From: Caballeronia insecticola
Lineage (GTDB): Bacteria > Pseudomonadota > Gammaproteobacteria > Burkholderiales > Burkholderiaceae
Direction of reading: 5' to 3'
NCBI RefSeq assembly: GCF_000402035.1
Contig: NC_021287.1
Location: 372,001 to 436,000, forward strand
DNA length: 64,000 nucleotides
Part shown: piece by piece, positions 1 through 64,000 of the stretch
How positions within the stretch are numbered: position 1 is the stretch's first letter
Layout: each line of letters begins with the position of its first letter
The notes under the pieces: generated by a model
Database searches by the model: none
What the model was told of the DNA's origin: nothing
The model's input: only the letters and a program-made list of their open reading frames with translations
Program-made: the position numbers and the translations under genes

Positions 1-1666
1 CGATGAGCGTGGTGACGTTCGAGTCGAGAATGGTCGCCCACGCGTGCTTGAAGCCTTCTTGAATCGCGGTCTGCGGCGGCGCGCCGTTACGCAGTTCCTC
101 GCGGATACGCTCGTTGATCAGCACGTTCGCGTCGATCGCCATACCGAGTGCGAGCGCAATAGCCGCGATGCCCGGCAAGGTCAACGTGGCCTGCAGCAGC
201 GACAGGATCGCGACCAGCAGGAGCAGGTTGACCGACAGCGAGAGCATCGAGAACACGCCGAACAGCAGGTAGTACGCGATCATGAAGATGGCGATCGCGG
301 CGAAACCGTACTGCACCGAATCGAAGCCCTTCTTGATGTTGTCCGCGCCGAGGCTCGGGCCGACCGTGCGTTCTTCGATGATGTCCATCGGCGCTGCCAG
401 CGAACCCGCGCGCAACAGGAGCGCGAGATCGGCGGCGGCCTGCGGCGTCGGTTGGCCGGTAATCTGGAAGCGGTCGCCCAGTTCCGACTGGATGGTCGCC
501 ACCGTCAGCACTTCGCCCTTGCCCTTTTCGAACAGGACCATCGCCATCGGTTTGCCGATGTTGTCGCGCGACACGGCGGACACCGCGCGGCCGCCGGCCG
601 AATCGAGACGGATGTTCACCGACGGACGCTGATGGTCGTCGAAGCCCGCCGATGCGTCGATAATGCGGTCGCCCGTGAAGATCACCTGTTTGCGCAGCAG
701 TACCGTGCGGTCGTTCTGCTTGAACGCTTCGTCGCCGGGCGGCACCGCTTCGTTCGGGCCGATGTAGGTGTTGACCGGATCGGCCAGGCGCGCTTCGAGC
801 GTAGCCGTGCGGCCGATGATGTCCTTCGCCTTCGCCGTGTCCTGCACGCCCGGCAGTTCAACCACGATACGGTCCGAGCCCTGCTGCTGGATCACCGGCT
901 CCGCGACGCCCAGTTCGTTCACGCGGTTATGCAGCGTCGTGATGTTCTGCTTGAGCGCGCCGTCTTCCACGCTGCGCTGCGTTGCCGCCGAGAAGGTGCC
1001 GACCACCTGATAGCCGTCGCTGCCCTGACGCGTCGACCATTGCAGTTCGGCGACGCCCGTGGAGAGCAGCGTGCGGGCGTTGTCCGCCGCGGCCTGATCC
1101 GAGAAACTCACCACCACCGATTGCCCGACGCGATTCACGCCGCCGTCACGGATATTGCGGTCGCGCAGGTAGGTGCGCGCGTCGGCGGCGTCGGAGTCGA
1201 GCTTCTTGTTGAGCGCGCCGGCCATGTCCACTTGCAGCAGGAAGTGGACGCCGCCGCGCAGGTCGAGACCGAGGTACATCGGCAGCGCATGCAGCGCCGT
1301 CAGCCAGCGCGGCGAGGCGCTCTGCAGATTCAGCGCGACGATGTATTGCGGATCGCTCGGATCGGTATTGAGCGACTTGCTCAGCAGATCCTTCACGCGC
1401 AATTGCGTGTCGGTGTCGGCGAGGCGCACGCGGATATTCGCGTTCAGTTGCGAATTGTCGAAGGTGACTTCGTCGGCCTTGACGTTGTTCGCGGCGAGCG
1501 CGCTCTCGACGTTTGCGAGCGTCGTCGAATCGAGCTTGACGGTCGCCTTGCCGCTCGACACCTGAACGGCCGGCGCCTCGCCGAAGAAATTGGGTAGCGT
1601 GTACACGAGGCCGATGACGAGCGCCACCAGCATCACGACATACTTCCAGAGGGGATAACGATTCAT
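1..1666 (-). CDS. secD: Protein translocase subunit SecD (C terminus cut by window edge)
   Basis: SecD is an inner-membrane RND-type subunit that with SecF and YajC uses the proton-motive force to help SecYEG export. Reading the minus strand from the ATG at 1664-1666 gives MNRYPLWKYVV, a first membrane helix ending near LVYTLPNFFGEAP, then the periplasmic P1 region with the family motif GLDLRGGVHFLLQVDM. Near the window edge the membrane segments contain ALGMAIDANVLINERIREEL, typical of SecD helix 4. The reading frame runs open to base 1, so roughly the last hundred residues are missing. It lies 137 bp downstream of yajC in the usual queA-tgt-yajC-secD order; secF would be expected next, outside the window. 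Confidence 0.97.
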   Translation of the reverse strand, partial: MNRYPLWKYVVMLVALVIGLVYTLPNFFGEAPAVQVSSGKATVKLDSTTLANVESALAANNVKADEVTFDNSQLNANIRVRLADTDTQLRVKDLLSKSLNTDPSDPQYIVALNLQSASPRWLTALHALPMYLGLDLRGGVHFLLQVDMAGALNKKLDSDAADARTYLRDRNIRDGGVNRVGQSVVVSFSDQAAADNARTLLSTGVAELQWSTRQGSDGYQVVGTFSAATQRSVEDGALKQNITTLHNRVNELGVAEPVIQQQGSDRIVVELPGVQDTAKAKDIIGRTATLEARLADPVNTYIGPNEAVPPGDEAFKQNDRTVLLRKQVIFTGDRIIDASAGFDDHQRPSVNIRLDSAGGRAVSAVSRDNIGKPMAMVLFEKGKGEVLTVATIQSELGDRFQITGQPTPQAAADLALLLRAGSLAAPMDIIEERTVGPSLGADNIKKGFDSVQYGFAAIAIFMIAYYLLFGVFSMLSLSVNLLLLVAILSLLQATLTLPGIAAIALALGMAIDANVLINERIREELRNGAPPQTAIQEGFKHAWATILDSNVTTLI

Positions 1667-1803
1667 GAGGATGGCCGACCGTAAAGTTGGCTTCGGGGGA
1701 GAGGGCGTCCGGCGTTATGCGCGACGAGGTGTCGATGGATTCGGACAGCTCGGTGGGCGAGGCCGCGCCGGACGCGAGAGAACATGTGGCCTGAACGTGG
1801 TCC

Positions 1804-2133
1804 TTACAGCGACTTGATCGTGCCCTTCGGGAGAATGGTCGTCACGGAAGCCTTCTGCACGGTGATTTCCGTGCCTTCGGCGATTTCCACGCCCACGTAC
1901 GCTTCCGACACCTTCGTAACCTTGCCGACGATACCGCCGTTCGTCACCACTTCGTCGCCCTTGGCCATGGCGGAGAGCATGTTGCGATGCTCCTTCTGAC
2001 GCTTCATCTGCGGACGGATCATGATGAAGTACAACACGGCAAACATCAGAATGAGCGGCAGGAAGCTCATGAGGCTCGATTCCGCGCTGCTTGCGGTGGT
2101 GCCTTGTGCAAAGGCATTGGAAATGAACGACAC
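1804..2133 (-). CDS. yajC: Sec translocon accessory protein YajC
   Basis: A 109-residue small inner-membrane protein that associates with SecDF. The sequence shows a short N terminus (MSFISNAFAQG), one hydrophobic helix (about residues 22-40, containing LILMFAVLYFIMIRPQ) and a basic cytosolic stretch (MKRQKEHRNML). A soluble domain follows with the hallmark GDEVVTNGGIVGKV. Length and layout match the family. It lies between tgt and secD on the same strand and is probably cotranscribed with them. Confidence 0.97.
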   Translation of the reverse strand: MSFISNAFAQGTTASSAESSLMSFLPLILMFAVLYFIMIRPQMKRQKEHRNMLSAMAKGDEVVTNGGIVGKVTKVSEAYVGVEIAEGTEITVQKASVTTILPKGTIKSL

Positions 2134-2354
2134 GTTGGTCTCTCCGTTTTAACGTCAGAAATACGTTCAAAAAACTCGAATGGAAATTAGCCCGGTATTC
2201 TACCACTCGCCCATGCCGCGAGACCCCGGGAATGCGCTTTGTCTTCAAGCCGTTACGAGGTATTCAGGCATGTTCCGAAAACGATAGAAAGGCAATTGTA
2301 ATGCCTGCGGTGCCGTTTCCCGGCATCGTTTCCATTCGCGCTTCAGTCCGCGCT

Positions 2355-4620
<2,266 letters not shown>

Positions 4621-4692
4621 GGCGTAGACGGTGGCTCGAACGACGCACGAACGCGCCGAACAAACCTCACATTGTACTTGCGAAGAGTTTAG

Positions 4693-6876
4693 ATGCCCTT
4701 GTCCGACCGCCGCTTAACCTCGACCGACCCGCTGCCCGTGGAGGAAAGCGACGCGCCGCGCGCCGCCCCGCCGGCACGCAAGAAGGCGCGAGCGGACGAA
4801 AAGCCGAAGCCCGTCGTCAAGACCGCGGACAAGCTCGCGAAGCTCGGCCTGAAATCCGACATCGACCTCGCGCTGCATCTGCCGATGCGTTACGAGGACG
4901 AAACCTCGCTCACGCCGGTGGGCGAACTGATCCCCGGCGATATCGCGCAGACCGAAGGCGTCGTGTTCGACAACGAGATCGCGTATCGGCCGCGCCGCCA
5001 GCTGCTCGTCAAAATCCACGATGACGCCGGCGACGAACTCACGCTGCGCTTTCTCAATTTCTACGGCTCGCAGGTGAAGCAGATGGCCATCGGCGTGCGC
5101 CTGCGCGTGCGCGGCGACGTGCGCGGCGGCTTCTTCGGGCTGGAGATGGTGCATCCGGCGGTGCGCCCCGTCGATGACGACACGCCGCTGCCGCAGGCCC
5201 TGACGCCGGTCTATCCGTCGACGGCGGGCATCTCGCAGGCGTATTTGCGCAAGGCAATCGATTCGGCCATTTCGCGCGTCTCGCTGCCCGAACTGCTGCC
5301 GGAGCCGATCGCGCGCGCGCATCTCGCGCCGCTGAACGTGCCCGGCCTGCTCGACGCCGTGAAGACGCTGCATCATCCGCGCGCGGATTCCGACGAAACC
5401 GCGCTCATCGACGGCACGCATCCGGCGTGGACGCGCATCAAGTTCGAGGAACTGCTCGCGCAGCAGTTGTCGCTCAAGCGCGCGCACGAGGAGCGCCGCC
5501 GCCGCGCCGCGCCTGCCATGCCGCGCCGTTCGCCGGACGACGATCAATCGCTCGTCACGCGCCTGCTGAAGGCGCTGCCGTTCGCGCTCACCGGCGCGCA
5601 ACAACGCGTGGTCGCGGAAATCGCCGGCGAACTGACGCTCGCGCATCCGATGCAGCGTCTCCTGCAAGGCGATGTCGGCAGCGGCAAGACGATCGTGGCG
5701 GCACTCGCGGCGGCGCAGGCTATCGACGCGGGTTATCAGGCCGCGCTCATGGCGCCGACCGAAATTCTCGCGGAACAGCACGCGCGCAAGCTGCGCGGCT
5801 GGCTGGAGCCGCTGGGCGTCACGGTCGCGTGGCTCGCGGGCAGCATCAAGGCGAAGGAAAAGCGCGCGGCGCTCGAGGCGGCGGCGCTCGGCACGGCGCA
5901 ACTCGTAATCGGCACGCACGCGATCATTCAGGACGCGGTCGAGTTCGCGCGCCTCGGGCTCGTGATCGTCGACGAACAGCATCGCTTCGGCGTCGCGCAG
6001 CGGCTCGCGCTGCGGGCGAAGGCGCTGAACGCGGCGGACGGCGCGCACGACTTCCAGCCGCATCAATTGATGATGTCCGCCACGCCGATTCCGCGCACGC
6101 TTGCGATGACCTATTACGCCGACCTCGACGTCTCGACCATCGACGAATTGCCGCCCGGCCGCACGCCGATCCTGACGAAGATCGTCTCCGACGGCCGGCG
6201 CGACGAGATCATCGGCCGCGTGCGCGAGGCGGCGCTGACCGGGCGTCAGGTGTACTGGGTCTGCCCGCTGATCGAGGAAAGCGAGACGCTGCAGTTGCAG
6301 ACGGCGGTCGAGACGTATGAGACGCTCGTCGGCGCGCTGCCGGAATTGCAGGTGGGGCTGGTTCACGGACGGCTCGCGCCCGCCGAGAAAGCGGCCGTGA
6401 TGGACGCGTTCGCGCGCAACGAAGTGCAGTTGCTGGTCGCGACGACGGTGATCGAAGTCGGCGTGGACGTGCCCAACGCATCGCTGATGGTGATCGAGCA
6501 CGCCGAGCGCTTCGGGCTCGCGCAGTTGCACCAGTTGCGCGGGCGCGTGGGGCGGGGCAGCACGGCGTCCGTCTGCGTGCTGATGTACGCAAATCCGCTG
6601 TCGCAGACGGCCCGCGCGCGCCTGCAGACAATGCGCGAAACCACCGACGGCTTCGAGATCGCCCGGCGCGATCTGGAAATTCGCGGTCCCGGCGAATTTC
6701 TGGGCGCGCGTCAGTCGGGCGAAGCCATGCTGCGCTTCGCGAGCCTGGAGAACGACGCCTGGCTGATCGAGCCCGCGCGCGCCGCCGCCGACGCCATGCT
6801 GAGCGACTTCCCTGACGCCGTCACCCGGCATCTGGCGCGCTGGCTCGGCGCGCGCGAACACTATTTGAAGGCTTGA
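4693..6876 (+). CDS. recG: ATP-dependent DNA helicase RecG
   Basis: Branch-migration helicase that regresses stalled forks and processes Holliday junctions. The 727-residue protein has an N-terminal wedge/OB region (about 50-240), a Walker A motif GDVGSGKT near residue 328, the DEQH box in [13 protein letters not shown] and helicase motif III in MSATPIPRT. Motif VI lies in [11 protein letters not shown], and the C-terminal TRG-like segment contains [16 protein letters not shown]. The first 40 residues are a low-complexity Ala/Lys/Pro tail. oxyR follows 132 bp downstream on the same strand. Confidence 0.98.
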
Positions 6877-7008
6877 GGGTGAACTCGCGCCAGCCTTGTC
6901 GGTCCCTATTTGATTCGCGCGGACTGGCCGGACGGCAGAAGTTGTCGAACGACCGTCGGCGGGTGTATAACTCAAACCTATTGAATCAATGTCTTCCATT
7001 GGCCCCCA

Positions 7009-7968
7009 ATGACGCTCACTGAACTGAAGTACATCGTCGCGGTTGCGCGCGAACGGCATTTCGGCCGCGCTGCCGAGGCGTGCTTCGTCAGCCAGCCGAC
7101 GCTGTCGGTGGCAATCAAAAAGCTTGAAGACGAACTGAACGTGCAGATTTTCGAGCGCGGCACGAGCGAGGTCAGCGTGACGCCGATCGGCGAGCAGATC
7201 GTCACGCAGGCGCAGCGCGTGCTCGAACAGACGCTCGCCATCAAGGAAATCGCCAAGCAGGGCAAGGATCCGCTGGTCGGACCGTTGCGCCTGGGCGTGA
7301 TTTACACCATCGGGCCGTATCTGCTGCCGACGCTCGTCAAGCAGATGATCAAGGCGGTTCCGCAGATGCCGCTGATGCTGCAGGAGAACTACACGCTCAA
7401 GCTGATCGAGTTGCTGAAGCAGGGCGAAATCGATGTCGCGATCATGGCGCTGCCGTTTCCCGAAACCGGTCTGATGGTCCGCGCGCTGTATGACGAGCCG
7501 TTCGTCGTTGCAATGCCTTCGGGGCATGCGTGGGAAAACCGCGCGAAAATCGACGCCGACGACCTCAAGCAGGAAACCATGCTGCTGCTCGGCAGCGGCC
7601 ACTGTTTCCGCGATCACGTGCTCGGGGTGTGTCCGGAACTCATGCGCTTCTCGCAGAACGCGGACGGCATCCAGAAGACGTTCGAGGGTTCGTCGCTGGA
7701 AACGATCCGGCATATGGTGGCGAGCGGCGTGGGCATCACGGTGCTGCCGCGCATGTCGGTGAGCGAAGTGAAGCCGCACGCGGGCGGCATCGATTCCGGG
7801 CTGCTCAGCTACGTGCCGTTCGACGAACCGGTGCCGGACCGCCGCGTAGTGCTGGCGTGGCGCAAGAGTTTCACGCGTATGCCTGCCATCGACGCCATCA
7901 GCGACGCTATCGCCAATTGCGATCTGCCGGGCGTGAACAAGCTCGACATGCCGGTCGCGGTCAACTGA
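7009..7968 (+). CDS. oxyR: Hydrogen-peroxide-sensing LysR-type regulator OxyR
   Basis: Activates or represses catalase, Dps and other peroxide-defence genes. The 319-residue protein has an N-terminal LysR helix-turn-helix (FGRAAEACFVSQPTLSVAIK) and a ligand-binding-type C-terminal domain. The redox pair falls exactly at Cys199 and Cys208 in GHCFRDHVLGVCPE, the same numbering as in the characterised E. coli protein, so this is a true OxyR rather than a generic LysR. The neighbours katA and dps downstream are classic OxyR targets. A hairpin lies just after its stop codon. Confidence 0.95.
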   Translation: MTLTELKYIVAVARERHFGRAAEACFVSQPTLSVAIKKLEDELNVQIFERGTSEVSVTPIGEQIVTQAQRVLEQTLAIKEIAKQGKDPLVGPLRLGVIYTIGPYLLPTLVKQMIKAVPQMPLMLQENYTLKLIELLKQGEIDVAIMALPFPETGLMVRALYDEPFVVAMPSGHAWENRAKIDADDLKQETMLLLGSGHCFRDHVLGVCPELMRFSQNADGIQKTFEGSSLETIRHMVASGVGITVLPRMSVSEVKPHAGGIDSGLLSYVPFDEPVPDRRVVLAWRKSFTRMPAIDAISDAIANCDLPGVNKLDMPVAVN

Positions 7969-7985
7969 TTCCGCCTTCGAACGCG

Positions 7986-8010
7986 CCGCGCTCTGTTTTT
8001 CGGAGCGCGG
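7986..8010 (+). terminator. Hairpin downstream of oxyR, probable terminator
   Basis: An 8-bp perfect inverted repeat (CCGCGCTC and GAGCGCGG) encloses a T-rich 9-base loop, 17 bp after the oxyR stop. There is no T run after the 3' arm, so this is at best a weak intrinsic terminator. Confidence 0.4.
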
Positions 8011-8040
8011 TGCGTTGTCGTTTCTGCGGGCGAAAATCCG

Positions 8041-8087
8041 TCTATCGGATAGATAAAATTTATTAAATTATAAATATCGATAGTATT
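8041..8087 (+). promoter_or_regulatory. AT-rich upstream region of catalase with GATAG/CTATC half-sites
   Basis: The 341-bp gap between oxyR and the catalase gene contains a sharply AT-rich stretch. At its left end is the palindrome CTATCGGATAG (8042-8052) and at its right end ATCGATAG (8076-8083). OxyR sites are built from ATAG/CTAT elements spaced at about 11 bp. The first two elements fit here (ATAG at 8049, TTAT at 8060) but the third and fourth do not. It is a plausible catalase promoter/OxyR region, not a proven one. Confidence 0.35.
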
Positions 8088-8143
8088 CGTTAAGCTCCTT
8101 CCATCGGTCGCCGGAGACGGCAGACAACAAACGGAGGAAGCCG

Positions 8144-8239
8144 ATGACCCGCAGCCACACGAACCTCGCACGCCGATTCATTGCGCTTCGCCGCGTCGCG
8201 CTCGACGTTCTCGCCGATTTCGCCCACGCGGCTGCATAA
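8144..8239 (+). CDS. Possible 31-aa upstream peptide before catalase
   Basis: A short frame begins at ATG 8144, seven bases after a strong ribosome-binding site (GGAGGA), and encodes [17 protein letters not shown] followed by a mostly hydrophobic helix-like tail ending at TAA 8237-8239. It ends 70 bp before the catalase start. No known family is recognised. It could be a translated leader or a small basic peptide; the evidence is only the ribosome-binding site and position. Confidence 0.35.
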
Positions 8240-8309
8240 GCGGGTGCATCAGCGGCGACCCCCGCGGCCGAGCATCATCCCACGCAAACGAACAAGCAGG
8301 AGTATCACG

Positions 8310-9782
8310 ATGACGACCCAACGACTCACGACCGCAGCCGGCGCGCCCGTCGGCGACAACCAGAATTCGCAGACGGCCGGCCCGCGCGGCCCTGTTACGT
8401 TGCAGGACTTCTGGCTCGTCGAAAAGCTCGCGCACTTCGACCGCGAAGTGATTCCCGAGCGCCGCGTGCACGCGAAGGGCTCGGGCGCGTTCGGCACGTT
8501 CCGCGTGACGCACGACATTTCGCGCTTCACGAAGGCAAAGCTGTTCGACGCAATCGGCAAGGAAACGCCCATTTTCATGCGCTTTTCGACGGTCGCCGGC
8601 GAGCGCGGCGCGGCCGACGCCGAGCGCGACGTGCGCGGTTTCTCGATCAAGTTCTACACGGAAGAAGGCAACTGGGACGTGGTGGGCAATAACACGCCGG
8701 TGTTCTTCATCCGCGATCCGCTCAAGTTTCCGGACTTCATCCACACGCAAAAACGCGATCCGTACACGAACATGCGCAGCAACGTGGCGGCGTGGGATTT
8801 CTGGTCGCGTCATCCGGAATCGTTGCATCAGGTCACGATCCTGATGAGCGATCGCGGCATTCCGAAGAACTATCGGCAGATGCACGGTTTCGGCTCGCAC
8901 ACGTACTCGTTCATCAACGAGGACAACGAGCGCTTCTACGTGAAGTTCCATTTCAAGTCGCAGCAGCCGCTCGAAAACTACACGGATGCCGAAGCCGCCG
9001 CCGTGATCGCGAACGACCGCGAGAGCGCGCAGCGCGACCTGGTGACGAACATCGACGAGGGCAACTTCCCGCGCTGGAATTTCCGCATTCAGATCATGAG
9101 CGAGGAGCAGGCAGCACAGGCGCGCGTGAATCCGTTCGACATCACCAAAGTGTGGTCGCACAAAGCGTTTCCGCTGATCGATGTCGGCGTGATCGAGCTG
9201 AACCGCAATGCGCAGAACTATTTCGCGGACGTGGAGCAGGCCGCGTTCACGCCGGCGAACGTGGTGCCGGGCATCGGCTTTTCGCCGGACCGCTTGCTGC
9301 AGGGCCGGCTGTTTTCCTACGGCGATACGCAGCGTTACCGGCTCGGCATCAACCATCATCAGATTCCGGTGAATGCGCCGCGTATGGCGAGCGCCAACAC
9401 GTTTCATCGCGATGGCGCGATGCGCACCGACGGCAATCTCGGCGGCCGCGTGAACTACGAGCCGAATCGCTACGGTGAATTCGCACAGGACGCGAGCGTG
9501 AACGAGCCGGCGCTCGCGGCAGGCGCGGTGCATCGCTATGACCATCGCGAAGACGACGATTACTACAGCCAGCCGGCCGCGCTCTTCAAACTGTTCGACG
9601 ATGCGCAGCGCGAGCGCTTCTTCGGCAACATCGCGCGGCATATGCACGGCGTGCCGAATGACATCGTCGTGCGACAGATCGGGCATTTTCGCCGCATCGA
9701 TCCGGTATATGCACAAGGTGTCATCGACGCGCTCGCGAAGCTCGGCCAGACGATCGACACGGAAGAACCCGCCGCTTCCTGA
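8310..9782 (+). CDS. katA: Monofunctional haem catalase (clade 3-like)
   Basis: Disproportionates hydrogen peroxide to water and oxygen. The 490-residue product has the distal His in [14 protein letters not shown] (about residue 54), the distal Asn in [12 protein letters not shown], the family segment [20 protein letters not shown] and the proximal haem Tyr in [14 protein letters not shown]. An open frame extends up to 8181, but the ATG at 8310 is chosen because AAGCAGGAG lies just upstream and the family begins around here. The length fits the small-subunit catalases. It lies downstream of oxyR and is probably OxyR-controlled. Confidence 0.95.
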
Positions 9783-9828
9783 GCGCGGCGACTAGAGAGC
9801 GAAAGACGGTAGAACCGGAGGAAACATC

Positions 9829-9981
9829 ATGTCTCAAGCGTTGAATCACATCGCACAGGCGGTCGATCAGATCGAAGCGAAGAGCCGCGACGCCTCGCGC
9901 GCCGTGCGCGCAGCGATTGCGTTCGGGATCGTCGCGGTGGCTTATGGGCTCGTGGTCGCGAGCGGTGTCGTCGTCGCCTGA
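9829..9981 (+). CDS. 50-aa single-helix membrane peptide downstream of catalase
   Basis: A small gene with a good ribosome-binding site (CCGGAGGAAAC, 9815-9825) starts at ATG 9829 and ends at TGA 9979-9981, 46 bp after the catalase stop. The first half is a charged amphipathic segment (MSQALNHIAQAVDQIEAKSR) and the second half a continuous hydrophobic helix (AIAFGIVAVAYGLVVASGVVV). It looks like a small inner-membrane protein cotranscribed with katA. No family is recognised. Confidence 0.6.
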   Translation: MSQALNHIAQAVDQIEAKSRDASRAVRAAIAFGIVAVAYGLVVASGVVVA

Positions 9982-10074
9982 GCGTGAGTCGAACGCGCGG
10001 CGCAAGCACTGCTTCATGGCGTCGCGTGCAATAAAGCGTTCCCCGTTTCTACGATAAACTGTCGAACGCTCGAC

Positions 10075-10103
10075 GCGCCGCGCAGCGAAACGTTGCGCGG
10101 CGC
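10075..10103 (+). promoter_or_regulatory. GC-rich hairpin in the dps leader
   Basis: A perfect 10-bp inverted repeat (GCGCCGCGCA and TGCGCGGCGC, 9-base loop) ends 35 bp before the dps ATG. There is no following T run, so it is not a standard terminator. It would form in the 5' untranslated region if transcription starts further upstream. Confidence 0.35.
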
Positions 10104-10138
10104 CTGCACCGTTCGAATCACTCTCTCACGGAGTCATC

Positions 10139-10627
10139 ATGGCGAAGAAAGGCACGGCACCTGCCGTCAACATCGGCATCAGCGACAAAGATCGCAAGAA
10201 GATCGCCGACGGGCTGTCCCGGCTGCTGGCCGACACGTACACGCTGTACCTGAAGACGCACAATTTCCACTGGAACGTCACGGGCCCGATGTTCAACACG
10301 CTGCATCTGATGTTCGAGACGCAGTACAACGAACTGGCGCTGGCCGTCGATTCGATCGCGGAACGTATCCGCGCGCTGGGCGTGCATGCGCCGGGCAGCT
10401 ATCGGGAATTCGCGAAGCTGTCGTCGATTCCGGAAGCGGACGGCGTGCCGGCTGCCGAAGAGATGATCCGCCAGCTGGTGGAAGGCCAGGAAGCCGTGGT
10501 GCGCACGGCGCGTGAGATTTTCCCGGCGACCGAAGCCGCGAACGACGAACCGACCGCCGACCTGCTCACGCAGCGCATGCAGACGCACGAGAAAACCGCG
10601 TGGATGCTGCGTTCGATGCTGGCGTAA
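10139..10627 (+). CDS. dps: Dps-family DNA-protecting ferritin-like protein
   Basis: Dps dodecamers bind DNA and oxidise and store iron, using up peroxide. The 162-residue protein has the ferroxidase-centre motif [18 protein letters not shown] (His, His, Trp) and the partner acidic segment [20 protein letters not shown] Lys-rich N terminus ([11 protein letters not shown], then KDRKK) could bind DNA. It is part of the oxyR-katA-dps peroxide-defence block, and a strong terminator follows it. Confidence 0.95.
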
Positions 10628-10659
10628 AGCGTTAGCCGTTTTCGGCATCGATGTAACGA

Positions 10660-10683
10660 AACCCCGCGCCACGCGGGGTTTTT
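10660..10683 (+). terminator. Rho-independent terminator after dps
   Basis: Nine-base-pair stem AACCCCGCG/CGCGGGGTT with a 3-base loop followed by TTT, 33 bp downstream of the dps stop. Confidence 0.85.
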
Positions 10684-10750
10684 GCTTCTCGCGACGGCGC
10701 GCCCCGCTGGTCTAAAATAGGCCGTTGCGTTTTCCCCGGCTCGCTCCGCC

Positions 10751-11608
10751 ATGTTCGCCCGTCTCCCGCTCTTCATGCGCCTCGTGCGCCTCGACAAGCC
10801 CATCGGCAGCCTGCTGCTTTTGTGGCCGACGCTCAACGCGCTGTGGATTGCGTCCGACGGCCGGCCGTCGCCGATGCTGCTCGTCATTTTCACCGTCGGC
10901 ACGATCCTGATGCGCTCGGCGGGTTGCGCGATCAACGACTACGCCGACCGCGACTTCGACCGCCACGTGAAGCGCACCGCCGAGCGGCCGATCACCTCGG
11001 GCAAGATCCGGGCATGGGAAGCGGTGGCGCTGGCGGCGGCGCTCGCGCTCGTCGCGTTTCTGCTGATCCTGCCGCTCAACACGCTCACGAAAGAACTGTC
11101 GGTGTTCGCGTTGTTCGTCGCGGGCACGTATCCGTTCACGAAGCGCTTCTTCGCGATTCCGCAGGCGTATCTCGGCATCGCGTTCGGCTTCGGCATTCCG
11201 ATGGCCTTCGCCGCCGTGCAGAACCAGGTGCCGATGCTCGCGTGGATCATGCTGGCCGCCAACGTGTTCTGGTCGGTCGCGTACGACACCGAATATGCGA
11301 TGGTCGATCGCGACGACGACATCAAAATCGGCATCCGCACCTCGGCGCTCACGTTCGGGCGCCATGACGTGCTCGCCGTGATGCTGTGCTACGCGGCGAC
11401 GCTCGCGATCTACGCGGGAATCGGCGTGACGCTCGGCTTCGGCTGGCTCTACTGGCTCGGCTGGCTCGCGGCGGCGGGCTGCGCGGTGTATCACTACGGG
11501 CTGATCCGCGGGCGCGATCGCATGGCGTGCTTCGCTGCGTTCAAGCACAACAACTGGCTCGGCGGCATGTTGTTCGCGGGCATCGCACTGCATTACGCGT
11601 TCGGCTGA
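10751..11608 (+). CDS. ubiA: 4-hydroxybenzoate octaprenyltransferase
   Basis: Integral membrane prenyltransferase that joins the polyprenyl tail to 4-hydroxybenzoate in ubiquinone synthesis. The 285-residue product has many hydrophobic helices. It also has both Asp-rich Mg-diphosphate motifs: [19 protein letters not shown] (about 70-88) and [19 protein letters not shown] (about 178-196). The N terminus [18 protein letters not shown] is typical of UbiA. It follows the dps terminator and is probably transcribed on its own. Confidence 0.96.
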
Positions 11609-11732
11609 GCTTGTTCGCGCGTCGAACGGGCGCGAGAACGGGCGCGGGAACGACAAATTTGATTGCGCCGGGAGTGTTCGGCGCGACCGGCTGCTATCGT
11701 CGGGGTTCATTTCCGCATAGCAACGGTGAATC

Positions 11733-12977
11733 ATGGGCTCACTCGCACGTTTCGATCTCGCGCCGCTCGTCTCGCGACATCGCGTTACTCACCTCATCGA
11801 AACCGGTTACGGGCGGGGCGGCTCATGTCGCGCCGCGCTGAATGCCGGCTTCAAGCGCGCGCTTTCCTGCGAGATTTACGAACCGCTGTTCGCGCGGGTC
11901 GAGCAGAGCGAGCAGTTGTATGTCGCACACGCGGACAGCATCGCGTTTCTCGATTCGTCGGCCGTGTCCACCGCGTTGGCGGAAAGCCGCACGCTGATTT
12001 TTCTCGATGCGCACTATCCCGGCGCGGATCACGGAGACCAAAGCTATCTCAGCAAAGACCACGCGCCGGACACGCGCCTGCCGCTGATCGCCGAGCTCGA
12101 AAACCTGCAGGGGAAGGCGGACGACGCGTTGATCGTCATCGACGACGTGCGCATTTATCTTCGCGATTTCGAAGTTGCATTCGGACCCATCCCCGATTGG
12201 GTGGAAAACGGCTTCGAGAAAGAAGCGCAGTTTCGCGCATCGCTCGCGCTGTTCGACGCCACGCACACGCTTCATTGGCATGCCGAGGACTCGGGCTATG
12301 CGGTTCTGTGGCCGCGAGCCTGGGGCGCTTACGATTTGAAGAAGTGGGTCGTACCCGGCGATGTCACGCATGTCGCGACGGTAACGTTGGGCGTTCCCGG
12401 TACCACGTGCATTTCGCTCAACCGCAGAGTGCAGGATGCGCGGTTTTCGAACCGATGGCTCGTCGGCAAGGGCATCGATATCGGCGGCGGCAAAGACAGC
12501 ATCGCGCTGTATCGCTCGATGTTTCCGCGTATCGAAAGCGTCACGGTCTACGAATGGGCGCAGGGCGACGCGCAATATCTCGAGAACGTGCAGGACGGCA
12601 GCTTCGATTTCGTGTACTCGGCGCATTGCCTCGAACACATGGTGGATCCGCGAATCGCGCTGCGTCATTGGTTGCGCGTGCTCAAGCCGGGCGGTCACAT
12701 GATCGTCACCGTGCCGGACGAGGACATGTACGAGCAAGGCGTATGGCCCTCGACCTTCAATTACGATCACAAACACACGTTCGCCATGTTCAAGCGCGCG
12801 AGCTGGTCGCCCGTGTCGATCAACGTGCTCGACATGCTGCGGGAGTTCGGACAGGACGTGGATATCGTGAAGATCGAGCGGCTCGATCACACCTTCCTGC
12901 ACAACGCGCCGCGCTTCGACCAGACGCGCACGGCGTTTGCGGAATGCGGCATCGAGTTCGTGCTGAAGAAGCTTTAA
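11733..12977 (+). CDS. Tandem SAM-methyltransferase-like protein
   Basis: The 414-residue protein appears to contain two Rossmann-type units. The first (about 1-190) has a glycine-rich loop HLIETGYGRGGSCRAAL and acidic strands LIFLDAHYPG and VIDDVRI. The second (about 245-410) matches Methyltransf_11/23 with motif I GKGIDIGGGKDS, FDFVYSAHCLEHMVDP and LRVLKPGGHMIVTVPDE. Such C-terminal domains are common in glycan and lipid modification. Here no glycan genes are adjacent (ubiA upstream, proC convergent downstream), so the substrate is unknown. The N-terminal unit may be a partner domain rather than active. Confidence 0.7.
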   Translation: MGSLARFDLAPLVSRHRVTHLIETGYGRGGSCRAALNAGFKRALSCEIYEPLFARVEQSEQLYVAHADSIAFLDSSAVSTALAESRTLIFLDAHYPGADHGDQSYLSKDHAPDTRLPLIAELENLQGKADDALIVIDDVRIYLRDFEVAFGPIPDWVENGFEKEAQFRASLALFDATHTLHWHAEDSGYAVLWPRAWGAYDLKKWVVPGDVTHVATVTLGVPGTTCISLNRRVQDARFSNRWLVGKGIDIGGGKDSIALYRSMFPRIESVTVYEWAQGDAQYLENVQDGSFDFVYSAHCLEHMVDPRIALRHWLRVLKPGGHMIVTVPDEDMYEQGVWPSTFNYDHKHTFAMFKRASWSPVSINVLDMLREFGQDVDIVKIERLDHTFLHNAPRFDQTRTAFAECGIEFVLKKL

Positions 12978-13034
12978 GGCAGCTTTGATACGGCGACGGC
13001 AGCCGGGGTCAGGCTGCCGTCGAACTTCCGCGCG

Positions 13035-13847
13035 TCAGGCGGCGCCCAGTTCGTCGCCCATTTCCTGCGCCCGCGCCTGTGCGGCCAGCGCACCGCGCAC
13101 GATTGCGTCCTTCACGCCCTGCGCATCGAACGATGCGAGCGCCGCCGCCGTCGTGCCGCCCTTCGATGTCACGCGTTCGCGCAACACGCTCGCCGGTTCC
13201 CCCGATTGCGCCGCGAGTTGCGCGGCGCCGGTGAACGTGGCAACCGCGAGCGCGCGGCCTTGCTCGTCGTCCAGGCCAAGCTGGCGCGCCGCCTCCTGCA
13301 TCGCTTCGATGAAATAGAACACGTAGGCCGGGCCGCTGCCGGAGATCGCGGTGACGGCGTCGAGTTTCGCTTCGTCGTCGAACCAGACGGCCGTGCCCAC
13401 CGCTTCCAGCACCTCCGACGCCAGCGCCTTCGCTGCATCCGCGACGCCCGGCAGCGCGGCGAGTCCGGTCACGCCCATGCCGATCAGCGCGGGCGTATTC
13501 GGCATCGTGCGCACGATCTGCGTATAGCCGTTCAGCCAGCGCGACAGATCGCTCGCGCGGATGCCCGCCGCGATGCTGATGATCGTCTGCTTCGACAGAT
13601 GCGGCACGAGCGCGTCGGCCACGCTCTTGAGCACTTGCGGCTTCACGGCGAGCACAATGGCGTCGTAGCCGGCAAGCGTCGCGTCGATGCCCGCGCCCGT
13701 CGCAATGCCGAACTGCTTCGCGGTGCGCGCGCGCGCTTCGTCGTTGATGTCGACGGCGTAGATGTCGGCCGGTGCGGTGCCGCGCTTGATCAATCCGCCG
13801 ATGAGCGCCGCGGCCATGTTGCCGCCGCCGATGAATGCGATTTTCAT
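13035..13847 (-). CDS. proC: Pyrroline-5-carboxylate reductase
   Basis: Catalyses the last step of proline synthesis, reducing pyrroline-5-carboxylate with NAD(P)H. The 270-residue product begins MKIAFIGGGNMAAALIGGL (dinucleotide-binding loop) and has the helical C-terminal dimer domain with ITAISGSGPAYVFYFIEAM and RERVTSKGGTTAAAL, the P5CR signature. The frame is open upstream to 14024, but that extension lies in yggS sequence and lacks family similarity. yggS ends 13 bp upstream; yggS-proC pairing is common in bacteria. Confidence 0.97.
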   Translation of the reverse strand: MKIAFIGGGNMAAALIGGLIKRGTAPADIYAVDINDEARARTAKQFGIATGAGIDATLAGYDAIVLAVKPQVLKSVADALVPHLSKQTIISIAAGIRASDLSRWLNGYTQIVRTMPNTPALIGMGVTGLAALPGVADAAKALASEVLEAVGTAVWFDDEAKLDAVTAISGSGPAYVFYFIEAMQEAARQLGLDDEQGRALAVATFTGAAQLAAQSGEPASVLRERVTSKGGTTAAALASFDAQGVKDAIVRGALAAQARAQEMGDELGAA

Positions 13848-13860
13848 GGTGAGAGTGAGG

Positions 13861-14568
13861 TCAGTGAGTGTAGGTTCGCGCGCCGAAAATCGCGGTGCCG
13901 ATGCGCACCATGGTCGCGCCTTCGAGCACGGCGGCTTCGAGATCGGCGGACATGCCCATGGAGAGCGTGTCGAGATCGAGGCCGTCGGCGCGCAATGCAT
14001 CGAACAGTTTGCGCAGGCGCGCATGCGGCACGCGTTGCGCGTCGAGCGTGCCGGCGGGTTCGGGAATCGCCATCAGGCCGCGCAGGCGCAGGCCGGGGAG
14101 GGCCGCCACCGCGTGCGCGAGCGCCGCGGCCTGCTCCGGTTCGACGCCGCTTTTCGACGCCTCGCCGCTCACGTTCACTTGCACGCACACGTTGAGCGCG
14201 CGCGAGCCTTCGGGACGCTGCGACGCGAGCCGCTCGGCGATCTTCAGGCGATCGATCGAATGCACCCAGTCGAACTGTTCGGCCACGAGCTTCGTCTTGT
14301 TCGATTGAAGCGGCCCGATGAAATGCCATTCGATGTCGCCGCGCAGATCCGCAAGCTCGGCGATCTTCGCGATGCCTTCCTGCACGTAGTTCTCGCCGAA
14401 CGCGCGCTGGCCGGCGTCGAACGCGGCGCGCACGTCGCTCGCGGGAAACGTTTTGGAGACAGCGAGCAGCTTTACGGAAGACGCATCGCGCGAGGCGTCG
14501 TGCGCGGCCTTCGCGATGCGTTGACGAACTTCTTCGAGATGTTGAGCGATCGACATGGCGCGCGGCAT
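13861..14568 (-). CDS. yggS: Pyridoxal phosphate homeostasis protein (YggS/PLPBP family)
   Basis: A PLP-binding alpha/beta-barrel protein without known catalytic activity that buffers cellular PLP. The 235-residue protein shows the PLP lysine region VKLLAVSKTFPASDVRAAF, then FGENYVQEGIAKI, EWHFIGPLQSNK and the phosphate-binding end LSMGMSADLEAAVLEGATMVRIGTAIFG. An alternative start at the internal ATG 14556 (MSIAQHLEEV) is about equally good, since neither has a clear ribosome-binding site. proC follows directly. Confidence 0.94.
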   Translation of the reverse strand: MPRAMSIAQHLEEVRQRIAKAAHDASRDASSVKLLAVSKTFPASDVRAAFDAGQRAFGENYVQEGIAKIAELADLRGDIEWHFIGPLQSNKTKLVAEQFDWVHSIDRLKIAERLASQRPEGSRALNVCVQVNVSGEASKSGVEPEQAAALAHAVAALPGLRLRGLMAIPEPAGTLDAQRVPHARLRKLFDALRADGLDLDTLSMGMSADLEAAVLEGATMVRIGTAIFGARTYTH

Positions 14569-14599
14569 TGGAGGGCAATCCGCCCATTATACGAACCGC

Positions 14600-15826
14600 T
14601 CATCCGTAAATCAGATGCTCCAGAAGTTGAATCCAGTGCGTGACGGGCGTCGACGTGCCGCTTTGCAGATGCGCAATGCAGCCGACATTCGCCGACAGGA
14701 TCAGTTGCGGCTCCAGTTTCTCCAGCCGGTCGAGCTTCTGATTGCGCAGCGTGTACGAGAGCTTCGGCTGCAATACCGAGTACGTGCCCGCCGAGCCGCA
14801 ACAGAGATGACTGTCGGCGGGCAGCCGCACTTCGAGCCCGAGCGCGGTGAGCAGATGCTCGATGCGTCCGCGAATCTGCTGGCCGTGCTGCAACGTGCAC
14901 GGCGGATGAAACGCGACCGTATGCACGCCGCGCCGCCGCGCGAGCGCCACGAGTTCTTCCTCGTACTGCGGCAGGATTTCGGCGAGATCGCGCGTCAGTT
15001 CGACGATGCGCTGCGCCTTCTGTGCATACGCCGGATCGTGCCGCAGCAAGTGCGCGTATTCCTTGACCGTCGCGCCGCAGCCCGACGCGTTCATGACGAT
15101 CGCCTCGACGCCGTTTTCCACGTGCGGCCACCACGCGTCGATGTTGTTGCGCACGTCGTCCAGCGCGTCGTCGTTGTAGCCGAGATGCAGACGGATCGCG
15201 CCGCAGCAGCCCGCGTCGGGCGCGGTGACGATCTCGACGCCGAGCGCATCGAACACGCGCGCCGTCGCCGTGTTGACGTTGGGCATCATCGCGGGCTGCA
15301 CGCATCCGGCGAGCATCAGCATCTTGCGCGCGTGCTTGCCCGTGGGCGCGACGAGCGGCCGTTCGGGCAGCGGAATCTTGGCGCGCAGCTTGCGCGGCAG
15401 CAGGCCGCGAAACTGCTGGCCGAGCTTCATCGCGGGTGTGAAGAGCGTGCTGTTCGGCAGGAAGCTGGCGAGAAAGCGGCGTTGCAGGCGCTGGCGCATC
15501 GGCCGCTCGACCTTTTCTTCGATTACCTTGCGCCCGATCTCGACGAGCTTGCCGTACTGCACGCCCGACGGGCACGTGCTCTCGCAGTTGCGGCACGTGA
15601 GACAGCGATCCAGATGCAGCTGCGTGCTGCGCGTGACCGGCGCGCCTTCGAACATCTGCTTCATCAGATAGATGCGCCCGCGCGGCCCGTCGAGTTCGTC
15701 GCCGAGCAACTGATATGTCGGGCAGGTCGCCGTGCAGAAGCCGCAGTGCACGCACTTGCGCAGGATGGCGTCGGCTTCGTCGCCATCGGCTGTGCCGCGG
15801 ATGAAATCGGCGAGATTGGTTTGCAT
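14600..15826 (-). CDS. glcF: Glycolate oxidase iron-sulfur subunit GlcF
   Basis: Electron-transfer subunit of membrane-associated glycolate dehydrogenase (GlcDEF). The 408-residue protein has two N-terminal 4Fe-4S motifs, CVHCGFCTATCPTY and CLTCRNCESTCPSG. Two CCG-type domains follow (GCCGAIRLHLG and LCCGSAGTYSVLQ), as in other lactate/glycolate Fe-S subunits. It is the last gene of glcD-glcE-glcF, with a 31-bp gap to glcE. Confidence 0.95.
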   Translation of the reverse strand: MQTNLADFIRGTADGDEADAILRKCVHCGFCTATCPTYQLLGDELDGPRGRIYLMKQMFEGAPVTRSTQLHLDRCLTCRNCESTCPSGVQYGKLVEIGRKVIEEKVERPMRQRLQRRFLASFLPNSTLFTPAMKLGQQFRGLLPRKLRAKIPLPERPLVAPTGKHARKMLMLAGCVQPAMMPNVNTATARVFDALGVEIVTAPDAGCCGAIRLHLGYNDDALDDVRNNIDAWWPHVENGVEAIVMNASGCGATVKEYAHLLRHDPAYAQKAQRIVELTRDLAEILPQYEEELVALARRRGVHTVAFHPPCTLQHGQQIRGRIEHLLTALGLEVRLPADSHLCCGSAGTYSVLQPKLSYTLRNQKLDRLEKLEPQLILSANVGCIAHLQSGTSTPVTHWIQLLEHLIYG

Positions 15827-15857
15827 CGTTTTATCTCAGGCTCGGTTCGCGATGCGG

Positions 15858-16946
15858 CTAAAAATCGGGATACAAACGCGCGCGATTGAAGATGCGCGCG
15901 GGATCGAATGCAGCCTTCAATCCACGATGAATCTTCATCAGCGGCGCGGGCAGCGGCGTGAACACGCCCGCATTGCGGTCGTAGGCGGAACCGCCGCGAA
16001 AGATGGTCGCGTGGCCGCCCGCCTGCTTCGCGCTGATGCGCACGGTCTGCGGATCGGTGTCGGTGATCCACCAGCGCTGCGCGCCGCCCCATTCCATCAG
16101 TTGCGCGCCCGGCAGATGCAGCGGCTCGGCGATCGACGGCAACGCGAGCCGCCACAGCGCCGAGCGCGGCTCGATCACGGAGAAGAACGGATCGGTCTGT
16201 TCGCGCAGGCCGATCCAGAAGCGGTCGGCCTCGACGGCATCGACCACTTCGCCGCCGAGCGTATTGCGCGCGGTCTTCACGGCCGCCTCCGCGCCCGCGA
16301 GACGCAGCGCGAGCGTGCCGTCGCGCCACGCGCTGCCGGTGATCGGCAGCGGATGGCCGCCCCATTCGTTGAGCTTGCGCACGCCGTCTGTTGCGTGCAT
16401 GTCGAACTTGAGCGTGGCTTCGGCGACGGGCCGCGGCAGCACCTTGACCGACAGTTCGAGGATCAGCCCGAGCGTGCCGAGCGAGCCGGCGAGCAGCCGC
16501 GACACGTCATAGCCGGCGACGTTCTTCACCACTTGCCCGCCGAAGTGCAGCACTTGCCCGTGTCCGTTCATGACAACGGCGCCGAGCACGAAATCGCGCG
16601 GTGCGCCGGTCCACGCGCGGCGCGGTCCGGCAAGCCCCGCGGCGATGCAGCCGCCGAAGGTCGCGTTGCGCCCGAAGTGGGGCGGCTCGAAGGGCAGCAT
16701 CTGATTGTGCTCGCGCAGCTTCGCTTCGATTTCGGCGAGCGGCGTGCCGCTGCGCGCCGTGATGACCAGCTCAGCCGGATCGTAGGCGATGATGCCGCGA
16801 TGCGCGCGCGTATCGAGAATGTCTCCCTGGAGCGTCTGGCCGTACCAGTCCTTCGTGCCGCCGCCGCGGATGCGAAGCAGCGTGCCGGTTTCGGAGGCCC
16901 GGGCGATCCGTTCCGACCAGCCGGCGACGATGTCGTCCTGTTCCAT
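15858..16946 (-). CDS. glcE: Glycolate oxidase FAD-binding subunit GlcE
   Basis: Smaller FAD-domain subunit of glycolate dehydrogenase. The 362-residue protein contains an FAD_binding_4 (PCMH-type) fold: RIRGGGTKDWYG, ITARSGTPLAEIEAKLREHNQ and GRNATFGGCIAAGLAGPRR, then LGAVVMNGHGQVLHFGG and GYDVSRLLAGSLGTLGLILE. It lacks the full C-terminal oxidase domain of GlcD, as expected for GlcE. It lies between glcD and glcF on the same strand. Confidence 0.95.
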   Translation of the reverse strand: MEQDDIVAGWSERIARASETGTLLRIRGGGTKDWYGQTLQGDILDTRAHRGIIAYDPAELVITARSGTPLAEIEAKLREHNQMLPFEPPHFGRNATFGGCIAAGLAGPRRAWTGAPRDFVLGAVVMNGHGQVLHFGGQVVKNVAGYDVSRLLAGSLGTLGLILELSVKVLPRPVAEATLKFDMHATDGVRKLNEWGGHPLPITGSAWRDGTLALRLAGAEAAVKTARNTLGGEVVDAVEADRFWIGLREQTDPFFSVIEPRSALWRLALPSIAEPLHLPGAQLMEWGGAQRWWITDTDPQTVRISAKQAGGHATIFRGGSAYDRNAGVFTPLPAPLMKIHRGLKAAFDPARIFNRARLYPDF

Positions 16947-17087
16947 GGATGTTCCGCTTGTTCGTCGATGCCGCTGTTCGACTTCTGTATTCGGCTTTAC
17001 GCTTGTCCGGTCGATTGTACCGGCCGCTTAACGCCGTCGCACTCGGAGAAACATGGATAGCGGAACGCGCGCCGCGCCTCGTTGAAT

Positions 17088-18632
17088 CTAGAAACGCGGC
17101 AGTTCGGGATGCGGCAGCAGGCCGCCGCGCACATGCATCTTGCCGTATTCGGCGCAGCGCGCGCGCGTCGGAATACCCTTGTCGGGGTTGAGCAGACCGG
17201 GCGGATCGAACGCGCGCTTGACCGCGAAAAATGCGTCGCGCTCTTCCGGCGAGAATTGCACGCACATCGAATTGATCTTTTCGATGCCCACGCCGTGCTC
17301 GCCCGTCACCGTGCCGCCCAGTTCGACGCAGGTCTCGAGAATGTCGCAGCCGAAGGCCTCTGCGCGATGCCATTCGTCGAGATCGTTGCCGTTGAAGAGA
17401 ATCAGCGGATGCATGTTGCCGTCGCCGGCATGGAACACGTTGATGCAGCGCAACGCGTACTTTTTCTCCATCTCTTCGATGCGCGCGAGCAGCGGCCCGA
17501 TCGCGCGGCGCGGCACGGTGCCGTCCATGCAGTAATAGTCCGGCGAGATGCGGCCTGCCGCCGGAAAGGCGTTCTTGCGGCCGGACCAGAACTTGAGCCG
17601 CTCCGTTTCCGAACGCGAAATCTGGATGCGCGACGCGCCGTGCTCGCGCAGCACCGCCGTCATGCGGACAATTTCTTCGGCCACTTCGTCGTGCGTGCCG
17701 TCGGATTCGCAGAGCAGGATCGCGGCGGCGTCGAGGTCGTAGCCCGCGTTGACGAACTGCTCGACCGCGCGTGTCGCGGGTTTGTCCATCATTTCGAGGC
17801 CGGCCGGAATGATGCCCGCCGCGATGATCTCCGCAACCGCGTTGCCGCCTTTCACCACGTCGTCGAAGCTCGCCATGATGACTTGCGCCGTCTGCGGCTT
17901 CGGGATCAGCTTGACGGTGATTTCGGTGACGATCGCGAACATGCCCTCGCTGCCGATCAGCACCGCCAGCAGATCGAGGCCCGGCGCGTCCGGCCCGAGC
18001 GAGCCGAATTCGACGACGTCGCCGTCCATGGTCACTGCGCGCACGCGCAGCACGTTGTGCACGGTCAGGCCGTATTTCAGACAGTGCACGCCGCCCGAGT
18101 TTTCCGACACGTTGCCGCCGATCGTGCACGCGATCTGCGACGACGGATCGGGCGCGTAGTACAAGCCGTAGGGCGCGGCGGCCTCCGAAATGGCGAGATT
18201 GCGCACGCCGGGCTGCACGGTCGCCGTGCGCGCGTAGGGATCGACTTCGACGATCTTGCGAAAGCGCGCGAGCGACAGCACGATGCCGTGCCGGATCGGC
18301 ATCGCGCCGCCGGAGAGTCCGGTGCCCGCGCCGCGCGGGACGATCGGAATGGAAAGACGCGCGCAGATCTGCACGACGCGCTGCACCTGCGCCTCGGTTT
18401 CCGGCAGCGCGACCGCGAGCGGCAGGCGTCGGTATGCGGCGAGGCCGTCGCATTCATAGGCGGCGGTGTCTTCCTCGCGGAACAGCAGGCAATGCGTCGG
18501 TAGCACCGCCATCAGCGCCTGCACGACTTCGCGCTGACGTGCGGCGAGCTGCTCTTCGCTCAGCGCGGGCGCGTCTTCGTGCGGCAGGTTGGGCGACATC
18601 TGCTCGGGCTTGAGCTCGTCGGGTGCATTCAT
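17088..18632 (-). CDS. glcD: Glycolate oxidase catalytic subunit GlcD
   Basis: Oxidises glycolate to glyoxylate with FAD. The 514-residue product has the FAD-binding segment PRGAGTGLSGGAMPIRHGI, then CTIGGNVSENSGGVHCLKYG and LGLDLLAVLIGSEGMFAIVTEI-like elements. The FAD-oxidase C-terminal domain has NVFHAGDGNMHPLILF and TGEHGVGIEKINSM. The N-terminal 40 residues are a variable, acidic extension. glcE and glcF follow on the same strand. No GlcC-type regulator is next to the cluster. Confidence 0.93.
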   Translation of the reverse strand: MNAPDELKPEQMSPNLPHEDAPALSEEQLAARQREVVQALMAVLPTHCLLFREEDTAAYECDGLAAYRRLPLAVALPETEAQVQRVVQICARLSIPIVPRGAGTGLSGGAMPIRHGIVLSLARFRKIVEVDPYARTATVQPGVRNLAISEAAAPYGLYYAPDPSSQIACTIGGNVSENSGGVHCLKYGLTVHNVLRVRAVTMDGDVVEFGSLGPDAPGLDLLAVLIGSEGMFAIVTEITVKLIPKPQTAQVIMASFDDVVKGGNAVAEIIAAGIIPAGLEMMDKPATRAVEQFVNAGYDLDAAAILLCESDGTHDEVAEEIVRMTAVLREHGASRIQISRSETERLKFWSGRKNAFPAAGRISPDYYCMDGTVPRRAIGPLLARIEEMEKKYALRCINVFHAGDGNMHPLILFNGNDLDEWHRAEAFGCDILETCVELGGTVTGEHGVGIEKINSMCVQFSPEERDAFFAVKRAFDPPGLLNPDKGIPTRARCAEYGKMHVRGGLLPHPELPRF

Positions 18633-18707
18633 GTCTCGTCCTTCTTGATCCTTCGATGCCTGCGCGGTCAGCGCCGCTTGCTTATTCGTGCATCTTGCGC
18701 GACTTCG

Positions 18708-20126
18708 TCAACCTTCGAAAGCGAAGATTTTCCCCGGGTTCATCAAGTTGTTCGGATCGAGCGCCTGTTTGATGGCGCGCATCACCGCGATGGCATCCGC
18801 GCCGTGCTCGTCGATCATGAAGCCCATCTTGTGCAGCCCGACGCCATGTTCGCCGGTGCAGGTGCCGCCCATCGCGAGCGCCCGCGCGACGATAAGCCGG
18901 TTGATGCGCTCGGCTTCTTCGAGTTCTTCGGGCTTGGCGGGATCGAGCAGCATCGCGACGTGGAAGTTGCCGTCGCCGACATGGCCGACGATCGGGCTCG
19001 GCAAATACGAGCCTTGCAGGTCCTTCTCGGTTTCCTCGACGCATTCGGCGAGACGCGAGATCGGCACGCAGACGTCGGTGGTGACAGCGCGGCAGCCGGG
19101 CTTCAGTTGCAGCATCGCGAAGTAGGCGGAGTGACGCGCGTTCCACAGACGGCTGCGGTCTTCGGGACGCGTGGCCCATTCGAAGTCCTCGCCGCGATTT
19201 TCCGCGACGATATCCTGCACGGTCTGCGCCTGTTCCTTGACGCCGGATTCGGTGCCGTGGAATTCGAAGAACAGCATCGGCGCTTCACGCAGCGTCATGT
19301 TCGAGTGGCGATTGATCGCGCGCACGGCGAGCTTGTCGACGAATTCGACGCGCGCGATCGGCACGCCCATCTGGATCGTTTCGATGACGGCGCGCACGGC
19401 ATCGCCCATCGACGGGAACGCGCATACGGCCGCCGAAATCGCCTCGGGCTGCGGATAGAGGCGCACGGTGATTTCGGTGATGACGCCGAGCGTGCCTTCC
19501 GAGCCGACGAACAGGCGCGTCAGGTCGTATCCCGCAGACGATTTGCGCGCGCGCGTGCCGGTGTGGATGACGCGGCCATCGGCTGTGACGACGGTGAGCG
19601 CGAGCACGTTTTCGCGCATCGAGCCGTAGCGCACGGCGTTGGTGCCGGAGGCGCGCGTCGCGGACATGCCGCCGATGCTGGCGTCCGCGCCGGGGTCGAT
19701 CGGGAAGAACAGGCCCGTGTCCTTGAGCGCCTCGTTCAGTTGCTTGCGCGAGATGCCCGGCTGGACCGTGGCAGTGAGGTCTTCGGCGTTGATCGAGACG
19801 ACCTGGTTCATCTCGGACAGATCGATCGACACGCCGCCTTGCACCGCGAGCAAGTGGCCCTCAAGCGACGAGCCGTTGCCGTAGGGAATGATCGGCACGC
19901 CGTGCTCGGCGCAGAGCCGGACGATGGCTTGCACTTCCTCGGTGCTGCGCGCGAAGACGACGGCGTCGGGCAGTTGCGGGTCGAACGGCGATTCGTCACG
20001 CCCGTGATGTTCGCGCACGGCTTGCGATGTCGTCGCACGGTCGCCGAATGCTGCCTTCAGCGCTTCGAAAAGAGACGCGGGAAAGGGGCGTTTCTGAAGC
20101 GCGTGGTGTTCGCTGGGGTGATTCAC
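18708..20126 (-). CDS. FAD-binding oxidoreductase, D-lactate dehydrogenase (cytochrome)-like
   Basis: A 472-residue relative of GlcD with an FAD_binding_4 domain (PYGNGSSLEGHLLAVQGG, IDPGADASIGGMSATRASG) and FAD-oxidase_C domain (VGHVGDGNFHVAMLLDP, TGEHGVGLHKMGFMIDEHG). The GSSLEGH form of the FAD loop and its length resemble mitochondrial-type D-lactate dehydrogenases more than GlcD (GTGLSGG). It lies 75 bp upstream of glcD on the same strand and may share its promoter. A D-2-hydroxyacid is the likely substrate; exact specificity cannot be read from sequence. Confidence 0.85.
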   Translation of the reverse strand: MNHPSEHHALQKRPFPASLFEALKAAFGDRATTSQAVREHHGRDESPFDPQLPDAVVFARSTEEVQAIVRLCAEHGVPIIPYGNGSSLEGHLLAVQGGVSIDLSEMNQVVSINAEDLTATVQPGISRKQLNEALKDTGLFFPIDPGADASIGGMSATRASGTNAVRYGSMRENVLALTVVTADGRVIHTGTRARKSSAGYDLTRLFVGSEGTLGVITEITVRLYPQPEAISAAVCAFPSMGDAVRAVIETIQMGVPIARVEFVDKLAVRAINRHSNMTLREAPMLFFEFHGTESGVKEQAQTVQDIVAENRGEDFEWATRPEDRSRLWNARHSAYFAMLQLKPGCRAVTTDVCVPISRLAECVEETEKDLQGSYLPSPIVGHVGDGNFHVAMLLDPAKPEELEEAERINRLIVARALAMGGTCTGEHGVGLHKMGFMIDEHGADAIAVMRAIKQALDPNNLMNPGKIFAFEG

Positions 20127-20333
20127 GTGCGTGTCTCCGGACGATTCAGCTTGATGTTGTGCCTGGCCTCGCGCGTCTGTTTGTGCGCCGGGCGCTGGGT
20201 ATGGGCGTTGCGGGTTTTTGCTGATGCGCTCGGCATTCTCACTTTGTGACGACGCGAGCGGCGAACGGTGTTCATCGCATTTTACGCCCTCGGACGATGC
20301 TGGGCGGGCGGGGTTTCCAGGGGGATGCGTGCC

Positions 20334-20339
20334 TATAAT
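20334..20339 (+). promoter_or_regulatory. Perfect TATAAT -10 box upstream of the adenosyltransferase
   Basis: TATAAT lies 44 bp before the adenosyltransferase ATG. No convincing -35 hexamer is visible at the standard spacing, so this rests on the -10 only. Confidence 0.4.
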
Positions 20340-20382
20340 GGCTCGCCGGTTTATCGATGGATCAGCATTTCAGGGAGTGATG

Positions 20383-20940
20383 ATGGGACACCGCTTGAGC
20401 AAGATCGCCACACGCACCGGCGATGACGGAACCACGGGTTTGGGCGATGGCCGTCGCGTGTCGAAGGACGATGCGCGCATCGAGGCGATCGGCGATGTGG
20501 ATGAGTTGAATTCGTGCATCGGCGTTTTGCTTTGCGAACCGATGCCGTCCGACGTGCGGGATGTGCTGACGCAGATTCAGAACGATTTGTTCAGCTTAGG
20601 CGGGGAGTTGTCGATTCCCGGGCATTCGATGATTCAGGAGTCGCATCTCGCCCAACTGGATGCGTGGCTCGAGGAATACAACGCGACATTGCCGCCGTTG
20701 GCTGAATTTATCTTGCCGGGCGGGTCCAGGGCGGCGGCGTTGGCTCACGTTGCGCGGACGGTTTGCCGGAGGGCGGAGCGGGCGATTGTCGCGCTTGGGC
20801 GGGTTGAGGCGGCTGGCGTGAATGAGGCGCCGCGGCGGTATGTGAATCGGTTGTCGGATTTGATGTTTGTGGTGGCCCGGGTTTTGAATCGGGTGGATGG
20901 GGGGAGTGATGTTTTGTGGCGTCGTGCCGCCGCACCTTGA
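20383..20940 (+). CDS. Cob(I)alamin adenosyltransferase, PduO type
   Basis: Adenosylates cob(I)alamin using ATP to make coenzyme B12. The 185-residue protein has the N-terminal ATP-binding motif KIATRTGDDGTTGLGDG, then DVDELNSCIGVL, the core motif FILPGGSRAAALAHVARTVCRRAER and the C-terminal YVNRLSDLMFVVARVLNR. The ATG at 20383 follows CAGGGAG; the ATG at 20380 is equally possible. Its second half uses many G- and T-ended codons, unlike most genes here. It directly abuts the AT-rich AIPR island. Confidence 0.93.
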   Translation: MGHRLSKIATRTGDDGTTGLGDGRRVSKDDARIEAIGDVDELNSCIGVLLCEPMPSDVRDVLTQIQNDLFSLGGELSIPGHSMIQESHLAQLDAWLEEYNATLPPLAEFILPGGSRAAALAHVARTVCRRAERAIVALGRVEAAGVNEAPRRYVNRLSDLMFVVARVLNRVDGGSDVLWRRAAAP

Positions 20941-21017
20941 TGTTAAGCTCGTTAAGCGTTATTTTTTGCCAAAAAGTCAAGACGTAGCAATTTCTAACAT
21001 TAAAACAACTTAAGAAA

Positions 21018-22703
21018 ATGAGCATCATCCTTTCAACACGCGTCAGAAACCACATCGATTCGATCGTGAAAGAGCATCTTTACCTTGAAGACGCAGCTGA
21101 CGATTCAAAAAAATATTCGAGAGGAATCACTGCAGTATGTCTAGCGGGGCTCACCGGTCTTCCGTATTCTTCGGTGAAAGACTATGTAGTTGATGGAAGC
21201 CGCGACAATGGGATAGACGGAGTCGCCTACGATGCGCCAAAAAATAAGCTTTATCTAGTTCAGGCTAAATGGTCCAATAAAGGTACCGGTACTATTGATA
21301 CGGGAGATCTGCGAAAGTTTATTGCGGGCGTTTACGACCTGTTGAATGAGAATTGGGAGAAGTTTAACGCTCGATATGGCATCATTGCAAATAAAATATC
21401 AGACGCTATCCGGAACGATCCGGAAATCGTGGTGGTCGCCGCATTTAATAGCGATAATCCGATTAGCCGTGAGTGCGAAGATATCATAAGCGACTTCCTA
21501 GCTGAAAATAATTCGGATCACCAAGAGATCGTAACATTTAGGCAGTTTGATCTGAAGCGTCTTATTCGAACAATAAATTCAATTAAAGCCGGTTCGAAAT
21601 CGGACGTGGAACTCAATCTGTTGCATTGGGGCGAACAAAAAGAGCCATACTACGCTGTGTACGGAAAAATTTCGTGTGCAGATGTAGCAGAGTGGCACAA
21701 TACCCATGAGAACCTTCTCTTCTCCGAAAATATCCGGAATACGTTGCCAGAAAGCGAGATTAATACTCAAATAGAAGCCGCGTTGGTCAATGATCCAGCG
21801 GAGTTTTGGTATCTAAACAATGGAATAACGGCGATAGCGGACGAAGTCGTAAGAAAGCCTATCGGACTCGGTGATCAGAAGGAAAGCGCGCTTTGGAAAG
21901 TCAGCAATCTCAAGATCGTGAACGGAGCCCAAACTACCGGTTCGATTGCAAAAGCGTACAGCAAGAGTCCTCACGCGGTGCGGAAGGCGTATGTGCAGAT
22001 AAAGGTAATTTCGCTTGAAAACGCACCAATTGATATTGCAAAAAAAGTAACGACAGCTACTAACACACAGAATCGCGTTGACGCCAAGGACTTTCTGGCT
22101 TTGGATCCGATTCAGGACGGCATCGCGGAATCTTTCAAGCAACGTGGCATTCAGTATTGTTATCGACGCGGTGAGAGAGTTGTTGATGTCGCTAAAGGCC
22201 TTGAAGTCCAGGAGCTGGCTATGGCGCTAGCAGTCTCCAGCGATCATATGAGCAGTGTCACTGTCGCAAAGCGTAACGCCGGATCGCTTACTGATCCCAA
22301 CGGACATTACGCGAAAATATTCGACAAGCCACTCGACGCTGAACTGGCATGGAATTTGGTGCTTAAGTTTCGTGAAGTGGAGTCTCTTGCCACAGAGTAC
22401 ATGGGAAAACTCAAGGGGCGAGAGGCGCAATTCGCGGTACATGGCAATCGATTTATCGAACACTTGCTCGTAATTACAAGTGGTAGAGTCAGTAAGGAGA
22501 AGATCGCAAAGATTCATGAGGCGCTTAGGCGCGTAGTTAATGAGCTTTACGGAACAGACTGTTATCTCGCAGTTGTTTTTAAAAATACCAAAAAATGTGA
22601 AGCCATCAAAGCGCGAATGTTGGACTTAATGAAAAAATCATCGCACAACGCTTCTAAAAATCATGATTATAGTGCACAGCTTTCGCTGGGCATTGAAGAG
22701 TAG
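21018..22703 (+). CDS. AIPR-family abortive-infection/phage-resistance protein with Mrr-like N terminus
   Basis: The 561-residue protein carries the hallmarks of the AIPR family (PF10592): FWYLNNGIT (263-271), IVNGAQTTGSI (300-310) and TNTQNRVDAKDFLALDPIQ (about 348-366). The N-terminal 110 residues look like a PD-(D/E)XK/Mrr-type nuclease: DNGIDG (63-68) followed by LYLVQAK (78-84), giving the D...QxK pattern. The gene is strikingly AT-rich and full of A/T-ended codons, unlike all neighbours, so recent horizontal transfer is inferred. No methyltransferase, integrase or partner gene adjoins. Family members are linked to phage resistance; the mechanism of this one is unknown. The ribosome-binding site is weak (TTAAGAAA). 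Confidence 0.85.
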   Translation: MSIILSTRVRNHIDSIVKEHLYLEDAADDSKKYSRGITAVCLAGLTGLPYSSVKDYVVDGSRDNGIDGVAYDAPKNKLYLVQAKWSNKGTGTIDTGDLRKFIAGVYDLLNENWEKFNARYGIIANKISDAIRNDPEIVVVAAFNSDNPISRECEDIISDFLAENNSDHQEIVTFRQFDLKRLIRTINSIKAGSKSDVELNLLHWGEQKEPYYAVYGKISCADVAEWHNTHENLLFSENIRNTLPESEINTQIEAALVNDPAEFWYLNNGITAIADEVVRKPIGLGDQKESALWKVSNLKIVNGAQTTGSIAKAYSKSPHAVRKAYVQIKVISLENAPIDIAKKVTTATNTQNRVDAKDFLALDPIQDGIAESFKQRGIQYCYRRGERVVDVAKGLEVQELAMALAVSSDHMSSVTVAKRNAGSLTDPNGHYAKIFDKPLDAELAWNLVLKFREVESLATEYMGKLKGREAQFAVHGNRFIEHLLVITSGRVSKEKIAKIHEALRRVVNELYGTDCYLAVVFKNTKKCEAIKARMLDLMKKSSHNASKNHDYSAQLSLGIEE

Positions 22704-22755
22704 TATTACATCGCACCACGCGCGAGACGTCGTATAGCTCAGTCGCTATTTTACG

Positions 22756-22779
22756 GACCGACCTTCACTATGGTCGGTC
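22756..22779. terminator. Hairpin between the convergent AIPR gene and aroG
   Basis: Perfect 8-bp stem GACCGACC/GGTCGGTC with an 8-base loop, 52 bp after the AIPR stop and 14 bp before the aroG stop. Flanking sequence is only moderately T-rich, so its use as a bidirectional terminator is an inference from position. Confidence 0.5.
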
Positions 22780-22793
22780 TAGACAAGCTTTTA

Positions 22794-23867
22794 TCAGTTA
22801 CCGTTTGTTCGTCCGCTTCTCCGTTGCTTCACGGAGTCGGCCAGCCCTTCCAGCACGCCCACACTCTCATCCCACCCGATACAAGCATCGGTGACGCTCT
22901 GTCCGTAGGTCAATTCGCACCCTTCCTTCAAATCCTGTCGCCCCGCGACAAGATGCGACTCCACCATCACCCCAACAATCCGCTCGTCCCCGGAAGCAAG
23001 CTGCCGCCCGATATCTTCACAAACCGGAATCTGGTTCTCATGCTTCTTCGAGCTGTTCGCGTGACTCGCATCGATCATCAAACGCGCGGCTAAACCAGCC
23101 TTCCCGATATCACTACAAGCTGCATCCACACTCGCCGCATCGTAATTCGGCGCTTTGCCGCCGCGCAAAATAATGTGGCAATCCTCATTACCCGCGGTTG
23201 AAACAATCGCCGAATGCCCGCCTTTGGTCACAGAAAGGAAATGGTGAGGCTGCGAAGCCGCCTTGATTGCATCGACGGCGATCTTCACGTTGCCATCCGT
23301 ACCGTTCTTGAACCCGACCGGGCACGACAAGCCCGAAGCCAGTTCGCGATGAACCTGCGATTCAGTCGTCCGCGCGCCAATCGCGCCCCACGAAATCAGA
23401 TCGGCGATGTACTGCGGGCTGATCATATCGAGGTACTCGGTGCCGGCCGGAAGCCCAAGCTCATTGATATGCATGAGCAATTCCCGCGCGGTCCGCAACC
23501 CGTCGTTGATCTTGAAGCTGTTATCCATGAACGGATCGTTGATGAGCCCCTTCCAGCCGACCGTGGTCCGCGGCTTCTCGAAGTACACGCGCATCACAAT
23601 TTCGAGTTCTCCGGCGAACCGCTTGCGCTGCTCGATCAACCGCCCCGCGTACTCCATCGCAGCCTTCGGATCATGAATCGAGCAAGGCCCGATGATGACG
23701 ATCAGCCGGTCATCCATCCCGTGAAGGATGCGATGCATCGATTGCCGCGCGTTGTAGATCAGCTCCGACACCGGCTCGGCGCAGGGAAATTCGCGGATCA
23801 GATGCGCGGGCGGGGTCAGCTCTTTCAACTCGCGGATGCGTACGTCATCGGTATTGTGCGGGGGCAT
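22794..23867 (-). CDS. aroG: 3-deoxy-7-phosphoheptulonate synthase (DAHP synthase, AroG type)
   Basis: First enzyme of the shikimate pathway, condensing phosphoenolpyruvate with erythrose-4-phosphate. The 357-residue class I enzyme shows IIGPCSIHDPKAAMEYAG, MRVYFEKPRTTVGWKGLINDP, GARTTESQVHRELASGLS and the metal-site region MIDASHANSSKKHENQ. The N-terminal extension matches the feedback-inhibited AroF/G/H group; which amino acid inhibits it cannot be told. The 5' leader carries an attenuator with a Phe/Tyr/Trp-rich peptide, so transcription probably responds to aromatic amino acid supply. Confidence 0.96.
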   Translation of the reverse strand: MPPHNTDDVRIRELKELTPPAHLIREFPCAEPVSELIYNARQSMHRILHGMDDRLIVIIGPCSIHDPKAAMEYAGRLIEQRKRFAGELEIVMRVYFEKPRTTVGWKGLINDPFMDNSFKINDGLRTARELLMHINELGLPAGTEYLDMISPQYIADLISWGAIGARTTESQVHRELASGLSCPVGFKNGTDGNVKIAVDAIKAASQPHHFLSVTKGGHSAIVSTAGNEDCHIILRGGKAPNYDAASVDAACSDIGKAGLAARLMIDASHANSSKKHENQIPVCEDIGRQLASGDERIVGVMVESHLVAGRQDLKEGCELTYGQSVTDACIGWDESVGVLEGLADSVKQRRSGRTNGN

Positions 23868-23917
23868 TTCGTTACTCCAACAAGGGCAGATCCAGCGAAG
23901 ATCCAGGGCAGATGGCG

Positions 23918-23949
23918 AAAAAAAACCGCCAGACTCGCTGGCGGTTTTT
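23918..23949 (-). terminator. aroG attenuator: intrinsic terminator in the leader
   Basis: On the minus strand the leader RNA contains an 11-12 bp stem (AAAACCGCCAG/CTGGCGGTTTT, loop CGAGT) followed by a run of eight Ts, 50 bp before the aroG ATG. Its 5' arm, CCGCCAGCG (plus 23936-23944), is perfectly complementary to CGCTGGCGG inside the leader peptide gene (plus 23993-24001). That gives a mutually exclusive antiterminator pairing, the architecture of a ribosome-mediated attenuator. Confidence 0.85.
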
Positions 23950-23978
23950 CGGGAATTTCGGTTTTTTCGACCTAAGAC

Positions 23979-24044
23979 TCACCCCTCTCGATCCGCCAGC
24001 GGCTTGAGATGCCAAAAGAAATAAAAATAAAACTTGGCGGACAT
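23979..24044 (-). CDS. aroG leader peptide (Phe/Tyr/Trp-rich, 21 aa)
   Basis: A 22-codon frame on the minus strand runs from ATG 24042-24044 to TGA 23979-23981. It holds a block of seven consecutive aromatic codons encoding FYFYFFW, preceded by MSAK and followed by HLKPLADREG. A ribosome stalled on those codons would sit just before the CGCTGGCGG antiterminator segment and let it pair with the terminator's 5' arm. No strong ribosome-binding site is visible, so the start is supported by frame, composition and RNA architecture. Confidence 0.8.
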   Translation of the reverse strand: MSAKFYFYFFWHLKPLADREG

Positions 24045-24082
24045 GAGGGATCGAACGGGAGTCGAAAAAAGTTGTGACTGCT

Positions 24083-24112
24083 TTTATAACCGCAAACACG
24101 CGGCGCTGACAA
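24083..24112 (-). promoter_or_regulatory. Probable sigma-70 promoter of aroG leader
   Basis: On the minus strand TTGTCA (24107-24112) and TATAAA (24083-24088) are separated by 18 bp, close to consensus. They lie about 40 bp upstream of the leader peptide start, which places the transcript start just ahead of the peptide as an attenuator requires. Confidence 0.7.
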
Positions 24113-24137
24113 GCCTGCAACTACGAAACGCGGACAA

Positions 24138-24197
24138 TCCGCATCGGACCATGCGGCGACGCCGCAAACAAACGCATCCGATGCGGAAAATCCGCAT
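24138..24197. repeat. Cluster of inverted repeats between aroG promoter and tldD
   Basis: Three overlapping palindromes occupy 60 bp. TCCGCATCGGA (24138-24148) is the inverse of TCCGATGCGGA (24177-24187). TGCGGC and GCCGCA (24152-24166) form a tight hairpin with a 3-base loop. ATGCGGA/TCCGCAT (24181-24197) forms another hairpin 3 bp downstream of the tldD stop. The last may be a tldD terminator-like stem; the first could be a protein-binding site upstream of the aroG promoter. Confidence 0.6.
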
Positions 24198-24200
24198 GAA

Positions 24201-25667
24201 TCAGACCGTTCCGCCGACCGTCATCTTCTCGATACGCAATGTCGGCTGCCCGACGCCCACCGGCACGCTCTGGCCTTCCTTGCCGCACACGCCCACGCCG
24301 CTGTCGAGCGCCATGTCGTTGCCGATCATCGTCACGTATTTCAGCGATTCCGGCCCGCTGCCGATCAGCGTCGCGCCCTTCACCGGGTACGTGATCTTGC
24401 CGTCCTCGATCATGTACGCCTCGGACGCCGAGAACACGAACTTGCCGTTGGTGATATCGACCTGACCGCCGCCGAAATTCACCGCGTACAGGCCGTTCTT
24501 CACCGACGCCAGAATTTCCTCCGGATCCTTGTCGCCGTTAAGCATGTACGTGTTGGTCATGCGCGGCATCGGCAGGGCGGCGTACGACTCGCGACGCGCG
24601 TTGCCCGTCACCGGCATTTTCATCAGGCGCGCGTTGAGCGAGTCCTGAATGTAGCCCTTGAGAATGCCGTCTTCGATCAGCGTCGTGCACTGGGTCGGAT
24701 TGCCTTCGTCGTCGATATTGAGCGAGCCGCGCCGGTTCGGCAGCGTGCCGTCATCGACGACCGTGACGCCCTTCGCCGCGACCTGCTCGCCGATGCGCCC
24801 CGCAAACGCCGACGATCCCTTGCGGTTGAAATCGCCTTCGAGGCCGTGTCCGATCGCCTCGTGCAACAGCACGCCCGGCCAGCCCGGCCCGAGCACGACG
24901 GTCATCGCACCAGCCGGAGCAGGGCGCGCTTCGAGGTTGACGAGCGCCGCGTGCACGGCGTCGTCGACATATTTGTTCAGGATGGCGTCGGTGAAATAGC
25001 CGTAGTCGAAACGGCCGCCGCCGCCGCCCGTGCCGATCTCGCGCCGGCCATTCTGCTCGGCGATCACCGTCACGGACACGCGCACGAGCGGGCGCACGTC
25101 GGCGGCGAGGGCGCCGTCGCTGCGCGCGACCAGCACGACATCGTATTCGCCGGCGAGCCCCGCCATGACTTGCGTGATGCGCGGATCTTTACCGCGCGCC
25201 ATCTGCTCGACACGCTCCAGCAGTTTCACTTTCGCGTTGGCATCGAGCGAACTCAGCGGATCGGACGGCAGATACAGATCGCGGCCCGACACGCCCGTGA
25301 GCGCGCTCGCGGGTTTGATCTTGTGTTTGCCGCCGCCCGCGCGGGCGATCGCGCGCGTCATGAGCGCGGCCTGGCGGATGGATTCGGGCGAAAGATCGTC
25401 GGAATAGGCGAAAGCCGTGCGCTCGCCGGACACGGCGCGCACGCCGACGCCCTGGTCGATGCTGAAGCTGCCCGATTTGACGATGCCTTCTTCGAGACTC
25501 CACGCTTCGCTGCGCGTGGACTGGAAATAGAGGTCGGCATAATCGACGCGATGCTCGAAAATGTCCGCGAGCGTGCGTGTGATGAGTCCTTCGTCGAGGC
25601 CGTAGGGCGTGAGCAAAACGTCCTTCGCCGTGACCAGGTTGCGAATGCCGGGTTCGATGATGTTCAT
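24201..25667 (-). CDS. tldD: Metalloprotease TldD
   Basis: TldD pairs with TldE/PmbA to form a zinc protease that degrades unfolded peptides and matures some ribosomal peptides. The 488-residue product has the zinc motif in [18 protein letters not shown] (HExxxH form), the family end [14 protein letters not shown] and [20 protein letters not shown]. It follows the yhdP-like gene and a nitrilase-like gene on the same strand; yhdP with tldD is a conserved neighbourhood. Its partner pmbA is not in the window. Confidence 0.96.
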
Positions 25668-25814
25668 GCGGTGCCTATTACGTCTTCTAAGACGAGTTCG
25701 GTGATATTTCAGACGAATTGCAGACTATTCTACGGTCTGATTCAGTCACGTCATGTGCGGGGAGAAACCCGCATCTTCAAGTCGAGATTTCGCAAGGGGT
25801 CGCAGGCCGCGCGA

Positions 25815-26648
25815 TCACCCGATCACGCGATGCCGGTACGCCGGCAAACTCTGTCGCACGGCGACGATACGTTCCAGGTCGATGCCGCCCGCCACCACGC
25901 CCATGCCTTCGTCCTGCACGGCGACGATCTCGCCCCACGGATCGATCAGCATGCTGTGGCCCCACGTGCGGCGGCCGTTTTCGTGCCTGCCGCCCTGCGC
26001 CGCGGCGAGCACGTAGCACTGATTTTCGACGGCGCGCGCCTTCAATAACGTCTCCCAGTGCGCATTGCCCGTCGTATAGGTGAATGCGGACGGCACGACC
26101 ATCAGCGCGCAATCGCCGAGTTTCCGGTACAGCTCCGGAAAACGCAGGTCGTAACAAACCGACAAGCCGACGCGCCCGAACGGCGCGTCGAAGGTCCGTA
26201 CTTCGCTGCCCGGGCAAATGGTGCGCGCTTCGTCGAACGATTCCGCGCCTTTTTCGAAATTGAACAGATGAATCTTGTCGTAACGCGCGACCTGCGCGCC
26301 GGACGGATCAAAGACGAGCGTCGTGTTCAGCACGCGGTCCGCTTCCGGCGACTGCAACGGCAAGGTCCCGCCGATGATCCACACGCGATGTTCGCGCGCT
26401 GCATCGGAGAGGAATTGCTGAATGGGGCCGGAACCGGGCGTTTCACGGATCGCCAGTTTGTCGGTGTCCTTGAAGCCCATGTAGCAAAAATATTCCGGCA
26501 GGAGCACGAGTTGCGCGCCGCCGCGCGCCGCCTCGGCGATAAGGCGCCCGGCGTCGGCCAGATTGCGGTCCAACTCGGGCGTGCTGACCATTTGCAGCGC
26601 GGCGACTCGAAACGGCTTGCCGGCGCTTTCGCTCGATCTTTCGCTCAT
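25815..26648 (-). CDS. Carbon-nitrogen hydrolase (nitrilase superfamily, Nit1/YbeM-like)
   Basis: The 277-residue protein has the nitrilase-fold triad: Glu in LVLLPEYFCYMG, Lys in YDKIHLFNFEKG and Cys in VGLSVCYDLRFPELYRKL. Close relatives in Proteobacteria act as deaminated-glutathione amidases (metabolite repair), which is the best guess here. The ATG at 26648 is preferred over an in-frame TTG at 26666. It lies between the yhdP-like gene and tldD on the same strand (147 bp before tldD). Confidence 0.9.
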   Translation of the reverse strand: MSERSSESAGKPFRVAALQMVSTPELDRNLADAGRLIAEAARGGAQLVLLPEYFCYMGFKDTDKLAIRETPGSGPIQQFLSDAAREHRVWIIGGTLPLQSPEADRVLNTTLVFDPSGAQVARYDKIHLFNFEKGAESFDEARTICPGSEVRTFDAPFGRVGLSVCYDLRFPELYRKLGDCALMVVPSAFTYTTGNAHWETLLKARAVENQCYVLAAAQGGRHENGRRTWGHSMLIDPWGEIVAVQDEGMGVVAGGIDLERIVAVRQSLPAYRHRVIG

Positions 26649-26707
26649 GTGTCGGTGCGCAGCCAAGAAAATAGGGACGAAGGAGGCGTCGCGCGAACGC
26701 CCGTTTC

Positions 26708-29700
26708 TTACTGCACGGCGGACGGCACGTCGACGGCGGCTGGTGTTTCGATCTTACCCTGATCGCCCTTGAGTCGCTGGATGACAGGTTTGTTCCACGA
26801 ACCGGTGATCGAATAGTCGAAGGCGAACGCTTTCTGAATCGATGCCGACAGCGCGATGTCCGCCGCCAGCACGCCGAGCCCGAGCAGCGGATTGATGACC
26901 GCCGCGCCGATCGCAGCCGCGCCCGCGCCGACGGTCGGGATCACCTTCACGTGCAGATCCTGCGTCTGCTTCGGCAGATCGACCATGCCCTGCATCTGCA
27001 CGCGCGCGGGCGGCGTGACCATCAGGAAGTCGTCCGTGCGGCTGATGCCATCGACGATGCGCGCGTTGCCCGTCATCTTCTCGAACGGCAAACCCTTGCC
27101 GACGACGTCCTCGAAATGCAGCGTCAGCAGGTTCGCGAGACTGCGCAGGCTGAAGATGCCGAGCCACTTCGCCGCGCCCGGCGCGCGCAGAATTTGCCCG
27201 TGCCGCACATCGACGGCGACGTTGCCGTCGAGCGTGTTCATGTCGAGCGTGGTCGGGCCGCCGTTCCACGCCGCGTGGCCCGCCACCGTGCCGGTGCCCG
27301 CGTTGATCACGCGCGGCGCGCCGAAGCGGTCGATCAACTGGCCGACGTCCTTCAAGTCGAGCTTGAAATCGAGCGACGTGCGCCGCTGCAGGCCGTCGTC
27401 GGTGTCGTAGGGCATGGTGTCCTGCTGGGCGGGCTGTGGCGCTTGCGCAGTTCGGATCGCGCCGCCCGGCAGCGTGCGCCACGTCGCGTTGGCGGTGAGC
27501 GTTGCATCGGGATTGGCGAGTTCGAGCTTGTCGAGCGTCCAGATCGGCTCGTCGGCGATCACTTCGTTGTGGGCGTCGACTTCGAGCCGCCCGAGGCTGT
27601 GGCCGCGGAACACGAGCTCGTTCACGATGAGATCGATCGTCGGCATATTGCGCGGCGGCTTGCGGATCACGCGGCCGACCAGATCGTCCTCCGTCTTGTC
27701 CGGAATCACGACTTTCGCGAAGCGTGCCTGCAACGCGCCCGGGCTTTCTTTCGTTGCGCCGGGCGTCCACGCGAGATAGCCCGACACCTGATTGGACGCC
27801 ACATTCGCCTGCCACTTGCGATCGCTCTGGCTTTCGCTCGCGCCGATCACGACGTTCTCCCAGCGCCGGTCGAGCAGCCTGAGCGTCGTGAAATGGACGG
27901 CGGCGCGCGTCGGGATGAATTGTTTGACGTCTTCGCTCATCGGCGGACGCGTCGCGTTTGCGGCGGCTACTGCTTGCGGCGCGGATGCGCTCGCCGTGCT
28001 GATCTCGGCGAAGGTTTTGCGCCAGGCGTCGGCGTCGAGTTCGTCGAGATCGACGGCGGCGCTCACGCCTTCAGCAGGCAGATCGCCCGGCTTGTTCACG
28101 CCGATCGCGCCGCGCACGACTTTCAACTGCGCGCGCATGTTCATCGGCTCGGCGGCGTTCTGCGGGTCGATCTTCACCTGCGCACGGCCGATCTGCCGGA
28201 ACACGTAATGCGCTTGCACGGGACCGAAGCTCAACTGCGCGTCGTGTAGATCCGACGGGCCGCCCGGCGTCGGCTGGAACGTGAAGGAGAACGGCATCGG
28301 CGTGCCTTGTGCCTTGCCGAACGGGGCGGGCAGATCGATCGCGAGCCCCGACAGATCCGAACTCGCCCGCACGTTCGGCAGCGCGTTCTTCTCGCCGCGC
28401 ACATGCAATTCATATGGCGCCGCGCCCTTGATGCGCTTCATGAACTGCACGACCTGCGGCGTCATGCGTGCATTGAAGCGCTCAGCTGCGTCTGCGCCGA
28501 TGCGCCCGTTCACGTCGATGGCATAGCTGCCGTCAGGCTGCACGCCGCCTTTCGCGCGCACGTCGCCGCCGAGCAGTTGCGCGGTCAGGTCGTTGAGCGT
28601 GACGGTTTTCGCGGCGAAGTCCGCGCGGCCGCGCAGATGCGTGAGCGGCGGCAGATTGCCGTACGCGACTTCGTTGTCGGCGAACGTGAGCGAGCCTTTA
28701 TATTCGGGCTTGATGGGCGGCTGCGGCGCGGGCGGGCGATAGCGCGGAATGCCGAGCGTGAGCGCGAGCGCGGCGTCGCCTTTCGCGTCGATTTTGCGCG
28801 TCGCGTGTTTCGCCATCAGGCCGAGCGAGCTGTCGTCGACGTATTGCAGCATGTCGGCGAGCGGGCCGTGCGCGCGGCCGTCGATCCACAGTTTCGTTTC
28901 GCGGTTGCCCGTATCGTCGATGCGCCCGGTCACTTTCGTCACGCGCACGCCGCGATAATGGCCGCGGTCGATATCGAAGCCGAGCTTGTTCTGCGCAAGC
29001 GTAAACACGCCGTCGATGCCCTCGAACGCCGGCCAGAAGTTCGGCAGGCCGTTGGCCATCTTGCGCGGCGGAAACGGCGTGGGATCGAACTTGCCGCCCG
29101 TGAAGGGCGCGTTGATGCGGAACACGCCCGCATCGGGAAACTTCGCGTAGGGGAAGCGGGTGAGATCGCCGTGCACTTCGAGCGTGCCGTTTCTCGCGAC
29201 GCCTGCCTGCAGCGCGTGACCGAGATAGACGCGCACGCGCTCGTTCAGGCTCGTCGGCAGATAGCGCACGAGACGCGTCACCTTCAGATACGCGACCTTC
29301 GCTTTCAGGTCGAGATTGCCGCGCCCATGGCCCTGATTCCAGTAGTCGGCGGTGACTTCGCCTTCGGCGTCCGCGTTCTTCACGTGCAGCGTATCGAGAT
29401 GAATTTTGAACGCGCGGCGCTGTTCGCCGGGCGCGATGGCATCGGCGACGGTCCAGCGCGCGTTGCCCCGCAGCGAATCGAAGGTGAGACGCGGATCGTC
29501 GAAGGCGCCGGGAATGATGACCGCCGCGTTTTTCGTGTCGATGGTGATGCGGCCTTCCTTCTCGTTCGCGTCGACGACGCCCCACAGATTGTCGACCCCC
29601 GGAATGCCCGCGCGCGGATGGTTGTTGATCGTGAGGCCGGGCGGCGGTTCCTGCGCCTGCACGCTGATGCCTTGCAACTCGCCCTTGAACGCGTAATGCA

Positions 29701-31045
29701 GCAGGGCGGCGTCGCCTTTCTGGCGCTGCCGCTGCGCTTCGTCTTCGCTCTTCGGCGCGGCCCGTTCGGTGTAGATCGTGTAGTTCGCCACCTGACCGCG
29801 CGGGTTGAAGCGCACGAGTTCGTTGAGCACGCGCGTGGGCACCGGCAGCGCGCGCACGAATTCCGCGAGGATGCCGAGATCGACGGAGTCTCCGGTGAGC
29901 CGCAGCAACTGTCCGTGGCCGACGCTCGGCGGCCGGAACGTCGCGGAGAGCAGCCGCGACACGAGCACGCGCGAGACCGGCGTGCCGTCGTCGAGCGGCA
30001 ACTGGCCGAGTTCCGCGTGCAGGTTGCTGAGGTTCAGCGTGTATTCGGTGTCCTTTTTCTCGATGCTCCAGCCGAAACGCGCGACCGGCAGATCAAGCCG
30101 CGGCTGCGACGCGCGCACCCGCAGGCCGATGGTCGCGCCGTTCAGCTGGCCGCTCGCGTTCTGCAATTGTCCGCCCGCGAAATTCAGCCAGACCTCGTTG
30201 TTGACGAGGCCGCTGAACATCTGGAACGGCAGCTTCACGTAGCGCGCGAGCGTCGGCAGATCGACCGGGCCCGTCGATGCGTAAAGACGGCCGGTCCAGT
30301 TCGCGGGCGCGCCCATCGCGGAAAACGGCTGATGGCGGAAGTCCGCGCGCAGATCGAGCGGGCCGTGCAGCACGTCGCCGTCGGCGGGCGCTTTGAGCGC
30401 GAGCCGGTGACGTGTGCCGTCGTTGATGATCGTGAGATGCAGCCGCTTGAACGCGATTTCCGGCGCGGCGCGCTCGGCGTCGCGCCAGCGCAGCGTGCCG
30501 TCGCGCAAAAGAATGTTGTCCTGGCCGAGCAGCCAGGTGGTGAACGCGTTGGAGCCGGTGCGATGCGTGGGCAGCGGCACGCCCGCGACACTCAACGCGC
30601 CGTCGGCATTGCGCGCGACGATCACGTCCGGCCCGTCGACGGTCAGGTCCGCGAGCTTCGGGCGCACATGCAGCAGCGAGCCCCACGCGATGCTCGCGCT
30701 CGCATGCGGCACGGCGAGTCCGGGCGAACCGTCGGCGGCGTCGATGCGCAAATTGTCGATATCGAGCGTCGGCGTGAGCCCCGACCAGCGCGCGGAAATT
30801 CTGCCGATATGAAGCTGCGCATGAATCTTCGACGACACCAGTTGCTCGATGCGCGGCCGGAACGAATCGACCTGCGGCAGCACGATGTAGCGCAGGCCGA
30901 GATACACGCCCGCCACCACGAAATACGCGACGGCGGCAATGGCAAGAACGATTTTGAAGACGCGTGAAAGCACGCGCTCGGCGTTGCCGCTGGGCTGGGC
31001 TTGTCCAACTTCGGTCGGGTCGACGGATCGTCTGCTGTCGGACAT
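26708..31045 (-). CDS. yhdP: YhdP family AsmA-like envelope protein
   Basis: A very large 1445-residue protein with one N-terminal membrane anchor (VLAIAAVAYFVVAGVYLGLRYIVL) and a long beta-rich body facing the periplasm. The first 150 residues have AsmA/TamB-like sequence (HIGRISARWSGLTPTLDIDNLRI). The C-terminal 200 residues resemble AsmA ends (FSLRSLANLLTLHFEDVVGKGLPFEKM and VNPLLGLGVLAADIA). Family members are implicated in phospholipid transport between envelope membranes. It is upstream of the nitrilase-like gene and tldD and divergent from glnE. Confidence 0.92.
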   Translation of the reverse strand: MSDSRRSVDPTEVGQAQPSGNAERVLSRVFKIVLAIAAVAYFVVAGVYLGLRYIVLPQVDSFRPRIEQLVSSKIHAQLHIGRISARWSGLTPTLDIDNLRIDAADGSPGLAVPHASASIAWGSLLHVRPKLADLTVDGPDVIVARNADGALSVAGVPLPTHRTGSNAFTTWLLGQDNILLRDGTLRWRDAERAAPEIAFKRLHLTIINDGTRHRLALKAPADGDVLHGPLDLRADFRHQPFSAMGAPANWTGRLYASTGPVDLPTLARYVKLPFQMFSGLVNNEVWLNFAGGQLQNASGQLNGATIGLRVRASQPRLDLPVARFGWSIEKKDTEYTLNLSNLHAELGQLPLDDGTPVSRVLVSRLLSATFRPPSVGHGQLLRLTGDSVDLGILAEFVRALPVPTRVLNELVRFNPRGQVANYTIYTERAAPKSEDEAQRQRQKGDAALLHYAFKGELQGISVQAQEPPPGLTINNHPRAGIPGVDNLWGVVDANEKEGRITIDTKNAAVIIPGAFDDPRLTFDSLRGNARWTVADAIAPGEQRRAFKIHLDTLHVKNADAEGEVTADYWNQGHGRGNLDLKAKVAYLKVTRLVRYLPTSLNERVRVYLGHALQAGVARNGTLEVHGDLTRFPYAKFPDAGVFRINAPFTGGKFDPTPFPPRKMANGLPNFWPAFEGIDGVFTLAQNKLGFDIDRGHYRGVRVTKVTGRIDDTGNRETKLWIDGRAHGPLADMLQYVDDSSLGLMAKHATRKIDAKGDAALALTLGIPRYRPPAPQPPIKPEYKGSLTFADNEVAYGNLPPLTHLRGRADFAAKTVTLNDLTAQLLGGDVRAKGGVQPDGSYAIDVNGRIGADAAERFNARMTPQVVQFMKRIKGAAPYELHVRGEKNALPNVRASSDLSGLAIDLPAPFGKAQGTPMPFSFTFQPTPGGPSDLHDAQLSFGPVQAHYVFRQIGRAQVKIDPQNAAEPMNMRAQLKVVRGAIGVNKPGDLPAEGVSAAVDLDELDADAWRKTFAEISTASASAPQAVAAANATRPPMSEDVKQFIPTRAAVHFTTLRLLDRRWENVVIGASESQSDRKWQANVASNQVSGYLAWTPGATKESPGALQARFAKVVIPDKTEDDLVGRVIRKPPRNMPTIDLIVNELVFRGHSLGRLEVDAHNEVIADEPIWTLDKLELANPDATLTANATWRTLPGGAIRTAQAPQPAQQDTMPYDTDDGLQRRTSLDFKLDLKDVGQLIDRFGAPRVINAGTGTVAGHAAWNGGPTTLDMNTLDGNVAVDVRHGQILRAPGAAKWLGIFSLRSLANLLTLHFEDVVGKGLPFEKMTGNARIVDGISRTDDFLMVTPPARVQMQGMVDLPKQTQDLHVKVIPTVGAGAAAIGAAVINPLLGLGVLAADIALSASIQKAFAFDYSITGSWNKPVIQRLKGDQGKIETPAAVDVPSAVQ

Positions 31046-31229
31046 GCTGCTGCTATTCAGCGATATGGTAGTTTTGCGTGTTTGACGCTGAAATGTAACA
31101 CGGGCACCGCACGGACGGCCGCTGCCTGCGCACTCGTGGATGCTCGCAAAGCCGCGCCCGGCAAGACTCGCGGCGCGGTTGATGAAGCGCTATGTCTTAC
31201 CAGCAAGCAATGAGCGAACCCAACCTTTC

Positions 31230-34022
31230 ATGACCGACGCTACTCTTCTCAGTTCCGACTATTCCAACTATGCGGCGCGCGCGTATGCGGCGCGTCCCGA
31301 ACTGGCGTCGAACGTCGCGCAATGGGCGCAGTCGCCCGTCACGCGCCAGTGGATCGAAGCGCGCCTGGACGCGCACTGCGTGCCGTGCGCCGAACATGGT
31401 GCGCTTAACGAAGCCGCGCTCAAGACCGCGCTGCGGCGCCTCAGAACCGAAGTGTTCTGCACGGTAATGGAGCGTGATCTGGCGGGCGCGGCGAATGTCG
31501 CCGAAGTCACCGGCGCAATGACCGATCTCGCCGAAGTCACCGTGCAGCGCGCGCTCGCGGTGCTCTCGGCGGATCTCGAAGCGCTCTTCGGCGAACCGCG
31601 CGGACCCGACGGCGAACGGCTGACGCTCGGCGTCGTCGGCATGGGCAAGCTTGGCGGTCGGGAGCTTAACGCATCGTCGGATATCGATCTGATCTTCGTC
31701 TATGAAGAAGACGGCGAAACCGCCGGCGGCACGCGCTCGCCGCTCACGACGCAGGAATTCTTCACACGGCTCGGCAAGCGGCTGATCGGCGCGCTCGCGG
31801 AGATCACGCAGGACGGCTACGTGTTTCGCGTCGACATGCGGCTGCGCCCCAACGGCGATTCCGGCCCGCTCGTGTGCAGTCTCGGCATGCTCGAAGAATA
31901 TTTCTACGTGCAGGGCCGCGAGTGGGAACGCTACGCGTGGATCAAGGGACGGCTCGTCTCGGAGACGCAGAGCGATTCGGCGCGGCGTCTCGCGAAGCAG
32001 CTCGAAGCGATCGCCACGCCCTTCATCTACCGGCGTTATCTCGACTACGGCGTGATTGCGGCGATCCGCTCGCTGCATCAGCAGATCCGGCAGGAAGCGC
32101 GGCGGCGCGCGTCGATGCGTCCCGACAAAGCCGACGACATCAAGCTCGGACGCGGCGGCATCCGCGAGATCGAGTTCAGCGCGCAAGTGTTTCAGTTGAT
32201 TCGCGGCGGCCAGGCGGCGGATTTCCGCATTCGTCCGACGCTCGCCGTGTTGCAGCGCGCGGCGGCGAACGGCCTGCTCGCGCCCGCCGTGTGCGATTCG
32301 CTGTCGGAGGCGTATTTGTTCCTGCGCACGGTCGAGCATCGCCTGCAATATCGCAACGATGCGCAAACGCACGCGATGCCCGTCGCCGACGACGAGCGCG
32401 CGCTGCTCGCGAAGTCGCTCGGTTTTGCCGATTACGCCGCGCTGATGGACAAGCTCGACGCGCATCGCGAACGCGTCGAGCAGCAGTTCGACGCGATCTT
32501 TGCTGACAAGGTGAGCGGGCAGGGCGGCTGCGGCGTCGCGGAAGATTCGGCGGCGTCGTGGATCTGGAGCAGCGCGCTCGCCGACGATTCGGCGCAGGAC
32601 GAACTCGCCTCGCGTCTGCTGGAGCTAGGCTTCGCGGACCCGGCGCCGGTGCTCGCGCGTCTCACGGGCGTGTGGAATTCGGCGCGTTATGCAGGGCTGC
32701 CTTCGCAGAGCCGCGAGCGCTTCGACATCGTCGCGCAGCGCGCGCTCGAAGCGGCGCAGTCGATCGACGCGGCACGGCGTGGCGACACTATCGTGCGTCT
32801 GTTCGATCTGCTCGAAGCCATCGGCAAGCGCGGCGCTTATCTCGCGTTGCTGACCGAATATCCGGCGGCGCTCGAGCGCGTGCTGTCGGTGCTGAGCGGT
32901 TCGCGCTGGGCGGCCGGTTATTTGATCCGCCATCCGCAACTGCTCGACGAACTCCTCGACGACGAAGCCATCGCCAGTCCGTTCGACTGGGCCGAATTCA
33001 AACGCTCCCTGCTCGCGCGCCTGCAGGCGGCCGAGGACGCGGAACATCAGATGGATCTGCTGCGCCACGCGCATCAGGCCGAAGTGTTCCGCATTCTGCT
33101 GATCGATCTCGCGGGACGGCTGAGCGTGGAGCACGTGAGCGACCGTCTGTCCGAACTCGCCGACGCCGTGCTCGACGTGACGGTGCAAACCGTCTGGCAG
33201 CAATTCCCGAAGCGGCATCGCGAGACGCCGCGCTTCGCGGTGATCGCGTACGGCAAGCTCGGCGGCAAGGAACTCGGCTACGCGTCGGACCTCGATCTCA
33301 TCTTTCTCTACGACGACCCCGACGACGCCGCCTCCGACCTCTACGCCATGTTCACGCGCCGCCTCATCACCTGGCTCACGGCAGCGACGGGCGCGGGCAC
33401 GCTCTTCGACGTCGATCTGCGGCTGCGTCCGAACGGCGAATCGGGTCTGCTCGTGACCGATCTCGCATCGTTTCGCCGGTATCAGATTCGCGAAGGCGAC
33501 GCGGCGAACACGGCATGGGTCTGGGAACATCAGGCGCTTTCGCGCGCACGCTACAGCGCGGGCGATGCCGATATCGGCGCGCAGTTCGAGGCGATTCGCG
33601 CGGATGTGCTCGTCATGGAACGCGATGCGGCCGCGCTCGCACGCGAGATCGTCGCGATGCGCGAGCGCGTGGCGGCGGGGCATCCGAATCGCAGCGAATT
33701 GTTCGACCTGAAGCACGATCGCGGCGGCATGGTCGATATCGAATTCGTCGTGCAGTACTGGGTGCTGCTGCATGCGCGCGAACATCGCGAGTTCGTGCGC
33801 AACGCGGGCAACATTTCGTTGCTGAAGATTGCCGCGCAAAGCGGGCTGATCACGGCGGAAGAGGCCGATGCGATCGGCTCCGCATACCGGCATTACCGCA
33901 AGCTCCAGCACACGCTGAGGCTCGACGGCATGGAGAAGGCGCGCGTCGCTCCGGCCGAGGTGCAGGCCGAACGCGACCTTGTGATGGCGCTGTGGGAGCG
34001 CGTGTTCGCGGTGGCTGCCTGA
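31230..34022 (+). CDS. glnE: Bifunctional glutamine synthetase adenylyltransferase/deadenylase
   Basis: Adenylylates and deadenylylates glutamine synthetase according to nitrogen status and PII. The 930-residue protein has two nucleotidyltransferase cores with the expected GKLGGxE signatures: GMGKLGGRELNASSDIDLIF in the N-terminal (deadenylase) half and YGKLGGKELGYASDLDLIF in the C-terminal (adenylylase) half. Each is followed by DLRLRPNGES- or DMRLRPNGDS-type motifs. The open frame begins at 31140, but the ATG at 31230 gives the usual family length. It is convergent with recN. Confidence 0.96.
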   Translation: MTDATLLSSDYSNYAARAYAARPELASNVAQWAQSPVTRQWIEARLDAHCVPCAEHGALNEAALKTALRRLRTEVFCTVMERDLAGAANVAEVTGAMTDLAEVTVQRALAVLSADLEALFGEPRGPDGERLTLGVVGMGKLGGRELNASSDIDLIFVYEEDGETAGGTRSPLTTQEFFTRLGKRLIGALAEITQDGYVFRVDMRLRPNGDSGPLVCSLGMLEEYFYVQGREWERYAWIKGRLVSETQSDSARRLAKQLEAIATPFIYRRYLDYGVIAAIRSLHQQIRQEARRRASMRPDKADDIKLGRGGIREIEFSAQVFQLIRGGQAADFRIRPTLAVLQRAAANGLLAPAVCDSLSEAYLFLRTVEHRLQYRNDAQTHAMPVADDERALLAKSLGFADYAALMDKLDAHRERVEQQFDAIFADKVSGQGGCGVAEDSAASWIWSSALADDSAQDELASRLLELGFADPAPVLARLTGVWNSARYAGLPSQSRERFDIVAQRALEAAQSIDAARRGDTIVRLFDLLEAIGKRGAYLALLTEYPAALERVLSVLSGSRWAAGYLIRHPQLLDELLDDEAIASPFDWAEFKRSLLARLQAAEDAEHQMDLLRHAHQAEVFRILLIDLAGRLSVEHVSDRLSELADAVLDVTVQTVWQQFPKRHRETPRFAVIAYGKLGGKELGYASDLDLIFLYDDPDDAASDLYAMFTRRLITWLTAATGAGTLFDVDLRLRPNGESGLLVTDLASFRRYQIREGDAANTAWVWEHQALSRARYSAGDADIGAQFEAIRADVLVMERDAAALAREIVAMRERVAAGHPNRSELFDLKHDRGGMVDIEFVVQYWVLLHAREHREFVRNAGNISLLKIAAQSGLITAEEADAIGSAYRHYRKLQHTLRLDGMEKARVAPAEVQAERDLVMALWERVFAVAA

Positions 34023-34030
34023 ACTCTGTT

Positions 34031-34048
34031 GCCTGAGAGGCCTCAGGC
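34031..34048. terminator. Compact hairpin between convergent glnE and recN
   Basis: Perfect 7-bp stem GCCTGAG/CTCAGGC with a 4-base loop, beginning 8 bp after the glnE stop and overlapping the recN stop codon. There is no clear T tract, but its position in a 20-bp convergent gap suggests a shared transcription stop. Confidence 0.45.
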
Positions 34049-35698
34049 GGCCAGCATTTCCTTCGCGTGCTTGCGGGTGGTCGCGGTGATTTCCAGGCCG
34101 CCCAGCATGCGCGCCACTTCCTCGATGCGCTTGCCCTTGTCGAGCGGCGTGACCGTGCTGACGGTGCCGCCCGCGTCATCCGCGGACTTCGCGACCTGAA
34201 AGTGCTGGTCGCCGCGCGCGGCCACTTGCGGCAAGTGCGTGACGCACAGCACCTGACGGTCGCGACCGAGTTGATGCAGCAGCCGTCCGACCACTTCCGC
34301 CACGCCGCCGCCGATGCCTGTGTCCACTTCGTCGAAGATGAGCGTGGGCGTGGGGCTCGCGGTGCTCGCGATCACGGCGAGCGCAAGGCTGATGCGCGCA
34401 AGCTCGCCGCCCGACGCGACTTTGGCGAGCGGCCTGAGCGCGACGCCCGCGTGACCCGCGACGCGGAATTCGATCTGTTCCAGCCCGTTCGCGCCGCCTT
34501 CGGCGAGCGGCACGAGCGCGACTTCGAAGCTGCCGCCCGCCATCGACAATTCCTGCATGCCTTCCGTGACCGCTTTCGACAGATTCTTCGCGGCCTTCGC
34601 GCGCGCCTTCGACAGCACTTTCGCCTGATCGAGATACGCGCTTTTCGCTTTGTCGGCGGCGGCGTTGAGGGCGTCGAGATCGGCGGCGGCGTCGAGTTCG
34701 GCAAGCTGCCGGCGGCGCGACTCGTGCTCCTCGGGCAGCGTCTCGGGCTGAAGGCGGAACTTGCGCGCGCTCGAATGCAACTGTTCCATGCGCCGTTCGA
34801 CCTGCGCGAGCCGCGCGGGATCGAGCTCCAGACGCTGCGCGTAGTGCGATAGCGAGTACGACGCTTCCTGCAGTTGAATCTCGGCCGGTTCGAGCGACGC
34901 GAGCACGTCGTTCAGGGCGGGATCGATATCGGCGAGGCCGCGCAGCTTCGAGATGATCGCGCCGAGTTGCGAGATCATGGCTTCGTCGGACTCGGAGAGC
35001 GCGCCGAGCGCCGCCTGAACGCCGTCGATGAGACTCGCCGAATGCGATAGCCGATGATGCTCCGCGCTCACTTCTTCCCACTCGCCGGGCTGCGGCGCGA
35101 GCTTGTCGAATTCGCTCAGTTGCCACGCGAGACGCTCACGTTCTAGCTGCAGTTCGCGGTCGCGGCTCTCCGCGGTTTCGACCGCCTGCTGCGCTTCGCG
35201 CCACGCGCGCCACGCGCGATTCACGGCGCCCGCCGTGTCGAGCAACTGCGCATGCGTGTCGAAGAGTTCGCGCTGCGCGTCCGGGCGCATCAGCAACTGA
35301 TGCGCGTGCTGGCCGTGAATGTCGACGAGCATTTCGCCCACTTCGCGCAGTTGCGCGAGCGTCGCGGGCGTGCCGTTGATGAATGCGCGCGAACGGCCGC
35401 CCGCGTCGACGACTCGCCGCAGCATGACCGTTTCATTGTCCGCTTCGCCGAGCGCGTGTTCGTCGAGCCAGCGCACGACGAGCGGATGCGTCGAGAATTC
35501 GGCGGTGATGTCCGCGCGCGACTGGCCGGTGCGCACGATGCTCGCGTCGCCGCGCGCGCCGAGCGTGAGCGCGAGGGCGTCGATGAGAATGGATTTGCCG
35601 GCGCCGGTTTCACCCGAAAAAACCGTGAAGCCTGAGTCGAACTCGATATCGAGCGCGGCGACGATGACGAAGTCTCGAATGGAGAGGTGTCGGAGCAT
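34043..35698 (-). CDS. recN: DNA repair protein RecN
   Basis: SMC-like ATPase acting in double-strand-break repair. The 551-residue protein has the Walker A loop in VFSGETGAGKSILIDAL, the QxxH-type segment DIHGQHAHQLLM, a coiled-coil middle (about 150-370) and the Walker B/signature end SGGELARISLALAVI ... LIFDEVDTGIGGGVAEVVG, then CVTHLPQVAARGDQH. nadK lies 32 bp upstream on the same strand, the common nadK-recN pair. Confidence 0.97.
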   Translation of the reverse strand: MLRHLSIRDFVIVAALDIEFDSGFTVFSGETGAGKSILIDALALTLGARGDASIVRTGQSRADITAEFSTHPLVVRWLDEHALGEADNETVMLRRVVDAGGRSRAFINGTPATLAQLREVGEMLVDIHGQHAHQLLMRPDAQRELFDTHAQLLDTAGAVNRAWRAWREAQQAVETAESRDRELQLERERLAWQLSEFDKLAPQPGEWEEVSAEHHRLSHSASLIDGVQAALGALSESDEAMISQLGAIISKLRGLADIDPALNDVLASLEPAEIQLQEASYSLSHYAQRLELDPARLAQVERRMEQLHSSARKFRLQPETLPEEHESRRRQLAELDAAADLDALNAAADKAKSAYLDQAKVLSKARAKAAKNLSKAVTEGMQELSMAGGSFEVALVPLAEGGANGLEQIEFRVAGHAGVALRPLAKVASGGELARISLALAVIASTASPTPTLIFDEVDTGIGGGVAEVVGRLLHQLGRDRQVLCVTHLPQVAARGDQHFQVAKSADDAGGTVSTVTPLDKGKRIEEVARMLGGLEITATTRKHAKEMLAA

Positions 35699-35730
35699 GG
35701 ACGCTTCGGGGAAGGGAATCGGACGGCGGA

Positions 35731-36627
35731 TCAGAGAATCGACGAGTCCTGCGAAGGATGCTCGTTCCAGTGCAGCTTCTTGCGCAGCGTGGCATACGTG
35801 CTGTAGCCGACGGGATGCAGCACCGGCACCGTATGCTTCGAACGCCGCACTTCGATGACGTCGTTCAGCTCGACGGCGGTAAACGACTGCATGTCGAAGT
35901 TCACGTTCACGTCCCGCCCGCCGATGATCTGGATGGTCACCTTGGAATCGTCGGGCAGCACGATCGGACGGTTCGACAACGAATGCGGCGCGATCGGCAC
36001 GAGCACGAAGCCTTGCAACTGCGGATGCAGGATCGGCCCCGCCGACGATAGCGCGTAAGCCGTGGAACCGGTGGGCGTGGCGACGATCAGGCCGTCCGAG
36101 CGCTGGTTGTACATGAAGTGCCCGTCGACGGAGACACGCAGCTCCGCCATGCCGGAGAAGCCGCTGCGGTTGACCACGACGTCGTTGAACGCGAGCGCGT
36201 GATAGATCGGCTTCTCATCGCGCATGATGCGCGCTTCGAGCAGGCTGCGCTCCTCGCGCTCGAACTGCCCGGCGAGCAACTGCGGGACGATTTCGCGCAT
36301 CTCGGTAAGCGGAATGTCCGTGATGAAACCGAGCCGGCCATGATTCACGCCGATGAGCGGCGTCTTGTACGGCGCAAGCTGGCGGCCGATGCCGAGCATG
36401 GTGCCGTCGCCGCCGAGCACGATCGCGACGTCTGCGCGCGCGCCCATCTCGGCGATGGAGAGCGCCGGATAGTGCGTCCCGCCGACGTCCTTCGCGGTGT
36501 TCGCCTCGAACACGACTTCGAAGCCCTGCTCGGCCAGGTGATCGGCGAGCGCTCTCAGCGGCCCCTCGATGCCGGGCGTGTTCGTGCGCCCGACGAGGGC
36601 GACCGTCTTGAATTGACCGATTTCCAT
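35731..36627 (-). CDS. nadK: NAD kinase
   Basis: Phosphorylates NAD to NADP. The 298-residue protein shows the catalytic [14 protein letters not shown] (about 71-84), the family motif [10 protein letters not shown], the NE/D-type AFNDVVVNR and the [16 protein letters not shown] motif. It is transcribed toward recN and is divergent from hrcA. Confidence 0.97.
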
Positions 36628-36813
36628 GCCGGCATTACACCATAGTCAGAGTGCGAAAAGAACCGCAGGTGACGGCGGCGGCAAGCGCCACGCACAAGTC
36701 CCGCCGCAACGCGCGGGGCCGGCCTTTGTTTCTCGCTAGAATGGAGCGGACGTCGAACGCAGCGCACGCGGCGCGGATCGCCGCTACCCGACTCGTTGAG
36801 CTAAAATTTGCCC

Positions 36814-37830
36814 ATGCTAGACCCACGTGCACAAACCCTCCTCAAAACGTTGATCGAGCGCTACATCGCCGAAGGTCAGCCGGTCGGTTCGCGCACGTTA
36901 TCACGGCATTCGGGTCTCGAACTGAGTCCCGCCACGATCCGCAACGTCATGTCGGATCTCGAGGAGCTCGGTCTCGTCGCGAGCCCGCACACATCCGCTG
37001 GCCGCATTCCTACGCCGCGCGGCTACCGTCTTTTCGTCGACACGATGCTGACTGTAGAAGCGCCCCAAGACGAAGCGATGACCACCGCGGTCAAGACCCG
37101 CCTGCAGGGCGAGGAGCCGCAGAAGATCGTCGCGGCGGCGGCGAGCGTGCTGTCCAGTCTGTCTTCGTTCGCGGGCGTCGTGCTGACGCCGCGCCGCAGT
37201 CACATGTTCAAGCAGATCGAATTCATGCGGCTGTCGGACAAGCGCATCCTGCTTATCATCGTGACGCCGGAAGGCGACGTGCAGAACCGCATGATGGCCA
37301 CGCAGCGCGATTACTCGCCCTCGCAGCTCGTCGAGGCTTCGAATTACATCAACGCGCATTTCGCGGGCCTGTCCTTCGACGAAGTGCGCCGGCGCCTGCG
37401 CGAGGAAATCGACCAATTGCGCGGCGACATGACCACGCTCATGCAGGCGGCCGTGGTCGCAAGTACCGCCGAGACCGATCCCACGGACACCGTACTCATT
37501 TCCGGCGAGCGCAACTTGCTCGAAGTGGCGGACCTTTCCTCCGACATGGCGCGGCTGCGCAAGCTTTTCGACTTGTTCGACCAAAAGACGAGCCTCCTGC
37601 AATTGCTGGATGTTTCGAGCCACGCGCAAGGCGTGCAGATCTTCATTGGCGGCGAGAGCAATCTCGTGCCGATCGAGGAAATGAGCGTGGTGACGGCGCC
37701 ATACGAAGTCAACGGGAAGATCGTCGGCACGCTCGGCGTGATCGGACCCACGCGCATGGCGTACAACCGCGTGATTCCTATCGTGGATATCACCGCACGC
37801 CTGCTTTCGATGTCGCTCAGTCACCAGTAG
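36814..37830 (+). CDS. hrcA: Heat-inducible transcription repressor HrcA
   Basis: Repressor that binds CIRCE operators of chaperone genes. The 338-residue protein has a winged helix N terminus ([37 protein letters not shown]) followed by the HrcA core with [23 protein letters not shown] and, C-terminally, [21 protein letters not shown]. The ATG at 36814 is preferred over a TTG at 36808. No CIRCE palindrome (TTAGCACTC...GAGTGCTAA) was seen upstream of hrcA, grpE or dnaK, so its targets probably lie elsewhere, such as groESL. Confidence 0.96.
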
Positions 37831-37924
37831 TCACCAGTAACGCTGCTTCGCCCCCATCTTGGCGGACCGCGAGAAGCCGCGCCACTCGGCCATTCGGCCA
37901 ATGATGCGCGCAGCGACGCGCCGC

Positions 37925-37930
37925 TATAAT
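37925..37930 (+). promoter_or_regulatory. TATAAT -10 box upstream of hemH
   Basis: A perfect TATAAT lies 41 bp before the hemH ATG in the hrcA-hemH gap. A matching -35 is not evident. Confidence 0.4.
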
Positions 37931-37971
37931 GGTCCTCACCTTTTCGACCACCCTCCCGGCCCGCCTGCCCT

Positions 37972-39039
37972 ATGCGTTTCGACCTCGAGTTGCCTTCGCA
38001 GCCCAGCGCTTCGCATCGCGTCGCAGTGCTGCTGATCAATCTCGGCACGCCGGACGCGCCCACGCCGCGGGCGGTGCGCAAGTATCTGGCGCAGTTTCTG
38101 TCCGATCCGCGCGTGGTCGAAATTCCGTCGCTGGTCTGGCAAGTCATTCTGCGCGGGCTGATCCTGCCGTTTCGCGGGCGCGCGTCGGCGAAGAAATACG
38201 CGCAGGTGTGGATGTCCGAAGGCTCGCCGCTGCGCGTCTACACGGAAAAGCAGGTCGAGAGTTTGCGGCGGCTGTTCGCGGCGAACGACTATCATGTGAT
38301 CGTCGACTACGCGATGCGCTACGGCACGCCCGGCATCGGCGCCATGCTCAATCAGCTGAAGCTCGAAGGCGCCGAGCGCATCCTGCTCCTGCCGATGTAT
38401 CCGCAGTATTCGTCGTCCACCACGGCCACCGCCTTCGACGACGCCTTCTCCGCGCTCAAGCGCGTGCGTAATCAGCCGGAAATTCGCACGATTCGTCATT
38501 ACGCGGATCATCCCGCGTATATCGGCGCGCTGGCGGAGCAGGTGCGCGATTACTGGCGGCATCACGGTCAGCCCGATTTCGCCGCCGGCGACAAGCTCGT
38601 GTTGAGCTTTCACGGCGTACCCAAGCGCACGATGGATCTCGGTGATCCCTATCACGACCAGTGTCAGCTGACCGGGTCGCTGCTCACATCGGCGCTCGGT
38701 CTCACGTCCGTGGAGTGCCGCGTGACGTTTCAGTCGCGCTTCGGGCGCGCGGAGTGGCTGCAGCCGTACACGGCGCCGACGGTCGCGGAACTGGGCGCGG
38801 GCGGCGTCACGCGCGTGGACGTGTTCTGTCCCGGCTTTACGGCGGATTGTCTGGAAACCATCGAGGAAATCGGCATTGAAGTGCGCGACGAGTTTCTCAA
38901 GGCCGGCGGCAAGCATTTCCATCGAATTCCCTGCCTGAACGCGGCGCCCGCGTGGATCAAGGCGCTCGGCGAAATCGCGGCGCAGCACTTGCAGGGCTGG
39001 CCGGTGCAGACCCTGCAGCCGCTGACGGCGGTCGCATGA
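37972..39039 (+). CDS. hemH: Ferrochelatase
   Basis: Inserts ferrous iron into protoporphyrin IX to make haem. The 355-residue protein has the N-terminal family motif [15 protein letters not shown], then [14 protein letters not shown], the catalytic His in [18 protein letters not shown] and the C-terminal [17 protein letters not shown]. It is followed 25 bp later by hslR on the same strand. Confidence 0.96.
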
Positions 39040-39064
39040 ATCCGGTTTCAACACGCATTCACAG

Positions 39065-39472
39065 ATGAACTACAAGATTTCGACGGAACCCGGCGCGCGT
39101 TTGCGCATCGATAAATGGCTGTGGGCGGCGCGCTTCTTCAAGACGCGTTCGCTTGCGAGCGACGCGGTCGAAAAGGGCCGCGTGAAGATTGGCGGCGCGA
39201 GCGTGAAGCCGTCGAAGGACGTGCGCGTGGGCGATCTCGTGGAGATCGATATCGAGCGGATCGTGTGGCAGGTCGAGGTGCTGGGCGTATGCGACGTGCG
39301 CGGTCCGGCGAGCGTTGCGCAGACGCTCTACGCCGAAACCGAGGAAGGGCGCGCGAAACGCGTGGCCGAAGCCGAGCGGCGCAAAACCTTCCGCGAACCC
39401 GCCGCGGGCATGCAAGGAAGACCGACAAAACGCGACCGGCGCGTTATCGACAAACTTGCTGGTTCGGATTAA
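39065..39472 (+). CDS. hslR: Heat-shock ribosome-binding S4-domain protein Hsp15
   Basis: Binds the 50S subunit carrying stalled nascent chains and helps recycle it. The 135-residue protein starts with the S4 RNA-binding domain (RLRIDKWLWAARFFKTRSLA, then GRVKIGGASVKPSKDVRVGD) and ends in a basic tail (RPTKRDRRVIDKLAGSD). It sits between hemH and the grpE-dnaK-dnaJ group, next to other heat-shock genes. A small minus-strand ORF overlaps its last 29 bp. Confidence 0.94.
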   Translation: MNYKISTEPGARLRIDKWLWAARFFKTRSLASDAVEKGRVKIGGASVKPSKDVRVGDLVEIDIERIVWQVEVLGVCDVRGPASVAQTLYAETEEGRAKRVAEAERRKTFREPAAGMQGRPTKRDRRVIDKLAGSD

Positions 39473-39605
39473 AGAAATTTTCCATGGTCGCGTGAACGCC
39501 GCCGTACTCGGTGTTACGGTCGGTCACGGCGCCGGACATGCAGATGGTGGTCGTTCCCGCGACGAGTACCAGGGCGACCACCGCGATAGCAAAGGTCAGT
39601 TTCAT
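39444..39605 (-). CDS. Possible 53-aa exported peptide, convergent with hslR
   Basis: A minus-strand frame from ATG 39603-39605 to TAA 39444-39446 encodes a signal-peptide-like N terminus (MKLTFAIAVVALVLVAGTTT) followed by a short polar mature part containing two Cys residues. A GGGGAT ribosome-binding site lies 5-10 bases upstream. It overlaps the end of hslR tail to tail. No family is recognised, and it is too short for composition tests. Confidence 0.45.
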   Translation of the reverse strand: MKLTFAIAVVALVLVAGTTTICMSGAVTDRNTEYGGVHATMENFFNPNQQVCR

Positions 39606-39850
39606 GGTATCCCCGGAGAGCGGGTTGCTCGGTCAGCGAGCGGCCGAGTCAGGAAACGGGCAAGGGCTGAAAGCGGATTGAAGCATTCGTAGGATTAGGG
39701 TTAACGTGCTTCCTGCGGTGCTTGTTCGAAGTGTAGGCGACTCAGGGCTTTCCCTCAATCTGAATTTGCGCGATGCGGCGAAATGCGTATTACCGCTCGT
39801 TGCGCCGTTCACGAAGTGCTGAAATAAGTCCGAAAAATCCGTTTCGAAGG

Positions 39851-39876
39851 CTTGAAAATGCCTTCGATGCCCACAT
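39851..39876 (+). promoter_or_regulatory. Sigma-32 (heat-shock) promoter of grpE
   Basis: CTTGAAA (39851-39857), 12-bp spacer, CCCACAT (39870-39876), about 90 bp before the grpE ATG. This is close to the RpoH consensus CTTGAAA-N(11-16)-CCCCATNT. The rest of the 39606-39965 gap holds no recognised gene. Confidence 0.75.
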
Positions 39877-39965
39877 TTGCGCCGCTAGTGCGAAAACACG
39901 GCCAAGCGCTGCCGGCTGGCCGCTTTCGCATCCGGTTCAACTCACAGCAATACACATTCAGCGAC

Positions 39966-40571
39966 ATGGAAAACACGCAAGAGAATTCAGCGAGCCAGAA
40001 CCCGACGCCCGCCGACGAAACCGCGCGCCAGGCCGCCGATGCCAGTCAGCCCGCGGCCGCAGCCGCTCCGGCAGACTCGGCCGCCCCGCAATCCGCACAA
40101 GCCGCTGCCGCGCCGACCGCGGGCGACAGCGCACTTGCCGAGGCTCAGGCCACCATCGCCGCGCTCAAGGAAGACTTCCTGCGCGCCAAGGCGGAGACGG
40201 AAAATGTGCGCCGCCGCAGCCAGGAAGACGTCGCGAAGGCGCATAAATTCGCCATCGAGAATTTCGCGGAACACCTGCTGCCGGTGCTGGACAGCCTGGA
40301 GGCCGCGCTCGCGGACCAGTCGACCGATCTGGCCAAGGTGCGCGAGGGCGTCGAACTGACGCTGCGGCAACTGACCGGCGCGCTCGAGAAGGGCCGCGTC
40401 GTCGCGGTGAATCCGGTCGGCGAGAAATTCGATCCGCATCGCCATCAGGCCATTTCGATGGTGCCCGCCGAGCAGGACGCGAACACTGTCGTCGCGGTGC
40501 TGCAGAAGGGTTACGTGATTGCCGACCGCGTGCTGCGTCCGGCGCTCGTCACCGTCGCGGCGCCGAAGTAA
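39966..40571 (+). CDS. grpE: Nucleotide exchange factor GrpE
   Basis: Releases ADP from DnaK. The 201-residue protein has a long disordered Ala/Gln/Pro-rich N terminus (about 1-55), a coiled-coil dimer helix ([21 protein letters not shown]) and the C-terminal beta domain with [18 protein letters not shown] and [17 protein letters not shown]. The ATG at 39966 is chosen because the longer frame covers the heat-shock promoter. It precedes dnaK, separated by a decayed thioredoxin-like gene. Confidence 0.96.
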
Positions 40572-40584
40572 GGGATGTAGCGAG

Positions 40585-40938
40585 GTGCCCGTCGATGCGA
40601 CCGCCTTCGCCGTGCTCGGCATGCGGGCGCTCGACGAGGCCGGTGCTTCGCGTCGGCGGCCGACGAACTCGCCGTGGTGTTTTTCGCGATTGCTTCAACT
40701 GCGAGACCGCCAAGCGGGCGCCGCTCGCAAAGGCGAATGAAATCCGCGTGCTCGGCCTGAAGCGGTTCCAGCAATGTGAAGAGCATCGCGAACCGGGCCG
40801 CCGCTTCATGCTGCACGGCGTACCGACGCGGGTTTTCTTTCATTGCGGCAACGTCTCGGCCGGCACGGGCTGGCTCAGTTCGAAGCGGCAGTGAGCGCGG
40901 CGTGCGGGAAGACCAGCGCCACGCAAAAAAAGTTATAG
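40585..40938 (+). pseudogene. Frameshifted thioredoxin-family gene between grpE and dnaK
   Basis: Pieces of one thioredoxin-fold protein occur in order but in different frames. VPVDATAFAVLGMRALDEAG starts at GTG 40585. DELAVVFF follows in a second frame. A third frame has RDCFNCETAKRAPLAKANEI and, further on, RRFMLHGVPTRVFFHCGN. After another shift comes RHGLAQFEAAVSAACGK to TAG 40936-40938. The CFNC redox pair and the cis-Pro VPT loop are the thioredoxin hallmarks. At least three shifts are needed, so it is either a true pseudogene or a badly sequenced stretch. It has no intact ORF. Confidence 0.7.
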
Positions 40939-40957
40939 ACCGCATCGCTTGCAGGGT

Positions 40958-40983
40958 CTTGAAATCGAAACCGGCGCACTTAT
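40958..40983 (+). promoter_or_regulatory. Probable sigma-32 promoter of dnaK
   Basis: A perfect CTTGAAA (40958-40964) is followed after 12 bp by CACTTAT (40977-40983), a weaker -10 than that of grpE, about 110 bp before dnaK. Confidence 0.55.
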
Positions 40984-41092
40984 CTTGCGTACAGGTATGA
41001 ATTTTGGGCGTTCGGCCCGGTAAATCGGCGTAACCCGCCAGCGTCACACCCGCCGCAACGCCATTGCGATCAAAGCTAGGAGAGTATAAAAA

Positions 41093-43048
41093 ATGGGCAA
41101 AATCATCGGCATCGACCTCGGCACCACGAATTCGTGCGTGGCGCTGATGGAAGGCAATCAGGTCAAGGTCATCGAGAATTCGGAAGGCGCGCGCACGACG
41201 CCGTCGATCATCGCGTATCTCGACGACAACGAAATCCTCGTCGGCGCGCCGGCGAAGCGCCAGTCGGTCACCAATCCGCGCAACACGCTGTACGCAGTCA
41301 AGCGCCTGATCGGCCGCCGCTTCGAAGAGAAGGAAGTGCAGAAGGACATCGGCCTGATGCCCTACAAGATCGTCAAGCACGACAACGGCGATGCATGGGT
41401 CGAAGCGCACGGCAAGAACCTCGCGCCGTCGCAGGTTTCCGCCGAAGTCCTGCGCAAGATGAAGAAGACCGCTGAAGACTACCTCGGCGAGCCGGTGACG
41501 GAAGCCGTCATCACGGTTCCGGCGTACTTCAACGACAGCCAGCGTCAGGCAACGAAGGACGCGGGCCGCATCGCCGGTCTGGAAGTCAAGCGCATCATCA
41601 ACGAACCGACCGCAGCCGCGCTCGCGTTCGGTCTCGACAAAGCCGAAAAGGGCGACCGCAAGATTGCCGTGTTCGACCTGGGCGGCGGCACGTTCGATAT
41701 CTCGATCATCGAAATCGCGGACGTCGACGGTGAAATGCAGTTCGAAGTGCTCTCCACCAACGGCGACACGTTCTTGGGCGGTGAAGACTTCGACCAGCGC
41801 ATCATCGATTACATCATCGGCGAGTTCAAGAAAGAGCAGGGCGTCGATCTGTCGAAAGACGTGCTCGCGCTGCAACGCCTGAAGGAAGCGGCTGAAAAGG
41901 CGAAGATCGAACTGTCGTCGACGGCGCAGACCGACATCAACCTGCCGTACATCACGGCAGACGCGTCGGGTCCGAAGCATTTGAACCTCAAGTTCACGCG
42001 CGCCAAGCTCGAAGCGCTCGTCGAAGAGCTCATCGAACGCACGATCGAACCGTGCCGCATCGCGATCAAGGATGCGGGCGTGAAGGTTGGCGATATCGAC
42101 GACGTGATCCTCGTCGGCGGCATGACGCGTATGCCGAAGGTGCAGGAGAAGGTGAAGGAATTCTTCGGCAAGGAACCGCGCCGTGACGTGAACCCGGACG
42201 AAGCCGTGGCCGTGGGCGCCGCGATTCAGGGCCAGGTTCTGTCGGGCGACCGCAAGGACGTGCTGCTGCTCGACGTGACGCCTTTGTCGCTCGGCATCGA
42301 AACGCTCGGCGGCGTGATGACGAAGATGATCAACAAGAACACGACCATCCCGACGAAGCACGCGCAAGTGTATTCGACGGCGGACGACAACCAGGGCGCC
42401 GTGACCATCAAGGTGTTCCAGGGCGAGCGTGAAATGGCCGTGGGCAACAAGCTGCTCGGCGAGTTCAATCTCGAAGGCATTCCGCCCGCACCGCGCGGCA
42501 CGCCGCAGATCGAAGTGACCTTCGACATCGACGCGAACGGCATTCTGCACGTCGGCGCGAAGGACAAGGCAACGGGCAAGGAAAACAAGATCACCATCAA
42601 GGCGAACTCGGGTCTGACGGACGCGGAAATCGACAAGATGGTGAAGGACGCCGAAGCCAACGCCGACGAAGATCGCAAGCTGCGCGAACTGGCCGACGCC
42701 CGCAATCAGGGTGACGCGCTCGTTCACAGCACGAAGAAGGCGGTTGCCGAATACGGCGACAAGGTGGACGCCAGCGAGAAGGAAAAGATCGAAGCGGCGC
42801 TGAAGGATCTCGAAGACGCGCTGAAGAACAACGCAAGCGACAAGGCCACGATCGAAGCGAAGGTCGAGGCGCTGGCTACCGCGTCGCAGAAGCTCGGCGA
42901 AAAGATGTACGCCGACATGCAGGCGCAGCAGGGCGCGGCGGGTGCGGCGGCTGGTGCAGCAGGCGCGGGCGCTTCGGCGGATGCGGGCGCGAGCCAGCAC
43001 CATGACGACGTTGTCGACGCCGACTTCAAGGAAGTGAAGAAGGACTAA
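41093..43048 (+). CDS. dnaK: Molecular chaperone DnaK (Hsp70)
   Basis: ATP-dependent chaperone. The 651-residue protein begins [20 protein letters not shown] and has the ATPase loops [15 protein letters not shown] and [13 protein letters not shown]. The linker is [20 protein letters not shown] substrate-binding domain and a helical lid follow, ending in a Gly/Ala-rich tail and [14 protein letters not shown] clear ribosome-binding site (AGGAG) precedes the ATG. It works with GrpE upstream and DnaJ downstream. Confidence 0.99.
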
Positions 43049-43093
43049 GCCGCAAGGGCGCGCGATGGCAACGTCCCGCGCCCGCGGCCTTTT
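43049..43093 (+). terminator. Terminator-like hairpin after dnaK
   Basis: Nested stem GCCGC-GGGCGCG/CGCGCCC-GCGGC followed by CTTTTC, beginning right after the dnaK stop. It could partly terminate transcription and lower dnaJ relative to dnaK. The rest of the 252-bp dnaK-dnaJ gap shows no gene. Confidence 0.6.
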
Positions 43094-43300
43094 CGCCGTC
43101 AGGCGAAGAGAAGCGGACGCGTCCGGCGTCTGACGTGGAACGCGCCTGGCGAGCTTTGCGGCTCTCCGGGCACGTTGTTTTTAAGAGGCATCCGGTTCGA
43201 AGCATCATTTGAGCCGGGCGTCAGAGGTTTACGCGCGGGCTGCAAGGCTCGCAGCATCTCAGAGGAACCGTCGCGTGACGCGCGGCGGAATCGAACCGAC

Positions 43301-44437
43301 ATGGCGAAACGGGATTACTACGACGTTCTCGGCGTCGCAAAAAACGCGAGCGACGACGAGATCAAGAAGGCGTATCGCAAGCTCGCGATGAAGTATCACC
43401 CTGACCGCAATCCGGACAACAAGAAGGCGGAAGAGAATTTCAAGGAGGCGAAGGAAGCCTACGAAATGCTCTCCGACCAGCAAAAGCGCGCCGCGTACGA
43501 TCAGTACGGCCACGCGGGCGTCGATCCGAACATGGCGGGCGCGGGTGCACAGGGTTTCGGCGGGTTCGCGGATGCCTTCGGCGACATCTTCGGCGACATC
43601 TTCGGACAGGCCGCGGGCGGCGCTGCGCGCGGCGGTCGCGGCGGACCGCAGGTGTATCGCGGCGCAGATCTGCGCTACAGCATGGAAATCACGCTGGAGC
43701 AGGCGGCGCACGGCTACGACACGCAGATTCGCGTGCCGAGTTGGGTCAACTGCAACGTCTGCCACGGCTCGGGTGCGAAGGCCGGCACCAAGCCCGAAAC
43801 CTGCCCGACCTGTCATGGTCAGGGCCAGGTGCGCATGTCGCAGGGTTTTTTCAGCATCCAGCAGACGTGCCCGAAGTGTCACGGCAGCGGCACCTACATT
43901 CCCGATCCGTGCGCGAACTGCCACGGCGCGGGGAAGGTGAAGGAAACGAAGACGCTGGAAGTGAAGATTCCGGCGGGCATCGACGACGGCATGCGCATCC
44001 GCTCGGCGGGCAACGGCGAGCCGGGCATCAACGGCGGTCCGAGCGGCGACCTGTATGTGGAAATCCACATCAAGCAGCACTCGGTGTTCGAGCGCGACGG
44101 CGACGACCTCCATTGCCAGATGCCCATTCCGTTCACCACGGCGGCGCTCGGCGGCGAGATCGAAGTGCCGACGCTCGCGGGCCGCGCGAGCTTCACGGTG
44201 CCGGAAGGCACGCAGTCGGGCAAGACGTTCCGTCTGCGTGGCAAGGGCATCAAGGGTTTGCGTTCGAGCATCGCCGGTGATCTTTACGTGCACGTGCAGG
44301 TGGAAACGCCGGTCAAGCTCACGGAGCAGCAGCGCGATCTGCTCAAGCAGTTCGAGAAGTCGCTGTCCGAAGGCGGCGCGCGCCACAGCCCGCAGAGCAA
44401 GAGCTGGTTTGACCGCGTGAAGAGCTTCTTCGATTGA
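43301..44437 (+). CDS. dnaJ: Chaperone DnaJ (Hsp40)
   Basis: Stimulates DnaK and binds unfolded proteins. The 378-residue protein has the J domain ([22 protein letters not shown] in [10 protein letters not shown]), a Gly/Phe-rich linker ([18 protein letters not shown]), four CxxCxGxG zinc repeats starting [10 protein letters not shown], and C-terminal substrate domains. The ATG at 43301 matches the family start; the open frame upstream is not conserved. Confidence 0.98.
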
Positions 44438-44458
44438 TGCGGTCGATGCAGGTCGAGC

Positions 44459-46273
44459 ATGACCATGACGACTGAAGAGCGCGGCGCGGTATTCGCGCTG
44501 CTCGACGATTGCGACGCGACCGCCGAAAGGCGGTCGAGTCGTTTGTACACCGACTTCGCGCACGAACGCGTGTGCGTGGACGGCCGTGCGCTGGACGCCG
44601 TGTGCCGCGACGTCGAGCGCGATCTGCAAGGCGGGCTGCATGCGGTCGTCGTCGCGGATTACGAGTTCGGGCGTGATCTTCAGTTCGGCAAGACCAGCGA
44701 ACCCCTCCGCGGCGACGACCACGCCTTGCGCGTGCTCATGTTTCGCGGCTGCACGCATCTTTCCCGCGACGAAGCCAGCGCGTGGCTCGCAGCGCGCGAC
44801 GGGCACGCGCCCACGCCTTCCACGGCGGGCGTCGCGGGCATCGAGCCGAGCGTCACGCGCGCCGAATTCGATGCCGCGATCGACGCCGTCCACGACGCCT
44901 TGCGCGAAGGCGAGTCGTATCAGATCAACTACACGTACCGGCTGAACTTCGACGTCTTCGGCGCGCCTGTCGCGCTGTATCGACGGCTGCGTGAGCGGCA
45001 GGCCGTGCACTACGGCGCGTTCATCGCACTGCCGGATGGCAGGACGGTCGTGTCGTGCTCGCCCGAATTGTTCGTCGAGAAACACGGCGATTTGTTGCGC
45101 GCCCGGCCGATGAAAGGCACCGCGCCGCGCGAGGCCGATCCCGAAGCGCTTCGCCACGATCCGAAGAACCGCGCCGAGAACGTGATGATCGTCGACTTGC
45201 TGCGCAACGACATGTCGCGCGTGGCGGTCACGGGTTCGGTGAACGTGCCGGCGCTGTTTTCGGTCGAGCCTTACGCGTCGGTCTGGCAAATGACCTCGAC
45301 CATCGAGGCGCGGGTGATTGCCGGTACGTCGTTCGATGGCATCGTGCGGGCGCTGTTTCCGTGCGGCTCGATCACCGGCGCGCCGAAATACCGCACGATG
45401 CAGTTGATCGACGCAATCGAAAGCACGCCGCGCGGGCTCTACACTGGCGCGATCGGCTGGCTCGATGCGAGCGGCGACTTTTGTCTTTCGGTGGCGATCC
45501 GCACGCTCGTCGTCGATGCGACGGGTGCGCGCGGCGTGCTCGGCATCGGCGCGGGCATCGTGCTCGACAGCGTCGCCGCCGACGAATACGAGGAGTGCCT
45601 TTTGAAAGCGCGCTTTCTGACGGGTGCGGACCCGGGCTTCGAACTCTTCGAGACCACGTACGCGACGCGCGATAACGGCGTCCGTCATTACGCGCGGCAC
45701 GTCGCGCGGTTGCAGGGAAGTGCCGCCTATCTCGGTTTCACGTTCGACGCACACGCGCTCGACACGCAAGTCGCGCAGCACTGCGCGCAGTTCGAGGCGG
45801 GCACGCCGTATCGCTTGCGTATCGCGCTCGACAAAAGCGGGCGCATTGCGATCACGAGTGCGCCGCTTGGCGCATTGGCGCGGCAGACGGTGGATGTCCT
45901 GCTCGCGTCCGAGCGCGGCTTCGCGCCGCAAACCTCGGCGGATCCGCTGCTGCGCCACAAAACTACGCGTCGCGCCGATTACGATCGCGCGTGGCACGCC
46001 GCCGAAGCCGAAGGCGCGTTCGACATGCTGTTCGTCAACGAGCGCGGCGAGCTGACCGAAGGTGGCCGTTCGAGCGTCTTCGTGCAACTCGACGGCCAGT
46101 GGTTCACGCCGCCTATCGATGCGGGCGTGCTGCCGGGCGTGATGCGCGCGGTGCTGATCGAGGAACTCGGCGCGGCGGAGCGCACATTGACGCCCGAAGA
46201 CCTGTCGCGAGCCGAAGCCCTGTTGATCAGCAACGCGCTACGCGGCGCGATCGAGGCGCGCCTTAAACGCTGA
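44459..46273 (+). CDS. pabBC: Fused aminodeoxychorismate synthase component I / aminodeoxychorismate lyase
   Basis: Makes 4-aminobenzoate for folate. Residues 1-340 are a chorismate-binding PabB domain with RPMKGTAPREADPEAL, IVDLLRNDMSRVAV and the core GSITGAPKYRTMQLI. Residues about 380-604 are a PLP-dependent PabC (aminotransferase IV) domain with LFETTYATRDNG, the catalytic Lys in LLRHKTTRRADYD and NERGELTEGGRSSVFVQL. The two activities are fused in one chain. It is convergent with dgoD, only 6 bp apart. Confidence 0.94.
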   Translation: MTMTTEERGAVFALLDDCDATAERRSSRLYTDFAHERVCVDGRALDAVCRDVERDLQGGLHAVVVADYEFGRDLQFGKTSEPLRGDDHALRVLMFRGCTHLSRDEASAWLAARDGHAPTPSTAGVAGIEPSVTRAEFDAAIDAVHDALREGESYQINYTYRLNFDVFGAPVALYRRLRERQAVHYGAFIALPDGRTVVSCSPELFVEKHGDLLRARPMKGTAPREADPEALRHDPKNRAENVMIVDLLRNDMSRVAVTGSVNVPALFSVEPYASVWQMTSTIEARVIAGTSFDGIVRALFPCGSITGAPKYRTMQLIDAIESTPRGLYTGAIGWLDASGDFCLSVAIRTLVVDATGARGVLGIGAGIVLDSVAADEYEECLLKARFLTGADPGFELFETTYATRDNGVRHYARHVARLQGSAAYLGFTFDAHALDTQVAQHCAQFEAGTPYRLRIALDKSGRIAITSAPLGALARQTVDVLLASERGFAPQTSADPLLRHKTTRRADYDRAWHAAEAEGAFDMLFVNERGELTEGGRSSVFVQLDGQWFTPPIDAGVLPGVMRAVLIEELGAAERTLTPEDLSRAEALLISNALRGAIEARLKR

Positions 46274-46279
46274 GCGCGA

Positions 46280-47428
46280 TCACCACTCGGCGACGCTGCC
46301 ATCCGCGTGACGCCACACCGGGTTGCGCCAGCGATGGCCGACCTTCGCCATCTCGCGGACCTTCTCTTCGTTCACCTCGATTCCGAGGCCCGGACCTTGC
46401 GGAATCGACACCATGCCGTCGTCGTACTTGAAGACTTCCGGATTCTTGATGTAGTCGAGCAGGTCGTTGCCCTTGTTGTAGTGAATGCCGAGGCTCTGTT
46501 CCTGAATGAACGCGTTGTAGCTCACGGCATCGATCTGCAGGCATGTGGCGAGCGCAATCGGTCCGAGCGGGCAGTGCAGCGCGAGCGCGACGTCATACGC
46601 TTCGGCCATCGTCGCGATCTTGCGGCATTCGCTCAGCCCGCCCGCGTGCGACGCGTCCGGCTGAATGATGTCCACGTAACCGCCCGCCAGAATGTGCTTG
46701 AAATCCCAGCGCGAATAGAGCCGTTCGCCGAGCGCGATCGGCGTGCTCGTCTGATTGACGATATCGCGCAGCGCCTCGACGTTCTCCGACAGCACCGGCT
46801 CCTCGATGAACATCAGCTTGAACGGATCGAGTTCCTTCGCGAGCACCTTCGCCATCGGCTTGTGCACGCGGCCGTGGAAATCCACGCCGATGCCCACGTT
46901 CGGCCCGACCGCCTCGCGCACCGCGCGCACGTTGTCGATGACGCCTTGCACCTTGTCGAAGGTGTCGATGATCTGCAGTTCTTCCGAGCCGTTCATCTTC
47001 ACGGCCTTGAAGCCGCGCTCGACCACGGCGCGCGCGTTGTTCGCGACATCGCTCGGACGGTCGCCGCCGATCCACGAGTAGACCTTGATCTTGTCGCGCA
47101 CCTGGCCGCCCAGCAGCGCGTGCACCGGCACGCCGTGAAACTTGCCGAGAATGTCCCACAGCGCCTGATCGACGCCCGCGATCGCGCTCATGCCGATCGG
47201 CCCGCCGCGATAGAAGCCCGAGCGGTACATGACCTGCCAGAGATCTTCGATATGACGCGGATCTTTTCCGACGAGATAGTCCGACAGTTCGTCGACGGCA
47301 GCGGCGACCGTATGCGCGCGCCCTTCGACGACCGGTTCGCCCCAGCCCGTGATGCCTTCGTCGGTTTCGATCTTGAGGAAGCACCAGCGCGGCGGAACGA
47401 TAAAGGTTTCGAGTTTCGTGATTTTCAT
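46280..47428 (-). CDS. dgoD: D-galactonate dehydratase
   Basis: Dehydrates D-galactonate to 2-keto-3-deoxygalactonate (De Ley-Doudoroff pathway). The 382-residue enolase-superfamily protein begins [15 protein letters not shown] and has the metal-binding acids in [21 protein letters not shown] and [13 protein letters not shown], with the general-base region [18 protein letters not shown]. It is divergent from a FadR-type regulator, presumably its repressor. The other galactonate genes are not in the window. Confidence 0.95.
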
Positions 47429-47484
47429 GAAGCGTCTCCGGACAAGGATTTACATGGTAGCAAAATCCGAAAATTTGGGCATAT

Positions 47485-47495
47485 TAATAGTATTA
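47485..47495. promoter_or_regulatory. Candidate operator between dgoD and its regulator
   Basis: The interrupted palindrome TAATA-G-TATTA lies in an unusually AT-rich 168-bp divergent spacer. FadR-type regulators bind short, AT-rich palindromes, so this is a plausible DgoR-type operator. Confidence 0.4.
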
Positions 47496-47596
47496 TTGAA
47501 TCGCTGTTTGGGCTCCCCAAAGCCGCTGAAGGCGTCCGAAGCTTACGAATCTTCCGATAAATACCCGATAATCGTGCCCCTATCTGGAGGGAGACC

Positions 47597-48277
47597 ATTA
47601 TTCATCGCGATCTGCATGGGCGCGTCGCGCACGAACTGGGCATGGCGATTCTGCGCGGCGATCATCCGCCCGGCGCGCCGTTGCCGCGCGAAGCCGAACT
47701 GATGGCGCGCTTCGAAGTGAGCCGCACGGTGCTGCGCGAGGCGCTGCGCACGCTGACGTCGAAAGGGCTGATCGAGTCGCGGCCGAAGGTCGGCACACGC
47801 GTGCGTCCGAGAGATGCGTGGAACCTGCTCGACGCCGACATGCTCGAGTGGTACTCGCGCGTCGCGCCGCCGCTGCAGTTCGCGCTCAAGCTCCAGGAAA
47901 TGCGCGAGATGATCGAGCCGTACGCCGCCGCGCTCGCCGCCGGGAATCACGAGGCGCCCGCATGCGAGCGGCTCACGCGCGCGCATCGGGCAATGGTCGA
48001 TGCGCAGAACGTCGACGAATGGGTGCGTGCCGACCTCGACTTCCATCTCTGCGTGCTTGCCGCGTGCAGCAACGAACTGCTGATTCCGCTCGGCGCGCTG
48101 ATCGAGCGCACGCTCGAAGGCCAGTTGCGCCTGAACGCAAAACGCGCCGAGGTCTACAACGCGTCGCTGGCGGAGCACACGGCCGTGTTCGATGCGATCG
48201 TCGCCCGCGATGCCGCCGCCGCGCGCCGCGCAATGGCCGATCTGCTCGGCGTGACGCGCGAACGTATCGAAGGATAA
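47597..48277 (+). CDS. dgoR: FadR/GntR-family regulator, probable galactonate repressor
   Basis: The winged helix (residues about 1-75) contains GAPLPREAELMARFEVSRTVLREALRTLTSKGL and an FCD ligand-binding domain follows (LDFHLCVLAACSNELLIPLG). The first ATG, at 47642, would delete helix 1 (IHRDLHGRVAHELGMAIL). No ATG, GTG or TTG exists upstream in frame after the stop at about 47568. An ATT at 47597 sits 5 bases after a near-perfect GGAGGGAG, so an ATT start is proposed (226 residues). Divergence from dgoD supports the role. The assignment as DgoR is an inference. Confidence 0.82.
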   Translation: MIHRDLHGRVAHELGMAILRGDHPPGAPLPREAELMARFEVSRTVLREALRTLTSKGLIESRPKVGTRVRPRDAWNLLDADMLEWYSRVAPPLQFALKLQEMREMIEPYAAALAAGNHEAPACERLTRAHRAMVDAQNVDEWVRADLDFHLCVLAACSNELLIPLGALIERTLEGQLRLNAKRAEVYNASLAEHTAVFDAIVARDAAAARRAMADLLGVTRERIEG

Positions 48278-48287
48278 GCGCCGCGAA

Positions 48288-49148
48288 TCAGAGCGCGTTC
48301 AGCGGAAGCTTGAGATAGGTCGTGCCGTTGCCGGCCGCGTCGGGGAAATGGCCCGCGCGGATGTTGACCTGTATCGCCGGCAGGATGAGCGTCGGCATGC
48401 CGAGCGTCGCGTCGCGGGCTTCGCGCATCGTGACGAACGCGTCTTCCCCTTGGCCCCCACCCACGTGAATATTGTGCTCACGCTGCTCGCGCACCGTGGC
48501 TTGCCAGCGCGGCGGGCGCGTGTCGGGCGGATAGTCGTGGCAGACGAACAGCCGCGTGTCGGGGTCGAGCGCGAGCAGACGCTGGATCGAGCGATACAGC
48601 GTGCGTGCATCGCCGCCGGGAAAATCGCAGCGCGCGGTGCCGACGTCCGGCATGAACAGCGTGTCGCCGACGAACACCGCGTCGTTAATCTGGTACGCCA
48701 TGTCGGCGGGCGTATGGCCGGGCACGAAGAGCGCGTGCGCCTCCAGCGCGCCGATCATGAAGCGCTCGCCGTCGCTGAAAAGATGATCGAACTGCGATCC
48801 GTCGAGCTGGAACTCGGGCTCCAGATCGAAGATTTTCTTGAACACGCCCTGCACGGTGCGTATTGATTCGCCGATGCCGATCTTCCCGCCGAGCATGCGC
48901 TTCAGATACGGCGCCGCCGAAAGATGATCGGCGTGCGCGTGCGTCTCCAGAATCCATTCGATATCGAGCCGCTGCTCGCGCACGAAGGCGATGACCGCGT
49001 CCGCCGAGCGTGTCGACGTGCGCGCGGCGTTCGGGTCGTAATCGAGCACGGAATCGATGATGGCCGCAGCCGTTCCGGCCTTCTCGTAGACGACATACGT
49101 CAACGTCCCGGTGCGGATATCGAAGAAAGCCTGAATGATCGGTTGCAC
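48288..49148 (-). CDS. MBL-fold metallohydrolase, persulfide-dioxygenase-like (ETHE1/Blh group)
   Basis: The 286-residue protein has the metallo-beta-lactamase metal motif THAHADHLSAAPYLKR, then FVPGHTPADMAYQIND, VGDTLFMPDVGTARCDFPGG (Asp/His ligand region) and RLFVCHDYPPDTR. This is the layout of ETHE1-type sulfur dioxygenases and Blh-like hydrolases, which handle glutathione persulfide or sulfide. The GTG at 49148 is chosen: GGGAGA lies upstream and the family begins VQPIIQAFFD; the longer frame is not conserved. A rhodanese-fusion gene lies divergently beside it. Confidence 0.88.
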   Translation of the reverse strand: MQPIIQAFFDIRTGTLTYVVYEKAGTAAAIIDSVLDYDPNAARTSTRSADAVIAFVREQRLDIEWILETHAHADHLSAAPYLKRMLGGKIGIGESIRTVQGVFKKIFDLEPEFQLDGSQFDHLFSDGERFMIGALEAHALFVPGHTPADMAYQINDAVFVGDTLFMPDVGTARCDFPGGDARTLYRSIQRLLALDPDTRLFVCHDYPPDTRPPRWQATVREQREHNIHVGGGQGEDAFVTMREARDATLGMPTLILPAIQVNIRAGHFPDAAGNGTTYLKLPLNAL

Positions 49149-49342
49149 GCTGGTTCTCCCGGATGCGTCACGGGTCTCGCTGCCCGCTCGCCGCCTGCTG
49201 ATCGAAAATCGCCTCGTCACAGCCGCCTTCTGAACCGGCCGATTGGGCGTCTTTGTCAGGATCGCGATAAAGTGTAACCCTTTGTGGCAACCGCGCACGC
49301 GCCGTTCGCCACGTCAACGAAAGCTCGCTCAAAGGGTTTCGA

Positions 49343-50356
49343 ATGCCGCACGTCCCGACTTCGCTTGCGTCGTCATGGGGCGCGTGGGCCGTCTTCGTCA
49401 GCGTCCTCGCGACACAGCTCGGCGTGCCGGTCCCCGCCGCGCCGATGCTGATTCTCGCCGGCACGCTCGTCGCCGCCGGCAACGTGCCGTTCTGGCAAAT
49501 GCTCGCGGCGGCCGTGCTCGCCGTGCTGATCGCCGATTCGCTGTGGTTCGCCGCGGGCCGCCTCTATGGCCGGCGCTTTCTCAATTCGCTCGTGCGGTTT
49601 TCGCTGTCGATCGATTCCACACTGCGCACCGCGCGCCGCTGGTTCGAGCGGTTCGGCGTGCCGCTGCTCGCGCTGTCGAAGTTCGTGCCGGGGCTCGGGC
49701 TCGTGTCGGCGCCGCTGCTCGGCACGACGCAGATCGAGGTGCGCGTCTTTCTTCTGTGGGATCTGATCGGCGCGACGGCGTGGGCGAGCTTCTGGATGCT
49801 CGGCGGCGCGGCGCTGCAGGCGCACATCGACCGGCTCATCATGCTGGTGCGCGCCAACGGCACGACGCTGATCGACATGCTCGCGATGGTGGCGATCGGC
49901 TTCATGCTGTATCGATGGATCCGGCGCGTGCAGTTTCGCCAGTGGCTCGAGAAGTATCACATCACGCCCGATCAGCTCGACACGATGATGCGCTCCGACA
50001 CGCCGCCCGTGATCTACGACGCGCGGCCGCCCGAAGTGCGGCGGCGCGAGCCGTATCGCATCACGGGCGCGATCTCGCTGGATCTCGATTCGCCCGAGCG
50101 CACCGATCAGCTGTACGCGGAGCACGAAGTGGTCGTGTATTGCGTCTGCCCGAACGAGGCGACGGCGAAGCTCATCGCGCGGCAGATGCGCTCGAAAGGC
50201 TTCCGGAACGTGCGTCCGCTGAAGGGCGGGCTCGATGCGTGGGAGAAGCACGGCTATCCGATCGAGCCGATTCCGACGGAACATCTGCATGCGCCCACCG
50301 ATGACGACGACGTCGATCACGACATGGTGACGATCCGCGCGACCGCGCCGGAGTGA
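49343..50356 (+). CDS. DedA-family membrane protein fused to a rhodanese domain
   Basis: Residues 1-200 form a DedA/VTT (SNARE-associated) membrane domain with several helices. Motifs include LATQLGVPVPAAPMLILAG and FGVPLLALSKFVPGLGLVSAP, the DedA amphipathic signature. Residues about 215-315 are a rhodanese domain with the active-site loop YCVCPNEATAK (Cys-x-Cys-Pro-Asn-Glu) and LKGGLDAWEKHGYPI. The tail is acidic. The fusion suggests sulfur transfer at the inner membrane; the partner gene upstream is a putative persulfide dioxygenase. Substrate unknown. Confidence 0.88.
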   Translation: MPHVPTSLASSWGAWAVFVSVLATQLGVPVPAAPMLILAGTLVAAGNVPFWQMLAAAVLAVLIADSLWFAAGRLYGRRFLNSLVRFSLSIDSTLRTARRWFERFGVPLLALSKFVPGLGLVSAPLLGTTQIEVRVFLLWDLIGATAWASFWMLGGAALQAHIDRLIMLVRANGTTLIDMLAMVAIGFMLYRWIRRVQFRQWLEKYHITPDQLDTMMRSDTPPVIYDARPPEVRRREPYRITGAISLDLDSPERTDQLYAEHEVVVYCVCPNEATAKLIARQMRSKGFRNVRPLKGGLDAWEKHGYPIEPIPTEHLHAPTDDDDVDHDMVTIRATAPE

Positions 50357-50371
50357 GCGCGGCCGCGTTCG

Positions 50372-51301
50372 CTACACGCGCCGCGCCGGCCGGTTCACGA
50401 GCGCGATGCCCGCGAGCACCATCGCCGCGGCGATCATGAAGCGCGCGGTGAAGTGCTCGCCCAGCAGCAGCACGCCGAAGGTGACGCCGAAGATCGGCGT
50501 GAGAAACGAAAAGACCGACAGCCGCGACGCCATGTAGCGCGTGAGCAGCCAGAACCACGTCAGATAGCTGATGAACGCGACGACGATCGCCTGATACGCG
50601 AGACTCGCGATCGCGAGCGGCGACACCACCCCGATATGCGTCTGCCCGACGCCCGCCGCCAGCGCGAGCAGCAACACCGCCGACACCGCCAGTTGATAGA
50701 AGAGCGTCTTGCTCGCGCTTGCATGCGCGAGCGTCGATGCGCGCACCACGACCGTCGTCGCGGCCCAGAAGAGACCGGCCAAGACGCCGAGCGTATCGCC
50801 CGCGATGCCCTGCCACGTCGATGCGCCGTTCGGGTTGCCGTGCAGGAAGCCGTCCGCGAACGCGAGCGCCATGCCGCAGAACGCCAGCGCGATACCGCAC
50901 CACTGCGCGCGTGCGAGCCGTTCGCCGGCGACGAACCAGTGCAGCCCGAGCGCGGTGAAGCAGGGCGCGGTGTAGAGGAACACGGCCATGCGCGTCGCGG
51001 TCGTGAGGCTCAGGCCGAAGAAAATGCAGACGAATTCCCCGCCGAACAACAGGCCCGCGAGCAACCCGGCGGGCAGCGTATCGTCGCGCTGAAAGAGCGG
51101 CACGCCGCGTGAGCGCGTCCAGAGCCAGACGAGCAGCGTCGCGATCAGCGAACGAATGCCGGCTTGCAGGATCGGCGGAATCGACGCGTTCGCTTCCTTG
51201 ATGGCGACTTGCTGAAAGCCCCACGCGCCGCACAGCGCGATCATCACGATGATGGCGGTGGCGTCCGGGGCGCGGCGCAGGGCGAGGGAAGGCGTGCTCA
51301 T
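50372..51301 (-). CDS. DMT-superfamily (EamA) transporter
   Basis: A 309-residue ten-helix protein of the drug/metabolite transporter superfamily with two EamA repeats (about 15-145 and 155-300): AIIVMIALCGAWGFQQVAIKEAN in repeat 1, and FFWLLTRYMASRLSVFSFLTPIFGVTFGVLLL-type sequence in repeat 2. Substrate unknown; family members export metabolites or amino acids. It is convergent with the DedA-rhodanese gene, 15 bp apart. Confidence 0.9.
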   Translation of the reverse strand: MSTPSLALRRAPDATAIIVMIALCGAWGFQQVAIKEANASIPPILQAGIRSLIATLLVWLWTRSRGVPLFQRDDTLPAGLLAGLLFGGEFVCIFFGLSLTTATRMAVFLYTAPCFTALGLHWFVAGERLARAQWCGIALAFCGMALAFADGFLHGNPNGASTWQGIAGDTLGVLAGLFWAATTVVVRASTLAHASASKTLFYQLAVSAVLLLALAAGVGQTHIGVVSPLAIASLAYQAIVVAFISYLTWFWLLTRYMASRLSVFSFLTPIFGVTFGVLLLGEHFTARFMIAAAMVLAGIALVNRPARRV

Positions 51302-51489
51302 CGGCGGCTCGTGGCGTGATGTGACTTAGCCTGCGCGACGTGCGCATCGGCCATGCACTGATTTGGAGCGTCGATTGTGCCAGCGAACGAGCGGCGCGAG
51401 GGAAAGATCGGGTCGCGACCGTGGAATTGCTTGGATGTGCGGAAAGCGCGCGCCGCGACGAATGTGCGGCGCGCGAGGTCATGCGTGCA

Positions 51490-51876
51490 TCAGGAATGCT
51501 TTTCGATCAGCTCGACTTTGTAGCCATCCGGATCTTCGACGAACGCGATCACCGTCGTGCCGCCCTTCACGGGACCGGCTTCGCGCGTAACCTTGCCGCC
51601 CGCCTGTCGGATGCGCTCGCACGCATCGGCTGCGCTCTCGACTTCGAGCGCGATGTGGCCATACGCCGAACCCATGTCGTATTTCTCGACGCCCCAGTTG
51701 TAGGTCAGTTCGAGCACGCTGTTCTCGGTTTCCGGGCCGTAGCCGACGAACGCGAGCGTGTACTTGTACTCGGTGTTTTCGCTTTGACGCAGCACTTTCA
51801 TGCCGAGAATGCGCGTGTAGAAATCGATGGAACGCTGCAGGTCGCCGACGCGCAGCATCGTGTGAAGGAGTCGCAT
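51490..51876 (-). CDS. gloA: Lactoylglutathione lyase (glyoxalase I)
   Basis: Converts the methylglyoxal-glutathione adduct to S-lactoylglutathione. The 128-residue product has two VOC repeats with metal ligands in [18 protein letters not shown] (His5) and the Glu/His motifs [24 protein letters not shown] and [12 protein letters not shown]. Length and signatures match the short nickel-type GloA. It is followed by a 188-bp gap to the DMT transporter gene. Confidence 0.95.
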
Positions 51877-52006
51877 GGTGGGGTTCCTGTTATGTGGATG
51901 CGAGGAGGACAGGAGCGCGTCCGTTTGACAATGCGGTCACTGAAGGCCGCTTTTCGGACGCATCCGGAAATTGTACCGTCGCGGATTGTTGCGCGCTGGC
52001 GCCGCC

Positions 52007-52927
52007 TCAGAGCGCCGGCAGCAAGTCCGGCGGATGATGCTTGAGCGTATGGCGCGCCTCGCGGAACTCGGGGAAGATCGACTCGACCGTCTGCCAGAAA
52101 CGCGGGCTGTGATTCATCTCGCGAAGATGCGCGAGTTCGTGCGCGACCACGTAATCGATGATCGACAGCGGAAAATGGATGAGCCGCCAGTTGAGGCGAA
52201 TCTTGCCGTCGCTCGAACAACTGCCCCAACGCGTTGCCGCCGACGACAACGCGTACGCGCGAAACTCCACGCCGAGCCGCGCCGCATAGACCGCGAGCCG
52301 CGCGCCGAAGATGCGCTTCGCTTCGCTCTGCAGCCAGCCCTGCACGCGATCCTTGATCTGCTGCGCGTCCGCGTGCGCGGGCAAAGCGAGCGACAGCACG
52401 TTGGTCTCGTCATCGAAGGACAGTGCATTCGCGCCCGAGCCGAGCGACACGCTGATTGTCTTGCCGAGATACGGAAACTGCGTGCCGTCGCGCCATTCGA
52501 TGCGCGGCAGCGCGCGCTGCTCGACGCGCGTCTGCCATTCGGTCAGCTTCTTGACGATCCAGTGCTGCTTGTCGAGGATCGCGCTTTCGATGTCCGCGAT
52601 CGTCACCCAGCGCGGCGCGGTGATCGCAAGCCCGGTGCCGTCGATACAAAAGCCGATCGTGCGACGCGCCGAACGCTTCAGCCGGTAGTCCAGCGCGCCC
52701 GCCTTGAGCACGATGCGGCGCAGGCGCACGCCATCGGGCAAGGGCGTGCTCGGCGCGGCGGGCGTGAGGATCGGAGCGGGATCGGCGCTCGGGATGTCGC
52801 CGCGCAGCGGAGCCGGCGCGCTCGCGGGCGTGGTGCCGGAGTAGGCGGGTGCATGCTCGAACGGAAGATCGAGTTGCAGGGTATCGAGCGCGACGGCGGG
52901 ACGCTGCCGCGATGGGGGCTTCTGCAT
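52007..52927 (-). CDS. YgjP/DUF45-type metallopeptidase-like protein
   Basis: The 306-residue protein ends with the zinc-peptidase motif YVVAHELAHLREMNHSPRFW (HExxH plus distal His) preceded by RWGSCSSDGKIRLNWRLI, the hallmark of the YgjP-like (DUF45, SprT-like) family. The first 90 residues are low-complexity Pro/Ala-rich and poorly conserved. The ATG at 52927 is chosen; an open frame extends into the neighbouring plsC gene but that part is not conserved. The function of this family is not established. Confidence 0.88.
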   Translation of the reverse strand: MQKPPSRQRPAVALDTLQLDLPFEHAPAYSGTTPASAPAPLRGDIPSADPAPILTPAAPSTPLPDGVRLRRIVLKAGALDYRLKRSARRTIGFCIDGTGLAITAPRWVTIADIESAILDKQHWIVKKLTEWQTRVEQRALPRIEWRDGTQFPYLGKTISVSLGSGANALSFDDETNVLSLALPAHADAQQIKDRVQGWLQSEAKRIFGARLAVYAARLGVEFRAYALSSAATRWGSCSSDGKIRLNWRLIHFPLSIIDYVVAHELAHLREMNHSPRFWQTVESIFPEFREARHTLKHHPPDLLPAL

Positions 52928-53009
52928 CGGTTCGGCTTTGCGCTCACGGCGCAGGAATGACGAGAAGAACGAATAAGGCACGCCGCGGCTCGATTGAATG
53001 CGCTGCCGC

Positions 53010-53783
53010 TCAGCGGCCCGCGCCCGCGGCGCCGGTTTCACCGGGCTGTGCATACGGCGCGGTGTAAGCGTGTGGATCGATGCGGCGCATTTCCGTCTCG
53101 ATCCAGCTTTCGACGCGCGCATTGACTTCCTCGGGCGTGAGGCCGGCGGTGTCGATCGGCTTTCCAATCGACACCGTGACTATACCCGCATATTTGATGA
53201 AGGAATTGCGCGGCCAGACGTGCCCCGCGTTATGCGCGATCGGCACGACCGGCGCGCCCGTCGCCACCGCGAAGCGCGCGCCGCCGGTCTTGTACTTGCC
53301 CTGACTGCCGACGCGCGTGCGCGTGCCCTCAGGAAACATGATCACCCACGCGCCTTCGTCCATGCGCGCGCGGCCCTGACGCGTGACCGACACGAACGCA
53401 TCGCGGCCCTGCTTGCGATCGATATGGACCATCTTGAGCAGACCGAGCGCCCAGCCGAAGAACGGCACGTAGAGCAACTCGCGCTTGAAGACGTAGCAGA
53501 GCGGACGCGGCATCAGCGCGGGAAACGCGAGCGTCTCCCAGGCAGACTGATGCTTCGAGAGCAACACGGCCGGACCATCGGGCAAATTCTCTGCGCCCTG
53601 AATCTCGTAGCGAATGCCGATCAGATGCCGCAGCACGACGATGGTCGACTTGCACCAGCCCGCGGCCATCCAGTAGCGCTTGTCGGCGCGCATGAACGGA
53701 AACGCAATGAAGCACGCGATCGCGTACGGCACCGTGTACACGATCAAGTAGACCATCAACAACAACGAACGGACGAAGCGCAT
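53010..53783 (-). CDS. plsC: 1-acylglycerol-3-phosphate O-acyltransferase
   Basis: Acylates lysophosphatidic acid to phosphatidic acid. The 257-residue protein has an N-terminal hydrophobic segment, motif I SKHQSAWETLAF, then CYVFKRELLYVPFFGWAL and the FPEGTR motif in IMFPEGTRTRVGSQGKYKTGG. Motif I has HxxxxE where many family members have HxxxxD. gmhB is 26 bp upstream on the same strand. Confidence 0.93.
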   Translation of the reverse strand: MRFVRSLLLMVYLIVYTVPYAIACFIAFPFMRADKRYWMAAGWCKSTIVVLRHLIGIRYEIQGAENLPDGPAVLLSKHQSAWETLAFPALMPRPLCYVFKRELLYVPFFGWALGLLKMVHIDRKQGRDAFVSVTRQGRARMDEGAWVIMFPEGTRTRVGSQGKYKTGGARFAVATGAPVVPIAHNAGHVWPRNSFIKYAGIVTVSIGKPIDTAGLTPEEVNARVESWIETEMRRIDPHAYTAPYAQPGETGAAGAGR

Positions 53784-53809
53784 GGAGTCTCAGTGATACG
53801 AACGGCCGG

Positions 53810-54367
53810 TCAGTCTTGATGCCGCGCGAGGAAATCGAGCGCGAACGCGCGCAGATCCTTGTGAACGGCGGTGCCTTCGGGCAGATTGCCCTCCGCAAGC
53901 GTTTTCTGGCCTTTGCCGGTCAGCACGAGATGAACCGGAAAGCCGAGCGTCACGCCCGCCTGAAGATCGCGCAGCGAGTCGCCGACAACAGGCGTGTCCT
54001 CCGCGTCGATCTCGAACCGGTCGATGATCTGCTGCAGCATGCCGGGCTTAGGCTTTCTGCAATCGCACTGATCCTCGGCGGTATGCGGGCAGAAGAACAC
54101 CGCGTCGATACGCCCGCCGACGGCCGCCGCCGCGCGATTCATCTTCTGATGCATTGCGTTGAGCGCGGCCATGTCGAACAGACCGCGCCCGATGCCCGAC
54201 TGGTTCGATGCGATCGCCACGCGATAGCCCGCCTGATTCAGGCGCGCGATCGCTTCGAGGCTGCCGGGAATGGCGACCCATTCGTCCGGCGACTTGATGA
54301 ACGCATCGGAATCGACGTTGATCACGCCGTCGCGATCGAGGATGACCAGTTTTCGATTCATGACCAT
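53810..54367 (-). CDS. gmhB: D-glycero-beta-D-manno-heptose-1,7-bisphosphate 7-phosphatase
   Basis: HAD phosphatase making ADP-heptose precursors for lipopolysaccharide. The 185-residue product has the nucleophile loop LVILDRDGVINVDSDAF, the zinc-binding set CPHTAEDQCDCRKPKPG and DTPVVGDSLRDLQAG. Motif and length match GmhB. It is followed by plsC and preceded by glyS (9 bp). An ATG at 54361 is an alternative start. Confidence 0.95.
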   Translation of the reverse strand: MVMNRKLVILDRDGVINVDSDAFIKSPDEWVAIPGSLEAIARLNQAGYRVAIASNQSGIGRGLFDMAALNAMHQKMNRAAAAVGGRIDAVFFCPHTAEDQCDCRKPKPGMLQQIIDRFEIDAEDTPVVGDSLRDLQAGVTLGFPVHLVLTGKGQKTLAEGNLPEGTAVHKDLRAFALDFLARHQD

Positions 54368-54376
54368 GGGCGGCGT

Positions 54377-56476
54377 TTATGCAGCGAGCTTGGAAATATC
54401 CGCGACGCAGTTCATCTGCTGATGCAGCGCGTTGAGCAGGGCTAAGCGGTTGTTGCGCAGCGCCGGATCTTCGGCGTTCACCATCACGTCGTTGAAGAAG
54501 CTGTCGACGCTTTCGCGCAGCGCGGCAAGCGCCGTGAGCGCTTCCGTATAGTTGCGCGCGGCGAGCTGGCTCTGCACGCGCGGGCTCACTTGCTCGATCT
54601 GCGCGTACAGATTCTTCTCCGCCGCTTCGACGAGCAGTTCGCGATTCACCGCCGACGGCGCGCCCTGTTCCGACTTCTTCAGGATGTTCGAGATGCGCTT
54701 GTTGGCCGCCGCGAGCGCCGCCGCTTCCGGCAGTGCCGCGAATTCGCGCACGGCGTCGAGGCGCGCGACGATGTCGTCGAGGCGCGTCGGGCTCAGGCTC
54801 AGCACCGCTTCGATGTCGTTGGCTTCGAAGCCGCGTTCGCGCAACAGGCCGCGCAGGCGGTCCATGAAGAACGCATACACGGCGTCCGTCGAATCCGCGA
54901 CGTGCGGCACTTGGGCGAACTGGCGCTGCGCGGCCGCGACCAATTCACGCAAATCGATGGCCAGCTTCTTTTCCAGAAGGATACGCAACACGCCCAGCGC
55001 ATGACGGCGCAGCGCGAACGGATCTTTCTCGCCGGTCGGCGCAAGCCCGATGCCCCAGATGCCGACGATCGTCTCCAGCTTGTCGGCGAGCGCGACCGCG
55101 GCGCCGACGCCCGTCGACGGCGTTTCGTCGCCGGAGAAGCGCGGCTGATAGTGCTCCGAGCACGCGAGCGCGACTTCTTCCGGCTCGCCGTCGTGGCGCG
55201 CGTAGTAGGTGCCCATCGTGCCTTGCAGTTCGGGGAACTCGCCGACCATATCGGTCAGCAGGTCCGCCTTCGCGAGACGCGCGGCGCGGCGCGTGAGCGC
55301 GGCATCGACACCGATCATCGGCGCGATTTCGCCTGCGAGTGCTTCGAGCCGCTCGACGCGTTGCAACGTCGAACCGAGCTTGTTGTGATAGACGACGTTC
55401 GCGAGCAGCGGCACGCGATCTTCGAGACGCTTCTTCTTGTCCTGCGTGAAGAAGAACTTCGCATCGGCGAGACGCGGGCGCACGACGCGCTCGTTACCTT
55501 CGACGATCTCGCCCGGCGTCTTCGTATCGATATTCGAGACGATCAGGAAACGCGAGCGCAGCCGGCCGTTCTGGTCGGTGAGCGCGAAGTACTTCTGATT
55601 GGTTTGCATCGTGAGGATCAGGCATTCCTGCGGCACTTGCAGGAACTCCTCGTCGAAGCGGCATTCGTAGACGACCGGCCATTCGACCAGCGCGTTCACT
55701 TCGTCGAGCAGCGCCTCGGGCATCACGACGCGGTCTTCACCCGCGAGCGCGAGCAACTGCGTGCGAATCGATTCGCGGCGATCTTCGAAGCCCGCGACCA
55801 CACGGCCTTTCGAGCGCAGCGTCTGCGCGTAGTCGTCCGCGTGCGCGATCGCGACAAAGCCTTCCGACATGAAGCGATGGCCGACCGTGGTATCGCCCGA
55901 ATCGATGCCGAGCGCGCTCACCGGGACCACGTTGCGGCCATGCAGCGCGATCAGGCGCTGAACCGGACGCACGAACTGCACGCTGGTGCCGTCCGGACGC
56001 TGATACGTCATGACCTTCGGAATTGGCAGTTTGCCGAGGGTTTCGTCGAGCGCGGCTTGCAGGCCTTCGGCGAGCGTGGCGCCCGGCGCCGCGTAACGCA
56101 GGAAGAACGCTTCGGCCTTGCCGTCCTGCGCGCGTTCGAGTTCGGCGAGCGGAAAGTCGGGGAAGCCGAGCGCCGCGAGTTTCTTCGCGAGCGGCGGCGT
56201 GGGATTGCCTTCCTTGTCGAGCGCGACCGTGACAGGCAGCACTTTTTCGCGCACCTGTTTTTCCGGCGCGACATCGCGCACGTTCTTGACGAGCACGGCG
56301 AGGCGGCGCGGCGTCGCGTATTTTTCGACCTGGGGCGCGCCTTCGATCAGATCGCGCGCGGCCAGGCGCTCCACGATGCCATCGGCGAAAGCGGTGCCCA
56401 GGCGCGCGAGCGCCTTGGGCGGCAGTTCTTCGGTCAACAGCTCGACGAGCAGGGAAGCGGTATGGGATTGCGTCAT
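54377..56476 (-). CDS. glyS: Glycine--tRNA ligase beta subunit
   Basis: Beta chain of tetrameric glycyl-tRNA synthetase. The 699-residue protein begins [27 protein letters not shown] and shows [28 protein letters not shown] sequence and [28 protein letters not shown]-terminal anticodon-related domain ends [19 protein letters not shown]. The frame is open for 7 more codons upstream, but the ATG at 56476 fits the family start. glyQ ends 17 bp upstream on the same strand. Confidence 0.97.
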
Positions 56477-56493
56477 TGTTCTGTCGAGCCTCG

Positions 56494-57522
56494 TCAAACC
56501 TGTTCGTTGTTGCGGGTTTCACCCGGTGGCGCGCTTTCCACGCGCAGCGGCGGCGCCCATGCGGGACGCTGCGCTTCCTGCTCGTCGGTGATGAGGTCGC
56601 GATCGCCCCTGACCGGATTGCCGAGCATCGGGAAGCCGAGTGCTTCGCGCGACTCGTAGTAAGTCTGCGCGACGAGACGCGACAACGCCCGAATGCGCCC
56701 GATATACGCCGCGCGCTCCGTCACGGAAATGGCGCCGCGCGCATCGAGCAGATTGAACGTGTGGCCGGCCTTCAGCACGAGTTCGTACGCGGGCAGCGCG
56801 AGCTTCGCGTCGATCATCTTCTTCGCTTCTTCTTCGTAGCTCTTGAAGAACGTGAAGAGGAGATCGACGTTCGCGTGTTCGAAGTTGTACGTGGACTGCT
56901 CGACTTCGTTCTGGTGATACACGTCGCCGTAGGTCAGACGACGCAGCACGCGGCCGTCGGGACCGTCTTCTTCCCACTCGGTCCAGACGAGGTCGTACAC
57001 GTTCTCGACCTTCTGCAGGTACATGGCGAGACGTTCGAGACCGTAGGTGATTTCGCCCAGCACCGGCTTGCAGTCGATGCCGCCCGCTTGCTGGAAATAA
57101 GTGAACTGCGTCACTTCCATGCCGTTCAGCCACACTTCCCAGCCGAGGCCCCACGCGCCGAGCGTCGGGTTCTCCCAGTCGTCCTCGACGAAGCGCACGT
57201 CGTTCTGCTTCAGGTCGAAGCCGAGCGCTTCGAGCGAGCCGAGATACAGATCGAGGATGTCTTCGGGTGCGGGCTTGAGCACCACCTGATACTGATAGTA
57301 GTGCTGCAGACGGTTCGGGTTCTCGCCGTAACGGCCGTCCTTCGGGCGGCGCGACGGTTGAACGTAGGCGGCGCGCCACGGCTCCGGGCCGATTGCGCGC
57401 AGAAACGTGTGGACGTGCGAGGTGCCTGCGCCGACTTCCATGTCGATCGGCTGGAGCAGTGCACAGCCCTTATCGTTCCAGTAGGACTGCAGCGTCAGAA
57501 TGATTTGCTGGAAAGTGAGCAT
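56494..57522 (-). CDS. glyQ: Glycine--tRNA ligase alpha subunit
   Basis: Catalytic alpha chain. The 342-residue product begins [20 protein letters not shown] and shows [59 protein letters not shown] and [20 protein letters not shown]. The C terminus carries a variable tail. The ATG at 57522 is used; the longer open frame (to 57594) is not conserved. It pairs with glyS. Confidence 0.97.
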
Positions 57523-57718
57523 GATTGCCTTGTGCGGGGCGCGGCCATCGTCGTGACGACGCGACTCCGAGAGTCGGCCAAAGTGCTGAAACATTGAATT
57601 TTAGCCGAATGCACCGCCGATGCGGCTTTTTGGCCTACGCGAGCCCGCGAGCGCGGGCATGACGCGTGTTCGTGAAACGCAGCCGCGCATCGTGCCGCGG
57701 CCGCGTTTCAAGCGGCGT

Positions 57719-59410
57719 TCAGCGCGTACCCGAACGTTTCCGGTTCGGCGCGAACGCAAACCCGAACGCCAGCAGAATGAGCGACACCGCGATCACCGTC
57801 ATGTTGCCGCTCGTCACATACGGCGTGCTGCCGGAGGTGCCTTGCACGTGCGCTTCGAGCACGCCGGTGGTGAAGGTCGGCAGCTTCGACACGACGTCGC
57901 CATTCGCCGCGATTACCGCCGTCATGCCGGTGTTGGTCGAGCGCAGCATCGGGCGGCCGGTTTCGATGGAGCGCATGCGCGCGATCTGAAGATGCTGATC
58001 GAGCGCGATCGTGTTGCCGAACCACGCGAGATTCGTCGAGTTGACGAGAATGCCGGCGGGCGTTTCCTGCTCGCGGATCGTGCGCGCGATCTCTTCGCCG
58101 AAGATGTCCTCGTAACAGATATCGACGGCAACCGGCTGGTTATGCACGAGAAACGCCTTCTGCACGAGCGGGCCGCGCGCGAGGTCGCCGAGCGGAATGC
58201 CCATCATGCGCACGAACCAGTGAAAGCCGAGCGGCACGAATTCGCCGAAGGGCACGAGATGATGCTTGTCGTAGCGGTACACGCCGTTCACATGCGGCGT
58301 GACGCCGAAGAGGCTGTTGGTGTAATCGGTCGCGCGGCCGTCGGGGAGAATCGTGACGCCGATCGCGCCGAACAGGATCGACGAGTTCGTGTCGTCGGCG
58401 AAACGGCGGATGGCCACGGCGAAGTCTTGCGGAATCTGCACCGACAACACGGGCAACGCGGTTTCCGGCGTGACGATCAGATCGGCCGGCTTCTCGGTGA
58501 TGAGCCGCTTGTAGAGCGCGAGCGATTCATCGACGCCCGCCTGCTCGAACTTCATCTCCTGCTTCACGTTGCCCTGAAGCAGCCGCACGCTCAGCGGTGC
58601 GTTGGCGGGCGTGGTCCATTGCACGAGCGACAACAGCATGCCCGCGACGATCAGCGCGAGCGCCGTCGCCGCCGGAATCAGCGCCCGCGCGCCGCGTTGC
58701 GCGCGCCGCCACTGATACAGCGCCTGCACGATCAATGCGACGACGAGCGCCAGAACCCACGCGACGCCATAAACGCCCGCGATCGGGCCGAAACCCTTGA
58801 GCGGCCCGTCGACTTGCGCGTAGCCGCTCGCGAGCCAAGGAAAGCCGGTGAACACGAGGCCGCGCAGCCATTCGCCGAGCGCCCAGGCGCTTGCGAAGGC
58901 GAACGCGCCGTGCCACGTCGGTGCATGGCGGGGCGAGGCGTCGATGTCGCGCGCGGTGGCTGAGTCTTCGTCGCCGAAACGCGCGCGTCCTGCGACGAGC
59001 GACCACACCGCGCTCGACAGCGCCGGATACACGGCGAGATAGAGCGAAAACAGCGCGACGGCGGCCGCGGCGAGCGGCGCCGCCATGCCGCCATAAACGT
59101 GCATGCTGACGTACAGCCACCACACGCCGGTCGCGAAGTTGCCGAAACCGAATGCCCAGCCGGTCGCGGCGGCGCTGCGCCAGCCGCTGGTGCGCGAGAG
59201 CCACGCGAAGAACAACGCGAAGATCACGAGTTCGAGCCATCCGCCGTGCGGCGTCGGCGCGAAAGACAGCGTGTTCGCGGCACCGAGCACGGCGGCCACG
59301 AGGTAATGCCAGAACGGCAACGCGCGCGGCGCCTCGAGCGTTTCCGGGGCATCGGACGCATTAGACGACTGGCGGCGGCGGGAAAGAATGCGAAACGATG
59401 AATCGGCCAT
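57719..59410 (-). CDS. lnt: Apolipoprotein N-acyltransferase
   Basis: N-acylates the terminal Cys of lipoproteins in the inner membrane. The 563-residue protein has several N-terminal helices (about 30-240) and a periplasmic nitrilase-like domain with Glu in DLIVTPETALPVL, Lys in RYDKHHLVPFGEFVP and Cys in VAVDICYEDIFGEEIA. The N-terminal 20 residues are polar. It follows corC on the same strand, the usual order. Confidence 0.95.
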   Translation of the reverse strand: MADSSFRILSRRRQSSNASDAPETLEAPRALPFWHYLVAAVLGAANTLSFAPTPHGGWLELVIFALFFAWLSRTSGWRSAAATGWAFGFGNFATGVWWLYVSMHVYGGMAAPLAAAAVALFSLYLAVYPALSSAVWSLVAGRARFGDEDSATARDIDASPRHAPTWHGAFAFASAWALGEWLRGLVFTGFPWLASGYAQVDGPLKGFGPIAGVYGVAWVLALVVALIVQALYQWRRAQRGARALIPAATALALIVAGMLLSLVQWTTPANAPLSVRLLQGNVKQEMKFEQAGVDESLALYKRLITEKPADLIVTPETALPVLSVQIPQDFAVAIRRFADDTNSSILFGAIGVTILPDGRATDYTNSLFGVTPHVNGVYRYDKHHLVPFGEFVPLGFHWFVRMMGIPLGDLARGPLVQKAFLVHNQPVAVDICYEDIFGEEIARTIREQETPAGILVNSTNLAWFGNTIALDQHLQIARMRSIETGRPMLRSTNTGMTAVIAANGDVVSKLPTFTTGVLEAHVQGTSGSTPYVTSGNMTVIAVSLILLAFGFAFAPNRKRSGTR

Positions 59411-59487
59411 TGATGACGGTCGAGATGAAACGGAAGACGGGGAAGGAGGATGACGGGCGCCGTCGGCGAACGGCGCCCGCGAGGCGC

Positions 59488-60396
59488 TTAGTCGCGCAGT
59501 TCGTCTTCGTCGTCGCTTGTGTGGTGATGTTGTTGCTGCGCGAGATTCGGCACGCGCCGCACGAGGAGGACGTGGATCTGACGGGCGTCCCCGCGCTGGA
59601 TCTCGAACACGAAGTCGTCGATGCGCACCTTCTCGCCTCGATGCGGCACGCGCCCGAAGCGATGCGTGACGAGGCCGCCGATGGTGTCGACTTCCTCGTC
59701 GGAGAAATCGGCGCCGAGCGCTTCGTTGAACTGCTCGATGCCGGTGAGCGCGCGCACGCGATACTTGCCGTCGGGCGTCGCGATGATGTTGCCGGCTTCC
59801 TCGTCGAAGTCGTATTCGTCCTCGATGTCGCCGACAATCTGCTCCAGCACGTCCTCGATCGTGATGAGGCCGGCGACGCCGCCGTATTCATCGACGACGA
59901 TCGCAATGTGATTGCGATTCACACGAAAGTCGTGCAGCAGCACGTTCAGACGCTTCGATTCGGGGATGAAGACGGCGGGGCGCAGCATGCCGCGTACGTC
60001 GAATTCCTCTTCGGCGTAATAGCGCAACAGGTCTTTCGCGAGCAGCACGCCGATCACGTTGTCGCGATTGCCCTCGAAGACCGGATAGCGCGAGTGCGCC
60101 TTTTCGAGCACGAACGGGATGAATTCGGCGGGCGTTTCCGCGATATTGATGGCGTCCATCTGCGCGCGCGGCACCATGATGTCGCGCGCGCAGAGGTCTG
60201 AGACCTGGAAGACGCCTTCGATCATCGAGAGCGAATCGGCGTCGAGCAGGTTGCGCTCGTGCGCGTCCTGAAGCACTTCGAGAAGTTCGTCGCGCGATTC
60301 GGGCTCGTGTGAGATGAAATCGGTCAGGCGTTCGAGAAGCGAGCGCTTTTCCTGCGGTTTGTCGGTATGGCGTCGACTGGGATAGGGTTCGTTCAT
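59488..60396 (-). CDS. corC: CBS-domain magnesium/cobalt efflux protein CorC
   Basis: The 302-residue cytosolic protein has a CBS pair (ARDIMVPRAQMDAINIAETP, SRYPVFEGNRDNVIGVLLAKD, then NRNHIAIVVDEYGGVAGLITIEDVLEQIVG) and a CorC/HlyC C-terminal domain (VDTIGGLVTHRFGRVPHRGE). The family aids magnesium and cobalt efflux or CorA function. It is 77 bp upstream of lnt, and a ChaC-like gene separates it from ybeY. Confidence 0.94.
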   Translation of the reverse strand: MNEPYPSRRHTDKPQEKRSLLERLTDFISHEPESRDELLEVLQDAHERNLLDADSLSMIEGVFQVSDLCARDIMVPRAQMDAINIAETPAEFIPFVLEKAHSRYPVFEGNRDNVIGVLLAKDLLRYYAEEEFDVRGMLRPAVFIPESKRLNVLLHDFRVNRNHIAIVVDEYGGVAGLITIEDVLEQIVGDIEDEYDFDEEAGNIIATPDGKYRVRALTGIEQFNEALGADFSDEEVDTIGGLVTHRFGRVPHRGEKVRIDDFVFEIQRGDARQIHVLLVRRVPNLAQQQHHHTSDDEDELRD

Positions 60397-60597
60397 AGCG
60401 GAGCGCCCGGGAGTTCCCGGGCGCAGGTTAGCGGAAAGTTAAGCATACACCAAGGCAAAACGCGGGCTGCGTGGTGCGGCGCGCGTGAAATGAGCCATGC
60501 TAGCCGATAAATATGCGAAAAGTATGTCCAGCCGCGCTCGTTAGCCGAACGGACGATGCCTGCCGCAAACGTCATACGGAAATCGCGACGGTGCACG

Positions 60598-61317
60598 TCA
60601 CGTCCCGCTCTGCGCCTGACATCGTCTGAGCAGCGCTTCCAGCGCACGATCCGGCATGCCGCTTTCGCGCAGCGCCTCGACGGTGCGGCTGACATAGTCG
60701 AGCGTCGTGCCGTAGCGTCCGCTCGCGCAGCCGAGCACCGCGCGCACGACCGGATCGGCAAGCTTGCCCGTGTACGACGCCGCCTCGCGGCGCATGACGA
60801 ACGCCAGCGCCTCGACGCGCCGTCCGTCGGCGAGCAGGCACGGCAGCCACGCGGGCCGGTAGGAGCCCATCGGCATTTCGCGTCGCCACAGCACTTCGAG
60901 ATGCTCGGTCGCATCGGCGCCCGCGAGCCGGAACGCCATGCCGGTGCACGAGCCACCGCGATCGAGCGCCAGCACGAGGCCCGGCTGCTCGGGCGTGCCG
61001 CGATTCACACGCGACCACAAATACAGCCCGCGATGATAGCCGTGCACCTTGCCGCGCACGGCTTCGAGCGTCGGCAGTCCGGGATTCCAGATCAGCGAGC
61101 CGTAACCGAACAGCCACAAATCCGACTTCCGGTCCCAGTCGACGAGCATGGCCTCGCGCGACGCGGCGAGTTCGTCGTCGGACAGAAGCGCCGATTCGCG
61201 CAGCGCCGGCGGATAGTCCGGGCAGGGCGCGGGCGCCGGTTCGGCGTGGGGCGGGGCGGATTGTGGAGAATCGGGCGTCTTGTCGTTCACGGCGCGTTCG
61301 GGACATCGGGCCGGCAT
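60598..61317 (-). CDS. ChaC-like gamma-glutamylcyclotransferase
   Basis: Likely degrades glutathione to 5-oxoproline and Cys-Gly. The 239-residue protein carries the substrate-binding loop LWLFGYGSLIWNPGLP (YGSLxW) and a later Glu in LEVLWRREMPMGSYRPAW, the expected catalytic position in ChaC proteins, then CASGRYGTTLDYVSRTVEAL. It sits between ybeY and corC. The gap to corC (201 bp) contains no gene. Confidence 0.9.
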   Translation of the reverse strand: MPARCPERAVNDKTPDSPQSAPPHAEPAPAPCPDYPPALRESALLSDDELAASREAMLVDWDRKSDLWLFGYGSLIWNPGLPTLEAVRGKVHGYHRGLYLWSRVNRGTPEQPGLVLALDRGGSCTGMAFRLAGADATEHLEVLWRREMPMGSYRPAWLPCLLADGRRVEALAFVMRREAASYTGKLADPVVRAVLGCASGRYGTTLDYVSRTVEALRESGMPDRALEALLRRCQAQSGT

Positions 61318-61342
61318 CGGACCGGTTTCAGGTCAAAGGCAC

Positions 61343-61807
61343 TTAGCTCAACGGCACATAAGGATCGGAAAATCCCAGAGACTGCATGATATCCGTCTCG
61401 ATCGATTCCATCTCTTGCGCCTCGCTTTCGACTTCGTGGTCGTAGCCCTGCGCATGCAGCGTGCCGTGAACGATCAGATGCGCGTAATGTGCGGCCAGCG
61501 GCTTGCCCTGTTCGGCTGCCTCGCGCTCGACGACCGGACAGCACAGAATCAGATCGCCCGTGACGGGATCGTCCTCCGATTCCGCGTAGGCAAAGGTCAG
61601 CACGTTGGTCGCGTAGTCCTTCTGCCGATACGTCCGGTTGAGCAACCGGCCTTCTTCTTCGTCGACGAAGCGCACGGTCAGCTCGGCGTCCGCGAACAGC
61701 GACGCCTTGATCCAGCGCACGACGGTCGCACGCGGCAAGATCACCTTGTGCGACGGAAACGCTTTCGCCGCGGGAAACTGGAGCGTGAGGGTGAGACGCG
61801 GCGTCAT
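61343..61807 (-). CDS. ybeY: Endoribonuclease YbeY
   Basis: Zinc endoribonuclease involved in 16S rRNA 3' maturation and quality control. The 154-residue protein has the metal site [20 protein letters not shown] (H...H...H) and the family region [19 protein letters not shown]. Its ATG at 61807 overlaps the phoH stop by 4 bases (ATGA), indicating translational coupling. Confidence 0.97.
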
Positions 61808-62925
61808 TCGGACTTGGGCGCTTGCTGCGATTGTTGCTGTGCCGCACGCGCGGCCTCGGCGAGCGCGGCGTCCTTTTGCGATTGCGCGTCATAAGCCTCG
61901 ACGATGCGCGCGACGAGCGGATGCCGCACCACGTCCGCCGACGTGAAATGCGTGATCGCGATGCCGCGCACTTCCGACAGCACGTGCTGCGCTTCGATCA
62001 GCCCGCTCTTGTGGCCGCGCGGCAGGTCGACCTGCGTGGTGTCGCCGGTGACGACCGCTTTCGAGCCGAAACCGATGCGCGTGAGGAACATCTTCATCTG
62101 CTCGGGCGTGGTGTTCTGCGCTTCGTCGAGAATGATGAACGCGTGGTTCAGCGTGCGGCCGCGCATATAGGCGAGCGGCGCGATTTCGATCATCTGGCGC
62201 TCGAACATCTTCGCGGTTTTATCGAAGCCGAGCAGATCGTAGAGCGCGTCGTACAGCGGCCGCAGATACGGATCGACCTTCTGCGCGAGATCGCCCGGCA
62301 GGAAGCCGAGCCGCTCGCCCGCTTCCACAGCCGGCCGCGTCAGCACGATGCGTTTCACCTGATCGCGCTCCAGCGCATCGACCGCGCACGCGACCGCGAG
62401 GTAGGTCTTGCCCGTGCCCGCCGGCCCGATGCCGAAGGTCACGTCGTGCGACAGGATCTGCTTCAGATATTCGCGCTGTGCGGGCGTGCGTCCGCGCAGG
62501 TCGGCGCGGCGCGTGTACAGCTTCGGACCGTGATCTTCGTCTTCGCCGAGATCGATGGTTGCGCTCGGCTCGTCGAACGGATGATCCGGATCGCCGCGAA
62601 AGCGCGGATCGGCCTCGTCACCGTTCGCTTCGCGGGCGTCTTTCGCGCGTCGCGTCGCATGGCGTGCTTCGACGAGCGCGAGCTGGATGTCATCGACGGA
62701 AATCGGATCGCGCGCGCGGTTGTAGAAGTTTTCGAGCGCCGCGAGCGCGACTTTCGCGCCACGGCCGCGAATCGAAATCTTGTGGCCGCGCCGCGACAGC
62801 GTCACGTCGAGCGCCTGCTCGATCTGCCGCAGGTTTTCGTCGAGCGGGCCGCAGAGGTTGGCGAGCCGCGCGTTGTCCTCGCGCGGAGCGGTGAATTCCA
62901 GATGCTGCGTGGGAGCGTTCTTCAA
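61804..62925 (-). CDS. phoH: PhoH family ATPase (YbeZ)
   Basis: The 373-residue protein has an N-terminal KH-like region, an acidic insert (about 100-125) and the PhoH P-loop domain with [58 protein letters not shown] and [14 protein letters not shown]. YbeZ proteins interact with YbeY. Its stop overlaps the ybeY start, and miaB is 21 bp upstream. Confidence 0.95.
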
Positions 62926-62946
62926 GGTGAACTTGAGTTCCTGTCT

Positions 62947-64000
62947 TTAATGCGCCAACTCGGGCGCCATCACCAACTCGCCGCGCAGCGAGTGCGGATA
63001 GGCATGGATGATCTTCACGTCGATCATCTGGCCGATCAGCCGCGCGTGCGATTCCACGGGCGCCGGAAAATTCACGACGCGGTTATTCTGCGTGCGCCCG
63101 GCGAGTTCGTTCGGATCTTTGCGCGCCGGACGCTCGACCAGAATGCGTTCGATCTTGCCGACCATCGACGCGCTGATGCGCTGCACGTTTTCTTCGATCG
63201 TCGCCTGCAAGTGTTGCAGACGCTTCAGCTTGACTTCGCGCGGCGTGTCGTCGTGCAGATTCGCGGCGGGCGTGCCGGGACGCGGGCTGTAGATAAACGA
63301 GAAGCTCGTGTCGTAGCTCATCTCGTCGACGAGCGTCATCATCTTGTTGAAATCGTCCTCGGTCTCGCCGGGGAAGCCGACGATGAAGTCCGTCGACAGC
63401 GACAAATCCGGGCGGATCGCGCGCAGGCGGCGGATCACCGACTTGTATTCGAGCACGGTGTAGCCGCGCTTCATCGCCATCAGAATGCGATCCGAGCCGT
63501 GCTGCACAGGAAGATGCAGATGCGAGACGAGCTTCGGCACCTTCGCGTAAGTGTCGATCAGGCGCTGCGTGAATTCCTTCGGATGCGAGGTCGTGTAGCG
63601 AATGCGCTCGATGCCCGGCACTTCCGCGACGTATTCGATGAGCGTCGCAAAATCCGCGATTTCAGACGAACCCAGGGTCAACGCGCCCCGATACGCATTC
63701 ACGTTCTGGCCGAGCAGCGTGACTTCGCGCACCCCCTGATCGGCCAAGCCGGCGATTTCGGTGAGGACGTCATCGAGCGGGCGCGACACTTCCTCGCCGC
63801 GCGTGTAGGGCACGACGCAATAGCTGCAGTACTTGCTGCAGCCTTCCATGATCGACACGAACGCGCTCGGGCCGTCCACGCGCGCGGGCGGCAGATGATC
63901 GAACTTTTCGATTTCCGGAAACGTGATGTCGACCTGCGCGCGGCCGGTGGCGCGGCGCTGATCGATCATCGCGGGCAAGCGATGCAGCGTCTGCGGACCG
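62947..64000 (-). CDS. miaB: tRNA-2-methylthio-N6-dimethylallyladenosine synthase MiaB (N terminus missing)
   Basis: Radical-SAM enzyme adding the methylthio group at A37 of tRNAs. The visible 351 residues start in mid-frame at the window edge ([15 protein letters not shown]) and contain the radical-SAM cluster motif [20 protein letters not shown] (CxxxCxxC). Further motifs are [13 protein letters not shown] and [20 protein letters not shown], and a TRAM domain ends the protein. About 100 N-terminal residues lie outside the window. It heads the miaB-phoH-ybeY run. Confidence 0.96.

Follow-up and report, generated by a model that had tools for sequence, protein, structure and literature searches.

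A putative ribosome-mediated transcription attenuator with phenylalanine and tyrosine control codons upstream of aroG in Caballeronia insecticola

Results

The aroG leader region

A gap of 333 nt separates a tldD-like gene (24201-25667, with PmbA/TldD domains) from aroG (22794-23867) in Caballeronia insecticola. Positions are those of the window, i.e. the whole stretch of 64 000 nucleotides that was analysed, taken from contig 1 of a genome of 6.96 Mb. Its closest named relatives bear the titles Caballeronia, Burkholderia and Paraburkholderia. Read on the minus strand, the gap contains, in this order, a promoter-like pair, a frame of 21 codons, a U-tailed terminator and a further 50 nt, after which aroG begins. 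The features are as follows.

24084-24112 (-): putative sigma-70 promoter; -35 TTGTCA at 24112-24107, spacer of 17 nt, -10 TTATAA at 24089-24084
23979-24044 (-): leader peptide gene, 21 codons and TGA, MSAKFYFYFFWHLKPLADREG; read directly
24035-24041 (-): segment 1 (protector), TCCGCCA, codons 2-4; from the fold, partner TGGCGGA of segment 2
24012-24032 (-): control codons Phe-Tyr-Phe-Tyr-Phe-Phe-Trp (codons 5-11); from the sequence, with synonymous changes at several positions
23993-24001 (-): segment 2, CGCTGGCGG, 5′ side of the antiterminator, within codons 15-18; from the sequence
23936-23944 (-): segment 3, CCGCCAGCG, common to antiterminator and terminator; from the sequence
23918-23949 (-): intrinsic terminator, stem AAAAACCGCCAG/CTGGCGGTTTTT (segments 3:4) with eight T; from the sequence, paired in relatives
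22794-23867 (-): aroG, 3-deoxy-7-phosphoheptulonate (DAHP) synthase; NF006723 AroG at 597.7 bits (cut-off 568) and PF00793

A sequence-only reading of this DNA had described the promoter-like pair, the 21-aa frame with FYFYFFW, the U-tailed terminator 50 bp before aroG and a perfect complementarity between a segment of the peptide gene and the 5′ arm of the terminator. Direct reading of the minus strand agreed with it base for base, in coordinates and in complementarities. The leader starts with the ATG at 24044 and ends with the TGA at 23981-23979. CGCTGGCGG (24001-23993) is the exact complement of CCGCCAGCG (23944-23936) over 9 bp. The terminator stem pairs 23949-23938 with 23932-23921, the eight T occupy 23925-23918 and the aroG ATG (23867) lies 50 nt further, with a GGAG at 23878-23875 ahead of it. 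The -10 box may also be read as TATAAA with a spacer of 18 nt. The RNA would be expected to start near 24076.

Neither this promoter nor this terminator was listed by a consensus scan of a stretch of about 1 kb. The promoter was missed because the scan requires a T at the sixth -10 base, and the terminator probably because its stem uses part of the T run. One other terminator-like site was listed, for 1.1 expected by chance in a 1-kb stretch.

Chance controls and fold

When the intergenic gap was dinucleotide-shuffled 2000 times, no short frame with seven consecutive aromatic codons arose; the best shuffled run was five aromatic codons, in 7 of the 2000. Among the 745 short frames of the whole window, the aroG leader was the only one with an aromatic run longer than three. 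RNA folding, which had been proposed as a check, gave a minimum free energy for 23911-24076 with z = -5.58, and none of 200 shuffles folded as well. The fold of the locus contains the protector pairing TCCGCCA (segment 1) with TGGCGGA (segment 2). A protector segment is also present in trpL. A long extension of the 1:2 pairing in this fold was not evident in relatives inspected by eye and was not counted.

Conservation in aroG loci

A set of 130 loci was assembled, 30 via AroG from 61 genomes (the C. insecticola genome included), 20 from the same search and 80 named. To qualify, a locus had to contain an ATG frame in which five or more of nine residues are aromatic, with a terminator behind it. 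Frame and terminator precede aroG in 120 of these loci, which are mostly close relatives; 108 of the 120 are distinct and 12 repeat an earlier stretch, some being contigs fetched twice. One locus (L044) has the frame and lacks the hairpin by the strict rule, and no qualifying frame was found in the other nine of the 130 (L035, L038, L040-L043, L045, L047 and L050). For the other families of the order (L036-L050), the frame was present in 7/15 loci. L035 belongs to a 3.7-Mb genome of the same genus (G034); the DNA upstream of its aroG is apparently unrelated and contains no leader up to the contig end.

For codon counts, 142 distinct leaders with a terminator were used, 96 near and 46 far (AroG identity under 82%). 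Selection required four or more aromatic residues out of nine, and leaders in which the strict finder saw no hairpin (e.g. L044, L156 and L163) were left out. FYFYF is retained in 91/96 near leaders; the lack of conservation of the aromatic run that would have spoken against the sequence-only reading did not occur. In these 91 leaders, the two Tyr codons are TAT/TAC in 59/32 and 36/55 cases and the fifth codon is TTT/TTC in 48/43. The mixed Tyr codons and the mixed fifth codon indicate that the amino acids are conserved more than the bases, and we infer translation of the leader from this synonymous change. TTT is almost invariant at the first and third Phe (89/91 and 90/91), which counts against the reading. 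In the block CTC-nnn-CCG-CTG-GCG, the codons are identical in 89, 88, 89 and 89 of the 89 Pro-Leu-Ala leaders. The antiterminator codons are fixed, wobble base included, so the RNA itself is conserved there. Also counted against the reading were four near loci (L010, L062, L064 and L069) in which the frame is shifted at or after the aromatic run. The shifts result from single-base length changes and leave the segments intact; L069 is titled Candidatus Burkholderia humilis. In 81/96 near leaders, a TATAA[AT] box precedes the leader ATG by 20-110 nt; 73 of the 81 also match the -35 box at four or more of its six bases.

Pairing was examined in alignment A1, made of 40 leaders thinned for similarity. 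A leader search with covariation had been suggested; the leader does recur, and compensated pairs were obtained for the terminator and for no other helix of the switch. In the terminator, 479/479 cells are paired (100%; slid controls 38-67%) and two pairs are changed on both sides, a number reached by 16/500 shuffles. The both-side changes amount to 6 cells (0/500 shuffles), all from A-U to G-C, in 2 and 4 sequences. Pairing extends to 95.6% of the cells in the antiterminator (n = 360) and to 94.1% in the protector (n = 320). No compensated pair was found in these two helices in A1, which counts against the reading and arises because segment 2 scarcely varies. In 4/40 sequences the terminator arm has G for A, and segment 2 then pairs U-G. 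An antiterminator helix of at least 7 bp is present in 93/96 near and 29/46 far leaders, the far count being listed against the reading; the helix taken for L039 is a chance one.

The consensus fold contains a near-invariant local hairpin, UCUC...CCG/CGG...GAGA (24009-23986, minus strand; columns 55-78 of A1). It is exclusive with both 1:2 and 2:3, has no covariation and could be a polymerase pause hairpin.

Distribution in Burkholderiales and beyond

A covariance model (R1) built from the leader found one full-length copy in this genome. Within the order, 250 genomes were searched. R1 matched 101 of them at E ≤ 0.1, in many cases over the terminator only, and 63 matches in 61 genomes span the whole model (counted by hand). 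Fifty-eight of the 63, from 14 families, are followed on the same strand, at a distance of at most 200 nt, by an AroG gene, and all 51 matches of at least 30 bits are among them. The other five (G266:C22, G274:C15, G218, G064 and G054) are full-length, below 30 bits and away from AroG. Most of them resemble plain terminators, the G054 match is inside a gene, and they were not counted as leaders. A search of 274 genomes from the class gave matches at E ≤ 0.001 in nine of them. Besides this genome, the nine comprise two from the order and six from outside it. Two of these six are AroG leaders (G448 and G296, of one family) and four are not. A plasmid search found nothing.

R1 contains the aromatic codons, so its matches favour them. 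A survey based on AroG only is free of that bias. It took in 110 genomes of the order, in 71 of which AroG was present at E ≤ 1e-110, and 25 of these 71 have a short upstream frame with at least 5/9 aromatic residues, for 14/710 in shuffled upstream DNA. A terminator was found upstream of aroG in 21/25 genomes with the frame vs 4/46 without it (Fisher p 2e-10, kinship not corrected), a terminator being accepted anywhere in the last 330 nt and not just behind the frame. One of the 25 (G125) has a frame that resembles a chance hydrophobic one, and one of the 46 (G124) does possess a genuine leader, whose aromatic residues number four. The 46/71 genomes without a leader by the rule used were counted against the reading. 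The system is widespread and far from universal.

Start of the leader frame

None of 108 leaders has GGAG, GAGG, AGGA or AAGG within 20 nt upstream of its start, and the same motifs are found at 105/108 aroG starts (93/108 in a narrower window of 15 nt). In the 142-leader set, they occur in 0/96 near leaders, which are mutually related, and in 2/46 far leaders, which is no different from chance, the local composition predicting 6.8%. Most leaders seem, from their sequences, to start without a Shine-Dalgarno motif, a point that was absent from the sequence-only reading, as was the protector segment. In three loci of other families (L037, L039 and L046), a -10-like box ends 6-7 nt before the leader ATG, a layout that by eye resembles that of leaderless mRNA. 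Purine-rich Shine-Dalgarno-like 4-mers near the end of the peptide (95/96 near and 41/46 far leaders) were discarded, shuffles giving fractions of 0.88 and 0.74.

Ribosome masking

In the masking test, P-15 to P+16 were blocked for the ribosome and the RNA was folded up to segment 3. The probability of 2:3 pairing was 0.90 with the ribosome at codons 2-5. It was 0.39, 0.76, 0.28 and 0.25 for codons 6 to 9 in turn, and 0 from codon 10 to codon 22. The protector 1:2 had a probability of 0.93 without ribosome and of 0.85, 0.96 and 0.85 with the ribosome at codons 10-12. Stalls at F10 and W11 yield 1:2 rather than 2:3, which counts against the reading. Segment 2 is also free (0.90) with the ribosome at codons 2-4; the aromatic codons are therefore not distinguished by position alone. 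When the whole RNA was folded at equilibrium, segment 4 included, the terminator had a probability of 1.00 at every ribosome position. Antitermination must therefore be kinetic, acting before segment 4 is made.

The test was extended to the 142 leaders. When the best aromatic codon was occupied by the ribosome, segment 3 paired upstream with a probability above 0.5 in 96/96 near and 46/46 far leaders. The corresponding numbers are 60 and 29 without ribosome, 41 and 26 with the ribosome at the stop codon, and 57 and 25 with shuffled segments. As the best of all aromatic codons was taken here and the best of two in the control, the contrast in this modelling appears present but modest. The protector pairing is clear in this locus and in A1; it is not in many of the other leaders.

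Measured to segment 2, the median distance is 31 nt from the first aromatic codon, in near and far leaders alike, and 13 nt (near) or 11 nt (far) from the last one. The latter spacing is about the reach of the ribosome ahead of its A site. With these medians, the aromatic codons occupy the stretch where a stalled ribosome would leave segment 2 uncovered.

The following mechanism may be proposed. RNA polymerase would start near 24076 and a ribosome would begin the leader at 24044. Under a shortage of charged tRNA-Phe or tRNA-Tyr, the ribosome would stall in codons 5-9, covering segment 1 and leaving segment 2 free. Segment 3 would then be taken up by segment 2 ahead of the synthesis of segment 4, the terminator would come too late and aroG would be transcribed. 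With charged tRNAs, the ribosome would proceed and cover segment 2, and segment 3 would pair with segment 4. If the leader is not translated, segments 1 and 2 would pair with each other and segment 3 would again pair with segment 4. In both cases, the 3:4 pairing would end transcription in the U tract near 23918.

The traits of a classical attenuator are present: a cluster of end-product codons, an intrinsic terminator before aroG and an antiterminator exclusive with it. Judged from sequence, the aroG leader is very probably a ribosome-mediated transcription attenuator.

Amino acids probably read by the leader

Among the 142 leaders, Phe is present in 142, Tyr in 136 and Trp in 100. Phe and Tyr codons form the core of the leader and Trp is optional. 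The sequence-only reading had proposed an attenuator of aroG sensing Phe, Tyr and Trp; the sequence tests support the part that concerns Phe and Tyr codons. Exchange among aromatic residues is seen in the leaders MTRRFFFFFYFPCLLADGTG, MLRVTPYFFWFWFPKPLAAGRI and MKLAHFFFFFYFSYSKPQAVGRR.

It had also been proposed that the final Trp lets the leader read all three products. Trp shortage would then relieve termination in the same attenuator through the Trp codon. The presence of Trp in 77/96 near and 23/46 far leaders is in favour of this, as is its position in this locus, where the Trp codon lies 13 nt before segment 2, which would be just uncovered. Against it, Trp is absent from 42/142 leaders and Phe from none, in a set picked for aromatic residues. 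The Trp position is occupied by Ser in 4/10 loci titled Cupriavidus and by Ala in 4/4 titled Pandoraea. Masking of the ribosome at Trp moreover leads to the protector (1:2 at 0.96, 2:3 at 0), a result that is perhaps too harsh, since a 1:2 duplex across the ribosome may be sterically impossible. The Phe-Tyr-Phe leader aroR of Corynebacterium glutamicum is said to answer to Phe and not to Tyr (PMC11802643), so the presence of a codon is no proof of sensing. A response to all three products is thus possible in our view and somewhat doubtful.

The terminated leader RNA, or the peptide, might also act in trans, and the aromatic run would then be retained partly for that purpose. Such an action is described for the trp leader peptide of Sinorhizobium meliloti, peTrpL (PMC7298713). 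Apart from its aromaticity, the aroG peptide varies greatly between families, and frameshifts alter its tail in four near loci, which makes a role in trans improbable here. That a plain terminator lies beside a chance open frame is conceivable inasmuch as terminator-like sites are common (1.1 expected in a 1-kb stretch), and is made very improbable by the aromatic run (0/2000 shuffles), its conservation at the codon level and the co-occurrence of frame and terminator across families.

Discussion

An attenuator responding to Phe and Tyr would belong to a classical type of mechanism, which is described elsewhere for DAHP synthase genes, and the leader has no match here in Rfam, Pfam or NCBIfam. 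Rfam (4227 models), searched with positions 20000-28000 of the window at E ≤ 1, returned only asX2, on the plus strand, at 21.7 bits for a gathering threshold of 70. Known amino-acid leaders and T-boxes are part of Rfam. The leader peptide matched no family of Pfam-A or NCBIfam at E ≤ 10. Since no Rfam or protein model matches, a curated family would help to annotate many genomes. In the literature searched, no description for Burkholderiales was found; an earlier prediction may exist in older works or in supplementary tables. A 2010 survey of premature terminators contains no aroG, aroF or DAHP in its main text (PMC2965389).

The DAHP synthase attenuators on record include the aroR leader of aroF in C. 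glutamicum (PMC11802643, PMC4046766). As in the aroG leader, aromatic codons are described before a DAHP synthase gene, with ribosome-mediated attenuation. The bacterium is of another phylum, aroR has three consecutive aromatic codons (Phe-Tyr-Phe) vs seven here, and its reported response is to Phe and not to Tyr (PMC11802643, PMC4046766 for the leader, PMC11802643 for the response); the comparison is one between descriptions. The uORFC-13-1 motif upstream of aroF in Acholeplasma is also predicted to contain a frame with a Phe codon and a terminator. It differs by a ribosome-binding site, by having at least one Phe codon and by its reported restriction to Acholeplasma and environmental sequences (PMC8632094). 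In two Vibrio species, putative attenuators are listed before a DAHP synthase-tyrA operon in which, as here, the DAHP synthase gene comes first; the Vibrio operon includes tyrA, and the listing gives no leader codons (PMC1173090). The enterobacterial trpL and pheL leaders share control codons, antiterminator and terminator with the aroG leader, and differ in that each is reported to read one amino acid and to act on a terminal branch (PMC5343134, PMC11802643). In Escherichia coli, trp and pheA are described as attenuated, and the DAHP synthases as controlled by TyrR and TrpR (PMC5343134).

The situation in C. insecticola is different. Neither TrpR (TIGR01321) nor TIGR04381 (listed as HTH_TypR), which we take to be the TyrR-type domain, had a match in this genome, and both matched in the E. 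coli control. No aromatic run longer than one was found in short frames up to 450 nt upstream of trpE, pheA and the second DAHP synthase gene (G000:C3), which makes the aroG leader the sole aromatic attenuator among the genes inspected. No type II DAHP synthase was found in this genome. For a bacterium without a detected TrpR or TyrR-type domain, the leader suggests an explanation of DAHP synthase control that can be tested. It also illustrates an attenuator in which, over evolution, control codons for one amino acid are exchanged for those of another, and it could serve as a natural Phe/Tyr sensor. In a broader view, to which we give an even chance, an old lineage-wide sensor of Phe and Tyr, and sometimes Trp, devoid of a Shine-Dalgarno motif, would control the entry enzyme of the pathway in many families of Burkholderiales and in at least one outside, where it would replace TrpR, TyrR and branch-specific attenuators.

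On the other side of aroG and convergent to it, a gene on the plus strand (21018-22703) encodes an AIPR domain with a weak match to Mrr-type restriction nucleases. It is located between aroG and a cobalamin adenosyltransferase gene (20218-20940) and is perhaps a phage-defence gene.
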